Shown here: piece after piece, positions 1 through 64,000 of the stretch
Numbering within the stretch: the stretch's first letter is position 1
Layout: every line of letters starts with the position of its first letter
Origin: Paenibacillus sp. VTT E-133291
GTDB taxonomy: Bacteria > Bacillota > Bacilli > Paenibacillales > Paenibacillaceae
Length of the DNA stretch: 64,000 bases
Assembly (NCBI RefSeq): GCF_002264395.1
Contig: NZ_NFVA01000030.1
Location: 1 to 64,000, forward strand
Reading direction: 5' to 3'
Notes under the pieces: model-generated
The model's input: only the letters and a program-made list of their open reading frames with translations
The model's database searches: none
Told to the model about the DNA's origin: nothing
Program-made: the position numbers and the translations under genes

Positions 1-217
1 GGCTTCATTGAATTACTTCGAACAAAACTCACTTCGTAAGCACCGGCTTTAGTTTTATGAGCATAGGCTTCATTGAATTACTTCGAACAAAACTCGCCTC
101 GTAAGCATCCGCTTAGATTTATGAGCGCTTACTACGTTGAACTACATCGAATAAAACTCGCTTCGAAAGCATCCACTTAGTTTTGTGAGCGTTTCTAGAA
201 TTTCTTTGAACAAAAAG
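1..217. repeat. 65-bp tandem repeat, about 3.3 copies, cut by the window edge
   Basis: Three imperfect tandem copies start near 1, 66 and 130, with a partial fourth near 195-217. Each carries the core CTTCGAACAAAACTC, then CTTCGTAAGCA, then TTTTATGAGC. The unit contains AAAACT and AGTTTT inverted segments that could form a hairpin. A diverged single copy lies at 7131-7189 upstream of the P-type ATPase, so the element is dispersed as well as tandem. No reading frame is preserved across copies. The left end of the array is outside the window. Confidence 0.8.
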
Positions 218-252
218 GGGACTGCCGAAGAATGCTCTCTTCAGCAACCCCC
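212..252 (-). terminator. Intrinsic terminator of xylA
   Basis: On the minus strand a G-rich arm (GGGG, then TTGCTGAAGA) pairs with TCTTCGGCA followed by CCCC, and the stem runs directly into TTTTTG. It sits about 55 bp downstream of the xylA stop codon. Confidence 0.8.
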
Positions 253-306
253 GTTGCATTTGTTCATAATGCGCTCAAGGCGTATGCCTTAAGCTCCCTA
301 TAAGCA

Positions 307-1623
307 CTACTCAGCCAAGATGTATTGGTTAAGTGTAGCTCTCAGGTATTCTTGACGTCCGGATTGGTTAGGACGTGGGTTCTCATTGTTCAAAGCATAT
401 TCAGCCAAAGAAGCCAGAGTTGCTTTGCCGGACACGATATCCGCACCAACACCTTCATTGAAGCTGCTGTAGCGTTTGTCGACGAAATCTTCGAATACGC
501 GGTCTTCGATCAATTTAGCAGCTACTTTCAAGCCTTTTGCATAAGTATCCATACCCGCGATATGTGCTAAGAACAGATCCTCAGGCTCGAAGGAAGGACG
601 ACGTACTTTAGAGTCAAAGTTGATTCCGCCTTTGCCAAGACCATCATTCTTGAGTACTTCATACAGTGTGAGTGTTGCATCGTAGATGTTCACTGGGAAT
701 TCATCAGTATCCCATCCGAGCAATGTATCCCCTTGGTTGGCATCAAGCGATCCAAGCATGCCGTTGATACGAGCTACACGAAGCTCATGTTCAAAGGTAT
801 GACCTGCAAGTGTAGCATGGTTAGCTTCTAGGTTCAGCTTGAAGTGCTTGTCGAGATTGTATTTTTGTAAGAATGAGATCGTTGTTGCTGCATCAAAATC
901 ATATTGATGTTTCGTAGGCTCTTTTGGTTTAGGCTCGATCAGGAATTGACCGTCAAAGCCGATTTCCTTAGCGTAATCTACAGCCATGCTGAACAGACGA
1001 GCAATGTTGTCTTGTTCAAGACCCATATCTGTATTCAGCAATTCTTCGTAACCTTCACGACCGCCCCAGAATACATAGTTGCTAGCGCCCAGACGTTTAC
1101 CCACTTCCAAACCTTTCTTCACTTGTGCTGCTGCGTGTGCAAAAACATCAGCATTAGGTGTAGAACCTGCACCGTGCATGTAACGTGGGTTAGTGAACAT
1201 ATTAGCTGTATTCCACAACAATTTCTTGCCGGAAGTCTTCATGCCTTGTTCTAGGATATCAACGATAGTGTCGATGTTGCTATAGAATTCACGCAAAGAT
1301 GCGCCTTCAGGTGCGATATCTACATCATGGAAGCAGAAGTAAGGCAGATCCATCTTGTCCATAAATTCAAATGATGCTTCAGCGCGAGCCTTAGCTTTGT
1401 CCAGACCATTCAATTTATTCCAGCTGCGAATTGCTGTTTCAGCGCCAAACGGATCAGAACCGCCAGCAGTTAATGTATGCCAATAAGCCATTGCAAATTT
1501 CAGATGCTCTTCCATAGTTTTGCCGGCTACGACTTCTTTAGGATTGTAGAATTTAAATGCGAAAGGGTTGGTGGAACGGCTTCCCTCGTAAGAGATTTTG
1601 TTCACTGTCTCAAAATAAGCCAT
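307..1623 (-). CDS. xylA: Xylose isomerase
   Basis: Cytoplasmic enzyme that interconverts D-xylose and D-xylulose, the first step of xylose catabolism. The 438-residue product has the usual length of the class II enzyme. The catalytic region FCFHDVD (His99, Asp102) and the metal and substrate region [11 protein letters not shown] from Glu230 are intact. The ATG follows GAGGAGG by 7 bases. A cre-like site and a dyad resembling a xyl operator lie just upstream, and the divergent ROK gene at 2000-3160 is the likely repressor. A strong terminator follows, so the gene is probably monocistronic here; no xylulokinase is seen next to it. Confidence 0.97.
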
Positions 1624-1653
1624 TGTGTAATCCTCCTCAATTTGTGCTTCGCC

Positions 1654-1667
1654 CGCAAGCGTTTACA
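1654..1667 (-). promoter_or_regulatory. Candidate catabolite-responsive element (cre)
   Basis: The minus-strand sequence TGTAAACGCTTGCG matches the CcpA cre consensus TGWAANCGNTNWCA at nearly every position. It lies 31-44 bases upstream of the xylA start, suggesting glucose repression by CcpA. The site is a consensus match only. Confidence 0.6.
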
Positions 1668-1692
1668 GGATCATCTTAACACATCTTTCGGA

Positions 1693-1715
1693 CTTTGTAT
1701 ATTGGTTAAACAAAG
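1693..1715. promoter_or_regulatory. Candidate xylO operator
   Basis: A dyad with arms CTTTGT and ACAAAG and a 23-bp span surrounds the sequence ATATTGGTTAA. Its spacing and base content resemble Bacillus xyl operators bound by ROK-type XylR. It lies about 70-92 bases upstream of xylA, where it would overlap the promoter, and the divergent xylR gene is adjacent. Confidence 0.6.
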
Positions 1716-1913
1716 TTTTGAAAAGTTTTTTATATCCATTTTTTTTGACCCTATCTAGCCTCCTCTCTCCGCTTCCCAAATATAGGAGAGCCCTGTTGGA
1801 AATTTCCCTCTAGACGCTATGTATTGCAATTTCCAGCACATCACTCTAGACTAAGTGGCATACAACAAATGGGAACAATGCCAAGCTAAAACGCCTTTAG
1901 CGTCCTTTTAAGG

Positions 1914-1985
1914 ACGGTAATCGTTTATGCGAGAATTATAAGGAGAAAGTATACCGTGAAGCTTATACTTTCTTATAATTTAAGA
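1914..1985. repeat. Palindromic dispersed repeat, copy 1
   Basis: An imperfect palindrome has arms AATTATAAGGAGAAAGTATA and TATACTTTCTTATAATT around a short centre. It begins with CGGTAATCGTTTATG. A second copy (3167-3240) follows xylR, and a half copy is at 47485-47520. This copy includes the xylR Shine-Dalgarno region, so the folded element could affect xylR translation. Confidence 0.65.
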
Positions 1986-1999
1986 AGGATGTGTGATTT

Positions 2000-3160
2000 G
2001 TGAAGGTTACTGGAGACCAAGCACTGGTCAAAAAAATAAATAAATCGATTGTACTACATACCATTCGAAAACACTCTCCACTCTCGCGCGCGAAGGTCTC
2101 AGAGATGACCGGACTGAATAAAGCTACTGTGTCCAATCTGGTAGCCGAGCTGTGCACGCAAGAATTGGTAACTGAAGTCGGACCTGGGGAATCAAGCGGT
2201 GGCCGCAAACCATTAATGCTGCATTTCAACACGATGGCTGGTAGTGTAATCGGCATAGAATTGCGGGTAAAGCAACTAACAGCGGTCTTATGTGATCTGA
2301 GCGGGGGCATTCTTTACGAAAGCGATTTCTCCTTAGAAAACCATGATTTCCCTTACGTTCTGGAACAAATGAAAAAACTTATCTCAAGCTTGATTATCAA
2401 TGCTCCAGAATCCCCTTACGGCATCGTCGGTATCGGAGTAGGTGTCCCCGGCATGGTGGATGAAAATGGTGTTGTACTCTTCGCTCCCAACCTTGGCTGG
2501 GAAATGGTCCAGCTGCGAGCGATACTGGAAGCTGAATTTTCAGTTCCTGTCACCATTGATAACGAAGCGAACGCAGGTGCACAGGGTGAACTCAACTTTG
2601 GTGCCGCACGAGAGGTAAGGCATCTCCTTTACATCAGTGCGGGATCAGGGATTGGATCTGGAATTATTATTGGTGGAGAGCTATACAAGGGTGCAAGAGG
2701 ATATGCCGGCGAAACCGGACATATGACGATTGAAGCACAAGGCAAGCCTTGCAGTTGCGGGAGTCGTGGCTGTTGGGAGTTATATGCTTCTGAGAGAACT
2801 TATGATAATCCCGATCTCTCCCTCCCTGCACATACTACGCCAAAGCTGGTTCGATATGCAGCCAGCGGGCAAGAAGACGCTCTGCATCACTTCTCAACGA
2901 TGGGCGAATATCTCGGTATCGGGGTGACCAATCTAATCAATAGCTTCAATCCCGAGCTTATTGTGATTGGTGGGGCATTGTCTGAGGCTGAAGAATGGCT
3001 AGGCGAACCGCTGCGCCGGGTTGTAGCTGAGCGTACTCTTCCTTACCATAAGCAGCAACTCGAAATTACATTCTCTAAGCTCGGCAGCCGTGGAACGATG
3101 ATCGGCGCAGGTTTCTCTGCTGTTATGCATTTCCTGGGCGACATTCGAGTGACCCTATAG
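2000..3160 (+). CDS. xylR: ROK-family xylose-responsive repressor
   Basis: Transcriptional repressor with an N-terminal winged helix-turn-helix (about residues 15-60, SRAKVSEMTGLNKATVSNLV) followed by an ROK sugar-kinase-like domain. The ROK features are IGIGVGVPGMVDENG and the zinc motif CSCGSRGCWE. The length of 386 residues is normal for XylR/NagC proteins. It starts with GTG after AGAAGG. Position divergent to xylA with operator-like dyads between them supports the XylR assignment over NagC. D-xylose as inducer is inferred from family and context. Confidence 0.9.
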   Translation: MKVTGDQALVKKINKSIVLHTIRKHSPLSRAKVSEMTGLNKATVSNLVAELCTQELVTEVGPGESSGGRKPLMLHFNTMAGSVIGIELRVKQLTAVLCDLSGGILYESDFSLENHDFPYVLEQMKKLISSLIINAPESPYGIVGIGVGVPGMVDENGVVLFAPNLGWEMVQLRAILEAEFSVPVTIDNEANAGAQGELNFGAAREVRHLLYISAGSGIGSGIIIGGELYKGARGYAGETGHMTIEAQGKPCSCGSRGCWELYASERTYDNPDLSLPAHTTPKLVRYAASGQEDALHHFSTMGEYLGIGVTNLINSFNPELIVIGGALSEAEEWLGEPLRRVVAERTLPYHKQQLEITFSKLGSRGTMIGAGFSAVMHFLGDIRVTL

Positions 3161-3166
3161 TCCATA

Positions 3167-3240
3167 ACGGTAGGCGTTTTATGTGAGAAATATAAGAATA
3201 ATTTATAGCGTGGAACATATACATTCTTATATTTTGAAAT
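3167..3240. repeat. Palindromic dispersed repeat, copy 2
   Basis: This copy directly follows the xylR stop codon and aligns with the element at 1914-1985 over its whole length. It has CGGTAGGCGTTTTATG, then GAAATATAAGAATAATTTATA, then CATATACATTCTTATATTTT. The two copies flank xylR in the same orientation. Confidence 0.65.
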
Positions 3241-3371
3241 AATTGACGTAAAATTGACGCATTTGAGTGAATCAAAAGTGCAGTAAAAGGAACAGAAATC
3301 CTATATAATAAAGGTCAAGCTAGTGTGACATTTATCACTACAACCCCTTTTTTGAAATGGAGAGCGAGTCC

Positions 3372-3572
3372 ATGACCTATGTTGATACGTCTGATATCTC
3401 GGCACAGATGTTCATCACTGTGTTGCTTTTTCTGCTCATTATTGCCCCTTTGATCAGCCTCGGTGTGCTCCGTTTTTTTCAAGCTAAAAAGAAATCAGGA
3501 TTTATTCTTATTGGCAGCGGGGTTGCTGTATACGCGCTATTTCAGATCATTACATCTTTCACTCAAACCTAA
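3372..3572 (+). CDS. Small two-helix membrane protein, unknown function
   Basis: The 66-residue product has two hydrophobic segments (about residues 12-34 and 43-60) separated by a basic turn QAKKKSG, so it is probably an inner-membrane hairpin. I chose the ATG at 3372 because GGAGAG lies 7 bases upstream; an in-frame ATG at 3357 would add five residues but has no visible ribosome binding site. A terminator follows at once. I do not recognise the family. Confidence 0.6.
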   Translation: MTYVDTSDISAQMFITVLLFLLIIAPLISLGVLRFFQAKKKSGFILIGSGVAVYALFQIITSFTQT

Positions 3573-3600
3573 ATTCTACTTCTAGATCTACTTTCATAAA

Positions 3601-3636
3601 AATAGTCTGCGCACAGATGCGTCAGACTATTTTTTA
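3601..3636 (+). terminator. Intrinsic terminator after the small membrane protein
   Basis: AATAGTCTG pairs with CAGACTATT around a 13-base loop and is followed by a run of T residues. Confidence 0.75.
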
Positions 3637-3655
3637 TATGCTAAAAGCTCACAAC

Positions 3656-3690
3656 AAAAAAGACCGCCTCCTGACCGGAAGAGGTCTTTT
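3656..3690 (-). terminator. Intrinsic terminator of the trxB-grx unit
   Basis: On the minus strand AAAGACCTC pairs with GGCGGTCTTT and runs into a T tract. It lies about 30 bp past the glutaredoxin stop. Confidence 0.75.
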
Positions 3691-3718
3691 ACAATTCCCT
3701 TGCGGAAATCTTATTTAA

Positions 3719-3952
3719 TTAAACAGTTGAAAGCGCTTTGTCGAACTGCGTTTTGTTCATGCCAACAATTTTATGCTCACCGATTACAGTTACAGGAATA
3801 GCTCTCACGCCCATGTCCCATACTTGCTGCGCAAAATCATCGCTCTGCTCGACATTGCGTTCTTCGTAGGATACGCCTTTTTCGCTTAAAAAGCTCTTCA
3901 CCTGACGGCAATGCGGGCAATTTGTTGAGGTATATACAATTACTTTCTCCAT
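3719..3952 (-). CDS. Glutaredoxin-like thiol-disulfide protein
   Basis: The 77-residue thioredoxin-fold protein has the redox motif Cys12-Pro-His-Cys15, the cis-proline segment AIPVTVIG and the C-terminal GMNKTQFD helix typical of NrdH/YruB-like glutaredoxins. ATG follows AGGAGG. The gene lies 68 bp downstream of trxB on the same strand, so the encoded protein is probably reduced by thioredoxin reductase rather than by glutathione; that partnership is inferred from context and family. Confidence 0.88.
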   Translation of the reverse strand: MEKVIVYTSTNCPHCRQVKSFLSEKGVSYEERNVEQSDDFAQQVWDMGVRAIPVTVIGEHKIVGMNKTQFDKALSTV

Positions 3953-4020
3953 GATATGACCTCCTATAAAAGATATACAGTGATGATATCAATGTAGCAT
4001 TGAAGGCTTTTCAAACCCAA

Positions 4021-4962
4021 TTATAGAATGACTGCACTGTGCTCCAAGCTTTCGATATATTTCTCAGCATCCATAGCTGCCATACATCCACTACCTGCTG
4101 CAGTAATCGCTTGTCTGTAACGAGTATCCTGCACATCACCACATGCGAAGACGCCTGGGATATTAGTTTCGGAAGTGCCTGGGTTCGTCATGATATAGCC
4201 ATCCGCATTGGTTGTGATTTGTCCACCTAAGAAAGAGGTATTAGGATGGTGACCAATCGCAACAAACACACCGCTTGCTTCGATGATTTCTTCTTCTCCA
4301 GTCTCATTGTTAAGCACTTTTAGTCCATTGACGCCTCTTTCGCTCGAAGTCACTTCCAAAGGAGTACGGTTCAAGTTCCAGTCTACTTTAACATTTGCGC
4401 GTACACGATCCTGCATGATCTTCGAAGCACGCAATTCTCCACGACGATGTACCAAAGTCACTTTGGAAGCAAAACGAGTCAAGAAACCCGCTTCCTCAAG
4501 TGCCGAATCTCCACCGCCAACAACCACGATTTCTTTATTACGGAAGAAAAACCCATCACAGGTAGCGCAAGTGCTAACACCACGTCCCACGTTATCTTGC
4601 TCCCCTGGGATACCGAGGTATTTTGCTGTAGCGCCTGTGGAAATGATCAATGTATCTGTAGTAAGAACACCCATTCCTTCAACATTCAGCTTAAAAGGAC
4701 GCTCTCCAAGTTCTACACTGTTCACCCAGCCCGTACGGAATTCCGCACCAAAACGTTCAGCTTGTTTACGCATATTATCCATCAAGTCAGGGCCCATGAT
4801 TCCTTCAGGAAATCCAGGGAAATTCTCCACTTCTGTAGTTGTGGTTAATTGTCCACCGGGTTGGGGTCCTTCGATTACTAGTGGGTTCAAATTGGCACGA
4901 GCCAAATAGATAGCGGCGGTTAATCCTGCCGGTCCAGTACCAACAATTATTGATTTATACAT
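4021..4962 (-). CDS. trxB: Thioredoxin-disulfide reductase
   Basis: Flavoenzyme that passes electrons from NADPH through FAD and a cysteine pair to thioredoxin. The 313-residue length is normal. It shows the FAD motif [10 protein letters not shown] near residue 8, the redox-active Cys132-Ala-Thr-Cys135, the NADPH-binding [10 protein letters not shown] near residue 149 and the C-terminal [11 protein letters not shown] segment. ATG follows AAGGAGG. The glutaredoxin-like gene lies 68 bp downstream and is likely co-transcribed. Confidence 0.95.
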
Positions 4963-5118
4963 ATCTATGTCCTCCTTGAGCTAAACGGCAATGACGTCGC
5001 TTCTTATTTAAAATAATTATAATGTAGTGTTAATTATGATAACTGAAAGCAAATATGTCAATATGCCAGACTCCCAAGTCCCGAAACTATTTTGTGAACA
5101 ATTTAATTTTAAGAAATA

Positions 5119-7083
5119 TTATCTCAATAATCTTAGTCCATTTAGAATCACTAATATTGTACTGCCTTCATGACCTATCACGCCAAAAGGAAGGGCAATC
5201 CCTTGCACAAAGTTGCTGATCATAAGCACTGCGATCACAGTCACAGCAAAGATCATATTTTGTTTCACAATACGCTGTGAACGGCGTGCCAATGATATCG
5301 TGGAAGCAATCTCTTCTATATTATCATTCATTAGCACTACATCGGCTATTTCGAGTGCTGCTCCGCTCCCTTTCATGCCCATACCCATGCCTACGGTAGC
5401 TGTCGCCAAAGCTGGTGCATCATTCACACCATCACCTACCATAACGACGTGACCATACTTTTCACGCAATGCCTTGATATGCTTCACTTTATCCTCTGGT
5501 AATAGATCGGCAAATACCATATCTACGCCAGTTGTACCTGCAATAACCTGAGCCGTAGCCTCACGGTCACCTGTAAGCATGGCTACTTTAATCCCAAGTT
5601 CGTGCAGCTTCCGCACTGCGGCTTCTGCTTGTGGACGAACCGTATCCTGCAAAGCAATCATTCCGGCAATTTGCTCACCGTCCAGAATGATGGAGACCGT
5701 CTTTCCTTCTTCAGCCAACTGCTGCCGCTTAAGTTTCCAATGCTCTAGTTCAGGATTCATAGCAGATGGAGCCAGCTCATCGAGCAAATTAGACTTTCCT
5801 ATTCTCCAAAGACGTCCGTCGATTTGACCTTCAATTCCCCAGCCTGTGATGGTCTTACTGTCCTCTACTCCCTGTAGCTCTAAACCTTCCTCTTCCGCTT
5901 TACGCACAATCGCTTCCGCCAGTGGATGGCGGGACATATGCTCAATGGATGCGCTAACCGTTAGCAACTCGTGCCGACTGTAGCCTTCACCTGCAATAAA
6001 ATCAGTTACCTGAGGAGTTCCCTCTGTAAGCGTCCCTGTCTTATCGAATGCCACAACCGTTGTACGTGCCATATTTTCCAGATGGACCCCGCCTTTAAAC
6101 AGAACCCCTTTTCGCGCACTTTTGGAGATGGCCGACAGCATCGCCGGCATTATGGAAGAGACCAAAGCGCAAGGTGATGCTACTACTAGAAAGACCATCG
6201 CTTTATAGAAAGTTGCGCTCCAGCTCCAGTCCAGCAAAAACGGTGGAAGTATAATCAGTGCCACTGTCGAGGCAACGACAACCCGTGCATAGATGGCTTC
6301 TAGTCTTTTAATAAAACGCTGCGAGTTTGGAACTTCCGTTTCTGCCTCTTCTACCATTTTGATGATTTTAGCAAAAAGGGTATTCTCAGCTGCTTTCGTT
6401 ACCTCAATATAAAGGGGACCTTCTCCATTCACAGTGCCTGCAAAAACTTCGCTACCAGCACGTTTCTCTACAGGAACCGATTCTCCCGTAATGGAAGCCT
6501 GATCTACTGCCGATTCCCCCCGATATACTTTACCGTCTGCAGGAATCAAATCTCCCGGGCGCACAAGCAACAGATCTCCGATCACCAGCTGGTCGATATT
6601 GACCTCATTCATACTTCCTTTTTCAATGCGCATAGCCGTGGCCGGCTTGAGTGCCATCAGCGAGGAAATATCCTTTTTACTACGTTCCATCGTATAGCTC
6701 TCTAATGCTCCACTGAGTGCAAAAATGAAAATAAGCATAGCTCCTTCATTCCAGTACCCAATAGAGGCTGCGCCCAGTGCGGCTGCAATCATTAATAGGT
6801 TTACATCGAGATCTCGTTCTTTGACGAGCGTCTCTACGCCTTCCTTCGCTTTGTTCCAGCCACCAATCGTATAAGAAATGATATAGAGTGTTATGGAAAG
6901 AAACTCTGACCATCCACCAACTGACCAAGCAAAAAGCATTAGCAGTCCGCTGCCCAGAGCAGCCTGCATTTCAGAATTGCTGAGCATGGCACGCGGATCG
7001 AACCGACGCTTTGGAGCGCCTGGCTTCTTCATACTGCCAGAGATAGATGACTGCTTGGGTAAATGTTTTGATGTTGCTTGCAT
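5119..7083 (-). CDS. pfeT: P1B-4-type metal-exporting ATPase, PfeT/ZosA-like
   Basis: Membrane ATPase of 654 residues with the actuator motif TGES (about 199-202), the phosphorylated Asp347 in DKTGT, and the hinge GDGVNDAP. The sixth-helix metal motif is SPC (303-305) rather than CPC, and the last helix has HEGST (638-642). SPC with HEGxT defines the P1B-4 group, which includes B. subtilis PfeT (formerly ZosA), an Fe(II) exporter; Co(II) or Zn(II) transport is possible. No N-terminal heavy-metal domain is present. A long leader holds a Fur-like box, a MntR-like box and a strong hairpin. The symbol is by family, not by proven orthology. Confidence 0.85.
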   Translation of the reverse strand: MQATSKHLPKQSSISGSMKKPGAPKRRFDPRAMLSNSEMQAALGSGLLMLFAWSVGGWSEFLSITLYIISYTIGGWNKAKEGVETLVKERDLDVNLLMIAAALGAASIGYWNEGAMLIFIFALSGALESYTMERSKKDISSLMALKPATAMRIEKGSMNEVNIDQLVIGDLLLVRPGDLIPADGKVYRGESAVDQASITGESVPVEKRAGSEVFAGTVNGEGPLYIEVTKAAENTLFAKIIKMVEEAETEVPNSQRFIKRLEAIYARVVVASTVALIILPPFLLDWSWSATFYKAMVFLVVASPCALVSSIMPAMLSAISKSARKGVLFKGGVHLENMARTTVVAFDKTGTLTEGTPQVTDFIAGEGYSRHELLTVSASIEHMSRHPLAEAIVRKAEEEGLELQGVEDSKTITGWGIEGQIDGRLWRIGKSNLLDELAPSAMNPELEHWKLKRQQLAEEGKTVSIILDGEQIAGMIALQDTVRPQAEAAVRKLHELGIKVAMLTGDREATAQVIAGTTGVDMVFADLLPEDKVKHIKALREKYGHVVMVGDGVNDAPALATATVGMGMGMKGSGAALEIADVVLMNDNIEEIASTISLARRSQRIVKQNMIFAVTVIAVLMISNFVQGIALPFGVIGHEGSTILVILNGLRLLR

Positions 7084-7130
7084 AATAATCGCCGTCCTTT
7101 AAAGTTTTGTGAAGCTTAACTTCATTTGAT

Positions 7131-7189
7131 TTCTCTTCGAAACAAAACTCTCTTCGTGAGCATACGCTTTGTTTTATGGAGTTTTGCTT
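7131..7189. repeat. Dispersed copy of the 65-bp left-end repeat
   Basis: This segment aligns with the tandem units at 1-217. It shares CTTCGAAACAAAACTC, CTTCGTGAGCATACGCTTTG and TTTTATGGAG, each with few changes. It sits in the ATPase leader between the hairpin and the start codon. Confidence 0.6.
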
Positions 7190-7235
7190 CTGCCAAATGA
7201 GAATGAGAGCCATTATTAAGACCCCTAAAATGACA

Positions 7236-7266
7236 CATGCTGCCCCGGCTTAGCCGGGACAGCATG
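7236..7266. terminator. Strong GC hairpin in the ATPase leader
   Basis: A near-perfect 14-bp stem (CATGCTG, CCCGGC and their complements) has a 3-base loop. Neither side has a good T run. It may terminate transcription of the aroB remnant or act as a structural element in the ATPase leader; the data do not decide between these. Confidence 0.5.
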
Positions 7267-7284
7267 ATTGATAACTATGGGTAG

Positions 7285-7299
7285 TGAGAATGATAATCA
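7285..7299. promoter_or_regulatory. Candidate Fur/PerR box upstream of the metal ATPase
   Basis: TGAGAATGATAATCA matches the Fur 7-1-7 consensus TGATAATNATTATCA at 12 or 13 of the 14 fixed positions, and its AT-rich dyad also fits PerR. B. subtilis pfeT is regulated by PerR and Fur, which makes this plausible. It lies just downstream of a possible promoter (TTGCAC, 16 bases, TACTAT) on the minus strand. Confidence 0.5.
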
Positions 7300-7318
7300 T
7301 TGTTGCAATAGTACAACT

Positions 7319-7338
7319 ATATTTCCTTAGTGCAACTT
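7319..7338. promoter_or_regulatory. Candidate MntR-like box upstream of the metal ATPase
   Basis: ATATTTCCTTAGTGCAACTT closely matches the palindrome upstream of mntH (41334-41353), and the identity continues into TATATTT. Both copies overlap a minus-strand TTGCAC that could be the -35 element. The pattern resembles B. subtilis MntR boxes (AGTTTGCCTTAAGGAAACT type). Confidence 0.45.
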
Positions 7339-7458
7339 ATATTTTAATCATACCATCAGAAATGAAAAAGTAAAGCCTATCTATTCAACTAACCCAAGAG
7401 GTCTGACCGCCGGTTTGGGCCAAGCACCACACGCCGGAAATCAATTTCAGCTACCCGC

Positions 7459-7763
7459 TTAGTGGCGTATTTTTCTTAATAGCTGATCCTCAAGCTGTGC
7501 CTTCGTTTCACGGGTTTTGGACTTTTCTCCGGCGGGGAAAGAAAAAGCTCCGCATGAAAACCGTTCTGAATCAGCTGTTCCAGTAAGGCTTGTCCATACA
7601 GCACTTCAACTTTGGAATCCGTAATTATTGCAAATTTGCTCACATTCTCTACGATTCCTTGTTTTAAGTCCTCTATTAATGAGTTAAATAAAGTTTCACC
7701 GATCTCAATGTCGTAAGAATGGTCAACAATCTTCTTCAGGGCAACTCTAAAATTTGCGGACAT
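7459..7763 (-). pseudogene. aroB: Truncated and frameshifted 3-dehydroquinate synthase fragment
   Basis: The first 75 or so residues resemble the N-terminal nucleotide-binding part of AroB (YDIEIGETLFNSLI, then KFAIITDSKVEVLYG). After FLS the reading continues in another frame as FPAGEKSKTRETKAQLED, the conserved GEKSK segment, so one indel lies near 7535. The shifted frame ends in TAA at 7459 after QLLRKIRH, and the rest of the catalytic domain is absent. A full AroB has about 360 residues. I therefore call it a remnant, with its start at the ATG at 7763. Confidence 0.8.
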
Positions 7764-7941
7764 GCGCAGCGCCTCTTTTCAGCAGGGTGCTAATAGATTC
7801 GATCCGCCTCTTCCATTATCCTTTTTATGTAAATTAATAAAGGTCTGAAAGCAAATCGTCTGGAGCAAGACGATTTGACCCTGAAGACAGGATTTATAAA
7901 TGAAACGCTCAACATGAAGAAGATCCCCCAACAATAAATTA

Positions 7942-8023
7942 CAGTGAGCATTCAATAACGAAGAGCAGTGATCCTCTAATCATAAAGAGCAGTGATTCTC
8001 CAATAACGGCAGAATCCCTGCTC
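7942..8023. repeat. Short direct repeats and hairpin
   Basis: GAGCAGTGATCCTCTAAT (7963-7980) is repeated as GAGCAGTGATTCTCCAAT (7987-8004), 24 bp apart, and a third weaker copy starts near 7945. The last copy forms a hairpin in which GAGCAG-GATTCT (7987-8001) pairs with AGAATC-CTGCTC (8011-8023). On the plus strand a T-rich tract follows. Confidence 0.5.
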
Positions 8024-8049
8024 TCTTGTCTTTTTATCTTATTTAGAAG

Positions 8050-8078
8050 AAGAAGCGGCTTATGTGACAGCCGCTTCG
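8050..8078 (-). terminator. Hairpin terminator of the PEP-barrel-like gene
   Basis: GAAGCGGCT pairs with AGCCGCTTC around an 8-base loop, just downstream of the minus-strand stop at 8087. The T run is weak. Confidence 0.5.
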
Positions 8079-8086
8079 TTGTTGTC

Positions 8087-9163
8087 CTACTGCCTTCCAC
8101 CGGCGGCAGTGTCCAGTGTTTTCTGCTGCCTGGCGATCCAGATCAGACAGGCTGCTCTAAGCAGCGCTTCGGTCCGCTGGCCGGCGCTGCAAAAGATCCC
8201 GCTGAAGCCGATCTGATACAGATCGGCCAAAGCCGACGCCGCCGGAGTCCCCGCGGCGAGAACTACCGCCGCCGGCTTCACGCTCCGCACGGCGGCAAGG
8301 ATCTCCCCCGCCGCCAGGGCAAAGCCCTCTGCGGCGGCCCCCTCCGGCGCGAGCTCGCTCGCTGCGCCGTCGAGCACTAGGAAATCGGCGATGCGCGCGA
8401 TTTCCGCGGCGGCGGAGGGCGCCACATCGGGCGCGATCAGCGCCCCGATGCGGCACGCCGCCGCATAAGCGTGGCCGAGGGTCTGATCGGCCACGACCTC
8501 GATGAATTCGCGCTTTGCCGCGAATTCGGCTCCGCTTGCGGTGTAGGCGGCCAGCAGGTCCAGGCGGCAATCGCCGCCTTGCCGCTGGCTCTCCGCCACC
8601 GCAGTAAAAAGCGCTTCGAGCTGCGCGTCCTGAAGCGCGGTGAGCTTTGCGGGCTGCGTCGCAAGCTCCTCTGGATGCAGCAGCGTAACTGCTGCCCATT
8701 CACCATCCGGTGATTCCAGCAGCGCTGTCGTCGCTGCCTGCAATCGATAATAAATCCGCTGCAGCATTCGATTGGCCTGCAGCTCATCTTCACTGGATAA
8801 CCAGTTCTCATAAAGACAGAACAATTCAGGTTCGAGCAGCCATTCCTCACTTCGTATCAGACAAGGGCCAGCTTGAACGGATCTTATTCCTTCCCTTGTT
8901 GCAGGGCGCTCTTCACGTTCTTCTCGTCCTTCACGCAGCACTAAGAAGGCCGACGGTTCCCCAGGCCGCTTAAAATAAGAACGGTTCAAAGGTTCTACGA
9001 CATCCTTCTGCTCTACTCCGTTGATAAATTCTGCGGCAGCGGAGGCTACAGATCCGGCTTGGCTCATCTCCATCCCAACAGCCCGATCACTGGCCTTATA
9101 CATGAACTTGAACGGGCGCTCTTCACTACTCCGAAAACCATCCTGCTGACGTTCACCCTTCAT
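8087..9163 (-). CDS. Divergent PEP-utilising-enzyme barrel-like protein, probably non-catalytic
   Basis: Protein of 358 residues. I see a resemblance in the C-terminal half to the TIM barrel of pyruvate phosphate dikinase/PTS enzyme I. CRIGALIAPDVAPSAAAEIARIADFLVLDG corresponds to the IEVPRAAL...AEFFSFGTNDLTQ segment, and YQIGFSGIFCSAG to the segment after CGE. The substrate motif GTNDLTQ and the catalytic Cys of CGEHGG are not present, so I would not expect PEP chemistry. The 8150-8560 stretch is much richer in GC than its surroundings. I chose ATG 9163 because the GTG at 9175 abuts AAAGG with no spacing. The homology is tentative. Confidence 0.55.
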   Translation of the reverse strand: MKGERQQDGFRSSEERPFKFMYKASDRAVGMEMSQAGSVASAAAEFINGVEQKDVVEPLNRSYFKRPGEPSAFLVLREGREEREERPATREGIRSVQAGPCLIRSEEWLLEPELFCLYENWLSSEDELQANRMLQRIYYRLQAATTALLESPDGEWAAVTLLHPEELATQPAKLTALQDAQLEALFTAVAESQRQGGDCRLDLLAAYTASGAEFAAKREFIEVVADQTLGHAYAAACRIGALIAPDVAPSAAAEIARIADFLVLDGAASELAPEGAAAEGFALAAGEILAAVRSVKPAAVVLAAGTPAASALADLYQIGFSGIFCSAGQRTEALLRAACLIWIARQQKTLDTAAGGRQ

Positions 9164-9321
9164 CTTCGCACCCACCCTTTATCTTTGGATTGCTGCCGGT
9201 ACGCCTAGTACATAAACATCATGCCACCGACATCTTATTACCACACTTATAAATACGGGAACCTCACATGAAATATGCAAGCGTTGCCAAATCATATGAA
9301 GATTTAGCCTTATTAAATCAC

Positions 9322-9358
9322 AAAAAAAAGGCATCGCCGCATAGCAGCAGATGCCTTC
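9322..9358 (-). terminator. Intrinsic terminator of metY
   Basis: AAGGCATC pairs with GATGCCTT on the minus strand and leads into eight T residues, 17 bp past the metY stop. Confidence 0.85.
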
Positions 9359-9374
9359 CTTGAACTTCATTGTT

Positions 9375-10682
<1,308 letters not shown>

Positions 10683-10762
10683 TTATAAATAAGAATAGAA
10701 ATCTTTAACAAATAATAATTGTACCCATTCTCTCATAAACAGCACCATTTGAAAAGAAAAAA

Positions 10763-10791
10763 ATCTTATTATTCCGGTGTGAATTATTATA
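10763..10791 (-). promoter_or_regulatory. Possible metY promoter -10 with adjoining dyad
   Basis: TATAAT (10791-10786) is followed by AATTCACACCGGAATAAT, a short AATTC/GGAAT dyad at the expected start point. A good -35 is not visible. The dyad could be a cysteine-metabolism repressor site such as CymR, but I could not match it firmly to a known consensus. Confidence 0.35.
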
Positions 10792-10910
10792 TTTTGATTC
10801 ATTCGAAGGAAACCCTGTCCGACAAATATCAGATAACGCTTTCAATAAAAGTCTTTAAACTAAAAAACTTATGAAAACCTATGTAGCTAGTACAGAATGT
10901 CTACGTAATA

Positions 10911-10957
10911 AAAAAGAATAGCGGCGAATAAAGCTTGTCCACCTCATCTCACCGCTA
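10911..10957 (-). terminator. Probable terminator of deoC
   Basis: TAGCGG pairs with CCGCTA on the minus strand, followed by TTCTTTTTTATT. The loop is long, so the stem may be extended by weaker pairs. Confidence 0.45.
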
Positions 10958-10984
10958 CCGATTCACTTATCTTTTTATCTTCTA

Positions 10985-11662
10985 TTAGTAATTGCTTTGG
11001 CTTGTTTCTCCCTTAGCAATCGCTACACCACCGCTAGTACCAATACGGCTTGCGCCTGCTTGTACCATTACTTGGGCATCTTCTGCACTACGAACACCAC
11101 CGGAAGCCTTCACACCCACATTAGGTCCAACCGTTGCACGCATCAGCGCGATATCTTCCTTCGTTGCTCCACCTGTAGAGAATCCTGTGGATGTTTTTAC
11201 GAAGTCTGCTCCAGCTTCAACAGAAAGCTTGCAGGCACGGACTTTTTCTTCCTCCGTTAATAAACAGGTCTCGATGATGACCTTAGTCAGTGCTTTACCG
11301 CGAGCTGCGTCTACAACTGCTGCAATATCACGTTTAACGAGCTCATCGTTACCATCTTTCAGTGCTCCGATGTTGATGACCATATCCACCTCACCCGCAC
11401 CATTAGCGATTGCATTGGTGGTCTCGAATGCTTTGGTCTCTGTTGTCGAGGATCCAAGTGGGAAGCCGATAACTGTACATACTTTAACCTCAGGCGTATC
11501 CTTCAGCACTTCATGGGCAGTAGCTACCCAAGCAGGGTTCACACAGACCGAAGCAAACTTATAGGCTTTTGCTTCCTCTGCCAATTTAACGATATCTTCT
11601 TTCCGTGCATCTGCTTTAAGCAGTGTATGATCAATGATCCGCGATAGTGTAATTTCGCTCAT
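10985..11662 (-). CDS. deoC: Deoxyribose-phosphate aldolase
   Basis: Class I aldolase that splits 2-deoxyribose-5-phosphate into glyceraldehyde-3-phosphate and acetaldehyde. The product has 225 residues, the usual size. The Schiff-base lysine is in [11 protein letters not shown], and the second active-site lysine in [11 protein letters not shown] chose the ATG at 11662 because GGAGG precedes it by 10 bases; an upstream in-frame start at 11716 would add residues absent from the family. No other deoxynucleoside genes are adjacent. Confidence 0.93.
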
Positions 11663-11908
11663 TTTTGTCATTCCTCCATGATTTGGATAGTGAATTTTTT
11701 TCATCTCTGTAATCATACCAATAGAACTCTGCTTTGCAAAGTCGACTGGGTGATCAGAACCACCCTAACCTGGGTTAACTCATATAAATATATTTAAAGC
11801 AGGTCATTATTAACTCAATTATCTTTTCAAGTTAATTTTATAGCTTCTTGTATTTTTTAAAATATAAAGGATAATCCCCCTAAACTTTCCCATTAAAAAA
11901 TACGATAA

Positions 11909-11940
11909 TACCTATATAAATAGGTTTTTTAGCCTATTTA
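11909..11940 (+). promoter_or_regulatory. Alternating hairpin arms upstream of the STAS-like gene
   Basis: ACCTAT (11910-11915), ATAGGT (11920-11925) and CCTATTT (11933-11939) can form two mutually exclusive short stems in the leader. The stems are weak (5-7 bp). The rest of the 11663-11983 gap is AT-rich, and I see no other clear signal in it. Confidence 0.3.
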
Positions 11941-11983
11941 TTGAATTTTTTCTTTTATCTACTTAGGAGGAGATTGATTTAAA

Positions 11984-12325
11984 ATGGGAAACTTTAATTT
12001 CACCTCAAACGCTACAGCCCAAAAACTGAATGTACAAGTGGAAGGTTCTATGTCCACTGAGGACGCCGGGCGCTTCATTCAGGAGTACAATCAAATTGTA
12101 AGTACATTTGACCCGGCACAATACGAGATCATTTTAGATTGCAAGACATTAAACGTATCCTCGCCGGACACTCTTCCTATGCTTGAGCAATGCTACATAC
12201 TGTATAAAGAATCAGGATTTAAAAAAGTAACCTTCATTATTGCCAAAAGCCCTGTCTTAAAAATGCAGCTAAGCCGAGTAGCACGGGCAACGAAATTAGA
12301 AAATTACGAAATTATTGAAGCATAG
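11984..12325 (+). CDS. STAS-like protein, anti-anti-sigma-type fold
   Basis: The 113-residue protein has alternating strands and helices typical of a STAS domain: LNVQVEGSMSTEDAGRF, then YEIILDCKTLNVSSPD, then KKVTFIIAK. It lacks the MDSSG phosphoserine loop of SpoIIAA/RsbV, so phosphoswitching is doubtful. AGGAGGAG precedes the ATG. The next gene, a KASIII-like enzyme, starts 10 bp after its stop, so the two are surely translated together. Role unknown; a scaffold or regulator of the KASIII-like partner is one guess. Confidence 0.6.
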   Translation: MGNFNFTSNATAQKLNVQVEGSMSTEDAGRFIQEYNQIVSTFDPAQYEIILDCKTLNVSSPDTLPMLEQCYILYKESGFKKVTFIIAKSPVLKMQLSRVARATKLENYEIIEA

Positions 12326-12335
12326 GAGGTTTCAT

Positions 12336-13328
12336 TTGGGACATATAACCATCCGCCAAGCCGCTTATTACCATCCGGAGCATGTCGTATCTAATGATTA
12401 TTATCTGGAGCATTTCCAGAGTATGGGCAAGGACATCAAGCGATTCCTAGAAGTCATGGGTCGTGACCGGAGGTACATCGTAAAGGAAAAGGATGAAAAT
12501 GCCCTAACGATGGGACTAAAGGCCGCCCAAAAAGCGCTACAAGAAGCCAATTTACAAGGTGAAGATATGGATATGATCATGTTCGCTTCACAGACACCGG
12601 AATATACCTACCCTACCAATGCACTCCTGCTGCACCGTATGCTTCAAGGTAAACATCGGACCATTACGCAAGATTCCAATGCCAACTGTGCAGGAATGGT
12701 GTCTGCCGTGGAGCAGACAAGTCGTTATATGCAGGCTAATCCTAGCATCCGGTATGCGCTCGTCGTGGGAAGCGACTATAGCTCGGTGAACTGCAATACG
12801 GATGATGAAATTACTTACCCTAACTTCGGGGATGCCGCAGCAGCTGTCATTCTGGAGCGAAGTAGCGAGCAATCAGGCTTCATTGACTCCCTTTATTACA
12901 CTGATTCTGAGGGATCTGAGAATATTATGTTCCCTGCTTGCGGTTTATCGAATATTTATCATGAGGACATTACACCGGAGCAAATCCGGATACGCTGGAC
13001 ACCCTTTGACGGTACAGTTTGTGTAAATGCGGCGGTTGCAGACATGAAGGAGCTTCTCTCAAGAAACGGCCTGACTACAGATGATATCTCTGCCTTCTGC
13101 CTTTCACAATTCTCTCTCAAAAATATCGAACTTATCCAAGAGGGTCTTGGACTAACTAATGAGAAATTCATCTATGTAGGTGACGAGTTCGGGTATACAG
13201 CTACAAGCAGTCCTTTTATCGCCTTTCAACGCGGCATCGAAGACGGACGAATCAAACGTGGCGATTATGTCTTCTTCTGGTCGGTTGGCGCGGGTTGGCA
13301 AATTCCTACAATGCTTTATCAATATTAA
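12336..13328 (+). CDS. KASIII (FabH)-like 3-oxoacyl-ACP synthase with altered triad
   Basis: The 330-residue thiolase-fold protein keeps the nucleophile Cys118 in SNANCAGM. Aligned by eye with FabH, the histidine of WLVPHQAN is Ser257 (CLSQFS) and the asparagine of GNTS is Tyr287 (FGYTAT). A standard decarboxylative condensation is therefore unlikely; acyl transfer, a non-decarboxylative condensation or loss of activity are alternatives. The start is TTG at 12336, 6 bases after AGGAGG; an upstream frame start at 12315 overlaps the STAS gene. It follows the STAS-like gene by 10 bp. Confidence 0.8.
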   Translation: MGHITIRQAAYYHPEHVVSNDYYLEHFQSMGKDIKRFLEVMGRDRRYIVKEKDENALTMGLKAAQKALQEANLQGEDMDMIMFASQTPEYTYPTNALLLHRMLQGKHRTITQDSNANCAGMVSAVEQTSRYMQANPSIRYALVVGSDYSSVNCNTDDEITYPNFGDAAAAVILERSSEQSGFIDSLYYTDSEGSENIMFPACGLSNIYHEDITPEQIRIRWTPFDGTVCVNAAVADMKELLSRNGLTTDDISAFCLSQFSLKNIELIQEGLGLTNEKFIYVGDEFGYTATSSPFIAFQRGIEDGRIKRGDYVFFWSVGAGWQIPTMLYQY

Positions 13329-13332
13329 TAGT

Positions 13333-13367
13333 AAAAAGAGCTCTTCTTCTATTGAAGGAGGGCTCTT
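13333..13367. terminator. Shared hairpin terminator between convergent genes
   Basis: AAGAGCTCTTCTT pairs with AAGGAGGGCTCTT. The minus strand ends in TTTTT, so it best serves the prohibitin-family gene but lies between two convergent genes. Confidence 0.6.
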
Positions 13368-13394
13368 CTATATTTTCATAATTTCAATCAAAAT

Positions 13395-14228
13395 TTATTT
13401 AGTCAGGGATTGAATATCTACAAATGGAGTGGCTCCCCCTGTTACAGACGGCAGCACGCCATTCCATTTTTCTAACGCTTTCTCTTGGACCTCTATTTGC
13501 TTCAGCTGCACCAGCTCAGGAGTAACCTCTTGCTTCTTAAGTCTTAAGGATTCAGCCTCTGCTTGCGCCTGGGCGATTTTTTGCTTCGCTTCAATCTCGA
13601 TCCGCCGGAGATCATTTTCAGCCTTCAGCGCCTGCTGCTGAGCGACCTGCTTCGCTTCAATCGACTGATTGAACGCCTCCGAGAATTTAAAGTTAACAAT
13701 GTTAATATCGTTGACGATCAGGTCATATTTTGCCAGCCTAGCAGTTAAATGCTCACTGATCTCACTCGACACTACATCACGACGTGTAATCAAGTCCTCT
13801 GCTGGATATTTTGCCGTCACTTCCTTGACGATTTCCTGAATAGCCGGATTAATAATTACATTATCAAAATTACCTCCGATATTGTTCATCAGATTAAAGG
13901 CGGAAGCCTTATTTACGGAATAGTTCACCGCCACATGTGTGGATACGGGCTGAAGATCTTTTGAAGAGGCGGATGTATCGGTCTCCGCTTTCGTTACCTG
14001 CGTATTGACTTGAATCACCGTCTGAATAAACGGAACTTTAAAATGAATGCCAGGTGACAACGTATTGTCATTTAATTTACCAAAGGTTTTGTACAAACCT
14101 ACATGCCCATATTCCACAGATACAAAAGAGTTCGCGCCAATCAACAATACAATGAGCACTGCTGCAACACCGCTAACTATTTTTCCCGGACGCAGCTGTT
14201 TCAATTTCGGATTCATTTGCATATTCAT
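13395..14228 (-). CDS. Prohibitin-family SPFH/band 7 membrane protein
   Basis: The 277-residue protein has one N-terminal transmembrane segment (about 16-36), then the band 7 domain beginning FVSVEYGHVGLYKTFGKL. A long charged coiled coil rich in Ala, Glu and Gln follows (about 190-250, AKQVAQQQALKAENDLRRIE). Such proteins form large membrane-anchored rings and organise microdomains or protease complexes. ATG follows AGGAGGGG. The nearest genes give no functional hint. Confidence 0.85.
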   Translation of the reverse strand: MNMQMNPKLKQLRPGKIVSGVAAVLIVLLIGANSFVSVEYGHVGLYKTFGKLNDNTLSPGIHFKVPFIQTVIQVNTQVTKAETDTSASSKDLQPVSTHVAVNYSVNKASAFNLMNNIGGNFDNVIINPAIQEIVKEVTAKYPAEDLITRRDVVSSEISEHLTARLAKYDLIVNDINIVNFKFSEAFNQSIEAKQVAQQQALKAENDLRRIEIEAKQKIAQAQAEAESLRLKKQEVTPELVQLKQIEVQEKALEKWNGVLPSVTGGATPFVDIQSLTK

Positions 14229-14333
14229 CCAATACCCCTCCTAGATTATGGATAATCATTTAAGCTTAATCGTCTATACGGAGTTTTGAGGGAATTGGTC
14301 GCAGGAAATATTTCAGCAGCAGTAGTCATGGCG

Positions 14334-15107
14334 TTACCGCTCTGGGATCAGTCCTTCTAGGGTCAATCGGAATCTTTTGCTCTGCTTGTCCCCGATATCA
14401 GAAGCTTCATATATTCCTTCATCTGTTAGCACCACGGAGTCCGCCTTCAAAGCATCATTAACGTAAGTTACCTCAGCGTGATCAACATTCCAGCGGTAAA
14501 TGTAGGCACTCATCGGATTTCCATGTGCAGCTACACTCTCTATAGAGCCATCCCCATCAACATCCAGCTCATTGGAATGTCCGGTATCTATTTGCAGCAA
14601 ACCCAAGGGGTTACCGCTCTCGTCGATTAAATAATAGTTACTGAGCGAGTTATTTGCTCCTAGTCCTCCGGTGATTTTCAACACCTTTTCGTTAAACAGC
14701 CGCACTACTTCTACCTTGATATCCTCCGGTTGACGATAATTATAAGTTCCTATCGCCCCTAGACTGTATTGTCCTTGGGATGTAGAAATTCCGGCATACA
14801 CATAGTCTTCGTCACTAGCCATCGTATACACACTCACTTGGATTCCTCCGAAATCATCCAGCTTCTTCTCTGTAATCAAAGTAGCGCCTGTGGGTGGAGC
14901 ACTAAGTTGAGAGACTACGGGGATTGTATCCACCAGCTTCCACTCCAGCTTTATGAGGTTAGCAGCGGTGTCTGTTGGCTTCGGTCTTAAGGTGTGGTAG
15001 CCGTTAGCCGATTGAGGGGGGGATGGGTCAACCTGATGTTGGCAGCCTGCCAGCAAATTAATTAGAAGCAAGGCTGTCAGCGTAACGGATTTATGTAAAG
15101 GAAACAT
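14334..15107 (-). CDS. Lipoprotein of unknown function
   Basis: The 257-residue product begins with a lipoprotein signal whose lipobox is LLAGC, then a Pro/Ser-rich linker. The body is probably all beta, with LDVDGDGSIESVAAHG resembling an EF-hand-like or FG-GAP-type calcium loop. I selected ATG 15107 because AGGAAG precedes it by 10 bases and the signal peptide then begins properly; a further upstream frame start would spoil it. Function not recognised. Confidence 0.7.
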   Translation of the reverse strand: MFPLHKSVTLTALLLINLLAGCQHQVDPSPPQSANGYHTLRPKPTDTAANLIKLEWKLVDTIPVVSQLSAPPTGATLITEKKLDDFGGIQVSVYTMASDEDYVYAGISTSQGQYSLGAIGTYNYRQPEDIKVEVVRLFNEKVLKITGGLGANNSLSNYYLIDESGNPLGLLQIDTGHSNELDVDGDGSIESVAAHGNPMSAYIYRWNVDHAEVTYVNDALKADSVVLTDEGIYEASDIGDKQSKRFRLTLEGLIPER

Positions 15108-15257
15108 CTCTTGGTCACTTCCTATCCTCTTTTTAAAATTTAATCTTTCATTAATCATAGATGAAGTTAGAATTTCAAATGTTACTTTTAGGAGGCGGTA
15201 GGGTTAATTTATTGTCTTTTGAGGGTATGTATCGATCAAATGGCTAAATTGGCATAC

Positions 15258-15284
15258 AAAAAACCCGCATCAAATGCGGGTTTG
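15258..15284 (-). terminator. Intrinsic terminator of the Rrf2-LLM unit
   Basis: AACCCGCAT pairs with ATGCGGGTT on the minus strand and is followed by TTTTTTG. Confidence 0.85.
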
Positions 15285-15295
15285 AGAGGAAAGAA

Positions 15296-16294
15296 TCAAG
15301 AGCCTAGCAGTTCACGCGCCAACAGTCGATACACCTCTAGACGTTTCTCCTGCGAATGCGGAATGCTGCATATCATTGCTTCTTGGAATCCATATTGTGC
15401 TTGTTCTTCTTGCAAACGTACAGCGATGTCTTTAACCGCACCAACCAAATGAATCTTGCGCCCTTCCTTGATTGACATCCGGTCAATTTCCGATAACGAA
15501 ATGTTCTGAGCTTCTTCTGGTGTCAGCACCTGAGTAATCCGGCCCTTACTCATCATCAACCGAAAAATATCCTGCGGTAATGCTTCATACTCAGCTTCTT
15601 CCTTCGTTTCTGCTGTGGTCACCATATAGGATACACTGATCTCTGGTTTGTCCATAAAAATAGAAGGCTGGTAGTTATTCCTATAATGGTCCAAGATCTC
15701 ATTACTCATCGCACCATTAAAAAATTGTGCGAAGGAGTATCCGACTCCCATTTGTGCAGCTTTTCGCGCACTATTGCCACTTGAGCCTAACAACCATACT
15801 TCAGGAAGCGCCACCTTCGTTGGAGCAGCGAGATTTTTGGCATATAGCTCATCTTCCGGAATCTGATCACTAAGCAGCTGCATAGTAATGCCAAGCTTGT
15901 CATACATATTATGCAGCATTAACTCGCGGCCTTCAGACAAAGCGTACATGGCGCTTGTATCGCCACCCGGAGCTCGCCCTACACCAAAATCAATTCTTCC
16001 CGGGGAAAAAGCACTTAACGTTTTAAATACTTCCGCCAGCTTAAGCGGAGAATAATGCATCATCATTACACCGCCGGTGCCGATTCGAATACGGTTGGTT
16101 TTGGCGGCTAAACGGGCAGCCGTTACTTCCGGAGCTGAGCTAGCAAATGTATTTCCGCCATGGTGCTCTGCCATCCACATTCTGCTATATCCCAGCTCAT
16201 CTGCTAAAATAGCCAGTTCTTCTGCTTTATTCAAGGCACCTTCCGCAGTGTTACCGCTTGTCACGGGTGCCTGATCCAATATGCTTAATCTCAT
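15296..16294 (-). CDS. LLM-class flavin-dependent oxidoreductase (MsnO8-like)
   Basis: Luciferase-like monooxygenase fold, 332 residues. It starts MRLSILDQAPV, then MWMAEHHGGNTFASSAPEV, IRIGTGGVMMMHYSPLKLAE and RIDFGVGRAPGGD, the signature order of the MsnO8/YvbT-like subgroup that uses FMNH2. The substrate is unknown. The Rrf2-type regulator gene ends 21 bp upstream on the same strand, so the two probably form an operon and the regulator may control it. Confidence 0.88.
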   Translation of the reverse strand: MRLSILDQAPVTSGNTAEGALNKAEELAILADELGYSRMWMAEHHGGNTFASSAPEVTAARLAAKTNRIRIGTGGVMMMHYSPLKLAEVFKTLSAFSPGRIDFGVGRAPGGDTSAMYALSEGRELMLHNMYDKLGITMQLLSDQIPEDELYAKNLAAPTKVALPEVWLLGSSGNSARKAAQMGVGYSFAQFFNGAMSNEILDHYRNNYQPSIFMDKPEISVSYMVTTAETKEEAEYEALPQDIFRLMMSKGRITQVLTPEEAQNISLSEIDRMSIKEGRKIHLVGAVKDIAVRLQEEQAQYGFQEAMICSIPHSQEKRLEVYRLLARELLGS

Positions 16295-16315
16295 GCGAAT
16301 ACATCCCTTCTTTGG

Positions 16316-16798
16316 TTAGATGACCATTTTATTGCTGACCCATTCCTCTAAGGCTGCAATCTTATCTTTAAAGCGTTCACTACGCATTTCCTCCGACAAC
16401 GAAGCAATGGTCTCCCGCTTTAATACAGCTTTCCAAGAGGATTCAGCTTCTTCCATCAGATTCGTTAACAGGCAACAGCTATCTTCTTTTTCTAAATCCA
16501 ACATGTCTACCAAAATACCATTGGATGAGTACAGCGACTGCTGGCCTTCCACTGCCAGGTAAACGTCATATACACGAATATCTTCAGGTCTTTTCTTTAA
16601 TTTAAAGCCACCTTTAATGCCGGGAACAGACGTGATGATGTCTGCGGTTACCAGCTTTCTTAACAGTTTCTGAAAATAGGTCGCCGATGCTCCGAGCTGC
16701 TGGCTAATCGCTTCTCCAGGCAGCACCGCCTTGTCCGGCAGCATGTTAAGCAGAACCAGTGCGTACACCGACTGTTCTACCCCTGTTTTCATATGCAT
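16316..16798 (-). CDS. Rrf2-family transcriptional regulator
   Basis: The 160-residue winged-helix protein has the Rrf2 layout: YALVLLNMLP, the recognition helix ASATYFQKLLRKLV and the wing SVPGIKGGFKLKK. Only a Cys-Cys pair (about residue 109) is present, not the three spaced cysteines of IscR/NsrR, so an Fe-S cluster is not evident. The ATG at 16798 lies 7 bases after GAGG; a GTG at 16807 is less likely. It is the first gene of the two-gene unit with the LLM oxidoreductase. Confidence 0.82.
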   Translation of the reverse strand: MHMKTGVEQSVYALVLLNMLPDKAVLPGEAISQQLGASATYFQKLLRKLVTADIITSVPGIKGGFKLKKRPEDIRVYDVYLAVEGQQSLYSSNGILVDMLDLEKEDSCCLLTNLMEEAESSWKAVLKRETIASLSEEMRSERFKDKIAALEEWVSNKMVI

Positions 16799-16953
16799 GT
16801 ATAGCACCTCGATTTACGTAAATAGCTTGATTAAAAATGTAGATAGTACCGTCCGCGTATAAAGCGGATAAACATTATCCACTTTATATTTTATATTAGA
16901 TTGTACCAAAAGTAAAACCTTGCCCGTCTTCTCTTACCGTTAATATCTGCTAT

Positions 16954-16987
16954 AAAAAAAAAGATCACGCATATAGCGCAATCTTTT
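16954..16987 (-). terminator. Intrinsic terminator of the SulP gene
   Basis: AAAAGATTGCGC pairs with GCGTGATCTTTT on the minus strand, leading into nine T residues. Confidence 0.8.
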
Positions 16988-17017
16988 ATCAGGGTATCCG
17001 TTATTTTCTTGTATGTC

Positions 17018-18460
17018 CTACTGTATAGATAACCCCACCCGCTGAACCAGCTGTGAGCTCTGATCATTAAGTCCGGTAATGGTGACTTTTTTGCCATGCT
17101 CAGCATATTTGCTCATTGTCTTCGCTATGGCATGAACTGCAGATTGGTCCCACACATGGGAGTGTGAAAAATCGATAATAATATGATCCGGATCGCTATC
17201 GTAGGCGAATTCATGAATGAAGTGGCTTGTCGTGCCGAAGAACAGCTGGCCGGACACCGCATATGTTTTGGAAGAGGTTGCTTCCTGAACCGTTAGGCGG
17301 ATCGAAGCTATTTTCCAAGCAAACGTTAAAGCACTTAACAGAACCCCAAACAAAACTCCAATAGAAAGGTTGTCCGTAGCCACCACAGTAACCACCGTTA
17401 CAATCATAACGAGTGCATCGCTTAGCGGGACACGCGTTAAAGTTTTGAGTGAGCCCCATTCAAAGGTGCTGATACAGACCATTATCATTACGCCGACGAG
17501 AGCGCCCATCGGGATCTGCTTCACCACATCGCCAAGTACAATAATTAGAAACAATAAAAAGATCCCTGACACAAACGTGGACAGACGCGTGCGTCCTCCT
17601 GACTTCATGTTAACCATCGACTGGCCAATCATCGCACAGCCTGCCATCCCTCCGAAAAAACCAGTAACTACATTCGCCAGCCCCTGTCCCTTCGCCTCTC
17701 TGTTCTTATCACTACCTGTGCCCGTAATATCGTCTATTAAGGTGGCAGTCATCAGGGATTCCAGTAGCCCAACTACGGCCAGTGAGAGTGAATATGGCAA
17801 AATAATAAGCAGCGTATCCAGCGTGAACGGGATCTCAGGGAGATGGAATAGGGGCAAAGTTGCTGTAATATTCCCCATATCGCCTACAGTTCTTACGTCC
17901 AGATGAAGAGCGATACTAAGAACAGAAACGATAACAATCGCTACAAGTGCTGAAGGTACGGCTTTGGTAAACCGAGGAACCGTGTAGATAATAAGCAAGG
18001 TCAGAGCTACCAGGCCGTACATTACCCAACCTTGTCCCTTAAAATGGGTAAGCTGCGCCATGAAAATCAGTATCGCCAGCGCGTTAACAAAACCCGTCAT
18101 GACCGGCTGTGGCAAAAACGTAATAAATCGCCCCAGCTTTAGCATCCCCATCAATATCTGAAACACACCAGCCAATACCGTTGCCGCGAACAGATACTCA
18201 ATTCCGTGTTCTAGTACAAGACTTCCGACTAATAGAGCCATAGCCCCCGTAGCTGCCGAGATCATTCCGGGTCTGCCCCCGGCAAGTGCGGTTACAATTG
18301 CAATACAGAAAGAGGCATATAAACCAACCATCGGACTTACTCCTGCCAGGATCGAAAAGGCAATCGCTTCAGGAATGAGTGCAACGGCTACGGTCATCCC
18401 CGATAAAATATCGGTCCGAGTGTTAGAAAACCACCCATTATTTAAGGTAAGCTGCTTCAA
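17018..18460 (-). CDS. SulP-family anion transporter with STAS domain
   Basis: The 480-residue membrane protein opens with the SulP motif DILSGMTVAVALIPEAIAFS, then VGLYASF and a series of about 10-12 hydrophobic helices. A C-terminal STAS domain follows (about 385-475, HIIIDFSHSHVWDQSAVHAI). Family members import sulfate or bicarbonate with Na+ or H+; the substrate cannot be read here. TTG start, with AGGAGG 10 bases upstream. A partial cre-like site sits at 18589-18602 in its upstream region. Confidence 0.85.
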   Translation of the reverse strand: MKQLTLNNGWFSNTRTDILSGMTVAVALIPEAIAFSILAGVSPMVGLYASFCIAIVTALAGGRPGMISAATGAMALLVGSLVLEHGIEYLFAATVLAGVFQILMGMLKLGRFITFLPQPVMTGFVNALAILIFMAQLTHFKGQGWVMYGLVALTLLIIYTVPRFTKAVPSALVAIVIVSVLSIALHLDVRTVGDMGNITATLPLFHLPEIPFTLDTLLIILPYSLSLAVVGLLESLMTATLIDDITGTGSDKNREAKGQGLANVVTGFFGGMAGCAMIGQSMVNMKSGGRTRLSTFVSGIFLLFLIIVLGDVVKQIPMGALVGVMIMVCISTFEWGSLKTLTRVPLSDALVMIVTVVTVVATDNLSIGVLFGVLLSALTFAWKIASIRLTVQEATSSKTYAVSGQLFFGTTSHFIHEFAYDSDPDHIIIDFSHSHVWDQSAVHAIAKTMSKYAEHGKKVTITGLNDQSSQLVQRVGLSIQ

Positions 18461-18588
18461 AATCTAATTTCCTCCTGTGACTAATAAGGTATATAGGCCT
18501 TTTTCAAAAAGACCCGGGGCCGGTGCAACGCTTATGTTCCTTATTGTACTCGACCCGCCTTCACCTTCACAAAAAGATTAGATAGACT

Positions 18589-18602
18589 TGTAAGCGCTTA
18601 TT
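18589..18602 (-). promoter_or_regulatory. Weak cre-like site
   Basis: TGTAAGCGCTTATT matches the cre core (TGTAAGCGCTT) but lacks the final WCA. It lies about 130 bp upstream of the SulP gene and just past aroA. Low weight. Confidence 0.25.
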
Positions 18603-18656
18603 CACCTCATTTTCTAGCCAATCCTTGAAATATCATTTAAATTCTATATTTCTAGA

Positions 18657-19733
18657 TTACCGGTATAGTCCGGAAGCTTTCACTTCATTAAAGAAGGTGT
18701 TGAACTCATCAATATTCAGCTGCTGCGCGGCATCGGACAACGCGGTTGCAGGATCAGGATGCACCTCGACCATAATACCATCGGCTCCGGCTGCGAGTGC
18801 GGCTTTCGCACATGGGATAAGAATATCTTTGCGTCCTGTGGAGTGAGTAACATCGACCAATACTGGTAAATGGCACTCCTGCTTGAGAATAGGCACCGCT
18901 GAGATATCGAGCGTGTTGCGGGTCGCTTTTTCATACGTACGAATTCCGCGTTCAATCAACATAATTTGTGTGTTGCCACGAGACATAATGTATTCCGCTG
19001 CATGGATGAATTCATCGAGCGTGGCAGCCAATCCGCGTTTCAACAGCACTGGCTTATTAACTTCTCCGACCGCTTTTAGCAGCTCGAAATTATGCATGTT
19101 CCGTGCACCGATCTGGATGATATCTACATAGTCCAAGGACTCTTCAATATGTCTTGGATCTACAATCTCACTGATGGTCAGCAGGCCGTAATCATTTGCT
19201 GCTTCACGTAGTATTCTTAGGCCATCCATGCCTAGACCTTGGAAGTCATAAGGGGAAGTCCGCGGCTTGAAGGCACCTCCACGCATTACACGTACGCCAG
19301 CTTTTTGCAGGGCTGCAGCTACGGTGCGGGTCTGTAGTTCACTCTCCACAGAGCAAGGACCGGCTACCATCAGGGAAGAAGAACCGCCAACGGTCACATC
19401 TCCCGGCAGAACAATTACTGTGTCTTCTTTGTGACTCTTACGTGCGACTAGCAAAGTTTTTTTATGTTCATCGGACTGTAAGTCCAGAGATGCTGAAAAA
19501 ATTTGTTTGAAGAGGCTGCGGATGGTCCCGTTAGTGAAAGGTCCTTGATTGCTCGCTACGAGCTGATCGAGCATTTTCTTTTCACGTTCTGGATCAAATT
19601 TAGGCACACCTTGCTTTTCTTTAACTACTCCAATCTCCTGCACAATCTTAGCCCGCTCGGAGATCAGCTCCAGCAATTGACCATTGATTTCATCCAGACG
19701 ACCTCTAAGCACATCCAATTCCACGTTACTCAT
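18657..19733 (-). CDS. aroA: Bifunctional chorismate mutase / DAHP synthase
   Basis: First enzyme of the shikimate pathway, joining PEP and erythrose-4-phosphate. The 358-residue protein has an N-terminal AroQ-type chorismate mutase (about 1-90: [26 protein letters not shown] cut into helices) that also senses chorismate/prephenate. The DAHP synthase barrel follows, with [25 protein letters not shown] and [10 protein letters not shown]. This is the Bacillus AroA type. A T-box leader precedes it, so transcription responds to an uncharged tRNA, most likely tRNA-Phe. Note that aroA also names EPSP synthase in other genera. Confidence 0.95.
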
Positions 19734-19773
19734 TACCCTTCCACTCCCTCTTGTTATTTATAATTTGAAACGC

Positions 19774-20071
19774 AAAAAGGCCCCCCGTCGCAAGGGACGA
19801 GGAGCCGTGGTACCACCCTTATTTAGAATTAACCTGAATACTAGCACAAAGGAATAGACAATCCGATTCCCTGGACTAAAGATTAACTCTGTCTTTCACC
19901 CGGTAACGCGGAGCGCGGGCCTCCCTACTCATACCTGTCACGACCTGTGACAATTACTTCAGGGGCCGACTCGGAAGTGAACTTCGGCATTCATCGTCTC
20001 ATGAGGGTGCTCTCAGTCTCCGGCACGCCTTCCCTGTTAAGATCCGCTATAATGCTTACTCTCTTCGTCAT
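19774..20071 (-). ncRNA. T-box riboswitch controlling aroA
   Basis: On the minus strand a stem I region begins GACGAAGAGAGTAAGC (20069-20054) with the GA motif. It ends in the antiterminator T-box sequence AAGGGTGGTACCACGG (about 19820-19805) and a GC terminator whose arms are CCTCGTCCC and GGGGGG, followed by TTTTT (19776-19807). Aligned with the glnS T-box in this window, the specifier position falls on TTC (GAAG-TTC-ACTTCCGAG), a phenylalanine codon. The specifier reading is moderate in confidence; the T-box itself is clear. Confidence 0.9.
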
Positions 20072-20303
20072 TGTCTTTGATTATGTCAGCGCGTCTTTTA
20101 CGCTGGTTTCTGCTATCTTAATCAAAAAATGTTGCCGACGCAAGATAATAATGTAACGCTGAGTAGCTTTAATGCATTAAAATCATTTGAAGTAAAGTTT
20201 TTCCTATAACAACTTGTTTGAATAGGCTTTGAAGATGAAATGACCCATATGCATACTATGATAGCAATGCCTTAAAGGTTCCTATCCCTTTCTATGTATG
20301 ATG

Positions 20304-20332
20304 TTGACAGCGATATTTTGATTGTTTACAAT
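20304..20332 (+). promoter_or_regulatory. Sigma-A type promoter of the peroxidase gene
   Basis: TTGACA (20304-20309) and TACAAT (20327-20332) are separated by 17 bases, about 80 bp upstream of the coding start. Confidence 0.7.
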
Positions 20333-20412
20333 TAAATCATTGAAAATATTTCCTTTTCTTATTCACTGACAGCTTTAACGTTTTGAATACACAACTGAAG
20401 GGATGTAACAGC

Positions 20413-20958
20413 ATGAGCATTTATCCATATACAGCACGCAGTATTCGGGGAAAAGATATCGAACTAGAGCAATACAAAGGTAAAGTCCTTCTGATTGTGA
20501 ATACAGCAAGTAAGTGCGGATTTACCCACCAATATTCCGACCTGCAAAAGCTCTATGAGAGATACGAAGATCGCGGCTTCCAAATTCTCGGATTCCCATC
20601 CAATCAATTTGGGGAGCAGGAACCTGGCAGCAATGAAGAAGTGAATGTATTTTGCCAAATCAATTACGGCGTTACGTTCCCTCTCTTTGAGAAGGTTGAA
20701 GTAAAGGGCGAAAATAAACATCCCCTCTTCACTCACCTTACTGAGCAGGCTGGATTTGAAGGTTTCGACATGAACCATTCTTCAGGAAAGCTGCTTCAAA
20801 GCATGCTTGAGAGCAAAGATCCGGAAGCATTGAACAATGATGAAATCAAATGGAATTTCACTAAATTCCTGATTGATCGCGAAGGCAATGTTATCACTAG
20901 ATTCGAATCTACAGTAGACCCGCTGGATATTGAGCCAGCTATTGAAGCACTACTATAG
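20413..20958 (+). CDS. Glutathione peroxidase-family thiol peroxidase
   Basis: The 181-residue thioredoxin-fold protein carries the GPx motifs NTASKCGFT (catalytic Cys in the usual position of Sec), GFPSNQFGEQEPG and WNFTKFLIDREG. In Firmicutes such enzymes (BsaA) normally use thioredoxin rather than glutathione to reduce hydroperoxides. The ATG at 20413 follows AAGGGA; an in-frame ATG at 20383 has no ribosome binding site. A sigma-A promoter precedes and a bidirectional terminator follows. Confidence 0.92.
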   Translation: MSIYPYTARSIRGKDIELEQYKGKVLLIVNTASKCGFTHQYSDLQKLYERYEDRGFQILGFPSNQFGEQEPGSNEEVNVFCQINYGVTFPLFEKVEVKGENKHPLFTHLTEQAGFEGFDMNHSSGKLLQSMLESKDPEALNNDEIKWNFTKFLIDREGNVITRFESTVDPLDIEPAIEALL

Positions 20959-20971
20959 ATTTTAACGTATC

Positions 20972-21002
20972 AAAAAGCCCCCCATTTCGGGTGGCTTTTT
21001 TA
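20972..21002. terminator. Bidirectional intrinsic terminator
   Basis: AAAAAGCC pairs with GGCTTTTTT, with a GC-rich upper stem. T runs occur on both strands, so it serves the peroxidase gene and the convergent sulfonate operon. Confidence 0.85.
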
Positions 21003-21022
21003 GTTTTTGTACACTAGCACTT

Positions 21023-21364
21023 TCACGTACGGTACTGCTCCGTAAACACTTCAAAATAAGGGGTGGTATCCCTTTCCGCCATCGAGCCGTTAGCCTCTGG
21101 CCCCCAGCCGATCTCAGCCCTCCAGCTTCCTAGCACTCCCGTCCGAATTAACGTCTCCTCATTTACACCAATCAACCGATCTGCCTGCGGCGCTACATAA
21201 AGTGCATCTACAGGACAATAAGCTTCACACATGAAACAAGTCTGGCAATCTTCCTGACGCGCAATGACCGGAATCTTCCCCTTCATCTCGAATACGTTCG
21301 TTGGGCAAACCTTCGTACACAGTTTGCAGCCCACACAGCGTTCCAAGCTAATTAGTTCGATCAT
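21023..21364 (-). CDS. AprB-like 2x[4Fe-4S] ferredoxin (copy 1)
   Basis: The 113-residue protein has two four-cysteine clusters, CVGCKLCTKVCP (from residue 10) and CQTCFMCEAYCP (from about 40). A C-terminal tail resembles that of the beta subunit of APS reductase-type enzymes. It should pass electrons to the flavoprotein encoded just upstream, whose stop overlaps its ATG by 4 bases (ATGA). It is the last gene of the eight-gene sulfonate-type operon. A paralogue lies at 24157-24489. Confidence 0.85.
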   Translation of the reverse strand: MIELISLERCVGCKLCTKVCPTNVFEMKGKIPVIARQEDCQTCFMCEAYCPVDALYVAPQADRLIGVNEETLIRTGVLGSWRAEIGWGPEANGSMAERDTTPYFEVFTEQYRT

Positions 21365-22971
21365 ATCGCTTGCCCCTCCTTTAGTGGATTCAGTTCATGA
21401 GCATGGGGCACAGCCTCGGTACTGATCCTTATTTGCTCTATACCGGATACAATCAGCCGGTAGGTTTGACGCGGATCAAGCGCTGGATATTCCGCGAGCT
21501 TTTGCAGGCCGCGCGTCTCCTTGCGGGCGAGCGCGGCGGTGTACATCCACCTGCCGACCGCGAGCATTGCCGCGGCTTCACGCGATTGCACGATGCCCTG
21601 TACGGTGGAGGGAACCCGCCCGTTCAAGAAGGGCATCAAGGCATTCAGCCGCTTCAAGGCTGAAGAAATGCCCGGCTCGCTGCGGAAATAATTGATCTGC
21701 AGCGGCAAGATTTCACGCTGGATCGCCGCGACTAGCGGCTTCACCTCCAGCGTGTCCGAGGTGTTGGCGCCAGCCGCCAGACCGTAGCGTCCCGCTGCGG
21801 TGAGGTTGCGGCTGTTCGCCTGCCCTCGGCTGGAGCGCGCATGCTGCGCAGCTCCCTGGCCTGCCCAGCTTCCACTGCATATGGCCCAGGAAGCGTTATA
21901 AGCCCCGCCGCCGGAGATGGCGCCGGTCACTTTCTCGCGTGATGCGGCATCTCCGGCCGCATAAAGTCCGGGCACGGTCGTCCGGCAGTCCGTACCCGTA
22001 AGGCGCAGACCCCCAGTGCCGCGCATCGTGCCCTCATAGCGCAGGGTGAGCGGGAATTTCTGCTTAAACGCATCAATTCCCGCCCGCTCCAGCGGCATAA
22101 AGAAAATCGGATGCGCTTTTCGCAGAAAATCCTGTTTCTCCGCTGTATCTGCCAGATCAAGCGAAGCATAAACCGGCCCCTTGAGCAGCATTTCAGGAAT
22201 GCTGCCAAAAGTCCGATCCCCTTTATGCAGCGGATGACCGTCCGCGTCATAAAGGGTGGCCCAGGCCAGCATACGTCCACGTGTTACGGTTCCGTCTGCA
22301 AAGCTCGGCGCGTATTGGCGGCTGAATTCCATACCTGACAAATCGGCTCCCACTTCAGCGGACATCAGCAGCCCTTCGCCTGTCAGAACGTTGCAGCCAA
22401 GACCTTTGCTGAGAAAAGCACAGCCTCCGGTTGCCATCACAACGGCGTTAGCCTTCACTTCCCAGGTCTCTCCTGTCAAACGATTGATCCCGCGAGCCCC
22501 GCCAACCCCATGTTCATCATGAAGAAGTTCCAGCGCTGGCGACTGATCGAGGATCGTGACCCCCGCTTTGCGGACAACTCTTCGCATAATCCGCATGTAT
22601 TCTGGTCCGTGCAGATGTGTGCGCAATGAGTTTCCTGCCTCATCTTTTGGAAAAGGATAACCCCACTGCTCGATTAAAGCCAGATTCTGTTCTACCTGAT
22701 CCAGCACACGGTGAATCCAAGCATTCTCCGACAAATATCCACCGGATTTTAGCCTGGATTGTACCGCCTGCTCCCGCAGCTCAGCAATTGGAGGGATAAC
22801 GAGCAGCGTCGTCCCTCCAGGCGCAGTTGCGCCGCTTGTGCCCAAGTAGCCCTTATCTGCAAGGACTACCTTTGCACCTTGTGACGCTGCACTCCATGCC
22901 GCCCAAGCTCCTGCAGGACCTCCGCCAAGCACGAGGACATCCACTGTCAGTTCCTTCTTAAGCTGCGACAT
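21361..22971 (-). CDS. AprA-like FAD flavoprotein (copy 1)
   Basis: The 536-residue member of the fumarate reductase/APS reductase alpha group has an N-terminal FAD fold (LVLGGGPAGAWAAW), VVMATGGCAFLSK and the C-terminal FAD segment GLYAAGDAASREKV. Together with its small ferredoxin it resembles the AsfAB reductase pair linked to arylsulfonate desulfonation in Pseudomonas putida; I rely on memory for that parallel. Substrate unknown. ATG after GGAGG. Its 3' half (about 21480-21990) is much richer in GC than the paralogue at 24486-26093. Confidence 0.82.
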   Translation of the reverse strand: MSQLKKELTVDVLVLGGGPAGAWAAWSAASQGAKVVLADKGYLGTSGATAPGGTTLLVIPPIAELREQAVQSRLKSGGYLSENAWIHRVLDQVEQNLALIEQWGYPFPKDEAGNSLRTHLHGPEYMRIMRRVVRKAGVTILDQSPALELLHDEHGVGGARGINRLTGETWEVKANAVVMATGGCAFLSKGLGCNVLTGEGLLMSAEVGADLSGMEFSRQYAPSFADGTVTRGRMLAWATLYDADGHPLHKGDRTFGSIPEMLLKGPVYASLDLADTAEKQDFLRKAHPIFFMPLERAGIDAFKQKFPLTLRYEGTMRGTGGLRLTGTDCRTTVPGLYAAGDAASREKVTGAISGGGAYNASWAICSGSWAGQGAAQHARSSRGQANSRNLTAAGRYGLAAGANTSDTLEVKPLVAAIQREILPLQINYFRSEPGISSALKRLNALMPFLNGRVPSTVQGIVQSREAAAMLAVGRWMYTAALARKETRGLQKLAEYPALDPRQTYRLIVSGIEQIRISTEAVPHAHELNPLKEGQAI

Positions 22972-23049
22972 TTGACTTCCTCCCCAAAAACTCGCTAGTA
23001 CATGTTATTCTAGACAGCTTCAAATTCAGTTTTCGCTTTCCAGCCATAG

Positions 23050-24108
23050 TTATTTCAGCTGCCAATCGCTAATATTAAAGTCTTTTTTCGCTAGTTTTTC
23101 TTCGACAAGGAAGTTCTTGGTACCCTCTAGTAGCTTGGTTCCTTCGTCAGTAAACGCGGTATCTTTGATATCACTGATTGGATTTACTTGCTTCGCCAGC
23201 TCTGGCGTTGTATCTCCGATTTCAGCCAGAAATTGATAATACTCATCCTCATGCTGCTTCAGATCTGCTAAAGCTTTCTCACGAGCCTCGTTCCACACCT
23301 TCGGAAAATCAGGGAATTTCGCCAGATAGTCCTCAGACACAACAGTTGCACTGGTGCCAAGCAGATTCGGATGCTTCGAGGCATCATCTAAATGAGTGTA
23401 GCCTTGGTCAATTAACTTCAGCGCAGGAACACCAAGATTCGTTGTAGCATCTACATCTCCACGGGCTAAAGCTGCGGTAGCATCCGGAATGAGCATATGC
23501 ACGAGTTTGTAGTCAGTTACGCCTTCCTCCTGAAGTAATCCAACGACATAACGGTGCATAAAAGAGCCTTTTTGAATGGCAATAGTCTTCCCTTGCAGAT
23601 CTTTCACCGTCTTTGGTCCATCTTTCTTACCGATTAGATAACCGATAGTGTTGGCTGAGGATTGTGAAATCAGACGTGTCTTGGCACCAGAAGCATAAGC
23701 AATAATAGCAGGTGTATCCCCAAGGCTGCCGATATCTAATCGACCACTAATTAAGGATTCTGTCTGATCGGGACCGTTTGGAAAGCCCGTAAGCTTCACT
23801 TCAGTAATGCCATATTTCTTCAGCTCTTCTTGAATGATCCCTTTATAAAATCCCCAGCCCTCCGCGCCACCTGGCACATTCAACTTATTAGAGCCTATAA
23901 AACCAAAGTTCAGTACCGCTGAAACGTTACTTTCGGATTTGCCTCCAGATTTCTCTGTACTAGAGCCGCCGGATGCAGATGCTCCATTACCTCCAGCGTT
24001 ATTTCCGCAAGCCTGAAGTACCAGCATAACCATCATAATCGTAGTTAAAAGTGCAAATCGTATCCTTTTAGAACGTTTCCCTTGAATCTCTCTGTACGCT
24101 GGTTTCAT
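23050..24108 (-). CDS. Sulfonate-type ABC transporter binding lipoprotein
   Basis: The 352-residue SsuA/TauA/NrtA-like substrate-binding protein has a signal peptide with lipobox LQACGN and a Gly/Ser linker. Next comes FGFIGSNKLNVPGGAEGWGFYKG, and LDIGSLGDTPAIIAYASGAKTRLIS, the region that binds the ligand in this family. ATG follows GGGGGAG. It lies in the middle of the operon, between the two flavoprotein-ferredoxin pairs. An aliphatic or aryl sulfonate ligand is inferred from family and context. Confidence 0.85.
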   Translation of the reverse strand: MKPAYREIQGKRSKRIRFALLTTIMMVMLVLQACGNNAGGNGASASGGSSTEKSGGKSESNVSAVLNFGFIGSNKLNVPGGAEGWGFYKGIIQEELKKYGITEVKLTGFPNGPDQTESLISGRLDIGSLGDTPAIIAYASGAKTRLISQSSANTIGYLIGKKDGPKTVKDLQGKTIAIQKGSFMHRYVVGLLQEEGVTDYKLVHMLIPDATAALARGDVDATTNLGVPALKLIDQGYTHLDDASKHPNLLGTSATVVSEDYLAKFPDFPKVWNEAREKALADLKQHEDEYYQFLAEIGDTTPELAKQVNPISDIKDTAFTDEGTKLLEGTKNFLVEEKLAKKDFNISDWQLK

Positions 24109-24156
24109 TTCTTTCTCCCCCTAGATTTATGTTATTTATCTTAATCTTAATCAAGG

Positions 24157-24489
24157 TCAGAACCCTGCCCTCGACGCCAATTGGTACATAAAGTCATGAC
24201 TTGCTACCGGTTGTCTGCCTTTGCCCCAGCCTACCTTTTCACGATAACCACCAAGTAATCCCTGCTCCTCTAGCCCTGCCTCTGTCACCCCAATCACTTT
24301 CTCTGAATCTGGCGCAACGTAGAGAGCATCCACAGGACAATACAGCTCACACATAAAGCAAGTCTGGCAATCGCTCTGCCGGGCAATAACAGGAATGCCA
24401 TCCTCTACCCGTTCGAAGACATTGGTCGGGCAGACCGATACACATTGGTTGCACTCTACACATCTGGCAGCGCTGATCACCTCAATCAC
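24157..24489 (-). CDS. AprB-like 2x[4Fe-4S] ferredoxin (copy 2)
   Basis: The 110-residue paralogue of the ferredoxin at 21023-21364 has cysteine motifs CVECNQCVSVCP and CQTCFMCELYCP and shares the VAPDSEKVIGV tail. The start is GTG at 24489, 7 bases after GGAGGGGG, and overlaps the stop of the flavoprotein gene as GTGA. Upstream in-frame codons lie inside the flavoprotein gene. It should serve as electron carrier for the adjacent flavoprotein. Confidence 0.85.
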   Translation of the reverse strand: MIEVISAARCVECNQCVSVCPTNVFERVEDGIPVIARQSDCQTCFMCELYCPVDALYVAPDSEKVIGVTEAGLEEQGLLGGYREKVGWGKGRQPVASHDFMYQLASRAGF

Positions 24490-26093
24490 GATAGAACCCC
24501 CTCCTTGGCCACGACTTCTGTCTTCACCCATACCTGATCCAATCCACCGCTAATTAAGCGATGATGCTGTTCTTGATCCGTTCCCTTAAAATCTTCACGC
24601 TTATGCATGCCCCTCGTCTCCGTACGGGCAAGGGCGGAATTGTACATCCAACGGGCAGTTGCAGTCATGGCTTCTGCTTCACGCGCTTTAACCCCTTCAG
24701 GGGTACGCTGAATCTCACGGCTACGCTGTTCTTTCCACAATTCATTCAGACGGCCTAATGAAGAGGTCAGCCCTTTGTCCGTACGGAATAAATTAATGTC
24801 ATACGGCTTCACTTCAGCCTGCACAGCAGACACAACCTCTGACGTATGAGCTGATACTCCAGGCTTCACTTCTTGATGAACCAGTGGAGAAGATGATAAG
24901 CCGACTGGATTACGGTACGCTGCATTCGAGCCAAGGCTCTGCGCATAGATAGCAGCCCCTTCTCCTGCAAAACTGCCGGATGACATAGCCCAAGCCGCAT
25001 TATGGCTGCCACCACCAGTAAATCCCCCGCAAATTAGCTCACGAGTAGCTGCATCTCCTGCCGCATAAAGTCCGGGAACACCTGTGCCACAGCTTTCGTC
25101 TGTGATATGAATACCACCCGTCCCACGAACCGTTCCTTCGAGACGAAGCGTAACCGGAAAAGCATCCTTGAAAGGATCGATCCCTTGTCGATCAAAGGGT
25201 AGAAAAAAGTTCGTCTGCGCCACCCGCAGAAGAGGTCTTAAATCTTCTGGTGCTCCATCCAACTTGGCGTATACCTGATTGCCTGCTAGCAGATTCCGAG
25301 CGATAACTGAACGCCCTTTCTTGGAACCCGCCCCTTCCACAATGCTTCCATCCTCATAATAAAAGCTGGCATAGTTGTAATATGCTGTCTTGGTTACAGA
25401 GGAGAACGTAGGGCAGATCGCGTAGGCATTAGAGAATTCCATGCCGGACAAGTTCGCCCCAGCCTCAGCTGCAAATAGATAGCCATCACCAGTAAGCACG
25501 TTGCAACCAAGCGCCTTACTTAGGAAGGCACAACCCCCAGTAGCAATAACGACTGCCCCTGCTTGAACCGTCCAGGTATCACCACTCTGGGTATGGACCC
25601 CAGCCGCTCCAGCTACGCCATGCTCATCCGCAAGGAGCTCCATGGCTGGGCTATGATCTAAAATTTTAACGCCCGCCTTTTTCACCAGCTTACGCATTAA
25701 TTTCATATATTCCGGTCCCTGAAGACTTTTACGATACTGGTTACCCTGCTCATCTACAGGGAATGGATATCCTGAAACGCCAAGTTTGTTCATATTGGCA
25801 TAGGTACGGTCTAGCACTCGGTCCATCCAGCGGGATTCAGCCAACTGACCGCCCAATGTATAACGACTTGCTTTGGCCTCCTCCCGGAGCTTCTCATCCG
25901 GCTTCACATACCAGACTCCTGTTCCTGAGGGGGCGGTTGCACCGCTCGAACCGCAGTAGCCTTTATCTGCGAGGACAACTTTCGCACCCTTCGCTGAGGC
26001 CGTAAGGGCTGCCCACGTTCCTGCCGGTCCTCCACCTATAACAAGCACATCCGCCACCAAATTCAACGATCCTTTTTGTATCGATCCACGCAT
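24486..26093 (-). CDS. AprA-like FAD flavoprotein (copy 2)
   Basis: The 535-residue paralogue of the 21361-22971 product shares FAD motifs LVIGGGPAGTWAAL, VVIATGGCAFLSK, GCNVLTGDGYLFAAEAGA and GLYAAGDAATRE. It contains an extra Tyr-rich segment (TKTAYYNYASFYYEDG) not present in copy 1. The two copies are clearly homologous but diverged, so they may act on different substrates or form a hetero-oligomer. ATG follows GAGGAGG. The preceding gene is a permease 23 bp upstream. Confidence 0.82.
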   Translation of the reverse strand: MRGSIQKGSLNLVADVLVIGGGPAGTWAALTASAKGAKVVLADKGYCGSSGATAPSGTGVWYVKPDEKLREEAKASRYTLGGQLAESRWMDRVLDRTYANMNKLGVSGYPFPVDEQGNQYRKSLQGPEYMKLMRKLVKKAGVKILDHSPAMELLADEHGVAGAAGVHTQSGDTWTVQAGAVVIATGGCAFLSKALGCNVLTGDGYLFAAEAGANLSGMEFSNAYAICPTFSSVTKTAYYNYASFYYEDGSIVEGAGSKKGRSVIARNLLAGNQVYAKLDGAPEDLRPLLRVAQTNFFLPFDRQGIDPFKDAFPVTLRLEGTVRGTGGIHITDESCGTGVPGLYAAGDAATRELICGGFTGGGSHNAAWAMSSGSFAGEGAAIYAQSLGSNAAYRNPVGLSSSPLVHQEVKPGVSAHTSEVVSAVQAEVKPYDINLFRTDKGLTSSLGRLNELWKEQRSREIQRTPEGVKAREAEAMTATARWMYNSALARTETRGMHKREDFKGTDQEQHHRLISGGLDQVWVKTEVVAKEGVLS

Positions 26094-26116
26094 AGCTCAA
26101 GACCTCCTCAAATGAT

Positions 26117-27004
26117 TTACCCTTCGTAACTATCGCGCCAGAACAGGAACTTACGTTCAATGATTCGGAACAATGAATCGATCAGCTTACCGACGATAGC
26201 GAATATAATAATGCCTACAAACACAACCTCTGTATTGGAATTCTGCTTCGCCTCATTGATAAGGAATCCAATGCCTGACTGTGATCCAATGAGTTCAGCT
26301 ACAACAAGACCGATCCATGCTACAGCCAAAGACAGCCGTAATCCTAACAAAATTCCGGGCAATGCTGCTGGTAAAATCAGCCTGCGCAGCTTTTGATAAG
26401 GGCTAAAACCTAACACCCGAGATACCTCGAATAGCTTATTGTCCACATTGCGTATGCCCATAAATGTATTAATATAGAGCGGAAAGAATGACCCTGTCAG
26501 AATGATCACTATTTTGGACATTTCCCCAAAGCCGAACCATAAAATGATCAGCGGTGCTATAGCTAGATGAGGAACAAGCCTAAGTACCTGTACACTGGGA
26601 TCGAGCACATACTCCACACTGCGAAACAAGCCAGTCAGTACTCCAAATAAAAGGCCTAGAACGCCTCCGATAAGAAATCCAATTCCCGCCCTCCCCATAC
26701 TGACACCTAGGTGATGAGTTAACTCTCCAGTCACCAATAGGCCTGTAAAAGCTCTGGCGATCGACAATGGAGTCGGCAGAAACTGCGCAGAGATCATTCC
26801 GGTGCTTCCTGCCAGCTGCCAAAGAATGAGCGTCACCACCGGAATGATAGCGCCCGTTCCCCAATCTGACAGTAGAGATTTCCATGCTATAGATACCGCC
26901 GATTTCTCCAATTTCTTAGTCGATATAGGAGCAATATCACTGCTATCTAGCGATTCTCTTGCTCTGGTAGTGTTTTTTAAAATAGCTTCTACTCCATCGC
27001 TCAT
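26117..27004 (-). CDS. SsuC-like ABC permease (second)
   Basis: The 295-residue inner-membrane permease of the nitrate/sulfonate/taurine type has about six helices. The coupling-helix region FEVSRVLGFSPYQKLRRLILPAALPGILLGLRLSLA contains the EAA loop (about 195-230). The N-terminal 40 residues are a hydrophilic extension absent from the first permease. The two permease genes are adjacent and likely form a heterodimer. ATG after AAAGGGGG. Confidence 0.87.
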   Translation of the reverse strand: MSDGVEAILKNTTRARESLDSSDIAPISTKKLEKSAVSIAWKSLLSDWGTGAIIPVVTLILWQLAGSTGMISAQFLPTPLSIARAFTGLLVTGELTHHLGVSMGRAGIGFLIGGVLGLLFGVLTGLFRSVEYVLDPSVQVLRLVPHLAIAPLIILWFGFGEMSKIVIILTGSFFPLYINTFMGIRNVDNKLFEVSRVLGFSPYQKLRRLILPAALPGILLGLRLSLAVAWIGLVVAELIGSQSGIGFLINEAKQNSNTEVVFVGIIIFAIVGKLIDSLFRIIERKFLFWRDSYEG

Positions 27005-27040
27005 GGCGTATCCCCCTTTCGTTTCATGCGCGTTTTCTGT

Positions 27041-27844
27041 TTATCCGCGATAGTTGTCCTGCCATCTCAGCAGCCATCGTTCAATGTAGCGAACAAGAGA
27101 ATCACTCACCAGTCCTGCAATGGCAAAAATAATAATTCCCACGAACACCACAGGTGTATCCGCGAATTGACGCGCGTCCGACATCGTATACCCAATGCCT
27201 GAAGTGGAGGCAATCAGCTCTGCGACTACCAGACCTAACCAAGAGAGCCCCAAGGAAAGGCGTACTCCGAGAATAATATTCGGCAGCGCCGCTGGAAGTA
27301 CTAATCTTGCAATTTGCTTTATAGGGCTAAATCCAAGCACTCGAGATACTTCGAACAGCTTGTTATCCACGCCGCGGATGCCCATGAACGTATTAATATA
27401 CAGTGGGAAAAATGCCCCCTTAGCAATCAATAACACCTTCGACTCCTCACCGATGCCGAACCATAAGATGAACAGCGGCACTACCGCCAGACTCGGGATC
27501 ATACGAATCATTTGCAGGGATGGATCTAGCAATTTCTCTGATCTGCGGAACAGACCTACGAGAATGCCTAATAGCAGACCAAGTCCACCACCGAGTAGGA
27601 ATCCGGAAAGGGCTCTGACCAAGCTGATCCTAAAGTTCGGCCATAAATCTCCTGAAGCGGCCAAGGCTACAAAAGATTCAGCAATGGTATACGGCGTCGG
27701 GAACAACATATCTGAGATCATTCCGTAGTGTCCAAGAGTCTGCCACAGAATCAGTACACTGCCCGGCAGCAGGAGACCCAGTCCCAAAGTCGTTACCTTT
27801 CCGGGGCGTCCGGAAGTTCTTACGGCCATCGCCCGATTTGTCAT
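27041..27844 (-). CDS. SsuC-like ABC permease (first)
   Basis: The 267-residue permease shares long stretches with the next gene, including FFPLYINTFMGIR, LFEVSRVLGFSP and LSWLGLVVAELIAS, so the pair arose by duplication. The ATG at 27844 lies 8 bases after AAGGTGGG; the GTG at 27853 abuts the Shine-Dalgarno and was not chosen. It sits between the ATPase gene and the second permease gene in the operon. Confidence 0.87.
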   Translation of the reverse strand: MTNRAMAVRTSGRPGKVTTLGLGLLLPGSVLILWQTLGHYGMISDMLFPTPYTIAESFVALAASGDLWPNFRISLVRALSGFLLGGGLGLLLGILVGLFRRSEKLLDPSLQMIRMIPSLAVVPLFILWFGIGEESKVLLIAKGAFFPLYINTFMGIRGVDNKLFEVSRVLGFSPIKQIARLVLPAALPNIILGVRLSLGLSWLGLVVAELIASTSGIGYTMSDARQFADTPVVFVGIIIFAIAGLVSDSLVRYIERWLLRWQDNYRG

Positions 27845-27982
27845 ACTCTGCACCCACCTTTTTTAAGCTTTACCTTCACTTTAAATAACAAAAAGAGACC
27901 CTCGAATGTTAGTTCATTTCGAAAGTCTCCATCGGTATGGTCGACATCTTTATAGTCATTAAACTACTTAAATTTGTGAATT

Positions 27983-28759
27983 CTATATTCCTGCCCCATC
28001 AATAAGCTCAAGCTCATCGACTTTTTCAAAATAATTCAGTACCTTCAGGCGTAGCTCTTGAAAGGAAGACGTTGTTTTTTTACGTGGATACGGTAAATCT
28101 ACCGGTACAATCTTACGTATTTTTCCGGGGCGGGGTTCTAGAATCACTACCCGATTACCTAGAAATACAGCCTCATCAATATCATGCGTTACAAAAATCA
28201 TGGTTGTTTTGTTGGCCCTCCAAATGTCCAGCAAGACCGTCTGCATATGCGCTCTAGTGAATGCATCCAGTGCACCAAACGGTTCATCCAGCAACAGAAT
28301 TTTTGGATTTCGCAGCAGCGCACGGGCTATCGCTACCCGTTGGGCCATCCCTCCCGATAACTCCCGGGGATAGGATTTCTCAAACCCATTTAGCTTGACG
28401 AGATCAATCAACTCATCGACCTTGCGTCTAATTTCCTTGTTGCCTAGCGTCAAATCGGAAGCAATATTCTTCTCTACGGTGAGCCAAGGAAATAGACGAT
28501 GCTCTTGAAAAATAAACCCCTTATCGATGCCGGGACCTCCAATTTCCGTCCCTCCTAAGGTAACACTCCCCGTATATCCACTGTCCAAACCGGCCACGAT
28601 GCGCAGCAGCGTGCTTTTTCCGCAGCCACTGGGCCCGATGACCGTAATGAATTCGCCCTCTTGCACATGGAGATCAACATTATACAGTGCCTGAACATGC
28701 CCTCCGGCAGACTCAAAACGTTTATTTAGATTTGAAATCGACAGCAACGCTTCTCCCAT
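27983..28759 (-). CDS. SsuB-like ABC transporter ATP-binding protein
   Basis: The 258-residue ATPase has Walker [10 protein letters not shown], signature [15 protein letters not shown], Walker [13 protein letters not shown] and the switch His in [12 protein letters not shown]. The closest groups are SsuB, TauB and NrtD. First gene of the operon; ATG after GGAGG. It would energise the two permeases for uptake of a sulfonate or similar anion. Confidence 0.88.
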
Positions 28760-28786
28760 CGTGACCCCTCCTTCAATTCTGTATAC

Positions 28787-28831
28787 AAAAAAAACAGAGG
28801 TATTGCGCTTTTACATTCGCAATACCTCTGT
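28787..28831 (-). terminator. Intrinsic terminator in the leader of the sulfonate operon
   Basis: A perfect 14-bp stem (ACAGAGGTATTGCG and its complement) with a 10-base loop is followed on the minus strand by eight T residues. The tract ends 28 bases before the start codon of the first operon gene. Because the promoter-like TTGACA lies upstream of the hairpin, it can act as an attenuator; it could also be read as the terminator of the permease gene at 28941-30224. Confidence 0.8.
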
Positions 28832-28884
28832 AGGAACAGTCGGTAATTATTATTCAAAGTAAATCAATTGGAATTATAATATTT

Positions 28885-28913
28885 AAAATATCATCCATTT
28901 GAAAAGCTGTCAA
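28885..28913 (-). promoter_or_regulatory. Probable promoter of the sulfonate operon
   Basis: TTGACA (28913-28908) and TATTTT (28890-28885) are 17 bases apart on the minus strand. The start point would fall near 28878, giving a leader of about 120 nt that contains the terminator. AATTCC-type sequence follows the -10, as it does at metY. Confidence 0.55.
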
Positions 28914-28940
28914 CAATAAAACTTTTTCAGACACACTTGT

Positions 28941-30224
28941 TCACATTAGATATCTTAAATATAAATATACACTTGAGATCACAATGGACAGCAGCATTAA
29001 AGGGAAACCCACCTTCAAATACTTCATAAATGTAATCGGATAGCCCTCCTTTCCAGCTAGACCCGCAACGATCAGATTAGCACTGGCACCGATCAATGTA
29101 CCATTGCCACCCAAGCAGGCACCCAAGGCTAGACTCCACCAGAGGGGATCCAGATTGGTAATCCCCATCTGCCCCATCTCCTGTATTAAAGGAATCATCG
29201 TTGCTACAAAAGGAATGTTATCAAGAAACGCAGAAGCTATTGCACTGACCCATAAGATCATCATCGAGCTCATGAGCACATCCCCACCCGTTAAATCAAT
29301 TGCTTTGGCAGCCAGCTCCGCGATGACACCTGTTTCGACGAGTCCTGATACCAACACAAACAATCCGATAAAAAAGAAGATCGTAATCCATTCCACGCTG
29401 TGAAAAGCTTTTTCCAGCATGTGTTCTCCTCCAGTTAATAAGAGCAATAAAAAAGCCCCCGCTAAAGCAACTGTAGCGGACTCCAAATGTAATGCCTGAT
29501 GTAAAAAGAACCCGGTAATCGTAATTCCGAGTACAACCAGGCATTTTCGCAGCAGCTTATGATCCGTAATCATTGCTTTCTCATCCATGTCCATGATACT
29601 CTGCTGCAATTCTGGTGTGGATTTAATTTGCTTCCCAAACATCAGTAATAGGAGCGGGATATACGCCAACATAATGATGATAATCACGGGTGCCAGATTG
29701 TTGATAAAAGACATAAACGTTAGCTCTTTCACAGCACTGCCAATCATAATATTCGGCGGATCTCCAATCAATGTTGCTGTTCCACCGACATTTGATGCGA
29801 TAATTTGTGACATCAAAAAAGGCAGCGGATTTATGCGCAATTGCCTTGTAATACTGAAGGTAACGGGTACCATTAGCAGTACTGTTGTCACATTGTCCAA
29901 GAAAGCTGAAGCGAGTGCAGTAATAACAAACAAGGCAATCAGTATCCGTCTCGGCTTTCCTTTTGCTAACTTAGCTGATTTCACAGCCGCATATTTAAAG
30001 AGTCCTGTCTCTGCAGTAATCCCTACAATCATCATCATCCCCACAAGTAGTCCAAGGGTATTAAAATCAATATGATGCAGTGCCGTCTCCTGATCCACAA
30101 TGCCCATCGCTACCATAACAATAGCGCCTAACATCGCTAAGATTGTACGGTGAATTTTTTCGGAAATAATCAGTCCATAAATCAGTAGAAAAATACCTAT
30201 TGCCCAAATCGCTTGCTGTTCCAT
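28941..30224 (-). CDS. ArsB/NhaD (ion transporter superfamily) permease
   Basis: The 427-residue membrane protein has about 11 helices and the duplicated motifs of this family, ASAFLDNVTTVLLMVPVT and ASAFLDNIPFVATMIPL, plus GGTATLIGDPPNIMIG and GGNGTLIGASANLIVAG. Related proteins exchange Na+/H+ or move arsenite or organic anions; the substrate cannot be inferred. ATG after GGGGG. It is upstream of the sulfonate operon on the same strand but separated by that operon's promoter. Confidence 0.8.
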   Translation of the reverse strand: MEQQAIWAIGIFLLIYGLIISEKIHRTILAMLGAIVMVAMGIVDQETALHHIDFNTLGLLVGMMMIVGITAETGLFKYAAVKSAKLAKGKPRRILIALFVITALASAFLDNVTTVLLMVPVTFSITRQLRINPLPFLMSQIIASNVGGTATLIGDPPNIMIGSAVKELTFMSFINNLAPVIIIIMLAYIPLLLLMFGKQIKSTPELQQSIMDMDEKAMITDHKLLRKCLVVLGITITGFFLHQALHLESATVALAGAFLLLLLTGGEHMLEKAFHSVEWITIFFFIGLFVLVSGLVETGVIAELAAKAIDLTGGDVLMSSMMILWVSAIASAFLDNIPFVATMIPLIQEMGQMGITNLDPLWWSLALGACLGGNGTLIGASANLIVAGLAGKEGYPITFMKYLKVGFPLMLLSIVISSVYLYLRYLM

Positions 30225-30336
30225 GTTATCCCCCGGTCCTTCTCTTTAATTTCGTTAATGTATAACCTACTCATTATATAACCTATTTATCATAAAATAG
30301 ATTTGTTTTTTTCACACTGGAATTGTGGATATCCAT

Positions 30337-30376
30337 AAAAAAAACGACCCCACCGAAATTCTTCGGCGAGCCGCTT
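30337..30376 (-). terminator. Intrinsic terminator after the propeller gene
   Basis: CGCCGAA pairs with TTCGGTG on the minus strand, with further GC and a run of eight T residues downstream. Confidence 0.7.
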
Positions 30377-30386
30377 AGATGTTCTA

Positions 30387-31724
30387 CTATTTCATCTTGA
30401 GAGCCTGCGGCTCCGTAAAAGCAGTTAACTTCCCTTTGCTCTGCACAATGATCATACCGCTTTCCAGCAAGGTTGGTCCAAATACTCTATCCGAAGTTTT
30501 GAGCTGCACCATCGGTTTTGCGGAAATCAAATCTATTGCGATTAATTTGCCGTCGGTCTGGGCGACATACATACCATGTCCCAGTAGATCGAAGCGGGCA
30601 ATCGGATTGCTGATTCCACTATACTGAACCGCTGACTTATTCGCCATTTTAACACCATAAATGCTTTGTCCGTTGCTGAAGAGGATTCTTCCATCATAGG
30701 GACCCGCCGCGTAGGACAGCTTATCTCCAATGGATTCGTAGGAATAATTATCGCGTATTACGGTAGAAGGGTCAGCATTGACTGGGTAGCTGTAGACTCC
30801 TTTTTATCCTGTTATAAGAATTCTGTCACCATCACTCCAGGCACTGCCCCCCTTTGGTGCCTCGGGATCATTTGGGTCTATATTAGCAGGGTTATAAACG
30901 ACTGTCTTCACTACTTTACCTGTCTTAACATCCAAACTATCGAGTGTAGTAAGAGGAAGAGCATCGAATAAGGTAGCCTTTCGTTGTGTGATAAGCGTTC
31001 CGTTAATCTCAGTAATCGGAAAATAATAATCTCTGTTATTCCAAAGTTCTTTACCCGTATTTCGATCAAAGGCATGTAGAATGTCATACGTATACGCTCC
31101 GGATTCTGAGTTTTGAGCTAATATCAGGTTTCCCTCAACCATGAACGGTTCATACAGCTTTTCACCGAAATTATCACGCCACTGCAATTTTCCATCCTTT
31201 AGATTGAAGGCATGAATATCCCCATTGGCGGCAAAAAGCTGATCTTTATCAATAACTAATTGGCTGATGCCTTTACTGTTTGCTGATGAACTCCATTTAT
31301 TTTTTCCAGTAGCCGCGTTGACTGCGTAGATCGTGCCCGCTTCTGAAGTCACATAGGCCACGCCATCTTGATAAAGTATCGGAGCCTTTAATTTGGAGCC
31401 GTATTTCCACATTACTTTTCCCGTCTGGGCGTTAATGGCTAAAAGCTGGCCCTTTTGAAGGATAAAAGTTTTACCTGTGCCGGCTGCAACAACGCCCTTA
31501 CCCATGAGGTAGTCTGTCGATATATCTCCTAAAGTTGGTAAATCCATCGTGGTTGACCACTCAACCTTTGCAGCAGGCAGGTTTGCATAATAGTCATCAA
31601 AATTTGAGCCTATATACGAGGTATGTGAATCAACCACAGCAGCTTGTACAGGATTTACCATAAACAATACTCCTAAACCAATAACTGTAGCACGAAGACA
31701 TGATTTCAATAATGTTCCTCTCAC
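30387..31724 (-). pseudogene. PQQ-like beta-propeller secreted protein, interrupted by a nonsense codon
   Basis: The gene encodes a signal peptide (VIGLGVLFMVNPVQA) and repeated propeller blades such as LLAINAQTGKVMWKYG, IYAVNAATGKNKWS and LHAFDRNTGKELW. An in-frame TAA at 30806-30804 follows DGDRILITG. The same frame continues for 139 codons as KGVYSYPVNADPS to the natural end at 30387, retaining blade-like sequence, so one base change explains the break. The GTG at 31724 follows AGGAGG; an ATG at 31742 is possible. A truncated product of about 306 residues could still be made. Sequencing error is not excluded. Confidence 0.75.
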
Positions 31725-31911
31725 GGCCCAACTCCTCCTCATATGTACCTCATTTCCCCATTTCAAAAAAGCTGTGTGTACGTGATTCCCCTCATTAGGA
31801 TAGATTCTCAAAATCAAATATAATACTAATGAAGATGAGAATGTAAAAACATGGATTATTATTCCTCATTTTGCCATTAACAAAAGAAGAAATCAAAACA
31901 TTTACTCATAA

Positions 31912-31928
31912 ACTTACATTTTGTAAGT
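31912..31928. promoter_or_regulatory. Palindromic operator overlapping the LLM promoter
   Basis: ACTTACATTTTGTAAGT is a perfect palindrome with 7-base arms. It overlaps a weak -35 (TTACAT, 31914-31919) that is 17 bases from TATAAT (31937-31942). The regulator is unknown; HxlR/MarR-type sites have a similar form. Confidence 0.6.
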
Positions 31929-32007
31929 AATTGTGTTATAATAATCACATTCTTTCATAAAACGAACAAGATCCAACAAATATATGAATAACAAGGGGTT
32001 TGTGAAC

Positions 32008-33093
32008 ATGAGTAACGAGGTAACCACAGCATCAGCATCCGATTTTGAATTCGGTATCTACACTTTAGGAGACATTGTAGCGGATTGTCATACCGGTAAT
32101 AAGATCAGCCCGAAACAACGACTCGACGAAGTGATAGCTGCGGCCAAGCTGGCAGATGAAGCAGGGCTTGATGTATTTGGTGTAGGTGAACATCACCGAC
32201 TTGATTTTGCAATTTCTTCGGTTCCAGTCGTTCTGGCAGCCATCTCTCAGGTTACCCGTAGAATCAAGCTGACGAGCGCCACTACTGTATTAAGCACCAT
32301 TGATCCTGTGCGCGTGTTCGAGGATTTCGCCACACTTGATTTACTGTCAAATGGCCGCGCAGAGATTATTGCCGGACGTGGTGCTTTTGTGGAATCTTTT
32401 CCGCTCTTTGGATATGAACTTGAAGACTATCATAAGCTATTCGCCGAGAACATTAATCTGCTCTTGGAGCTGAATAAGCATGAAATTATGAATTGGGAGG
32501 GTTCCTTCCGCTCATCCTTGAAGGATTCTGAGATTGCACCACGCCCTCTTCAGCAAAGCCTTCCTGTATGGATTGGTGTAGGTGGTTCTCCTGAAAGCGC
32601 GGAGAAAGCTGGAGCACTCGGAACTGGAATGGCCATCGCCATTCTTAGCGGCAGTCCAGAACCTTTCCAAGAGCTTGCCGCTACTTATCGACGCGCTGGA
32701 ATTCAGGCGGGGCATGCTCCTGAGTCATTAAAGATTGCAATTACTAGCCACGGCTACATTGCTGAAACCTCACAGCAGGCACTCGATGAATATTACCCGT
32801 ACTACTATAGCTATCGTAATTCCATCAGGCCAAAACCTGGACAAGAATACAACGTCTCTCGTGACGACTTTGGACGATATGTATCTGTTGATAACACAAT
32901 GGCTGTGGGCAGCCCGCAGCAAATTATTGAAAAAATCCTCTATCAGCATGAGCTGTTCGGCCATAGCCGCTTTATGACTCAGCTCGACATCGGCGGCCTT
33001 CCTTACGCCAAGGTAGCCAAAGCTATTGAACTATTGGCAACTGAGGTCGCCCCTGTTGTACGACGCGAGATTGCCAAGAAGAATAGCCGATAG
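32008..33093 (+). CDS. LLM-class flavin-dependent oxidoreductase
   Basis: Luciferase-like monooxygenase, 361 residues. Motifs are FGVGEHHRLDFAISS, RRIKLTSATTVLSTIDPVRVFEDFATLDLLSNGRAEIIAGRG (read in parts), LPVWIGVGGSPES and the C-terminal TQLDIGGLP. It belongs to the group often annotated as alkanal monooxygenase-like; the substrate is unknown. The ATG at 32008 follows AAGGGG; an ATG at 31984 lies too far upstream of it. It differs from the 15296-16294 paralogue in both length and motifs. A palindrome over its promoter suggests repression. Confidence 0.87.
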   Translation: MSNEVTTASASDFEFGIYTLGDIVADCHTGNKISPKQRLDEVIAAAKLADEAGLDVFGVGEHHRLDFAISSVPVVLAAISQVTRRIKLTSATTVLSTIDPVRVFEDFATLDLLSNGRAEIIAGRGAFVESFPLFGYELEDYHKLFAENINLLLELNKHEIMNWEGSFRSSLKDSEIAPRPLQQSLPVWIGVGGSPESAEKAGALGTGMAIAILSGSPEPFQELAATYRRAGIQAGHAPESLKIAITSHGYIAETSQQALDEYYPYYYSYRNSIRPKPGQEYNVSRDDFGRYVSVDNTMAVGSPQQIIEKILYQHELFGHSRFMTQLDIGGLPYAKVAKAIELLATEVAPVVRREIAKKNSR

Positions 33094-33114
33094 AGCTGGA
33101 GGCTGTCTCAGTAA

Positions 33115-33159
33115 GCACAGTAGCGCTTCTCCTGTTAATGGAGAAGCGCTACTATGTGC
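33115..33159 (+). terminator. Long hairpin after the LLM gene
   Basis: TAGCGCTTCTCC and GGAGAAGCGCTA form a perfect 12-bp stem around TGTTAAT, extended by CACA/TGTG. No T run follows, so it may act as a terminator or be part of a mobile-element remnant. The flanking GGCTGTCTCAGTAA resembles IS ends. Confidence 0.5.
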
Positions 33160-33293
33160 TGCTGCAACATTGTTTGTGGCTTGGTTGCACTATGACTTGC
33201 TGCAACACGTTATGTAGAGCGCCCTCACAACGGCTGAGTTGATCCTACTCAAAAAACAAGGCTGAAGAATTGAAACGGAAGCTCATCTTAGGA

Positions 33294-33475
33294 ATTAGGG
33301 AATATCTCCCTAATAATCGAAGGTTTCTGCTCATTAAACTAACAATTAGGGAATATCTCCCTATAATTGACCTGATTCGGTGATAAATATAGATATTGCT
33401 CTTATTTTTAGGGAGGAATTCCCTGATTCCGTTCATTTAGGGTAATTACCAACTATTTTCAGGGAGTTTTTCCCT
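33294..33475. repeat. Array of four AGGGA-N5-TCCCT palindromes
   Basis: Four palindromes with the same core occur at 33294-33314, 33343-33369, 33410-33424 and 33461-33475. Their centres are about 51-61 bp apart. The first two share TTAGGGAATATCTCCCTA. Spacers are unlike each other and AT-rich. The whole 33160-33640 gap has no convincing gene. Confidence 0.75.
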
Positions 33476-33641
33476 AATTACTCTAAATAAATCTTTCATT
33501 AGTCCTCGTCTCACATCACATCCCACAATGGACATATTATTTCCTCTATTTATCCATACCTATCGCTGATCTAGAGAAAGCCTGCAAATGCGCTGCTTTT
33601 TGTGCAAATATTCTCTTCATTAATCGATCCTTACATTTACG

Positions 33642-33691
33642 CAAAAAAAAGCTGCCCCCTAAGTAGATTCACTACTTTCGAGACAGCACTT
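33642..33691 (-). terminator. Intrinsic terminator of the TIR-like locus
   Basis: On the minus strand GCTGTCTC and GGGGGCAGC enclose an inner AAGTAG/CTACTT stem, then eight T residues follow. Confidence 0.75.
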
Positions 33692-33698
33692 ATGCTCT

Positions 33699-33935
33699 TT
33701 ACGCAAAGGATGGTTTATTGTTGTCTACCTTCCCGCTAATAAGCTTCTTATATTCATCGTCTCCACCATCTAAAGAAGGCGCAGTATAAATTTGAGCTGA
33801 AGCTGGTTGCTGAGCGGAATGGCTCGACCCTGTTTTGCTTGTGGTATTCTTATTATCTTCTGCACTCCTGCTTCCACCACTTGCAGAGCGGAGAACAGCA
33901 CCCGATAAGTTGTTAATACCCTTTATTCGCTTCAT
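33699..33935 (-). CDS. Small Ser-rich protein linked to the TIR-like gene
   Basis: The 78-residue hydrophilic protein is rich in Ser, Asn and Lys (SASGGSRSAEDNKNTTSKTG) and ends with a compact acidic/basic tail (DGGDDEYKKLISGKVD). No membrane segment or known motif. ATG lies 7 bases after GGGGAGG and overlaps the stop of the TIR-like gene as ATGA, so it is translationally coupled. Probably intrinsically disordered; function unknown. Confidence 0.65.
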   Translation of the reverse strand: MKRIKGINNLSGAVLRSASGGSRSAEDNKNTTSKTGSSHSAQQPASAQIYTAPSLDGGDDEYKKLISGKVDNNKPSFA

Positions 33936-34939
33936 GCTGAATCCTCCCCTACTAAATGATTGATGGTACGGAATAAATCCTGATTATTCGCAACTACCGC
34001 CTTAAGATCATCCGCAGATAATCCATCACTCCCTGAAAAGTGTACGGAAAGAACATACTTCTTACCTAGAGGATAGCATAGGATATATACCTCCGCAACT
34101 TCCGTGCGTTGAAAAAAAGTCCATTTGCTCGATAAAAATGCATCTACCACACTAGGCTGCTTCTCCTTCCCTTTCGTTACAGTCAAGGAATAGGAGTGCC
34201 CACGTCCGACATTTCCTCCCACCTGAACAAGCTGTTCTTTCTCTTGAGCCTGCCAGATCGCAGCACCGATCACACGACAATGCTTCGGAGGTAAGAAAGA
34301 ATTGCGGATCGCCTCACTGAGTGCGTGATACTTCTCTCCATCCTCAGAGATGGTCACATTACTATTATATTGCCAAAAAAAATGAAGGATACTTTCTTTG
34401 CGCCTTAATTCCATCTTTAGCTGCTCTAAATCTTTCACCGGGTCACGGAATTTCCCAAACCCCTGGACACTATCAATAATCTTACCACAGCTCACATCCA
34501 CAGCAGCCGTAGGATTATCATGGTGCATCTCATACTCTAAAGCTGTAATTCCCGACAAATCGGACAATAGATGATATTCTTCAACATTCTGTCCAGGGAT
34601 TAAATCATCGCGGGCAGTCACCTGATCCGGCACTAAGCAAAAGACGCGGTTACGCCGTAATCTGGCCCAAAACAATCCCATTTCAAACCCCGTATTATCA
34701 CGAGTCACATAATAAAATTTACCGCGTATTTTGGCAACATCATCTGGCGAGAACACAAATACGGCAAAATCACTCTCATCCAAATTTCTCTCCAATGCCT
34801 CCATCGTGTATTCATTCGCTCGAAAGGCATTGGCATACCAAGGATGTACTTCAGCATCCCTCTTCAGCTGCTCATGAATCGCTCTTGCATAACGTATGGA
34901 TTCCCTGGAAGATCCAATGAATAGCTTTGGTTTAGTCAC
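33932..34939 (-). CDS. TIR-like nucleotide-binding protein with a C-terminal sensor-like domain
   Basis: The 335-residue protein has residues 1-110 matching the TIR-like family PF10137 (predicted nucleotide-binding): KLFIGSSRESIRYARAI, then SDFAVFVFSPDDV and TRDNTGFEMGLFWARL. The Glu in GFEMG is at the expected place for an NAD-cleaving TIR glutamate. A basic coiled linker (about 165-185) leads to a domain with VIGAAIWQAQEKEQLV and VAEVYILCYPLGKKYVLSVHFSG, which has a GAF-like look. Such TIR proteins are often immune effectors (CBASS, Thoeris). GTG start after GAAGGAG. It forms a two-gene unit with 33699-33935. Confidence 0.75.
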   Translation of the reverse strand: MTKPKLFIGSSRESIRYARAIHEQLKRDAEVHPWYANAFRANEYTMEALERNLDESDFAVFVFSPDDVAKIRGKFYYVTRDNTGFEMGLFWARLRRNRVFCLVPDQVTARDDLIPGQNVEEYHLLSDLSGITALEYEMHHDNPTAAVDVSCGKIIDSVQGFGKFRDPVKDLEQLKMELRRKESILHFFWQYNSNVTISEDGEKYHALSEAIRNSFLPPKHCRVIGAAIWQAQEKEQLVQVGGNVGRGHSYSLTVTKGKEKQPSVVDAFLSSKWTFFQRTEVAEVYILCYPLGKKYVLSVHFSGSDGLSADDLKAVVANNQDLFRTINHLVGEDSA

Positions 34940-35096
34940 GGCAGTGCTCCTTCATCCTTCCCGATATGTAATAATTATACAAGTCTTTAGACCACCGGAA
35001 AAGAGGCCAAGTTCTCATAAATATCTCAAAAAATATTATTCTAAACCTCGTAAAATGGGTAAAAAATTACGACTACTTTGAAAAAGCGAGGATACT

Positions 35097-36248
35097 ATGA
35101 AAAAAATGATAGGTGTCACATGGCTTGCAGCAAGCCTTATGGGTATAACAGCGTCACAGCCTGCTGAAGCTAAAACGGCAGCCGTTAGTTATACCGCTCA
35201 GGTATACGCGAACTCTTTAAATGTACGCAATGAGCCGGCAAAGAATGCAACTGTTGTAGGATCTATTAAGAACGGAGCAAAAGTAACTGTGACCGATGAA
35301 CAGCACGGGTGGTTAAAGGTTAAGACGGGGAACACCTCTGGCTGGGTAGCCGGCTATTACCTTAAAAAGGTGAACAATAGCTCCAAGCCATCTGGCGCTT
35401 CTGGATCATCGGTAGCTTCCAAACCCAGCACTATTTCTTCCACCTCAACCAGCGCCTTGAGTAGTACCACAAAGGTTACAGTTACGGCAGATTCACTACG
35501 CGTACGAAGCGGTCCAGGCACACAATATAAGGTGCTCGGTTCTTTAAAAGCTAAGGATACAGCTACCCTCCTCCTTCATCAGAACGATTGGGCACGAATT
35601 CGAACAGCCAGCGGTGACATCGGTTGGGTCGCAGCGCAATATATCCGATCTGGAACCACGCCAAAAAGCACAAGCACTACAAGCAGTATTTCACGCACAG
35701 GGAATTTGCGAGGTAAATTAATCGTCGTAGATCCTGGTCATGGCGGCAGTGATCCGGGAATGCTTGGCACTACATATAACACCATGGAAAAGGATTTGAA
35801 TCTGCAAACTGCAATTTATGTTCGTGATGCCCTTGTAGCTAAAGGTGCACGGGTAGAAATGACGCGTACCCGGGAGGATCAGAAGCCTACACTCGCTCGG
35901 CGTGTTCAGATGAGTGAGGCTCTGCGTGCAGATGCATTTGTAAGCATTCATTATAATTCTTCTCCGAAAAAGGTGTCCGGGACACTAACCTTCTTTTATT
36001 CCGAATCGGATGATCTGAAGCTCGCTCGGGCGATTGAAACCAGACTTGGGCAAGGCATTGGTCTAAAGAGCAACGGGTTGTCCTTTGGTGATTATCATAT
36101 CCTTAGGGAGAATCGCATACCAGCTACCTTAGTTGAACTCGGATTTCTTACCAATCCTACAGACGAGTCTATTGTCCGTAAATCCTCCTATCAGAAAAAA
36201 GCAGCCAAAGCGATCGCTGAAGGATTGGCAGACTATTTCAAAAACTAA
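35097..36248 (+). CDS. Secreted N-acetylmuramoyl-L-alanine amidase with two SH3 domains
   Basis: The 383-residue cell-wall hydrolase has a signal peptide (1-25), two bacterial SH3 repeats (about 33-90 YANSLNVRNEP and 125-182 ADSLRVRSGPGTQY) separated by a Ser/Thr linker, then an Amidase_3 domain (about 203-383). Zinc ligands are visible as His in VDPGHGG, Glu in NTMEKDLNL and His in VSIHYNSS; the catalytic Glu is in VELGFLTN. It cleaves the amide between muramic acid and the stem peptide. ATG after GAGG; a terminator follows. Not part of an operon. Confidence 0.93.
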   Translation: MKKMIGVTWLAASLMGITASQPAEAKTAAVSYTAQVYANSLNVRNEPAKNATVVGSIKNGAKVTVTDEQHGWLKVKTGNTSGWVAGYYLKKVNNSSKPSGASGSSVASKPSTISSTSTSALSSTTKVTVTADSLRVRSGPGTQYKVLGSLKAKDTATLLLHQNDWARIRTASGDIGWVAAQYIRSGTTPKSTSTTSSISRTGNLRGKLIVVDPGHGGSDPGMLGTTYNTMEKDLNLQTAIYVRDALVAKGARVEMTRTREDQKPTLARRVQMSEALRADAFVSIHYNSSPKKVSGTLTFFYSESDDLKLARAIETRLGQGIGLKSNGLSFGDYHILRENRIPATLVELGFLTNPTDESIVRKSSYQKKAAKAIAEGLADYFKN

Positions 36249-36271
36249 TCAGACGTACAAATAATCAGTAA

Positions 36272-36306
36272 AGAAGCAGGCTAGGAAATTCCCTAGCCTG
36301 CTTTAA
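36272..36306. terminator. Shared terminator between convergent amidase and opu genes
   Basis: AGCAGGCTAGG pairs with CCTAGCCTGCT around a short AT-rich loop. Flanking A and T tracts on both sides allow bidirectional use. Confidence 0.75.
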
Positions 36307-36320
36307 GTTTAGATTTGTAT

Positions 36321-37235
36321 TTAGCCTTCGATTAATCCCTTCTTGATCAGGAAATTACGAGCTACATCCTCTTCCTTGAGCGCATCCACATCAACCTCTG
36401 CGTTCAACTGCTGCATTTCTTCGTCACTGATTTGTCCGCTCAATTGATTCAGGATACCTTCCAATTCAGGGTATTTATCTAGCGTATCCTGACGAATAAT
36501 CGGTCCTGCATCATACGGTGGGAAGAACTCTTTATCATCTTGCAAAATCACCAGATCATGTACTTTAATTTGCGCATCCGTCGCATAGGCATTGGTTACA
36601 TCGGTTTCCCCATCGTCGATCGAACGATACATGATACCATGGTCCATTCCTTTGCTCTGCTTGAAATCCATACCATAAAGTTTTTGGATACCAGGGTATC
36701 CGTCCTCACGATCCAAGAACTCGAACTCTACGCCAAGAACCATATCTCCAGATACTTTCGCCAAATCGCTAAAGGTCTTCAGATTGTACTTCTCAGCCGT
36801 TTCACGACTAACCGCTAAAGTATAGGTATTATTTATGCCGAATGGGTCCAGGAACGCCAATCCATCTTTTTCGAGCAGCTCTCTGGTTTTTGTCAACGAC
36901 TCCTCAGAGTTTCCCGTCTCCTGCTGATAGTAATTGGCTACAATGGTACCGGTATAATCCGGATATAGCTGGATGTTATTATTCTCAAGTGCACTCCAAG
37001 CTACATTAGAGCCGCCTAAGTTCATCTGGCGCTTCACTTTAATATCGGTTTTATCTTCTATTAGATCTGCCATCATATGAGCGAGTAGAACATTCTCCGT
37101 GAAGTTTTTGGAGCCAATCGTAATTTCTCCACCGTTACCGGCAGCAGCTTTATTATTCCCGCCACCACATCCAGTAAGTAACGCCCCTATTAATACTGTA
37201 GTTAAAACGCCTGTCATTAATTTTGGAATTTTCAT
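36321..37235 (-). CDS. Osmoprotectant-binding lipoprotein (OpuCC/OpuBC-like)
   Basis: The 304-residue ABC substrate-binding protein has lipobox LLTGCGG. The family opening ITIGSKNFTENVLLAHMMADLIE is followed by LYPDYTGTIVANYY, LGVEFEFLDREDGYPGIQKLYG and TDVTNAYATDAQI, as in choline/glycine betaine receptors. ATG after AAAGGGGAG. Last gene of the three-gene opu-like unit. Confidence 0.88.
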   Translation of the reverse strand: MKIPKLMTGVLTTVLIGALLTGCGGGNNKAAAGNGGEITIGSKNFTENVLLAHMMADLIEDKTDIKVKRQMNLGGSNVAWSALENNNIQLYPDYTGTIVANYYQQETGNSEESLTKTRELLEKDGLAFLDPFGINNTYTLAVSRETAEKYNLKTFSDLAKVSGDMVLGVEFEFLDREDGYPGIQKLYGMDFKQSKGMDHGIMYRSIDDGETDVTNAYATDAQIKVHDLVILQDDKEFFPPYDAGPIIRQDTLDKYPELEGILNQLSGQISDEEMQQLNAEVDVDALKEEDVARNFLIKKGLIEG

Positions 37236-37279
37236 ATAATATCTCCCCTTTTTATATTCTTTCGAGACCAGAGTTTTAG

Positions 37280-37936
37280 TTATACTTTTAATCCCTTTGG
37301 AGTCGTTACCCGTTCAAGCAAGCCGAGTAGATAATCCAGTATGAGTGCAAGAATCGCGGCTGGAATAGCGCCAAGCAAAGTTAGAGCTTCGATGTTCCGT
37401 TGAATACCGAGGAAAATAAATTCACCCAATCCGCCAGCACCGATAAAGGCTGCCAAGGTTGCTGTCCCAACATTAATAACTGCAGCAGTGCGGATCCCCG
37501 CCATAATTACACTTAAAGCTAAAGGGAGTTGAACCCTGAATAGAATCTGCCAGTTCTTCATCCCCATTCCTCGGGCCGCTTCCACGATAGACTGATCCAC
37601 ATCCGTAATTCCCGTGTAGGTGTTGCGGATAATTGGCAGTAGTGAATACAGAAATAATGCAACAACCGCCGTCTTCATTCCTATGCCAAATAGAGGAATC
37701 ATAAATCCGAGCATCGCCAGACTAGGTATCGTCTGAAGAATCCCTGCCGCGCCAAGCGTAATGCCTTTCAGAGGTTTAACCCGGGTAATCATAATTCCAA
37801 GCGCAATGCCAACAATAATTGCAAATAACATGGACAAGAGCACAAGTTGCATATGCACTCCCATAGAATGAATCAAATCATCTCTACGTATATCTAATTG
37901 ATAGATGAGTTGTTGCCATAACGATTGATCTCTCAT
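37280..37936 (-). CDS. Osmoprotectant ABC permease (OpuCB-like)
   Basis: The 218-residue permease has about five to six helices and the coupling segment EAARGMGMKNWQILFRVQLPLALSVIMAGIR (in two parts). ATG at 37936 lies after AGGAGGAAG and overlaps the stop of the ATPase gene as ATGA. Related loci such as opuB and opuC usually encode two permeases; only one is seen here, so it may work as a homodimer or share a partner encoded elsewhere. Confidence 0.85.
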   Translation of the reverse strand: MRDQSLWQQLIYQLDIRRDDLIHSMGVHMQLVLLSMLFAIIVGIALGIMITRVKPLKGITLGAAGILQTIPSLAMLGFMIPLFGIGMKTAVVALFLYSLLPIIRNTYTGITDVDQSIVEAARGMGMKNWQILFRVQLPLALSVIMAGIRTAAVINVGTATLAAFIGAGGLGEFIFLGIQRNIEALTLLGAIPAAILALILDYLLGLLERVTTPKGLKV

Positions 37937-39072
37937 ACAGACACTTCCTCCTCCTTCACGCCTCCCCATTGTGCAGCAAACGCCGTCAGAAGACTGCCTC
38001 TTGTAACAATCCCGGCAATGTTCCCCTCAGCGGTTACGATCGGAATAATGCCGTAAGGAGCTTCCGTAATTAATGATAATGCGTCTCTTGCTGTTGCTGT
38101 ATCCTGCAGCACCACCCCAGGTGGTGTCATAATTTCTTCGATAGTAAGACTTTGTTCCATTTTAGCGGTAACATCATAAGCGGAGACGATGCCAAGCAAC
38201 TTACCTTTTTCGTTTCCAACCAGTAAGGTATCCATTTTGCGTTGACGCATAAAGGTAAGAGCCTTACCCAGTGTGCGGCTTGGAAGGGATGTAGATGGAT
38301 TGTCACGCATGACTTCTGTTACGGGGATATACTCAGGGTTTTGGTAAATACGGTTTTTGCCGATAAATGACTCTACAAAATCATTAGCAGGCCGGCTGAG
38401 TAGCTCATACGGTGTATCTAGTTGAACGATTTCACCATCTTTTAGGATAGCGATTTTATCTCCAAGCTTCAGTGCTTCATCCATATCATGTGTTACAAAT
38501 ACTATTGTCTTCTTCACTTCTTGTTGCATGCGTAGCAGTTCATCCTGCAGCTGCTCACGGGTAATAGGGTCCAAAGCACCAAATGGTTCATCCATCAATA
38601 TAATCTCGGGATCAGCTGCCAATGCACGAGCTACACCTACACGCTGCTGCTGTCCACCTGATAATTGTTTCGGATAACGTTTAGCATATAAGACCGGATC
38701 AAGTCCGACTAGACGGAGCATTTCGAGCACCCGTTCTTTTTTCTTATTCACATCCCACCCCTTTAGGTCGGGAATCAGGCCTACATTGTCTTCTATGGTG
38801 TAATGCGGGAATAAACCAGCTTGTTGTATAACATAACCGATGTTCTTGCGGAGAGTTACGGGGTTCTCCTTGGTGATATCTTTGCCGTGGATATAAATAT
38901 GGCCTGAAGTATGCGGAACAAGACGATTTATCATTTTCATCGTTGTTGTCTTTCCGCAACCGCTCGGGCCGATCAATACTAGTATTTCTCCAGCTGCGAT
39001 TTCAAAACTAATATTCTTAACTGCTTCATAACCATTTGCATACTTCTTACCTACTCCTTCAAATTTCAGCAT
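37933..39072 (-). CDS. Osmoprotectant ABC ATPase with CBS domains (OpuCA-like)
   Basis: The 379-residue ATPase has Walker A GPSGCGKTT, signature LSGGQQQRVGVARAL, Walker [13 protein letters not shown] and switch VFVTHDMDEA in the first 240 residues. Two CBS motifs follow (about 255-310 and 315-370) that sense ionic strength or nucleotides in related transporters. ATG after AAGGAGG. First gene of the opu-like operon. A pair of inverted arms around its promoter may be the target of the nearby RCK_C regulator. Confidence 0.9.
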   Translation of the reverse strand: MLKFEGVGKKYANGYEAVKNISFEIAAGEILVLIGPSGCGKTTTMKMINRLVPHTSGHIYIHGKDITKENPVTLRKNIGYVIQQAGLFPHYTIEDNVGLIPDLKGWDVNKKKERVLEMLRLVGLDPVLYAKRYPKQLSGGQQQRVGVARALAADPEIILMDEPFGALDPITREQLQDELLRMQQEVKKTIVFVTHDMDEALKLGDKIAILKDGEIVQLDTPYELLSRPANDFVESFIGKNRIYQNPEYIPVTEVMRDNPSTSLPSRTLGKALTFMRQRKMDTLLVGNEKGKLLGIVSAYDVTAKMEQSLTIEEIMTPPGVVLQDTATARDALSLITEAPYGIIPIVTAEGNIAGIVTRGSLLTAFAAQWGGVKEEEVSV

Positions 39073-39137
39073 GGGTTTCCTCCTTCTAATAACTATCGTC
39101 AGATCATCTCTCCGGCGACTCTGTAAGTTAAACTATA

Positions 39138-39187
39138 ACAAACAACTCCCAAACTGACAACCTATATACTAGCTATAAGTTGTTTGT
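39138..39187. promoter_or_regulatory. Inverted arms around the opu promoter, candidate RCK_C-repressor operator
   Basis: ACAAACAACT (39138-39147) and AGTTGTTTGT (39178-39187) form a perfect 10-bp inverted pair separated by 30 bases. A minus-strand promoter (TTTACA then TATATA, 16 bases apart) lies within the span, so the upstream arm overlaps its -35. Two well-spaced half-sites suit a tetrameric repressor. The regulator is inferred from proximity. Confidence 0.5.
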
Positions 39188-39212
39188 AAATAATTGTAAT
39201 AATATAATTATA

Positions 39213-39248
39213 AAAAAAACTATCCAGTGATAAACCCTGCTGGATAGC
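39213..39248 (-). terminator. Intrinsic terminator of the mntH-regulator unit
   Basis: CTATCCAG pairs with CTGGATAG on the minus strand, with a T run of eight just after it. Confidence 0.75.
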
Positions 39249-39264
39249 CTTTTTCAATCTATTT

Positions 39265-39900
39265 TTATAAATGATTCTCTGAATTTTTATTGATAAATTG
39301 TTCCGTTCTTTGGTACATTTTCTCATCACCAACTGCTACAAGTACATCATGTTCTCTGAGGATGACATGAGGACCTGGGGAGATCGTTATATTAGCACCT
39401 CGGCGAAGCGCTATAATCGTAGCACCTGTATTCTGCCAAAATTGTAATGTTCCAATGGTTTTGCCAACCACATGTGATTCTTCATGGATTGTGATTTCTT
39501 CCGGATGGTACGGCTTTAAATTCTTCATCCGGTCTGATGCTTCGATAATTCCAGTGAGTACCCTTTCGAACTTACCGTCGAGCTTCTTTTTTTCAAGCAA
39601 CAATTGCTCTAGGTCCTGTTTCAACGAATAAGCTGATTTCAGATAGTTATTCCTGGTAATATACTCATACGCCTTTTGATCAGAGATGACAATAATCTCT
39701 TTCCCCTGTGAAACAAACACTATATTCTCATCCTTCAATAATCCCATAGCCTTACGAATCGTCTCGGGAGAAACATGATATTGCCCTGCCAATAGAGAAC
39801 GCCCGGAAAGCTTACTCTGTACGGGAAATTCCCCGCTTACAATTCTTTGTGCAATATCAAGGGCTATGGACTTATAACCGGATATTTCTTGCATGGACAT
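39265..39900 (-). CDS. GntR-RCK_C regulator, BusR-like, probably c-di-AMP-responsive
   Basis: The 211-residue protein has a GntR-type winged helix (about 5-75, ALDIAQRIVSGEF, VSPETIRKAMGLL), a central coiled coil (KQDLEQLLLEKKKLDGKF) and a C-terminal RCK_C/TrkA_C domain (about 133-205, VVGKTIGTLQFW, ATIIALRRGANITISPGP, HDVLVAVG). This matches BusR of lactic acid bacteria, which represses a glycine betaine transporter when bound to c-di-AMP. The osmoprotectant operon starts about 190 bp downstream. It lies 81 bp after mntH, possibly co-transcribed. ATG after AAGGAG; an upstream frame extension to 39942 was not used. Confidence 0.82.
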   Translation of the reverse strand: MSMQEISGYKSIALDIAQRIVSGEFPVQSKLSGRSLLAGQYHVSPETIRKAMGLLKDENIVFVSQGKEIIVISDQKAYEYITRNNYLKSAYSLKQDLEQLLLEKKKLDGKFERVLTGIIEASDRMKNLKPYHPEEITIHEESHVVGKTIGTLQFWQNTGATIIALRRGANITISPGPHVILREHDVLVAVGDEKMYQRTEQFINKNSENHL

Positions 39901-39981
39901 TGTCGATCTCCTTACTCTGGCGTGAATTATAAACATGCTCAAGTATACCTTTTTTCACTCACCAAATAAAGATGTCCTGCC

Positions 39982-41289
39982 TTATACAAACATTTGATAT
40001 ACCAAAAATAAATTTAACGATACAACCAGACCCGAGATAACCCAGCCGAGCGCAGCTGTCATCTTACGGTTCACTAACCCGCCCATAATCTGACGATTGC
40101 TTGTAAACACAACCAGTGGCACCAGTGCAAAGGCAATCCCAAAGGACAAGATCACCTGGCTGATCACGAGCGCCTTCGTTGGATTTACACCAAAGCCGAT
40201 GATCGCCAAAGGTGGAATAATTGTAATCGCACGGCGTAAGTACAGGTTAATTCTTTTGTTGATGAAGCCTTGCATCACTACATCACCAGCCATAGTTCCT
40301 ACAGAAGAGCTCGATAGTCCTGCGATGAGTAGTCCTAAACCAAAGGAGATGGCCGTTACAGGTCCAGCTAAATGACTAAATTGCTGAAACGCAACATCCA
40401 AATCCTCAACCACGATACCATTTTTGAAAAATAATGCGGCTGAGACAATAACCATTGCCAGATTCACTGCCCCTGCAATAATCATTGCAATAATAATATC
40501 TATGAATTCCAGTTTAAAGATCTGTTTCTTCTCCGCTTCATTTACTCCGACAATTCGGTTCTGTGTAAGGGATGAATGTAGATAAATGGCATGTGGCATC
40601 ACGGTCGCGCCTAGAATTCCTGCGGCTAAAAGGATGCTATCCACCCCTTCAAACTTAGGTGTGAACATGCCTACAGCAACTGCCCCCATATCCGGCTTAG
40701 CTACAATAACTTGAAAAGCAAAGGCTAATACAACTATAAGAATCATTGCAGCAATTCCTGCCTCAAGGGAACGGTAACCCCGGCGCTGAAGCTCTAGGAT
40801 AGCAAATGAACCCACTGCAGTGATGAGTGCTGCCGGCAGCATGGGAATATCAAATAATAGATAAAGCCCCAATGCCGCCCCGATAAACTCCGCCAGATCC
40901 GTAGCTATAATCACCAGTTCACTTTGAATCCATAAGAAGATCGAAACACTCTTCGGAAAACGATCATGAGCGATCTCCGGCAGGTTCTTTCCTGTAGCAA
41001 TACCTAGCTTGGCGGATAACGCCTGAATAAGAACGGCCATTAAATTCGAGGCTACAATCACCCACAATAAAAGATAGCCGTATTTTGAGCCTGCCGTAAT
41101 GTTGGTGGCAAAATTACCCGGATCCAGATAAGCAACCGCAGCGATAAACGCTGGACCTAAGAAAGGCAGTAATCTTTTAATGCCTTTGGTCTCCCCATTA
41201 AGTACGGCCTGCGCCGAAATGGAGTTTTTATGTTGTCTCATTTGCGGTTGTTCTATATGTGGTTTTTCTATTAAAGTTTGTTCCAACAT
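39982..41289 (-). CDS. mntH: Nramp-type manganese/divalent metal transporter
   Basis: The 435-residue proton-coupled importer of Mn(II) and related metals has 11 predicted helices. Family motifs are GPAFIAAVAYLDPGNFATNI (helix 1, metal-binding Asp-Pro-Gly-Asn), the helix 6 segment GATVMPHAIYLHSSLTQNR (Met-Pro-His) and GLSSSSVGTMAGDVVMQGF. ATG at 41289 follows GGAGG by 7 bases. A MntR-like palindrome overlaps the promoter, and a close copy occurs upstream of the metal ATPase at 7319-7338. The next gene is the RCK_C regulator. Confidence 0.95.
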   Translation of the reverse strand: MLEQTLIEKPHIEQPQMRQHKNSISAQAVLNGETKGIKRLLPFLGPAFIAAVAYLDPGNFATNITAGSKYGYLLLWVIVASNLMAVLIQALSAKLGIATGKNLPEIAHDRFPKSVSIFLWIQSELVIIATDLAEFIGAALGLYLLFDIPMLPAALITAVGSFAILELQRRGYRSLEAGIAAMILIVVLAFAFQVIVAKPDMGAVAVGMFTPKFEGVDSILLAAGILGATVMPHAIYLHSSLTQNRIVGVNEAEKKQIFKLEFIDIIIAMIIAGAVNLAMVIVSAALFFKNGIVVEDLDVAFQQFSHLAGPVTAISFGLGLLIAGLSSSSVGTMAGDVVMQGFINKRINLYLRRAITIIPPLAIIGFGVNPTKALVISQVILSFGIAFALVPLVVFTSNRQIMGGLVNRKMTAALGWVISGLVVSLNLFLVYQMFV

Positions 41290-41333
41290 GTCAATTCCTC
41301 CTCTTGCCCAAAAAAAGTTGTCTATATACACGA

Positions 41334-41353
41334 AAGTTTCCTATGTGCAACTT
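41334..41353. promoter_or_regulatory. MntR-like operator of mntH
   Basis: AAGTTTCCTATGTGCAACTT is a 20-bp imperfect palindrome with AAGTT/AACTT ends, about 45-64 bases upstream of mntH. It overlaps a minus-strand TTGCAC, with TATATA 16 bases on. The form resembles B. subtilis MntR boxes. Confidence 0.6.
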
Positions 41354-41439
41354 ATATTTAAAGTATATGCTCATTCCTGAAAAATGTAAATATGTTTCAT
41401 AAGAAATTTTCATATGCTTGTCCACCTACGACCAAGAAC

Positions 41440-41489
41440 AAAAAAAAGCTGGACGATGATCAGAAATTACCCGATCTTCGCCCAGCTTA
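41440..41489 (-). terminator. Intrinsic terminator of glnS
   Basis: AAGCTGG pairs with CCAGCTT on the minus strand, with an inner GATC pair, and runs into eight T residues. Confidence 0.8.
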
Positions 41490-41548
41490 AGCCAATTACT
41501 CCGAAATGCTTATGGTGTGAGACTTTGAATATCTCTATGTGCTGTGAA

Positions 41549-43228
41549 TTACGAATTTTTCTTCCATGTATCCTTCAGCGGTACAATTCGGTTCAGTACC
41601 AGCTTATCTGCTGTGGTATATTTCTTATCCACACAGAAGAATCCATGCCGGATGAATTGAAATTTATCTTCTGGAAGTGCACTCGCCATGGAAGGCTCCA
41701 ACAAACAATCTTTCAGAATGGTTAGAGAATCTGGATTAAGATACGCGTCCCAGCGTTCATCCTCTTCTTTAGGACCCTCGTTATCTTTTAGCAACCTCTC
41801 ATATTGATGAACTTCCGCCTTGATCGCGTGCTCAGCCGATACCCAGTGGATGGTCGCCTTAACCTTCCGTTCATTAAATCCGCTTCCACTCTTCGTTCTC
41901 GGATCATAGGTGCAGCGAAGCTCTATAACTTCTCCAGTTGCTTCGTCCTTGAGCACCTCATTGCACTTAACGAAGTAGGCGCCCTTTAACCTAACCTCAT
42001 TCCCTATGGTCAGCCTGTGATAACCTTTGGGTGGCTCCTCCATGAAATCCTCTTGTTCAATATAAAGCGTCCGTGAAAAAGGAACTTCCCTTTCCCCAAG
42101 CGTCTTATCCTCACTGTTATTCTCAATCTTCAGCCATTCGCTTTGATTCTCAGGGTAGTTAGTAATAACTACCTTTAGAGGCTTTAGAACAGCCATCACG
42201 CTAGTTGCCTTCGCCTTCAAATCTTGTCTTAGCGAATGCTCCAACATGGCAATATCTACAATGGTGCTATTCCTAACAAATCCAATTTCCTTCACAAAAT
42301 TCCGAATACTCTCCGGCGTAAAACCTCTTCTCCGCAGTCCGCGAAGCGTTGGAAGTCTTGGATCATCCCAGCCATCCACATAATGTCCTGTAACCAGTTG
42401 TCTAATATACCGTTTGCTAGTAACGACGCCGGTGATATTTACGCGTCCGAACTCCCTTTGCTTTGGAGCCTCAGGGGTATCCAGTTCATTCAGCACCCAC
42501 TCATACAGTGGTCGATGATCCTTAAACTCAATCGAACATAGGGAATGCGTAATCCCTTCGATCGCATCTTGTATAGGATGGGCAAAATCATACATCGGAT
42601 AGATGCACCAATCGTTGCCTGTTCTATAATGCTCCGCATGAATGATTCTGTAAATCACTGGATCACGCAAGTTGATATTAGGTGAGCTCATATCTATTTT
42701 GGCCCGTAATACTCTGGCTCCCGTCGGATAGGCTCCATTTCTCATCTCCGTGAATAACTTCAAATTCTCTTCCACAGAACGCTCCCGATAAGGGCTGTTC
42801 GTTCCCGGCTCCGTAAGCGTTCCTCTATAAGCTGACACCGCTTCAGGTGATAAATCGCAAACGTAGGCTTTTCCTTTTTGGATTAACTTTACCGCGCTAT
42901 TGTATATTTTTTCCGAATAGTCTGATCCGTAGAAAGTATGGTCTGGCGGGTAGCCCATCCATAGCATATCTTCGCAAATAGCATTTACATACTCCAGATC
43001 CTCTTTTAAAGGATTGGTGTCATCGAACCGCAAATGGAACTTTCCGCCATACTTCTTCGCCGTCGTATAGTTCGTGTGAATAGCATACGCGCTGCCAATA
43101 TGCAGATACCCATTAGGCTCCGGTGGGAATCTCGTGCAAATATCTCTACTGTAAGTCCCAGCTTCCAGCTCTTCTTGAATCAATCTGTCGATGTAACTCT
43201 CTGCTAATACTTCCGGTTCCTTGTTCAT
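41549..43228 (-). CDS. glnS: Glutaminyl-tRNA synthetase
   Basis: Class I synthetase of 559 residues that charges tRNA-Gln directly. The HIGH-type motif is in PPEPNGYLHIGSA (about residue 37) and the KMSKS-type motif in GVVTSKRYIRQL. The two-part beta-barrel anticodon domain is at the C-terminus. Many Firmicutes lack this enzyme and use Glu-tRNA-Gln amidation instead, so its presence points to acquisition in this lineage. ATG at 43228 follows AGGAGG by 8 bases. A T-box with a CAA specifier precedes it. Confidence 0.95.
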   Translation of the reverse strand: MNKEPEVLAESYIDRLIQEELEAGTYSRDICTRFPPEPNGYLHIGSAYAIHTNYTTAKKYGGKFHLRFDDTNPLKEDLEYVNAICEDMLWMGYPPDHTFYGSDYSEKIYNSAVKLIQKGKAYVCDLSPEAVSAYRGTLTEPGTNSPYRERSVEENLKLFTEMRNGAYPTGARVLRAKIDMSSPNINLRDPVIYRIIHAEHYRTGNDWCIYPMYDFAHPIQDAIEGITHSLCSIEFKDHRPLYEWVLNELDTPEAPKQREFGRVNITGVVTSKRYIRQLVTGHYVDGWDDPRLPTLRGLRRRGFTPESIRNFVKEIGFVRNSTIVDIAMLEHSLRQDLKAKATSVMAVLKPLKVVITNYPENQSEWLKIENNSEDKTLGEREVPFSRTLYIEQEDFMEEPPKGYHRLTIGNEVRLKGAYFVKCNEVLKDEATGEVIELRCTYDPRTKSGSGFNERKVKATIHWVSAEHAIKAEVHQYERLLKDNEGPKEEDERWDAYLNPDSLTILKDCLLEPSMASALPEDKFQFIRHGFFCVDKKYTTADKLVLNRIVPLKDTWKKNS

Positions 43229-43275
43229 TGTTATTACCTCCTGTTTATGAGTGATATCCGCTTTGTTTATCTGCA

Positions 43276-43565
43276 AAATAAAAAGAACCTCACCTCCAAG
43301 ACTTATGGTCTTGGGGACGAAATTCTCGCGGTACCACCCCAGGTTCATTAATATGTCGCCATATTAATCTCATCAAGTACGGCAATGCAACTTACGCAGC
43401 GCTTATACTCTAGCTCTATAACAGGAGCTCCCGTCATACCATCCCCGTCGATCGGTTCCGATATACCGCTCAGAGGCTTGTTTCGATAAATTCTCCCTTA
43501 CCCTGTTCTCATCATCCAGGGCTCGCTGTGAAGGAATGATTTTATTTACTCTTCTCGTCATCGCG
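43276..43565 (-). ncRNA. T-box riboswitch controlling glnS
   Basis: On the minus strand stem I starts GACGAGAAGAGTAA (about 43560). The specifier loop reads GAAA-CAA-GCCTCTGAG, a glutamine codon, in agreement with the downstream gene. The antiterminator sequence TGGGGTGGTACCGCG lies near 43345-43330. A terminator of CCAAGAC/GTCTTGG with an extended GGTGAGG arm is followed by TTCTTTTTATTTT (43276-43320). Confidence 0.92.
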
Positions 43566-43640
43566 TTTGATTATTTTGTATAGGATACCAAATAGAGGGT
43601 CCTATGTAAATGGTGCTTTCACTTCTATTTAGCTTACGCT

Positions 43641-45197
43641 CTATTCCTCGCTCAGAGCCGTTATCAGTTCCAATACCACTTCATTATCCGGCTCTACAGC
43701 CAAAGCTCTACGCGCGTATTCCAGTGCAGCCCCTTCAGCTCCAAGCTCATAGTTACAAATGGCCATGCTATAAAGCACTGATGCTAACGGTTCTTCCATG
43801 TTGATATGCTTAGAACGCTCTAAGTAGACTAATGCCTCCTCGAACTTATCCATTTCATACAGCAGTAATCCAGCGTCCAGTGAGAGGTCATAGCTCTGTT
43901 CCATCGGATAATAACCTGTCCACATGAGCTGTATGCCTTGCTGGAGATCCAGCATTTCTTCATCACTAGCATCGGGTAACAGCTCCGAAATCTTTTCAGC
44001 ACTATGGATAAACCATTCCGCTTCGTACCCACCCAAACGCCAAAAGGCCAAAATTTGCTGCAGTCCCATCGTATCTAATTGCTGATCCATCCATTCCTTC
44101 ATACTGAAGAAATCATCCGGACCAAAACGCTCTATAAACCGCTTGTACCCCAGCCGAGTGTTCGTATAACTTTGAGGGGCTTCCACCATAAGAATACATC
44201 CGATGTTCAGGTTCTTATAGTGATGTGTAGTAAATAAAGAGTGTGCCCCTTTTTGTTCCAACATATGCTGGATCGCATGATAATTCGCCGTTAAGGAGAA
44301 GCTACCGTGGTGAATTAGCATAGGCGGTTCCTCAAATTCCCAATTCTCTATTCGGTGATCCCCCTTATCCGCTGTAAGGAGTACGAACCCTTCTGTAGAC
44401 AACCTAGCCAGCCGCTCCAGACAAGTAAGCCCCACCACAGGAAACAGAATATGGGAATCCTCCAGCTTCTGCTGATAAAGTTTTATAACATCGTGATAAG
44501 GGTAAGTCTCCGCTTCGTAACTAGCCCCACGACGATAATGATACTGTGGAATGATTGTGCCCAGAACATCTGAGGGGTTATCCGAATCTGCATCCTTTGA
44601 ATACTGAATAGATACCTCACATTCAAATATTTTACCTTCATCCACATAAATCAATTCCTGCGGGATACTATCAAAAAAATAATTCGCAACAAGCAGCAGC
44701 GGCTGCTGTAAATCACCGGGCCTGATACTGAGCTTCGCACGTACTAAATACAGTTGAGTATCCTGTACTGCATCAAAACGTGCGAAATCAAGAATACCCT
44801 GCTCTACGAATGGAAGTAAGCTTGGGTGCTGCTGCCAGCTGGTTATATTTTTAGCAGGCAAATCACTCATCACATAACGAAAAGGAGGAAGTGGAGTCCC
44901 TGCGTAATCTATGATTTCGCAAAGCTTCTCAAGGATATGAAACGCTAATCGTCCCGCCCCTGCCCCTAATTCCAGTATGGTAACTGTTTCAGAGAAATGT
45001 CCTTGTCCAGCCCGATCTTGCAGAAATCCGAAGATCATTTCCGCATAGGCAGTCGCTATCATAGGATTACTCGTAATATACTGTGGGACCTGATCATTAT
45101 TCCAAGCCTTTAATCCCTGTTCCTCATAATAAGCTCGTTGCAATTCCCAAATTGGCGCTTCACTGAAGCGATAGCGCTGCCCTTCTTTACCTATCAT
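43641..45197 (-). CDS. SAM-dependent methyltransferase-like protein with C-terminal TPR
   Basis: The 518-residue protein has a Rossmann methyltransferase core beginning ILELGAGAGRLAFHIL (motif I, about residue 74) and FRYVMSDLPAKN (motif II). VANYFFDSIPQELIYV resembles the MidA/NDUFAF7 group, which methylates protein arginines. After residue 430 comes a region of TPR-like helices (SLDAGLLLYEMDKFEEALVYLERSKHI). The Shine-Dalgarno is weak (AGCAGG). It lies downstream of the stalk-domain gene; the target is unknown. Confidence 0.65.
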   Translation of the reverse strand: MIGKEGQRYRFSEAPIWELQRAYYEEQGLKAWNNDQVPQYITSNPMIATAYAEMIFGFLQDRAGQGHFSETVTILELGAGAGRLAFHILEKLCEIIDYAGTPLPPFRYVMSDLPAKNITSWQQHPSLLPFVEQGILDFARFDAVQDTQLYLVRAKLSIRPGDLQQPLLLVANYFFDSIPQELIYVDEGKIFECEVSIQYSKDADSDNPSDVLGTIIPQYHYRRGASYEAETYPYHDVIKLYQQKLEDSHILFPVVGLTCLERLARLSTEGFVLLTADKGDHRIENWEFEEPPMLIHHGSFSLTANYHAIQHMLEQKGAHSLFTTHHYKNLNIGCILMVEAPQSYTNTRLGYKRFIERFGPDDFFSMKEWMDQQLDTMGLQQILAFWRLGGYEAEWFIHSAEKISELLPDASDEEMLDLQQGIQLMWTGYYPMEQSYDLSLDAGLLLYEMDKFEEALVYLERSKHINMEEPLASVLYSMAICNYELGAEGAALEYARRALAVEPDNEVVLELITALSEE

Positions 45198-45246
45198 CTA
45201 TTTCTTAACCTGCTCTCTATATATCTTGTTGAACATGCAATGATCC

Positions 45247-46101
45247 TTACTCCGCTCTCAAGGTACGTGATCTGAAAATGACATATTCGGCCTCTGCCGG
45301 AATGGAAACGGAAAATGACAATAATGCCGCTTTGGAGGTTAACGAATCAGGCCCTTTTAACGTTTGGTAGTAAGAGTTCCCTTTACTGTCCACACTCACC
45401 AGCTCCAGTTCCGCATTCCCTTTAGGGATAACAAAGCCAGAGGTATTTTGCACGCCTAAGGTTAGTTTGTATTCTTTCCCAGATGGTGTCTGCGTTAGCT
45501 TAAATGGATATAACGGATATGGATGGGCTGTCGTTTCCACTGGGTAAGGGGCAAGCGCTAGATCCGCCTCAGGCTTTGCCCATTCCTCCCCTTTTCTGGC
45601 GCCAATACCAAGGGTTAATTTATTCACGTTATTGAACTGAGTTTCCCAGCGAAATGTCTTTAACCCCTCTAGAATAGGGGATGCTGGAACAAATAGGATT
45701 CCATCCTTGATCTCTGGGGCGATCCCTAATGAATCTTCTGTCTCCCCATTAAATTCTGCCTCAAGTTGCCCTGCTTTAATCTTTCCAACCGATCGATCCA
45801 GTAGTGAAACCGTAACACTATTCGTTAACGCGTCATAGAGCAAATCTGCACCAATCGCACTCGAGAAAGCCCGAATCGGCACCATTAATTTACCTGATTT
45901 AAAATAAGGAGCGAGTTTACCTGGAAAAAGGACGTAATACCCCCCGTATGATAGTGGCATTACCTGAGTCCCTAACTGAACAGCTGCCGACACCGATGTA
46001 GGTGTAACCGCGGAACCCGCGGCGAACATGATTACCAATAGACCTATGACATAAGCTCTTATTCTCCCTAATCGTTGCAAGGACTCCTTAATGTGATTCA
46101 T
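45247..46101 (-). CDS. Secreted stalk-domain protein (copper amine oxidase N-domain-like)
   Basis: The 284-residue protein has a signal peptide (about 14-40, GLLVIMFAAGSAV) and a stalk domain (SGKLMVPIRAFSSAIGADLLYDALTNSVTVSL, read in parts; then KDGILFVPASPILEGL). Such domains are common in Paenibacillus surface proteins and are named after the copper amine oxidase N-domain without carrying its activity. The C-terminal half is a beta-rich domain of unknown role. ATG after GAGAGGGG. Confidence 0.8.
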   Translation of the reverse strand: MNHIKESLQRLGRIRAYVIGLLVIMFAAGSAVTPTSVSAAVQLGTQVMPLSYGGYYVLFPGKLAPYFKSGKLMVPIRAFSSAIGADLLYDALTNSVTVSLLDRSVGKIKAGQLEAEFNGETEDSLGIAPEIKDGILFVPASPILEGLKTFRWETQFNNVNKLTLGIGARKGEEWAKPEADLALAPYPVETTAHPYPLYPFKLTQTPSGKEYKLTLGVQNTSGFVIPKGNAELELVSVDSKGNSYYQTLKGPDSLTSKAALLSFSVSIPAEAEYVIFRSRTLRAE

Positions 46102-46270
46102 CTCAAACCCCTCTCCCTCTCTACTCCGTCTAGAACAAAGCCTCTATTAGTAATAATCAATGATCCCCTTCCGCATGTCAACTTGTTCCACTTCTGCTAT
46201 TCATCATAAAAGACAGGATTCCGCATATATTTTCATTGAGTTATTTAGAATCATGAAAGGAGTGCGATGG

Positions 46271-47482
46271 ATGACTGCAGATGGACAGGATTCGCCAAGA
46301 AAGACAAATATCCCCCAGCCCATTCGAAGTGATGGCGCAGGGGGATTAGATAAAGGACCGCGTGATATCATGCGGGATTTGGAGAATCCGGACATGTTTG
46401 TCCCTCCCGTGACCGATGCCGGTCTCGTCCCCAATTTAAAATTTTCTTTCTCCGATGCACATATGCAGCTTAATCATGGTGGCTGGTCGAGAGAGGTGAC
46501 GGTCAGAGACCTCCCCATCGCCACTACATTAGCTGGCGTCAACATGAGCCTAACCCCCGGTGGAGTACGTGAACTCCATTGGCATCAGCAAGCGGAATGG
46601 TCTTATATGCTGCTAGGTCGAGCTCGAATTACTTCCGTAGATCAAAATGGTCGAAACTTCATCGCAGATGTGGGGCCAGGTGATCTATGGTATTTCCCGC
46701 CAGGTATTCCCCACTCTATACAAGGTCTTGAAGAGGGCTGTGAGTTTCTGCTAGTATTCGACGATGGAAGTTTCTCTGATCTAAACACCTTGTCCATTTC
46801 CGATTGGTTTGCCCATACTCCGAAAGAAGTTCTTTCGGCTAACTTTGGGGTGCCTGCTGCTGCATTTGACTCTATTCCCACCGAACAGGTCTATATTTAT
46901 CAGGATCGGGTTCCGGGCTCATTGCAAAGTCAAAAAGTAGAATCTCCATACGGTGAGATTCCACAAACCTTTAAATATTCCTTATTGGCTCAGCCTCCGC
47001 TGAAGACTCCCGGCGGGAGCGTCAGAATTGTCGATTCCAGTAACTTTCCGATCTCCAAAACCGTCGCTGCCGCATTGGTAGAAATTGAACCCGGAGAGAT
47101 GAGAGAGCTGCACTGGCATCCAAATAACGATGAATGGCAGTATTATCTTACCGGAAAAGGACGCATGACCGTATTCGCTGGAAATGGTGTAGCACGAACC
47201 TTTAATTATAGAGCAGGTGATGTAGGATATGTTCCTTTTGCGTTTGGACATTATATTCAGAATACAGGCGATGACTCCTTATGGTTCCTTGAAATGTTCA
47301 AAAGCGATCGTTTTGCCGACGTTTCTCTGAATCAATGGATGGCTCTCACTCCCCAAGAATTGGTTCAAAGTAATCTGAACGTTGGACCAGAGGTTATAAA
47401 CGCCTTAAGGAAAGTGAAATGGCCCGTTGTGAAATACCCTGAGCCAAGTAAAAACGCCTCCAGCTTTCCTAAAGGACGATAA
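46271..47482 (+). CDS. oxdC: Oxalate decarboxylase-like bicupin
   Basis: Two cupin domains, 403 residues, Mn-dependent family converting oxalate to formate and CO2. The first site shows His103, His105, Glu109 and His148 ([19 protein letters not shown]); the second, [15 protein letters not shown] and FAFGHYIQN, is also intact. The active-site lid that is SENST in B. subtilis OxdC reads SDLNT here (169-173), so the key Glu is Asp. This may lower decarboxylase or shift to oxidase activity. ATG 46271 follows AAGGAG; an in-frame start further upstream was not used. Not in an operon. Confidence 0.87.
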
Positions 47483-47484
47483 AT

Positions 47485-47520
47485 GTTATGCTGGAAATAT
47501 AAGGATAAGGTATAAAGAGA
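47485..47520. repeat. Half copy of the palindromic dispersed repeat
   Basis: GTTATGCTGGAAATATAAGG then ATAAGGTATAAAG aligns with the left arm of the elements at 1914-1985 and 3167-3240. The right arm is missing. It follows the bicupin gene. Confidence 0.45.
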
Positions 47521-47541
47521 AAAGGATTCTTCACCTGGTAA

Positions 47542-47961
47542 CTATTCACCGGTCTCCGCAAATCGTTTGATTCTTTCCTCAATCTGGTCACGCACACGCT
47601 GGAACACTGCCCACTTCTCTTCATCGGTCCCTTGCGCTTTTGCCGGATCATCGAAGCCCCAGTGTTCCCGTTTGACCTTCGGAGGCGTCATTGGACATTT
47701 ATCCGCAGCGTCCCCACATAACGTAACGACTAGATCAGCATTATTCAGCAGATTAGAATCAATCATATCCGAGGTCTGTCCGGTGATATCTATGCCTACT
47801 TCGCTCATGGCTTGTACAGCTTTTGGATTTAGACCATGGGCTTCAATTCCAGCGCTATACACGTTCCATGCTTCCCCTAGATACCGCTTCGCCCAGCCCT
47901 CAGCCATCTGACTCCGGCAAGAGTTTCCTGTACATAAAAAATAAATCGTTTTCTTGTTCAT
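47542..47961 (-). CDS. arsC: Arsenate reductase, thioredoxin-coupled
   Basis: The low-molecular-weight-phosphatase-fold enzyme (139 residues) reduces arsenate to arsenite. The P-loop CTGNSCR starts at Cys10, and a second pair lies in [10 protein letters not shown], giving the three-cysteine relay of the B. subtilis type. ATG after AAAGGGGA. It follows arsB on the same strand by 21 bp. Confidence 0.93.
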
Positions 47962-47982
47962 CTTGATCTTCCCCTTTTCAAA

Positions 47983-49272
47983 TTAAGTAATCAACAACCA
48001 CAGATAAAGACCTAAAAGTGTAATAAACAACGTTGGAATAGTTAATATAATACCCGTCTTAAAATACGTTCCCCAGGATATCTTCACCCCTTTGGCCGAA
48101 AGCACATGGAGCCACAGCAGCGTTGCTAGTGAGCCAATCGGGGTGATTTTAGGCCCTAAGTCTGAACCTATAACATTCGCATATATTAACGCCTCTTTAA
48201 TAACTCCGGTTGTATGCGTTGCATCAATTGCGAGTGCGTCAATCATTACAGTAGGCAGATTATTCATCAATGATGAGATCAATGCAGCAATGAACCCCAT
48301 ACCCATAGTTGCAGCGAATAGACCCTCATCAGCAATCATTCCTATCGCCTTAGCGAGCAGATCAGTTAGACCCGCATTCCGAAGTCCATATACCACGACA
48401 TACATTCCAATGGAGAAGAACACAATCGCCCAAGGTGCTCCTGTAAGCACTTCTTTCACCTTGACGGAAGGGCTTCTTCTCGCGAGGAGCATGAACACAA
48501 TTGCAATGATTCCCACAACCACTGATACCGGAATCTTCAAGAATCCACTAACGAAATACCCTATTAAAAGAATAGCCAGTACAATCCATGATAGACGGAA
48601 CATCTTCTTATCTTTGATAGCCTCTTGCGGATCTTTTAGCTGGGAATCATTAAATCGCTTCGGAATACTTTTACGAAAAAAGAAATAAAGCACTACGATA
48701 CTCGCCATCAACGAGAATAGTGTAGGTACAATCATTTTCCCCGCATACTCCATAAAGGTAATTCCAAAAAAGTCAGCCGATACGATATTCACAAGATTGC
48801 TAACCACAAGCGGTAATGAGGTGGTATCCGCAATAAAGCCGCTAGCAATAATGAATGGAAATACTTTTTTCTCATCAAAATTCAGCGCTCTTACCATAGC
48901 AAGTACAATAGGGGTAAGTATTAGAGCCGCTCCATCATTTGCAAAAAAGGCAGAAACCAATGCACCAAGAACGATGACATACACAAACATTCGTGTTCCG
49001 TTCCCCCGTGCCGCTCGCGCCATATGTAAAGCAGCCCATTCAAAAAATCCGATACTGTCTAAAATCAAGGAAATTAAGATGATTGCAACAAACGCCAACG
49101 TAGCATTCCATACCATCTGTGTTACATCCAGAACATCATTAAAGCTAACTACCCCAGCTAGTAAAGCAATGATCGCTCCGCCGCAGGCTGACCATCCAAT
49201 CGATAAATTTCGAGGCTGCCAGATTACAAAAATTAAAGTGACTATAAAAATAAGTATGGCTAGCATGACCAC
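47983..49272 (-). CDS. arsB: Arsenite efflux permease
   Basis: The 429-residue integral membrane protein has about 12 helices and the ArsB motifs [44 protein letters not shown] (in parts) and [13 protein letters not shown]. It expels arsenite or antimonite using the proton motive force. Start GTG at 49272, 10 bases after AGGAG. It sits between arsR and arsC. Confidence 0.93.
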
Positions 49273-49315
49273 TTTCTCAACACTCCTATAATCTGCGAAT
49301 GAATCCTATATCACC

Positions 49316-49335
49316 ATATAACTATATAGTTATAT
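49316..49335. promoter_or_regulatory. Perfect 20-bp palindrome between arsR and arsB
   Basis: ATATAACTATATAGTTATAT is fully self-complementary and lies between the arsR stop and the arsB start. It could be a second ArsR site or an mRNA stem that lowers arsB expression. It has the same AT-rich style as the dyad upstream of arsR. Confidence 0.45.
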
Positions 49336-49361
49336 ACACTCTAAAAAACTACAACTATATT

Positions 49362-49688
49362 TTAGTCACAGCACGGTGCTTTAACTTCTTTATTTAAACT
49401 AGCCAATATCGCGGCTGAACTGGGCATTTGTTGAAGAACAGCCCTAAGATGCGGTTTATCCTCGACATTTAATGAATAATGCACCCACTGTCCTCGTTTG
49501 CTTTCTTTCACGATCCCTCGACTCTTCAATTTCCGTAAATGCTGACTAATCGCCGGCTGGGATATATCAAAAATATCAAGGAATTCACACACGCACCATT
49601 CCCGTTCTTTCAAAAGTGATAGCATGGCCAGTCGCGTCTTATCTCCTAAGAGCTTCAAATCATCTGCAATATCCGTCAGTGATTGCAT
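49362..49688 (-). CDS. arsR: ArsR-family repressor
   Basis: The 108-residue winged-helix protein has the arsenite-binding cysteines in WCVCEF and the recognition helix ISQPAISQHLRKLKSRGIV. The C-terminal CC pair may add metal ligands. It releases DNA on binding arsenite, derepressing arsR-arsB-arsC. ATG at 49688, 7-8 bases after a GGAGGAGAAG-type site; a further upstream frame start was not used. An ATATAAG/CTTATAT dyad sits upstream. Confidence 0.92.
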   Translation of the reverse strand: MQSLTDIADDLKLLGDKTRLAMLSLLKEREWCVCEFLDIFDISQPAISQHLRKLKSRGIVKESKRGQWVHYSLNVEDKPHLRAVLQQMPSSAAILASLNKEVKAPCCD

Positions 49689-49714
49689 CCCTACTTCTCC
49701 TCCTTCCAACATAT

Positions 49715-49734
49715 ATATAAGCGAATACTTATAT
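49715..49734. promoter_or_regulatory. ArsR operator candidate
   Basis: ATATAAG (49715-49721) and CTTATAT (49728-49734) form a dyad upstream of the arsR start, in the expected place for autoregulation. Confidence 0.55.
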
Positions 49735-49765
49735 TGTAATGAACTAGACATTGAGAAGCAAGAAT

Positions 49766-50314
49766 TTATTTTAAATTGTCTTGCTTACACCACTCGTGCT
49801 CCAGCATACTGAACATCAAAGAATCACGCCAGCCATCTTTTATGAGTAAAGCATCTCTTAATCTGCCTTCATAGGTCATGCCAATCTTGGTGAGCACCTT
49901 GGATGATCCACTATTTCGAGGGTCACAGGTCGCGTATATTCGATGTAGATGCAGCTCTTCAAAACCAAACTTCAACATTAGTCCGGCTGCTGCTGTAGCG
50001 ACTCCCTGTCCCCAGACATCAGGATGGACAATATAGCCGATTTCACCGCTTCTGTCCGTATGGCTTCTTATATTTAGTTCAACCATGCCGATCAAATTTT
50101 CAGTTCCTACTGCAACTATGGCTTGTGCGAACCTAGTTCTGGGAACTTTTCGAGAGTCATCTAGTGCCTGACTCACAAAGGAAAGGGTTTGATCAGGAGT
50201 ATTTGGGCCCCAGGCTTGAAAACGACATACACGATCCTGTGAACAATACGCATGAACATCTCTCCAGTCCGTTTGCTTCAATTCGCGTAAATAGATTGGA
50301 TTTAGATCTTGCAT
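49766..50314 (-). CDS. GNAT N-acetyltransferase (RimJ/RimL type)
   Basis: The 182-residue acetyl-CoA-dependent transferase has IGYIVHPDVWGQGVATAAAGLMLKFGFEEL (the QGxGT-like acetyl-CoA segment reads WGQGVA), then ATCDPRNSGSSKVLTKIGMTYEG. Substrate not inferred. Three consecutive ATG codons occur; I chose the last, 6 bases after GAGGGGG. Confidence 0.8.
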   Translation of the reverse strand: MQDLNPIYLRELKQTDWRDVHAYCSQDRVCRFQAWGPNTPDQTLSFVSQALDDSRKVPRTRFAQAIVAVGTENLIGMVELNIRSHTDRSGEIGYIVHPDVWGQGVATAAAGLMLKFGFEELHLHRIYATCDPRNSGSSKVLTKIGMTYEGRLRDALLIKDGWRDSLMFSMLEHEWCKQDNLK

Positions 50315-50369
50315 CATCATCCCCCTCAAAGTTTCCCTTTAGCTTTATCCCATTAGCTATTCATGTGGT

Positions 50370-51695
50370 TTAGGTTCTAGGAATCGTTACAACAAACTGT
50401 GTTCCTTCTCCAACTTTACTCTCCACTTCAATTCTACAATCATGTATTTTCAGAATCTTCGTTACAATGGAAAGTCCAAGTCCATTCCCTTTAAGAGCGC
50501 TGCTACGCGCCTTCTCCACCATATAAAATCGATCAAAGATAAGCGGAAGTGCTTCCTCAGGAATGCCTTTTCCAGAATCTTTAATATATACCTTCACAAA
50601 TTGCGCGTTCATCTCAATTTCAACATGAATGGTACCTTCTTGCCCCGTATATTTTATAGCATTATTTATTAAGTTCTGCCAGACCTGATCAAATAAATCT
50701 TTATCCACCGTGATCTCGCAAGGCAATAAATCCAATTCAATCATAATATCTTTCCGTGCCCATTGTGGTTCCGCTAATACGATCGTTCTTCTTAATTGTT
50801 CATCTAATTGGAATGTGGTGGGATTAACCGGATGGTGTTCTGAATCGAGTGAGGCTAATCGGAGCAGATTATCACTAAGCCTAGATAATCGTAAGGTTTC
50901 CTCATAGATAATATCCAGATGCTCTTTTTGCTCTTCTAATGGAATGACACCGTCTTGTAGCGCTCTTGTAAATCCTCTGATCGATGTAAGTGGTGACTGC
51001 ATTTCATGAGAAACATTGCTGACAAAATCATCACGAACTGAGTCCATTTTCTGCAGCTCACTTGCCATACGATTAAAGCTCTCCATCAGTTCACCAAATT
51101 CATCCTTATTACGATAGGTCAATCGGACAGATAAATTACCTGACGCCATTTCCTTAGCTGCAACAGTCAGCTTCTTAATAGGCTTCACAATATACCTGGA
51201 CATGAACAAAATAAGCAAGCTTCCGATGACTAGTACAGCTAATAGTGTAAACAGAAGCGTAATTCTCAAGCCTCTTACAATCGATGAAAAATCAATCTTG
51301 ATAATGAAAGCACCTTTCCCGTCATCTATCTTAGGAATCCCTACGATAGCAAGTCCGCCCCTACCCGATAAAAAGACCGCATCGGTTGTGTTGGATTTGA
51401 ATAAGGTAGCAACCTTCTCCTTGTCTAATGAAAAAACAGATTCACTTGGCTCATTAACAACCGCTATATCAATACCAAATCGATTAAGCAGATCTGCAAA
51501 TGCGTTTACTTTTTCCGGATCATCTATTAGATTTGTCACCTTAGCTATATCTTTAGCAATATTAATGAACATATGGTTTGGGGTATTATTTTTTTCTGAA
51601 AACTGCATAAAAAGAAAAAAGGAAATAATTAAACTGACTAAAACAATCCCAATGAACGTAACGACGATTCGAAGACGCAAACTTTTTCTCACCAT
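50370..51695 (-). CDS. Sensor histidine kinase with HAMP domain
   Basis: The 441-residue protein has an N-terminal TM helix (10-30), an extracellular region of about 110 residues, a second TM helix (145-168) and HAMP (SRYIVKPIKKLTVAAKEMASGNL). The kinase core follows with the phosphorylated His in SHEMQSPLTSI and the ATP lid (NLINNAIKYT, KDSGKGIPEE, GNGLGLSIV). The start ATG abuts the stop of the response regulator gene. It senses an unknown signal, probably related to the adjacent ABC transporter. Confidence 0.9.
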   Translation of the reverse strand: MVRKSLRLRIVVTFIGIVLVSLIISFFLFMQFSEKNNTPNHMFINIAKDIAKVTNLIDDPEKVNAFADLLNRFGIDIAVVNEPSESVFSLDKEKVATLFKSNTTDAVFLSGRGGLAIVGIPKIDDGKGAFIIKIDFSSIVRGLRITLLFTLLAVLVIGSLLILFMSRYIVKPIKKLTVAAKEMASGNLSVRLTYRNKDEFGELMESFNRMASELQKMDSVRDDFVSNVSHEMQSPLTSIRGFTRALQDGVIPLEEQKEHLDIIYEETLRLSRLSDNLLRLASLDSEHHPVNPTTFQLDEQLRRTIVLAEPQWARKDIMIELDLLPCEITVDKDLFDQVWQNLINNAIKYTGQEGTIHVEIEMNAQFVKVYIKDSGKGIPEEALPLIFDRFYMVEKARSSALKGNGLGLSIVTKILKIHDCRIEVESKVGEGTQFVVTIPRT

Positions 51696-52364
51696 CTAGG
51701 CTAGCTCCAGTCGATAACCAAGTCCTCTTACCGTAGAAATAATGACCTGAGGAATAGGCTCAAGACGTTCCCTTAAGCGTTTAATATGCACATCAACCGT
51801 ACGATCATCACCTTCATAGTCCATTCCCCATACATTTTCTATAAGCTGAGTCCGTGTGAAAATTTGCTTTGGCGAACCCGCCAAAGCAAATAACAATTCA
51901 CATTCTTTCTTTTTCAATTCAACCATTTGATCGGCATTAGAGACTATTAAATTCCCTAGATCAATCGTTACTTCCCCTAATTGAATAACATTCGAAGGTG
52001 TCACATGATATCTCTTCAATAATGATTTGACACGAAGAATCAACTCTATGGGATCAAACGGCTTTACTAAATAATCGTCTGACCCGGCATTAAATCCCCT
52101 GACTTTATCTTTAGACTCTCCCTTGGCTGTAACCATCAGGATTGGCATATCGATATAAGATCGAATATCTTCTGTCAGTTCAATACCATCGATATTCGGC
52201 ATCATCACATCCACAATCACTAAGTCAATTTTTGTATGAGCTAGAATGTCTAATGCTATTTGACCATCTTCCGCTTCCACTACGGAAAACTGATTTTTTT
52301 CAAGATATAATCGGATTAGCTTGCGGATATGGGAATCATCATCAACCACTAGAATTGTGCTCAT
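51696..52364 (-). CDS. OmpR-family response regulator
   Basis: The 222-residue protein has a receiver domain with the acidic pair VDDD near residue 8, phosphoacceptor Asp in VIVDVMMP and Lys in DYLVKPFD. A winged-helix DNA-binding domain follows (VDVHIKRLRERLEP). Partner of the kinase gene that follows it directly. ATG after AAAGGAAA. Confidence 0.92.
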   Translation of the reverse strand: MSTILVVDDDSHIRKLIRLYLEKNQFSVVEAEDGQIALDILAHTKIDLVIVDVMMPNIDGIELTEDIRSYIDMPILMVTAKGESKDKVRGFNAGSDDYLVKPFDPIELILRVKSLLKRYHVTPSNVIQLGEVTIDLGNLIVSNADQMVELKKKECELLFALAGSPKQIFTRTQLIENVWGMDYEGDDRTVDVHIKRLRERLEPIPQVIISTVRGLGYRLELA

Positions 52365-52391
52365 ACATCAATTTCCTTTCCAACATTGTAT

Positions 52392-54353
52392 TTATTCGTA
52401 TCGTAGAGATTCCATCGGATCGAGCTTGGCAGCCTTCGATGAAGGCATCAAACCAGCGATAATACTAATCCCTGTACTTACAACTAATCCGAATACGATA
52501 TAAGATCCAGATAAGTTAATAAGCTTTACGCCAAATGCATTTTCCAGAAGTATATTTAAGCCAAAGCTAATGATAGCTGCAAAGATTATGGCGAAGACAC
52601 CGCTAAATATTCCCAATAATGCGGATTCGGAAAAGAATATTCGCTTGATATCTTTCTTTCTTGCCCCAATCGCACGAAGGATCCCAATTTCTTTAGTCCG
52701 TTCCACTACACTAATATAAAGTACAACCAATATCATAATCCCTGATACGATGAGCGAAATCCCCGCAATACCAGATAGAACGATCGTAGCCATATCCACA
52801 TAAGTTGTGATACGCTCCATGATTTTTGCCGTTTGGGAGCCCGAGAAGCCCGCATCAACAGCCGCTTTATTTATATCATTCACATATTTCATATCCGTTG
52901 CAAAAGCATTAACCTGAATCGGGCCAATGGTAATCCCTTTATCAGTATACATTTGCTCCAGTGTCTGTGTTGGAATATATCCTGTTGGTGACATTTGCGC
53001 TCTTGGATCAGTGGCTTCATAAACACCAGAGACCGTGATTTCTTTTTCCAATGTGATCGGTTTATGTTTAGCATCCATTTCATTAATATACAGATGAATA
53101 GACTTCCCTACCATAGCATTCGGTTGGTCATTTCCACTTAATTGACTCGCTATTTTCGTTGGTAATAATACTTCATTTTCTTTCGGTAAAGCCCCTGCTT
53201 TAATCGTCGCTTTATCAAACGTATCGTTTAAGGTGGTTAATTGTGTAAGACTACTCGTTTGTTCCCCAAAAACCGTAGTAGATTTGCCTGTAATGGTTGT
53301 TATGGACTCTACATGATCTACATTTGGAAGGTTACGAATCGTTTCAACATCGGCCTTTGTAAATGTAACGCCGGGTAACATCATCGCTTCTGGGCCCTTC
53401 ATGTCCTTGGCTTCTGGATTTGGCTTAGTGATATCCACCAGCAAAGGGTCCATACTTGAATTTATTTCATTATTAATATAGCTCGTGATCCCATTTCCTA
53501 AGGAAAGCATCAAAAGTACACTTAAAATACCTATCGAACCACCCAATGCTACCAATACATTACGTTTGGCATTAAGCTTCATATTTTGAAGAGCCATTTT
53601 GAAAGAAGCCATTAAGCTGAGGTTTCGAGCCGAACCATCTCCACCATTGTAGGTAGCCATGGAACGTTCCTTCAAATGAATATCGTCTTTAACCAATCCC
53701 TCTTCAAGCTTAACGATACGGCTACCGTAATCAGCTACTTTCTGCGAGTGGGTCACGGTAATGACCAAAATCCCTCTTTTCGCTATGCTGTCCAACAAGA
53801 CTAATATTTGATCCCCTGTATCCTTATCCAGCGCACCCGTAGGTTCATCTGCCAGTATAATATCTGGATTGTTCGACAATGCGCGTGCAATGGATACCCG
53901 TTGCTTCTGTCCACCGGACAGTTGATTCGGACGTTTTTTCAGATGATCCTTTAATCCTACCTCCGTCAAAATCTCTATAGCACGCTTATTACGTTCCTTT
54001 TCGCTTGTATTCGTCATCTGCATCGCAACCGTAACATTTTCCAAGACGGATAAGTGTGGAATCAGATTAAAGTTTTGAAATACGAAGCCGATGTTGTTTT
54101 TGCGATAGTCATCCATTTCCTTTTCGGTCATCTTGCTTAGGTTCTTCCCGCGAACAAGGACATCGCCTTCATAATCAGAGTCCATTCCACCAATGATATT
54201 CATTAGTGTGGACTTGCCGCAACCAGACTCACCGAGGATGGAAACAAATTCACCTGTCTCAAAGCTTAAATTCACATCATGGAGTACTGGAACCTTTTCC
54301 TTACCATACAAAGTATACGATTTTTTAACATTCTTAACCTCTAATATGTTCAT
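52392..54353 (-). CDS. ABC transporter, fused ATPase and MacB-type permease
   Basis: The 653-residue protein has an N-terminal ATPase (about 1-230: Walker A GESGCGKST, signature LSGGQKQRVSIARAL, Walker B IILADEPTGALD), a TM helix (about 265-290), a large extracellular domain and three C-terminal FtsX/MacB helices (about 525-650). Such exporters act on peptides or antibiotics or on cell-envelope signals. The ATG at 54353 is used; an upstream extension to 54476 would run through a terminator. Followed 27 bp later by the response regulator gene, so an operon of three. Confidence 0.88.
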   Translation of the reverse strand: MNILEVKNVKKSYTLYGKEKVPVLHDVNLSFETGEFVSILGESGCGKSTLMNIIGGMDSDYEGDVLVRGKNLSKMTEKEMDDYRKNNIGFVFQNFNLIPHLSVLENVTVAMQMTNTSEKERNKRAIEILTEVGLKDHLKKRPNQLSGGQKQRVSIARALSNNPDIILADEPTGALDKDTGDQILVLLDSIAKRGILVITVTHSQKVADYGSRIVKLEEGLVKDDIHLKERSMATYNGGDGSARNLSLMASFKMALQNMKLNAKRNVLVALGGSIGILSVLLMLSLGNGITSYINNEINSSMDPLLVDITKPNPEAKDMKGPEAMMLPGVTFTKADVETIRNLPNVDHVESITTITGKSTTVFGEQTSSLTQLTTLNDTFDKATIKAGALPKENEVLLPTKIASQLSGNDQPNAMVGKSIHLYINEMDAKHKPITLEKEITVSGVYEATDPRAQMSPTGYIPTQTLEQMYTDKGITIGPIQVNAFATDMKYVNDINKAAVDAGFSGSQTAKIMERITTYVDMATIVLSGIAGISLIVSGIMILVVLYISVVERTKEIGILRAIGARKKDIKRIFFSESALLGIFSGVFAIIFAAIISFGLNILLENAFGVKLINLSGSYIVFGLVVSTGISIIAGLMPSSKAAKLDPMESLRYE

Positions 54354-54465
54354 TCCGATCTCTTCCTCTCCTGGGTCACGCTCTTTTTCTCTGTCTTTGA
54401 TGTTGCCTATCCTAACAAATTTATGTGAACTGATAATGAACTGGAGACTTTCATGATTTGCAGCG

Positions 54466-54499
54466 AAAAAAGACAACCTTCAATAACTGAGGTTGTCTT
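54466..54499 (-). terminator. Intrinsic terminator of the DinB-small protein unit
   Basis: AAGACAACCT pairs with AGGTTGTCTT on the minus strand with six T residues following. It separates this unit from the ABC transporter gene. Confidence 0.8.
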
Positions 54500-54517
54500 G
54501 TCCTGATCTATAAGAAA

Positions 54518-54661
54518 TTAGTGAGTCATATAATAGGCAATTCGCCCAATTTCTTTACCTGCGTAATAAACGATATCAAAGATTAGCACTGCTAAGATAA
54601 ATTTAGAGAACAACGGATACTTGTTAAATAAAGGCTTAATACTCTTCTCTATGAACTCCAT
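54518..54661 (-). CDS. Small single-helix membrane protein, 47 aa
   Basis: A 47-codon frame from ATG 54661 ends in TAA at 54518. AAAGGGG lies 8 bases before the ATG. Residues 17-35 (LFSKFILAVLIFDIVYYAG) look transmembrane, with a basic N-terminus (MEFIEKSIKPLFNKYP) and short tail. It begins 16 bp after the stop of the DinB-like gene and is followed by a terminator. No family recognised. Confidence 0.6.
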   Translation of the reverse strand: MEFIEKSIKPLFNKYPLFSKFILAVLIFDIVYYAGKEIGRIAYYMTH

Positions 54662-54677
54662 TCATGTTCCCCTTTCT

Positions 54678-55205
54678 TTAAGCTAGCGCTCTTTTTCGTA
54701 ACAATCTAATTTGGCCTCTGTGATTAATTTCATCTTCGAATACATGAAACCACATGAAATAGTAGTTCGCCTGTTTGTTATGCCAGAATTCCTCTTCTGT
54801 ATATAACCAGTCATCATCAACGTTTGCGAACAATGCATACGTTCTTTCTCTTACTTCATTTAAACGGTCTAAATAATAGTTAAGATCATTCCCTTTAATC
54901 ATTGCTCGCCCTTCGTCACCTAAGCTTAACGCTGGCCCCCATATGGTTAATTCTTCCTCAGACAAATCTCTTCCCTCAAACGTTGCCACTTGATACGCAT
55001 ATTCTACCGCAGCGTAGTGTGATAATAACGCTCCAATGGAGTTGCTTTCTGAGTCCAATAAGTAGTCCAGTTGTTCCACTGTTAGACCGGCAACGGCTTG
55101 TAGTGTTGTGTGTCTGGCATAGTTCATCATGGATAAAAGACGACTAATTTGCGGTGAATAACCGGGGATATCTGTAATCAGATATATTTTGTCCATGTCG
55201 ATCAT
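54678..55205 (-). CDS. DinB/YfiT-family protein
   Basis: The 175-residue four-helix bundle protein has conserved His in SHYAAVEYAYQ, HNKQANYYFMWFHVFEDEINHRGQIRLLRK (the DUF664/DinB metal-site pattern: H, H, H). Members include bacillithiol transferases and putative metal-dependent hydrolases; the role here is unknown. ATG after AAGGAGAG. Confidence 0.82.
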   Translation of the reverse strand: MIDMDKIYLITDIPGYSPQISRLLSMMNYARHTTLQAVAGLTVEQLDYLLDSESNSIGALLSHYAAVEYAYQVATFEGRDLSEEELTIWGPALSLGDEGRAMIKGNDLNYYLDRLNEVRERTYALFANVDDDWLYTEEEFWHNKQANYYFMWFHVFEDEINHRGQIRLLRKRALA

Positions 55206-55268
55206 AGTGTGATCTCTCCTTCATATCTTCGAAATTGTAAATTTAACAAGACTATGTATTTGTCCAGT

Positions 55269-55925
55269 TCAAAATTGCTCCGTTCTAACAAGTCCCAGCC
55301 GTTTTCCCTCCACGATAGCTTCGGATCTGGAGTGTACACTCAGCTTCTCAAAGATTCTCGTCAAGTTATACTCCACAGTTCTTTGTGACATTAAAAGTTT
55401 GCTGGCTATGTCTTTGTTGCTTTTTCCACTGGCAACTTCTTGGAGTATCTCTTGTTCTTTTTGATTAATAGATACTTCTTCAATGAACTGATTATCCCGG
55501 TTACTGGATATCTTGATATCACTTCTGCGCAGCTGCTTTAGTAAAGATACTGGAATGACAGCCTCATTTCTTAGTGCACAACGAATGATATTTAACAACT
55601 GTTCTCTGGAAGCTGTCTTAGAGATAAATCCTGTAACCCCTGACTCTATCAACAGGTTATAATGCGCACTGATTTCATATCCGGTATATATCACTACTTT
55701 AGATTCGGGATCACGCTGAACGGCTCTTTTGGTGAATTCGAGTCCGCTAATGGTAGGCATATTAAGATCGCATAATATCACATCAAATCCTTGCTGCTCC
55801 AGCCTATCGAAAGCTTCCATTGCTGACAAAACAAAGGTTACCTCCATATCAGCATCCTGCTCAATCATGTTTTTGGTTCCTTCTCCAACTGAAGGATGAT
55901 CGTCAACCAACAAGATACGTATCAT
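55269..55925 (-). CDS. NarL/LuxR-type response regulator, ComA-like
   Basis: The 218-residue receiver plus LuxR-type HTH protein has ILLVDDHPSVGEG, Asp in VILCDLNMPTISG and Lys in FISKTAS. The HTH is VASGKSNKDIASKLLMSQRTVEYNLTRIFEKLSVHSR. It is encoded just after its kinase with a 23-bp overlap. The pair resembles ComP/ComA in architecture. ATG at 55925 is 8 bases after GGAGG. Confidence 0.9.
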   Translation of the reverse strand: MIRILLVDDHPSVGEGTKNMIEQDADMEVTFVLSAMEAFDRLEQQGFDVILCDLNMPTISGLEFTKRAVQRDPESKVVIYTGYEISAHYNLLIESGVTGFISKTASREQLLNIIRCALRNEAVIPVSLLKQLRRSDIKISSNRDNQFIEEVSINQKEQEILQEVASGKSNKDIASKLLMSQRTVEYNLTRIFEKLSVHSRSEAIVEGKRLGLVRTEQF

Positions 55926-58290
55926 CGTCATCGCCTCCTCTATTTTTCTCCTCTACAAGTGTCATTGTCGGTAAATAAATAGTAACCTCCAACCCTTTAC
56001 CCTTCTCCGAGTTAAACTTACATTCTCCTTCTAAACTCGCTACACGCTCTTTGATACCGGACAAGCCCATATGATGAAATGATTCTTTAATATCTCCGAT
56101 ATTCATTCCTACTCCATCATCCTTGTAACGGAAATAGAGCTGCTCTTTCTGTTCCAGTTCAATCTCAATCTGATTTGCCTTGGCGTGCTTCCCGGCATTT
56201 CTCAGAAGTTCCTGCACAATTCGATAAAGAGCTATCACCAATTCATCACTTAACTCGCCTATCGGATTTGATGTAAAGCTAATAAAATAATTGGACTGCA
56301 GCTGAGCATACTCAAATAAAATTTCCAGCGCCTTCACAATCCCAGCTTCCCTAAGAAGCGGAGGACGCAGTTCATTGCAAGTCTCCCGGATCTGATAGAT
56401 AACATCCAACAGCCCCTCTTTGATCTGAAGCAGCTCCGGTAAGATTTCTTTTGAAATGTCGTGATCGGAGATCAGCGTTTCTAGCCTACGAAGCCAAATA
56501 AGTTGATCTTGAAGGGCAGAATCGTGTAAATCTGCCGCCAGCTTTCTTCGCTCATTCTCTGACAAGTTAAAAATCAGGCGCAGAACCCAGGGTGACCCAT
56601 GTTGCTCTTTTTTCATTTCAACTTCAAGGTCTTCAATCAGACCTTCAATCAGATATAAATTCTCATAGACGATGCTTGCATAGTTTGCGATGGTATTTAA
56701 CCAATTTAGCTCATCCCTATTCGTCTTGATATGATTCTTCTTATGATCGATCCATAGGAGATGAACACTCTTTTTATGGCGACCTATCACTAGTAGGATC
56801 CCTTGCTGGAGTTGAATGACCTCCCCTACTTTAAGAACAGGGTATTGTGATACAAATTGTATATAGATGTCTTGGCCAGAATCATCCACGATTGGCTCGA
56901 GACTATGCAAATTCTCATCCTCATCTATCTCAAAAAAAGCCAACCGATTAACCGGTAAAATCTCATTGATCTCCTTGTTGAGTGCAGCTTCCAAATCAGA
57001 TACCTTCATAACCTTTGAGATTTGCTTAGAGAATCGTTCCAAACTCCCTTGATAATGATGAAGTTCATGGACCAGCTTAGGCCGGAAATAATGATCTATT
57101 TTCTCCTTAAAAAATAAGAAAGTCGTAATCGATAAATACACCACCAAAAACATCTGAACCCATTTGATCCAATCATATTCCGGCCTACTCTGAATGATCG
57201 CCAGGACTACCACAATGATCAGCGCCGGAATGAAAGCAATGAACAGATCATATTTGAATCGACTAAAAGCGAAATCAATATCAAATAGCTGTTTAGCAGT
57301 GAGCAGATAAAAATAGGTAACTGGCATTAAAAACAAGAAAATCGTAGTGATTTCGTAAGGAATCAAGTCGATCCCAAAAGCTATCGGCACAGCTGAAAGA
57401 AAAATAAATGGTGTAAACGCAAGGATTTGTCCGGTTAGCATAATTTTAAGCATCGATTTAAGTGCTGTGCTCCGATAATTGATGTATACATAGAGCAGCT
57501 TAAATATGCTGTATAGGATGCCTACAACAAAAAAACCAATAATAATTAGACGCATAAAGGAATATAAGGCTCTATCCCAGGAGTAAATAACTAAACTAAA
57601 GCTTGAAACCATAACAAGTAAAATGACGAATCCGTAGGATGTCTTGATAAGAAAATTAGAAAGAAATAGAACATTAAATCCTTTCAGATGTACTTGGACA
57701 AAGTGGATAAACACCAGCGGGATTAAAGGTAGTAAGCCACTCATAGTAATTCTACCGATGAGATCTGATCTGCTTGAGGCATATCCGGCGAAGTACGTCA
57801 CTCCCACCAATAAAAAGAACAAAATCAGCAGTTCAGCTGCGCGTTCTCCATTTTTTCTACGGTATAAAAGAAGACTTAACACCATCAAAAAAACAAAGGT
57901 TGCTCCAGGTACTACAAGCTGTGTGAACGTATGATATACCGACAATTTATTCTTGATATCATAATGTTCTGCGATCAGGATACCCTCTTTAGAAATACGG
58001 AGGAGATCAATGGATTGAACTTGCGTGAGATTTCCGTATCTCACCGGTCCATCCACTTTTTCAATCGGTGTTCCATTAACCGCTACTAAAATATCCCCTT
58101 CCCGTAAATTCTGCTTATAGCCCTCACTGGAAACGTCGACCTCTGCGATATAATATTGTCCTTGTTCATTCTGCTCCAGGCCAACTTCAAGTAAGATATT
58201 GGAGTGAATGATTCCCACAAAATGAATGATAAGAAAGGCAAAAACGCATAGTAACCCTGATATGAAAAAATAACGGAGTTTCATTCTCAT
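55903..58290 (-). CDS. ComP-like sensor histidine kinase
   Basis: The 795-residue protein has a TM segment at about 7-25, an extracellular PDZ-like stretch (GYKQNLREGDILVAVNGTPIEKV) and six to eight further TM helices up to about residue 385. A GAF-like linker and a HisKA_3 kinase follow, with phospho-His in LAADLHDSALQDQLIWLRRLE and an ATPase with RNAGKHAKAN and GVGMNIGDIKES. In ComP this topology receives a modified peptide. No ComQ or ComX-like gene is visible nearby. ATG 58290 follows GGGGG. Confidence 0.85.
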   Translation of the reverse strand: MRMKLRYFFISGLLCVFAFLIIHFVGIIHSNILLEVGLEQNEQGQYYIAEVDVSSEGYKQNLREGDILVAVNGTPIEKVDGPVRYGNLTQVQSIDLLRISKEGILIAEHYDIKNKLSVYHTFTQLVVPGATFVFLMVLSLLLYRRKNGERAAELLILFFLLVGVTYFAGYASSRSDLIGRITMSGLLPLIPLVFIHFVQVHLKGFNVLFLSNFLIKTSYGFVILLVMVSSFSLVIYSWDRALYSFMRLIIIGFFVVGILYSIFKLLYVYINYRSTALKSMLKIMLTGQILAFTPFIFLSAVPIAFGIDLIPYEITTIFLFLMPVTYFYLLTAKQLFDIDFAFSRFKYDLFIAFIPALIIVVVLAIIQSRPEYDWIKWVQMFLVVYLSITTFLFFKEKIDHYFRPKLVHELHHYQGSLERFSKQISKVMKVSDLEAALNKEINEILPVNRLAFFEIDEDENLHSLEPIVDDSGQDIYIQFVSQYPVLKVGEVIQLQQGILLVIGRHKKSVHLLWIDHKKNHIKTNRDELNWLNTIANYASIVYENLYLIEGLIEDLEVEMKKEQHGSPWVLRLIFNLSENERRKLAADLHDSALQDQLIWLRRLETLISDHDISKEILPELLQIKEGLLDVIYQIRETCNELRPPLLREAGIVKALEILFEYAQLQSNYFISFTSNPIGELSDELVIALYRIVQELLRNAGKHAKANQIEIELEQKEQLYFRYKDDGVGMNIGDIKESFHHMGLSGIKERVASLEGECKFNSEKGKGLEVTIYLPTMTLVEEKNRGGDDDDTYLVG

Positions 58291-58425
58291 TTGAATCCCC
58301 CGGAAGAACAAAATTATACATATTTGTAATTCAGATCATGTATCCTCTACTATCTTAAATGAATTCAATAGGGAATAATATACTTTTATGCATGATATTC
58401 CTTCATTTATAAACGAACGCAAGAG

Positions 58426-59235
58426 TTATTGCGCTAAACTGATCGGCTGCCGTTTAATCCTGAGGTTTCGATTCAGAATCCAAACTGCTACAGCACCATA
58501 TAAAATTACCGGGACCCAACCACTCTCTCCAGCTACATACTCTAGCATCGGTGATGAACTCGAAGTAACATTGCGCAACACACTATCTATAGCATTATTA
58601 GTTCCATGTAAAAGCACTGCCGGCCATATACTGCCAGAGGTCAGACGCAGTTCATTAATAATAATTCCCGCAAATACAACGGATAAAGTGAACAGGGTCA
58701 ACACAAGCCAGCGGTTCCCTGAAGAATGATAGGCACGTGGGCCAAGAATCGCGGGATAATGCCATATTGCCCAGATAAAACCCATTGTGATACTGGAACT
58801 AACTCTTCCCATCCATTGAAAGCGCGGAAGCAGCCAGCCCCTCCATCCTATTTCTTCCCCCAATGCAGATAGCGAACCCAGAACAATATAAACGACCAAA
58901 TATATAGCCGTCTTGATCCATGAATCTGGAGGATTCAAGCTTGATGCCCATCCTGTCCAATAGACAGCATAACCCGCTCCCAGTGAAATTAAGGGAATAA
59001 CCAAAGCCAATATGTATTCTTTCCCACCTCTAAACCTGAAACCTAACCTTCTCCAGCCCTCAGCACGATAACCATCGCGTACAATCAAGAACATCATGAG
59101 AAATACTGTGAGCAACGGGGTAAAACCGTACAGACCTTGTGCTGATTCTGGGAGTAGCAGCATCCCAAGTGCCATTGCCCACACCATAATAATAAATAGA
59201 AGAGATTGTTTCTTTTCAGAGAGCAATATTCTCAC
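58426..59235 (-). CDS. CPBP-family intramembrane metalloprotease
   Basis: The 269-residue polytopic protein has the CPBP/Abi motifs EEIGWRGWLLPRF (Glu-Glu), WAIWHYPAIL (His) and the fourth-motif His in LLHGTNNAI. Related proteins process prenylated proteins or confer bacteriocin immunity; the role is unknown. Start is GTG at 59235; a TTG at 59226 is also possible since no Shine-Dalgarno is ideally spaced. Confidence 0.85.
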   Translation of the reverse strand: MRILLSEKKQSLLFIIMVWAMALGMLLLPESAQGLYGFTPLLTVFLMMFLIVRDGYRAEGWRRLGFRFRGGKEYILALVIPLISLGAGYAVYWTGWASSLNPPDSWIKTAIYLVVYIVLGSLSALGEEIGWRGWLLPRFQWMGRVSSSITMGFIWAIWHYPAILGPRAYHSSGNRWLVLTLFTLSVVFAGIIINELRLTSGSIWPAVLLHGTNNAIDSVLRNVTSSSSPMLEYVAGESGWVPVILYGAVAVWILNRNLRIKRQPISLAQ

Positions 59236-59427
59236 CTACCTTTTTATAATTAAACGCCTGTTTTTCCTATATAATCCAATTCTACAATAGAAGCCAGGTC
59301 ATTTCACCGAAAATAACTGCCGTTAAACCCGCAAGTCTTTTGCGGTGGTGCACCTCAACACCTCCTCATCTGGCATAAAACTCAAACTACCTTCTCATAC
59401 TATGGGGAGAATATGGAGGTGAATGTC

Positions 59428-59598
59428 ATGCCAAAAAATAACGCCAGTCCCAAAGGTGAACCAGGCAAACATCAACCAAGTAAGAAAAACAATGCACAGA
59501 ATAACAATAACTTTAATGAAGCGGCTCAGATGGTTAACATCGATAAAGCTGCCGATTATGTTCCCAGCTTAAACGGTGTTTCCAAAACCGACGTCTAA
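59428..59598 (+). CDS. Small Asn/Lys-rich hydrophilic protein
   Basis: The 56-residue protein is rich in Asn, Lys and Gln in its first half, then has a helix-like NEAAQMVNIDKAADYVPSL. ATG at 59428 is 7 bases after GGAGG; an ATG at 59413 is possible. No transmembrane segment. It may be a spore or sporulation-related small protein, but I do not recognise a family. A terminator follows. Confidence 0.6.
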   Translation: MPKNNASPKGEPGKHQPSKKNNAQNNNNFNEAAQMVNIDKAADYVPSLNGVSKTDV

Positions 59599-59615
59599 AC
59601 CGCACTGTTAAACAA

Positions 59616-59650
59616 AAAAACACTCCTCAGAACATTCTGAAGGAGTGTTT
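59616..59650 (+). terminator. Intrinsic terminator of the small Asn-rich gene
   Basis: AAACACTCCT pairs with AGGAGTGTTT around TCAGAACATTCTGA; A and T tracts flank it. Confidence 0.7.
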
Positions 59651-59661
59651 CATTTCAAAGA

Positions 59662-60085
59662 TTATATGCGATACGTTAAGCCTACTACACCGTTACTGTA
59701 AGCTTTTGAGTCCACAAGATGAAGTGGGACTTGATTCGTGATCTCGTCAAAAAGACGCATTCTAGAGCCAACGACTACGGGACAGATATTAAGCCTAAGC
59801 TCATTTAACAATCCATTTTGTAATAGGGATCTGACTAATTTCGGACTACCAGGGACCTGAATGTTCTTTTCAGGCTGTTTGCTTTAGCTTCATTATCTCC
59901 TCGAAGAGATTGCCCTTGATCAGGCTTGCAGGTTGCCATTCGAGCATGTTCCTCCGTAATTGTACTGGGGACCAGATATTTGTCAGAATGGTTCAGGAAT
60001 CTTGCCATGGGTAAAAATCGTCACCCTAATCCTGCTAGAATCTTTCTAGATGAATTTTCTGCATCTTGTTCATGATAATCTACAG
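59662..60085 (-). pseudogene. Frameshifted dihydrofolate reductase-family (RibD C-terminal) remnant
   Basis: The three minus-strand frames together show ARFLNHSDKYLVPSTITEEH, then SLIKGNLFEEIMKLKQ, then NIQVPGSPKLVRSLLQNG, then LRLNICPVVVGSRMRLFDE. These are consecutive parts of a RibD_C protein (YyaP/YwjB type). At least two frame changes and a stop codon interrupt it. It ends at TAA 59662; the 5' boundary is approximate. Confidence 0.7.
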
Positions 60086-60154
60086 GCACACTCATCACTC
60101 CTTGTACCAGAAATGAGTACTTAACACTCGATCCGCAATATAAGACATTCTTGA

Positions 60155-61153
60155 TTATTTCAAGTTTTCTAACTCGACGGTCACTTTTTCAATCAGATTC
60201 ACGAAGGAAGCCAGTTCTTGAGAGCCCTTCACCTGATCTCTGGAATATATGGAATTGTGTTCTGATTCTTTTTTCACCTTGGACAGTGTGGAGTTGATAT
60301 TATTCAGCTTCTCATCAATCGTTCCTATTGAATCTTTAGAGCGGCGAGCTAACTTGCGTACTTCATTCGCGACGACTTCGAAACCTCTTCCGTACTCCCC
60401 TGCTCTTGCTGCTTCAATGGCTGCGTTTAAGCCCAAAAGATGTGTATGATCAGCCACTTCCCTAATCATTGTACCCACTTGATGAATAGACTCTACCTCT
60501 TTGTCGAGATATAACACAGTTTGATGTGTTTTCTCTTGATAATCAGCATTCTTACTAGCTAATTCCTCGATGGATTCACTGCTATCTTTCAGTTGAACCA
60601 TTAAGGATACTAATTCTTGAACCGCAGAACTAACACCTGTAAGCAAGTGGTTTTGCTTTTCCAATAAATTTTCTATTTTTGCTTTTTCATCGACTTCGTA
60701 GGCTTCAAGAACCAACTGTGAATCCAGATTAAACATCTTGGTTAATGCATGTATGACGGGTTTCCAATCAGTCGGTAATATCCGTTCAAAATAAGCTGTA
60801 GCCAGATCTAAATATAATATGTAAGTACCCAAATACCAATTCGTTGTCAGACCAATACGCGAGTGAATTTTACCTATAAGCAGGCGTCTTTCAATAAATG
60901 CTTCATCAATCACACCCGAGGCCATGGATAAAAAATACCACTGCTGCGTTTCCTTCAATCGATCAAGTGTACTGTGCTGTTCAATGATATGGAGTAGCTC
61001 AGGCTCCTCTATCATCTGCTTATACAATTCATCTACAAGGGAGCTTACGATTTGCTTGAATTCTTTTTCCTTCCCTTTCAATACATTTAAATCAGCCTCA
61101 GTAATCCCAATATAGCTAATTTGCTGTTGTCGCTCTAAACTAAGATTGATCAT
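60155..61153 (-). CDS. Globin-coupled sensor, HemAT-like transducer
   Basis: The 332-residue protein has an N-terminal globin domain (about 5-170) with a proximal His97 in [11 protein letters not shown] compact methyl-accepting signalling domain follows, with the hairpin tip [35 protein letters not shown]. It lacks transmembrane helices, as HemAT does. It is shorter than B. subtilis HemAT (about 430), so the signalling bundle is reduced. It likely senses O2 or NO for aerotaxis. ATG follows AGAGGGAAG with wide spacing. Confidence 0.85.
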
Positions 61154-61338
61154 AATTTGGTCAACTTCCCTCTCATTTTGTTTATATAATGATCATCACA
61201 TCTTCCATGCCATCCCCTATGGCATCTATTTATCTTGATAATAAAGGTATTATTTTTATAAATTTTAACACTTTATTTACTTAAATAGTTTATTAATTTT
61301 ACAAACTTTGCATTTCGTAGCATTATTCTTAGATCACA

Positions 61339-61375
61339 TAAAAAAGAGGAGCTCCTGTAAAGGAAGCCCCTCTTA
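61339..61375 (-). terminator. Intrinsic terminator of the copA unit
   Basis: AAGAGGGGCT pairs with AGCTCCTCTT on the minus strand, with six T residues following. Confidence 0.8.
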
Positions 61376-61386
61376 ACATTATAACC

Positions 61387-62013
61387 TTACCCTACAGCAA
61401 CAACTTGTTGCAGCAATTCTATCGTCATCCGGTCAATGAATTTCCTGAATTTCTCTTTGCCTTTAGCGTTGGCCTTATAGTAGTTAATCAATAATAAAAT
61501 TACTGGAATGATTTGATCTTCACTTAGCCCTGACCTAAGGGATTGTGCAATCGAAGTTTTAAGCCCTTTCGGTTCTCCTCCAACAAAAATCTCATAGGTA
61601 TTACGCATTTTGACAACGCTAATGTCTTTCAGCAAAGGCTCACTAGTACCGAGTGCACAGCCCGCATAACCAATCTTCAGTGGCATAGGTGTTTCAATCC
61701 CTGCTATGGACTGATTTAATTTCTGTGCAACTGCCAGACCTGCTTCCTCAGCCCCTCTGCAGAAATTACAGGCAATCAGGCTTTTCGTGACAAAACCAGC
61801 TGAATATACTTCCAAGCCTAGAAGCTCAAGTTGTTCTACGATCTCTTCACGCTGTTCCAGAGGAACCTCCAAATAAAGCTGTTTAAAAGATGTCATTTCA
61901 ATTTTTGCATTCGTCCCTAGAATAGCTCCTATTGTAGCAAGCTGCGCTGGCGTCAACAGACTTCCCCCCACTTGAATTGGAGGCGCAATTGCAATTTTCG
62001 TGATCTCTCCCAT
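61387..62013 (-). CDS. Nitrite/sulfite reductase ferredoxin-like half domain protein
   Basis: The 208-residue protein resembles one half of the siroheme-[4Fe-4S] reductase fold: LTPAQLATIGAIL, ACNFCRGAEEAGLAVAQKLNQ, then PLKIGYAGCALGTSEPLLKDISVV, the counterpart of SGCPNSC. The second cysteine of that motif is missing, so a normal siroheme-cluster site is doubtful. It lies directly after copA, with the copA stop next to an alternative start at 62040. I chose ATG 62013, which follows GGAGACGGAGATC. Copper-linked role is inferred only from position. Confidence 0.6.
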   Translation of the reverse strand: MGEITKIAIAPPIQVGGSLLTPAQLATIGAILGTNAKIEMTSFKQLYLEVPLEQREEIVEQLELLGLEVYSAGFVTKSLIACNFCRGAEEAGLAVAQKLNQSIAGIETPMPLKIGYAGCALGTSEPLLKDISVVKMRNTYEIFVGGEPKGLKTSIAQSLRSGLSEDQIIPVILLLINYYKANAKGKEKFRKFIDRMTIELLQQVVAVG

Positions 62014-62040
62014 GATCTCCGTCTCCATTCCTCTAACCAT

Positions 62041-64000
62041 TTAGTTACGGATCTTCACACGTTGCAGACGTAGTGCATTAAGAACAACGGAAACCGAACT
62101 GAGAGCCATTGCCGCACCCGCTACCCATGGAGCCAAGAAACCAAGTGCTGCAATTGGGATGCCAAGTGAGTTGTAGCCAAGTGCCCAGAATAGATTTTGT
62201 TTAATATTAGTCATCGTTTTACGGCTCATGTAGATGGCATCAGGAATACTGGATAGATCGCCTCGCATTAAAGTAACATCCGCTGCTTCCATAGCCACAT
62301 CCGTACCGGTACCGATAGCCATCCCAATATCTGCAGTTGCAAGGGCTGGAGCATCATTAATGCCATCGCCAACCATAGCTACTATCTTTCCTTGCGCTTG
62401 TAATTTTTTCACTTCCTCCGCTTTTCCTTCTGGAAGCACCTCAGCGCGTACATGATCAATGCCAACTTGAGCTGCGATGGCCTTTGCCGTACGTTCATTA
62501 TCTCCGGTAATCATGATGACCTGGATGCCCATTCCTTTCAAGCGACTGACAGCAGCCTGAGAGGTTTCTTTGATGGTGTCCGCAACAGCTACCATACCCA
62601 CGTACCCTTTATTTATAGCCACAAGCATTGCTGTTTTACCGGATTCTTCTAAAGTAGACATGATGTTATAAGCATGACTTGCCTCTACGCCGTATTTGTC
62701 CATGAGACGCCGAGTACCAATTAACAGCTCCTTGCCTTCCACGACAGCCTTAATCCCATACCCCGGTATCGCTTCAAAAGAGTCTGTCGCTGGCATTTCA
62801 ATATTTCTTTCCAAGATGCCTGCGACAATAGCTTCTGCCAGTGGATGTTCTGAATTCTTCTCAGCTGCACCCACCAGTCTAAGAAATTCTGTCTCATTAC
62901 CTTCGACCAAAATATCGGTAAGCTCGGGTTTCCCCTTTGTTACTGTACCTGTTTTATCTAAGATGATCGTGTCAATTTTATGTGTTTGCTCTAAATGCTC
63001 TCCGCCTTTGAACAGGATTCCCAGTTCAGCTGCACGTCCGGAACCAGCCATAATGGAGGTTGGTGTAGCCAGACCCAAGGCACAAGGGCAAGCGATAACT
63101 AGAATGGCGATTGCTTTTTCCAGAGCTCCTGCAAAATCACCCGGTGTTACGATGAAGTACCACACCAAGAATGCAATAACGGCAATCCCAACAACAATAG
63201 GAACAAAAATACCGGAGATAACATCTGCGACCCGTTGAATAGGAGCTTTCGAACCTTGCGCTTCTTCTACTACTTTAATAATCTGCGCAAGAGCGGTTTC
63301 TTTCCCTACTTTTGTGGCCTTAATTCGAAGCATACCGTTTTTATTAATCGTCGCTCCAATGACGGAATCTCCGGCTTTCTTTTCCACAGGAAGGCTTTCC
63401 CCTGTCAGCATGGATTCATCTACCGACGAGATCCCTTCCAGCACTTCACCATCTACAGGTACTTTATTCCCTGGACGAACAAGTACTATATCACCAGTAA
63501 TAACTTCCTCTACAGGGATGCTTAATTCTTCACCGTCACGGACAACTAAAGCTGTCTTGGCTTGCAGTCCCATCAAGGATTTAATAGCTTCAGATGTCCG
63601 TCCTTTTGCCAAGGATTCGAACAATTTTCCCATTAGAACCAGGGTAATCAATACTGCACTCGTCTCATAATACATTTCTGGTCCATGATGCGCGCTCCCA
63701 CCATTTACAGCCCAAACTATGGTTAGGTACAAGCTGTAAAAAAACGCCGCCGAGGTCCCAAGGGAAACTAGAACGTCCATGTTCGCACTGCCGTTACGTA
63801 TTGCTTTATAAGCACCGATGTAAAATTGTTTACCAATATAAAATTGAACTGGTGTTGCCAAAATCAATTGGAACCATGGATTCATAAAAAGATCAGGCAG
63901 CCAAATCCACGAAGTAAACGAAAAGTGGCTCACCATAGCCCACAGTAATGGAAAGGATAGAATCGCGGAGATTAGAAGCTTGCGTTTTTGCTTGGTTAAA
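62041..64000 (-). CDS. copA: Copper-translocating P-type ATPase, 5' end beyond the window
   Basis: The frame stays open to the right edge, so the N-terminal metal-binding domains are not visible. The part in view has [16 protein letters not shown], the CPC metal motif in [40 protein letters not shown] and [20 protein letters not shown] motif in the sixth helix marks the P1B-1 Cu(I) or Ag(I) exporters. The half reductase-like gene lies downstream. The start codon is not in the window. Confidence 0.9.

What the first reader, a model, noticed from the sequence alone, without database searches (positions are those of the whole stretch)
39138..39900. BusR-like GntR-RCK_C regulator and its possible operator at the opu operon
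The RCK_C domain fused to GntR matches the c-di-AMP-responsive BusR plan, and an osmoprotectant operon begins just downstream. An inverted pair of 10-bp arms (ACAAACAACT) brackets that operon's promoter. This points to c-di-AMP-linked osmotic control outside the lactic acid bacteria, together with the possible co-transcription of the regulator with mntH.
Basis: partly seen in the sequence, partly recalled or inferred. Interest (0 to 1): 0.65.

Follow-up and report, generated by a model that had tools for sequence, protein, structure and literature searches.

The report
BusR-type repressor and its opu operator
A Paenibacillus-type bacterium carries a relative of BusR, a repressor that in other bacteria uses the messenger c-di-AMP to switch osmoprotectant uptake off, and a conserved DNA site under the promoter of the neighbouring osmoprotectant operon suggests where it acts.

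Summary
The regulator is real: ORF 39265-39900 (-) aligns over its length to BusR of Streptococcus agalactiae (32%) and S. mutans (35%), with wHTH, coiled coil and RCK_C. The opu operon follows directly. Both 10-bp arms exist, but pairing them is wrong: the 39138-39147 arm lies in the -35/-10 spacer and is not conserved. The conserved operator is 39154-39186 (minus strand CAAACAACTT-N13-AGGTTGTCAG); its right half contains the -35. It is the only perfect site in the genome. In 61 sampled genus genomes, the 8 with intact busR all have the opu ATPase gene beside it and the site (one with a mismatch); 3 with the ATPase but no busR lack it. mntH adjacency is local (1 of 80 named loci). The spacing is N23; LAB-like loci and the literature give N22 with an equally long coiled coil, and four relatives carry both. 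In five relatives a c-di-AMP riboswitch follows a BusR-type site, independently tying these promoters to c-di-AMP. Ligand binding and repression are inferred. BusR outside lactic acid bacteria is already known in C. difficile (recalled). What looks new is the operator type, its spacing and the serial sensors.

The parts
39265..39900 (-). busR-like gene, 211 aa (ATG at 39900): wHTH 9-68, helix 74-83, coiled-coil helix 85-127, RCK_C 135-202
39154..39186 (-). predicted BusR operator CAAACAACTT-N13-AGGTTGTCAG (nAC-N23-GTC); only perfect site in the genome
39155..39160 (-). -35 box TTGTCA inside the operator's right half
39132..39137 (-). -10 box TATAGT with TG before it, 17 bp from the -35
39211..39256 (-). 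terminator-like hairpin plus U run between busR and opu (MFE -18.7 kcal/mol, z -4.63)
37933..39072 (-). OpuCA/ProV-type ATPase with CBS domains
37280..37969 (-). opu permease (ORF as listed; true start not settled)
36321..37235 (-). opu substrate-binding protein (OpuAC domain)
39982..41331 (-). mntH (Nramp) upstream of busR; neighbour, not a conserved part of the system

Best explanation
The gene encodes a BusR ortholog. As in lactic acid bacteria it should be a tetramer: wHTH pairs held apart by a coiled coil, with RCK_C dimers that bind c-di-AMP. When K+ and osmolytes are plentiful, c-di-AMP is high, the protein grips 39154-39186, covers the -35 box and shuts off the opu importer. Under salt stress c-di-AMP falls, the repressor leaves and opu is transcribed. 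The CBS domains of the ATPase may add a second, post-translational c-di-AMP brake. Shown by sequence: ortholog, operon, operator, promoter overlap, co-occurrence. Inferred: c-di-AMP binding, DNA binding, repression, transported substrate.
For: The four best-scoring PDB sequences are BusR entries (7wjg E 1.2e-39, 7b5t E 5.4e-32, 7b5u, 7b5w), named as S. mutans and S. agalactiae BusR; MAFFT aligns both without gaps inside the shared 198 residues. The AF2 model's 13 best Foldseek hits are BusR chains; its RCK_C fits c-di-AMP-bound 7b5u at 1.1 A over 70 columns, 40% id. Residues used for DNA binding or signalling in S. agalactiae (PMC8517857) kept here: Tyr13, Arg38, Arg53, Lys54, Gly70, Trp159, Pro179-Gly180-Pro181; Trp159 in 77 of 77 usable named relatives. 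66 of 80 named busR loci hold a site; 64 spacer-13 and 11 spacer-12 sites against means of 0.5 and 0.2 in 10 dinucleotide-shuffled sets. A TTGT-type -35 lies in the right half, 17 bp from the best -10 match, in 30 of 31 chosen opu promoters. Genus co-occurrence. c-di-AMP machinery: 2 DAC matches and 9 c-di-AMP riboswitches in this genome. In 5 relatives a c-di-AMP riboswitch follows a BusR-type site.
Against: No binding or expression data. Polar contacts to c-di-AMP differ (Asn157 and His160 are Gln), Val158 is Phe, Phe182 of the autoinhibitory patch is His, and DNA-contact positions Lys36 and Gly72 are Ser and Glu; Gln at 160 also occurs in LAB-like BusRs, so it need not abolish binding. 14 of 80 loci lack a site at the cut-off, and 33 of 80 have no opu-type ATPase match within 1.5 kb downstream. 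The half-site weights were drawn from these same loci, so the comparison between spacers and with shuffles is the control, not the count. The -35/17/-10 geometry was counted on Paenibacillaceae-type opu loci only; in the 8 clostridial or negativicute opu loci (L109, L111-L116, L118) it is absent, and a 5-6 of 6 TATAAT-like word lies inside the site instead, which in such AT-rich DNA is weak evidence. L. lactis BusR also answers to ionic strength (passage of PMC10243994).
Confidence: 0.82

Rival explanations
1. The protein represses opu at this operator but senses something other than c-di-AMP: ionic strength or K+ directly, or another nucleotide. RCK_C is then a general ion/ligand module.
For: Polar pocket residues differ from S. 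agalactiae; L. lactis BusR-DNA binding depends on ionic strength (PMC10243994 passage).
Against: The hydrophobic pocket core, Trp159 and the SPGP loop are kept; the RCK_C model fits the c-di-AMP complex closely; five relatives put c-di-AMP riboswitches behind the same kind of site.
Confidence: 0.12
2. The regulator mainly serves mntH (co-transcribed; metal control) and its place before opu is incidental.
For: Same strand, 81-bp gap; no minus-strand terminator-like site found between (a weak test).
Against: mntH was found in 1 of 80 named loci; an opu-type ATPase starts within 1.5 kb downstream in 47 of 80 and stands beside busR in 8 of 8 genus genomes with intact busR. No site with up to 3 mismatches near mntH.
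Confidence: 0.02
3. The reader's 10-bp arms (spacer 30) are the operator, or a second operator.
For: Exact 10/10 arms, mean 0.01 expected.
Against: The 39138 arm is not conserved beyond TTTG; in the nine busR-opu loci (L001, L003-L010) the upstream half pairs with the half at 39154-39163.
Confidence: 0.03
4. BusR activates opu rather than represses it.
For: None direct; the left half reaches upstream of the -35.
Against: The right half contains the -35-like word itself in 30 of 31 chosen promoters, which fits occlusion; the BusRs in the papers I read (S. agalactiae, Lactococcus) repress.
Confidence: 0.03

Closest known systems
BusR of Streptococcus agalactiae / S. mutans / Lactococcus (GntR-RCK_C, c-di-AMP-responsive repressor of busAA-AB)
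   Same: Full-length homology, fold, most key residues, place beside an osmoprotectant ABC operon, bipartite operator overlapping promoter elements.
   Different: Half-site AACTnACAAC-like instead of AAGTGACCA; spacing N23 instead of N22; target is a three-gene opu operon, not BusAA plus fused BusAB; Lys36Ser, Gly72Glu, Asn157Gln, Val158Phe, His160Gln, Phe182His.
BusR of Clostridioides difficile (Oberkampf et al. 2022; content recalled, title seen)
   Same: BusR outside the lactic acid bacteria repressing a compatible-solute importer (recalled).
   Different: Not compared here; the paper is not held.
OpuCA CBS domains that bind c-di-AMP
   Same: The window ATPase's CBS half matches OpuCA structure 5ks7, E 1.8e-10 (that it is from Listeria is recalled); OpuCA binding of c-di-AMP is stated in passages of PMC5919688.
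   Different: Ligand residues not examined.
ydaO/yuaA c-di-AMP riboswitch (RF00379)
   Same: Found 53-158 nt behind BusR-type sites in five relatives.
   Different: None in the window; its only Rfam match at gathering score is a T-box.

Membership tests
BusR | GntR wHTH + long helix + RCK_C in one chain of about 210 aa | tested here: met
BusR | Coiled-coil ruler of the same length | tested here: met
   Gly72-to-Gly154 interval 82 residues in S. agalactiae, window and 77 of 77 usable named loci
BusR | c-di-AMP pocket residues (Ile153, Gly154, Asn157, Val158, Trp159, His160, Ala164, Thr165, Ile166, Gly180, Pro181) | tested here: inconclusive
   Ile153, Gly154, Trp159, Ala164, Thr165, Ile166, Gly180, Pro181 kept; Asn157 and His160 are Gln, Val158 is Phe
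BusR | Autoinhibitory patch Tyr13, Trp159, Pro181, Phe182 | tested here: inconclusive
   Tyr, Trp, Pro kept; Phe182 is His
BusR | Binds c-di-AMP; c-di-AMP raises DNA affinity | not testable with these tools
   needs ITC/EMSA
BusR | Bipartite inverted-repeat operator at the osmolyte operon's promoter | tested here: met
   (sequence evidence only)
BusR | GAC-N22-GTC exactly (the published LAB operator) | tested here: not met
   here nAC-N23-GTC; GAC-N22-GTC seen in 5 of 6 LAB-like loci examined, L154-L158 but not L153. It is a property of the four published sites, not known to be required of every BusR
BusR | Genome has c-di-AMP synthesis | tested here: met
   2 DAC-domain matches over cut-off

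The most novel reading that the evidence does not exclude
In Paenibacillaceae and some anaerobic Bacillota, BusR works on a 23-bp ruler with a different half-site, tolerates both 22 and 23 bp in one cell, and heads a wider osmolyte regulon (opu, ProV-type, ectoine uptake/synthesis, a KamA-type aminomutase, a DapB-like enzyme). At some of these promoters c-di-AMP acts twice in series: BusR blocks initiation and a ydaO riboswitch in the leader stops elongation.
Probability: 0.55. Interest if true: 0.65.

Novelty: new variant of a known kind. Interest (0 to 1): 0.5.

Why it matters
BusR is described as a molecular ruler fitted to 22 bp. A change from an even to an odd spacing cannot come from reading each half-site a base further in or out, because that changes the spacing by two. 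So natural N23 sites, and loci with both spacings, put the ruler model to a direct test with an equally long coiled coil. The operator gives a tag for finding c-di-AMP osmoregulons in environmental Bacillota, and promoters with two c-di-AMP sensors in series raise the question why a cell would measure the same messenger twice.

Tried and rejected
First operator patterns used a wrong inner spacing: (N9 core) found nothing, and the regular expression (N19) matched nothing; the inverted-repeat part gave the right spacing, used from then on. Sites with spacers 17 and 20 mostly come from overlapping words (ACAAACAAC, GTTGTCAGTTG) and were not counted. In alignment A3 the rows for G019 and G008 were cut in the wrong place and are not used; their sites are seen in A1. 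L011 and L012 in A1 are broken busR copies without the operator. A further BusR site in this genome: 28 matches with up to 3 mismatches against 31 for the reversed control; apart from opu none has fewer than 2 mismatches (N13 spacing only, the N12 spacing was not scanned with mismatches). L153 shows no LAB-type site. A leader riboswitch in L082, suspected by eye, was not found at E up to 1. In L123 I could make out no site. Literature searches: 'BusR' with c-di-AMP, Paenibacillus (12), Clostridium+osmo+regulon (50), Clostridioides difficile (85), ectoine (90), Oberkampf (93); GntR+RCK_C+c-di-AMP (13); Paenibacillus+c-di-AMP+osmo (77); GntR+TrkA-C+glycine betaine+operator (78). In those listings and the passages read I saw nothing on BusR in Paenibacillus, on N23 spacing, or on BusR combined with a riboswitch; most subscription papers are not held.

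Full report
What is there. The window lies in a 7.08-Mb genome of 285 contigs; the closest named relatives of its busR are Paenibacillus. On the minus strand run mntH, an 81-bp gap, the regulator (39265-39900), a terminator-like hairpin with a U run (39211-39256; z -4.63), a promoter, and three opu genes: ATPase with CBS domains, permease, OpuAC-type binding protein. With this protein as query, one full GntR-RCK_C match was found in the genome; the only other match (E 2e-4) covers an RCK_C stretch.

The regulator is a BusR. phmmer against the PDB gives 7wjg (E 1.2e-39) and 7b5t (E 5.4e-32) over residues 7-206; one search names them S. mutans and S. agalactiae BusR. phmmer places two compensating one-residue gaps; MAFFT aligns both without gaps inside the shared stretch. 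AlphaFold2 on 44 orthologs gives pLDDT 82 but pTM only 0.41, so the placing of the domains is not reliable; the elements are those of BusR: wHTH, helix 74-83, helix 85-127, RCK_C. The 13 best Foldseek hits are BusR chains, with low whole-chain TM (0.35-0.39); the RCK_C domain alone fits c-di-AMP-bound 7b5u at 1.1 A. Of the BusR structure paper PMC8517857 I read parts 2-5 of 7 and found passages. I mapped its functional residues on 77 of the 80 named relatives; L042, L097 and L105 were dropped as truncated or broken. Arg38, Arg53, Gly70, Trp159, Thr165, Pro179 and Gly180 are invariant; Tyr13 is Y in 73 and F in 4. Lys36 is Ser in 64, Gly72 is Glu in 59, His160 is Gln in 74, Phe182 is His in 56. 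BusR is not rare: the S. agalactiae protein finds matches at E 1e-15 or better in 85 of 398 sampled genomes of the phylum and 26 of 299 of the class.

The operator. I aligned 31 opu promoters: the window and 30 named loci chosen because a spacer-13 site stands before opu. Site positions 4-8 and 26-30 are nearly invariant and the middle is free. The right half gives a -35-like TTGTNN (TTGTCA in 24 of 31); the best -10 match is 17 bp away in 30 of 31; the -10 is TATAGT in 26 and has G at its fifth base in 28; TG precedes it in 29. The same 17-bp geometry appears at the 10 sites placed before kamA-type (4), ehu-type (3) and PMT_2-type (3) genes, but not at the 8 clostridial or negativicute opu sites of that call. 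In this genome the exact site occurs once.

Is it tied to BusR? Of 537 confirmed relatives one search kept the best 80. 66 of these 80 loci have at least one site with spacer 12 or 13: 64 sites with spacer 13 and 11 with spacer 12, against means of 0.5 and 0.2 in ten dinucleotide-shuffled sets. The 14 without are L066, L077, L088, L089, L091, L092, L102, L103, L107, L116, L117, L119, L120, L121; some of them show weaker or spacer-14 candidates. The same 61 genus genomes were searched for the protein, the site and the ATPase. Intact busR: 8 (G000, G008, G010, G012, G018, G019, G039, G060). G023, 72% complete, has busR and opu interrupted by unread bases, carries the site, and is set aside. All 8 have the opu ATPase beside busR, and the site exactly in 7 and with one mismatch in G010. 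Three genomes (G021, G030, G045) have the ATPase (66-68% identical, E below 1e-120) but only partial, weak matches to busR (E 1.8e-6 or worse); in their 4.1-kb loci the site is absent within 3 mismatches in two, and the third has two 3-mismatch matches away from the promoter. Two genomes (G013, G029) hold broken busR remnants and no ATPase at that cut-off. In the 52 genomes other than these 8 and G023 the site pattern occurs 21 times against 29 for the reversed control, i.e. by chance.

What follows busR elsewhere. An opu-type ATPase match begins within 1.5 kb downstream in 47 of 80 named loci; by identity 41 (49-99%) are like the window's and 6 (39-45%) ProV-like (one of the six, L059, confirmed as proV). 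Elsewhere sites stand before other genes: a KamA-type radical-SAM protein, a DapB-like reductase (nearest gene in 8 loci), a small TIR-like protein in Cohnella, an alanine-racemase-like protein in three Sporomusa-type loci, and a ClC channel with RCK_C in L096. L063 and, by clustering, L065 and L082 lead into ehu (ectoine uptake) genes; ectA and ectB were identified in L065. One or two members of each gene cluster were scanned against the family libraries; the labels of the others rest on clustering.

c-di-AMP. The genome has two DAC matches and nine c-di-AMP riboswitches. The strongest independent link comes from relatives: in L063, L065, L071, L084 and L105 a c-di-AMP riboswitch starts 53-158 nt after the end of a BusR-type site and reads towards the same downstream genes. 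Rfam was run on 21 of the 80 named loci; a covariance model built from 11 riboswitches (7 of them from these loci, which match by construction; 4 from this genome) was run on all 80 and finds 11 in 8 loci, 5 of them directly behind a site. In L105 the busR frame itself looks broken. Promoters with the site are thus, in some relatives, also under an unrelated c-di-AMP sensor. The window's own opu leader has no Rfam match.

The ruler. An ATPase gene of the BusAA kind stands next to busR in the three whose ORFs were listed (L154, L155, L157); the L154 one was scanned (ABC_tran + CBS). Of four further class loci looked at, L159, L161 and L164 have AAGTAACAAC half-sites, intermediate between the two types, at N22, and L167 looks alike (register read by eye). 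The window and most Paenibacillaceae sites have N23. Because moving the register changes the spacing by two, 22 versus 23 is a true difference. L059, L075, L086 and L105 carry sites of both spacings near one busR (broken in L105). The wing-to-RCK_C interval is 82 residues in all 77.

mntH. It neighbours busR in G000, G060 and G023, and mntH was found in 1 of 80 named loci, G023's contig again. A promoter-like site lies upstream of mntH (41390-41362); a stretch there resembles a MntR box (recalled, not tested).

Standing of the claim. Membership in BusR rests on sequence, fold and operator; ligand binding and repression were not tested. BusR outside the lactic acid bacteria is already known in C. 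difficile (recalled). What seems new is the Paenibacillus-type operator with its 23-bp spacing, its use alongside 22 bp, and the BusR-riboswitch series in relatives; 'not seen' holds only for the searches listed under Tried and rejected.

Noticed in passing
L063:6724-6952, L065:6729-6952, L071:11128-11460, L084:7077-7299, L105:7290-7528: BusR-type operator/promoter followed by a c-di-AMP riboswitch in the same leader, before ehu/ect, kamA-type or ProV-type genes: two c-di-AMP sensors in series.
   Followed up: partly
window 39132-39137 and 30 named opu loci: The -10 box is TATAGT in 26 of 31 opu promoters and has G at its fifth base in 28; the reason for the conserved G is unknown.
   Followed up: no
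L074:7050-7904, L100:6817-7644, L104, L106, L108, L110 and others: A divergent DapB-like reductase with a BusR-type site right before it (nearest gene in 8 loci); its part in osmotic or cell-wall control is unknown.
   Followed up: partly
L059:6833-7270, L075:6832-7266, L099:6818-7252, L105:6719-7270: Small TIR-like protein (Pfam ThsB_TIR in the two scanned) next to busR in Cohnella with its own BusR-type site, N22 in three of four.
   Followed up: partly
L111:6803-6880, L114:6684-6761, L115:6655-6730: Two BusR-type sites 43-45 bp apart before opu in Pelosinus and a related Negativicutes assembly, resembling the double site at LAB busA.
   Followed up: no
L011:1300-1737, L012:1450-1695: Broken busR remnants in two genus genomes that lack the opu ATPase at E 1e-120, as if regulator and target were lost together.
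   Followed up: partly
window 43310-43570 (-): T-box leader (105 bits) upstream of a glutaminyl-tRNA synthetase-like ORF 41549-43348 (the enzyme name is my reading, from no call).
   Followed up: no
L054 (Neobacillus mesonae MER 107): Its busR falls inside a Paenibacillus group in the BusR tree: horizontal transfer or a mislabelled assembly.
   Followed up: no
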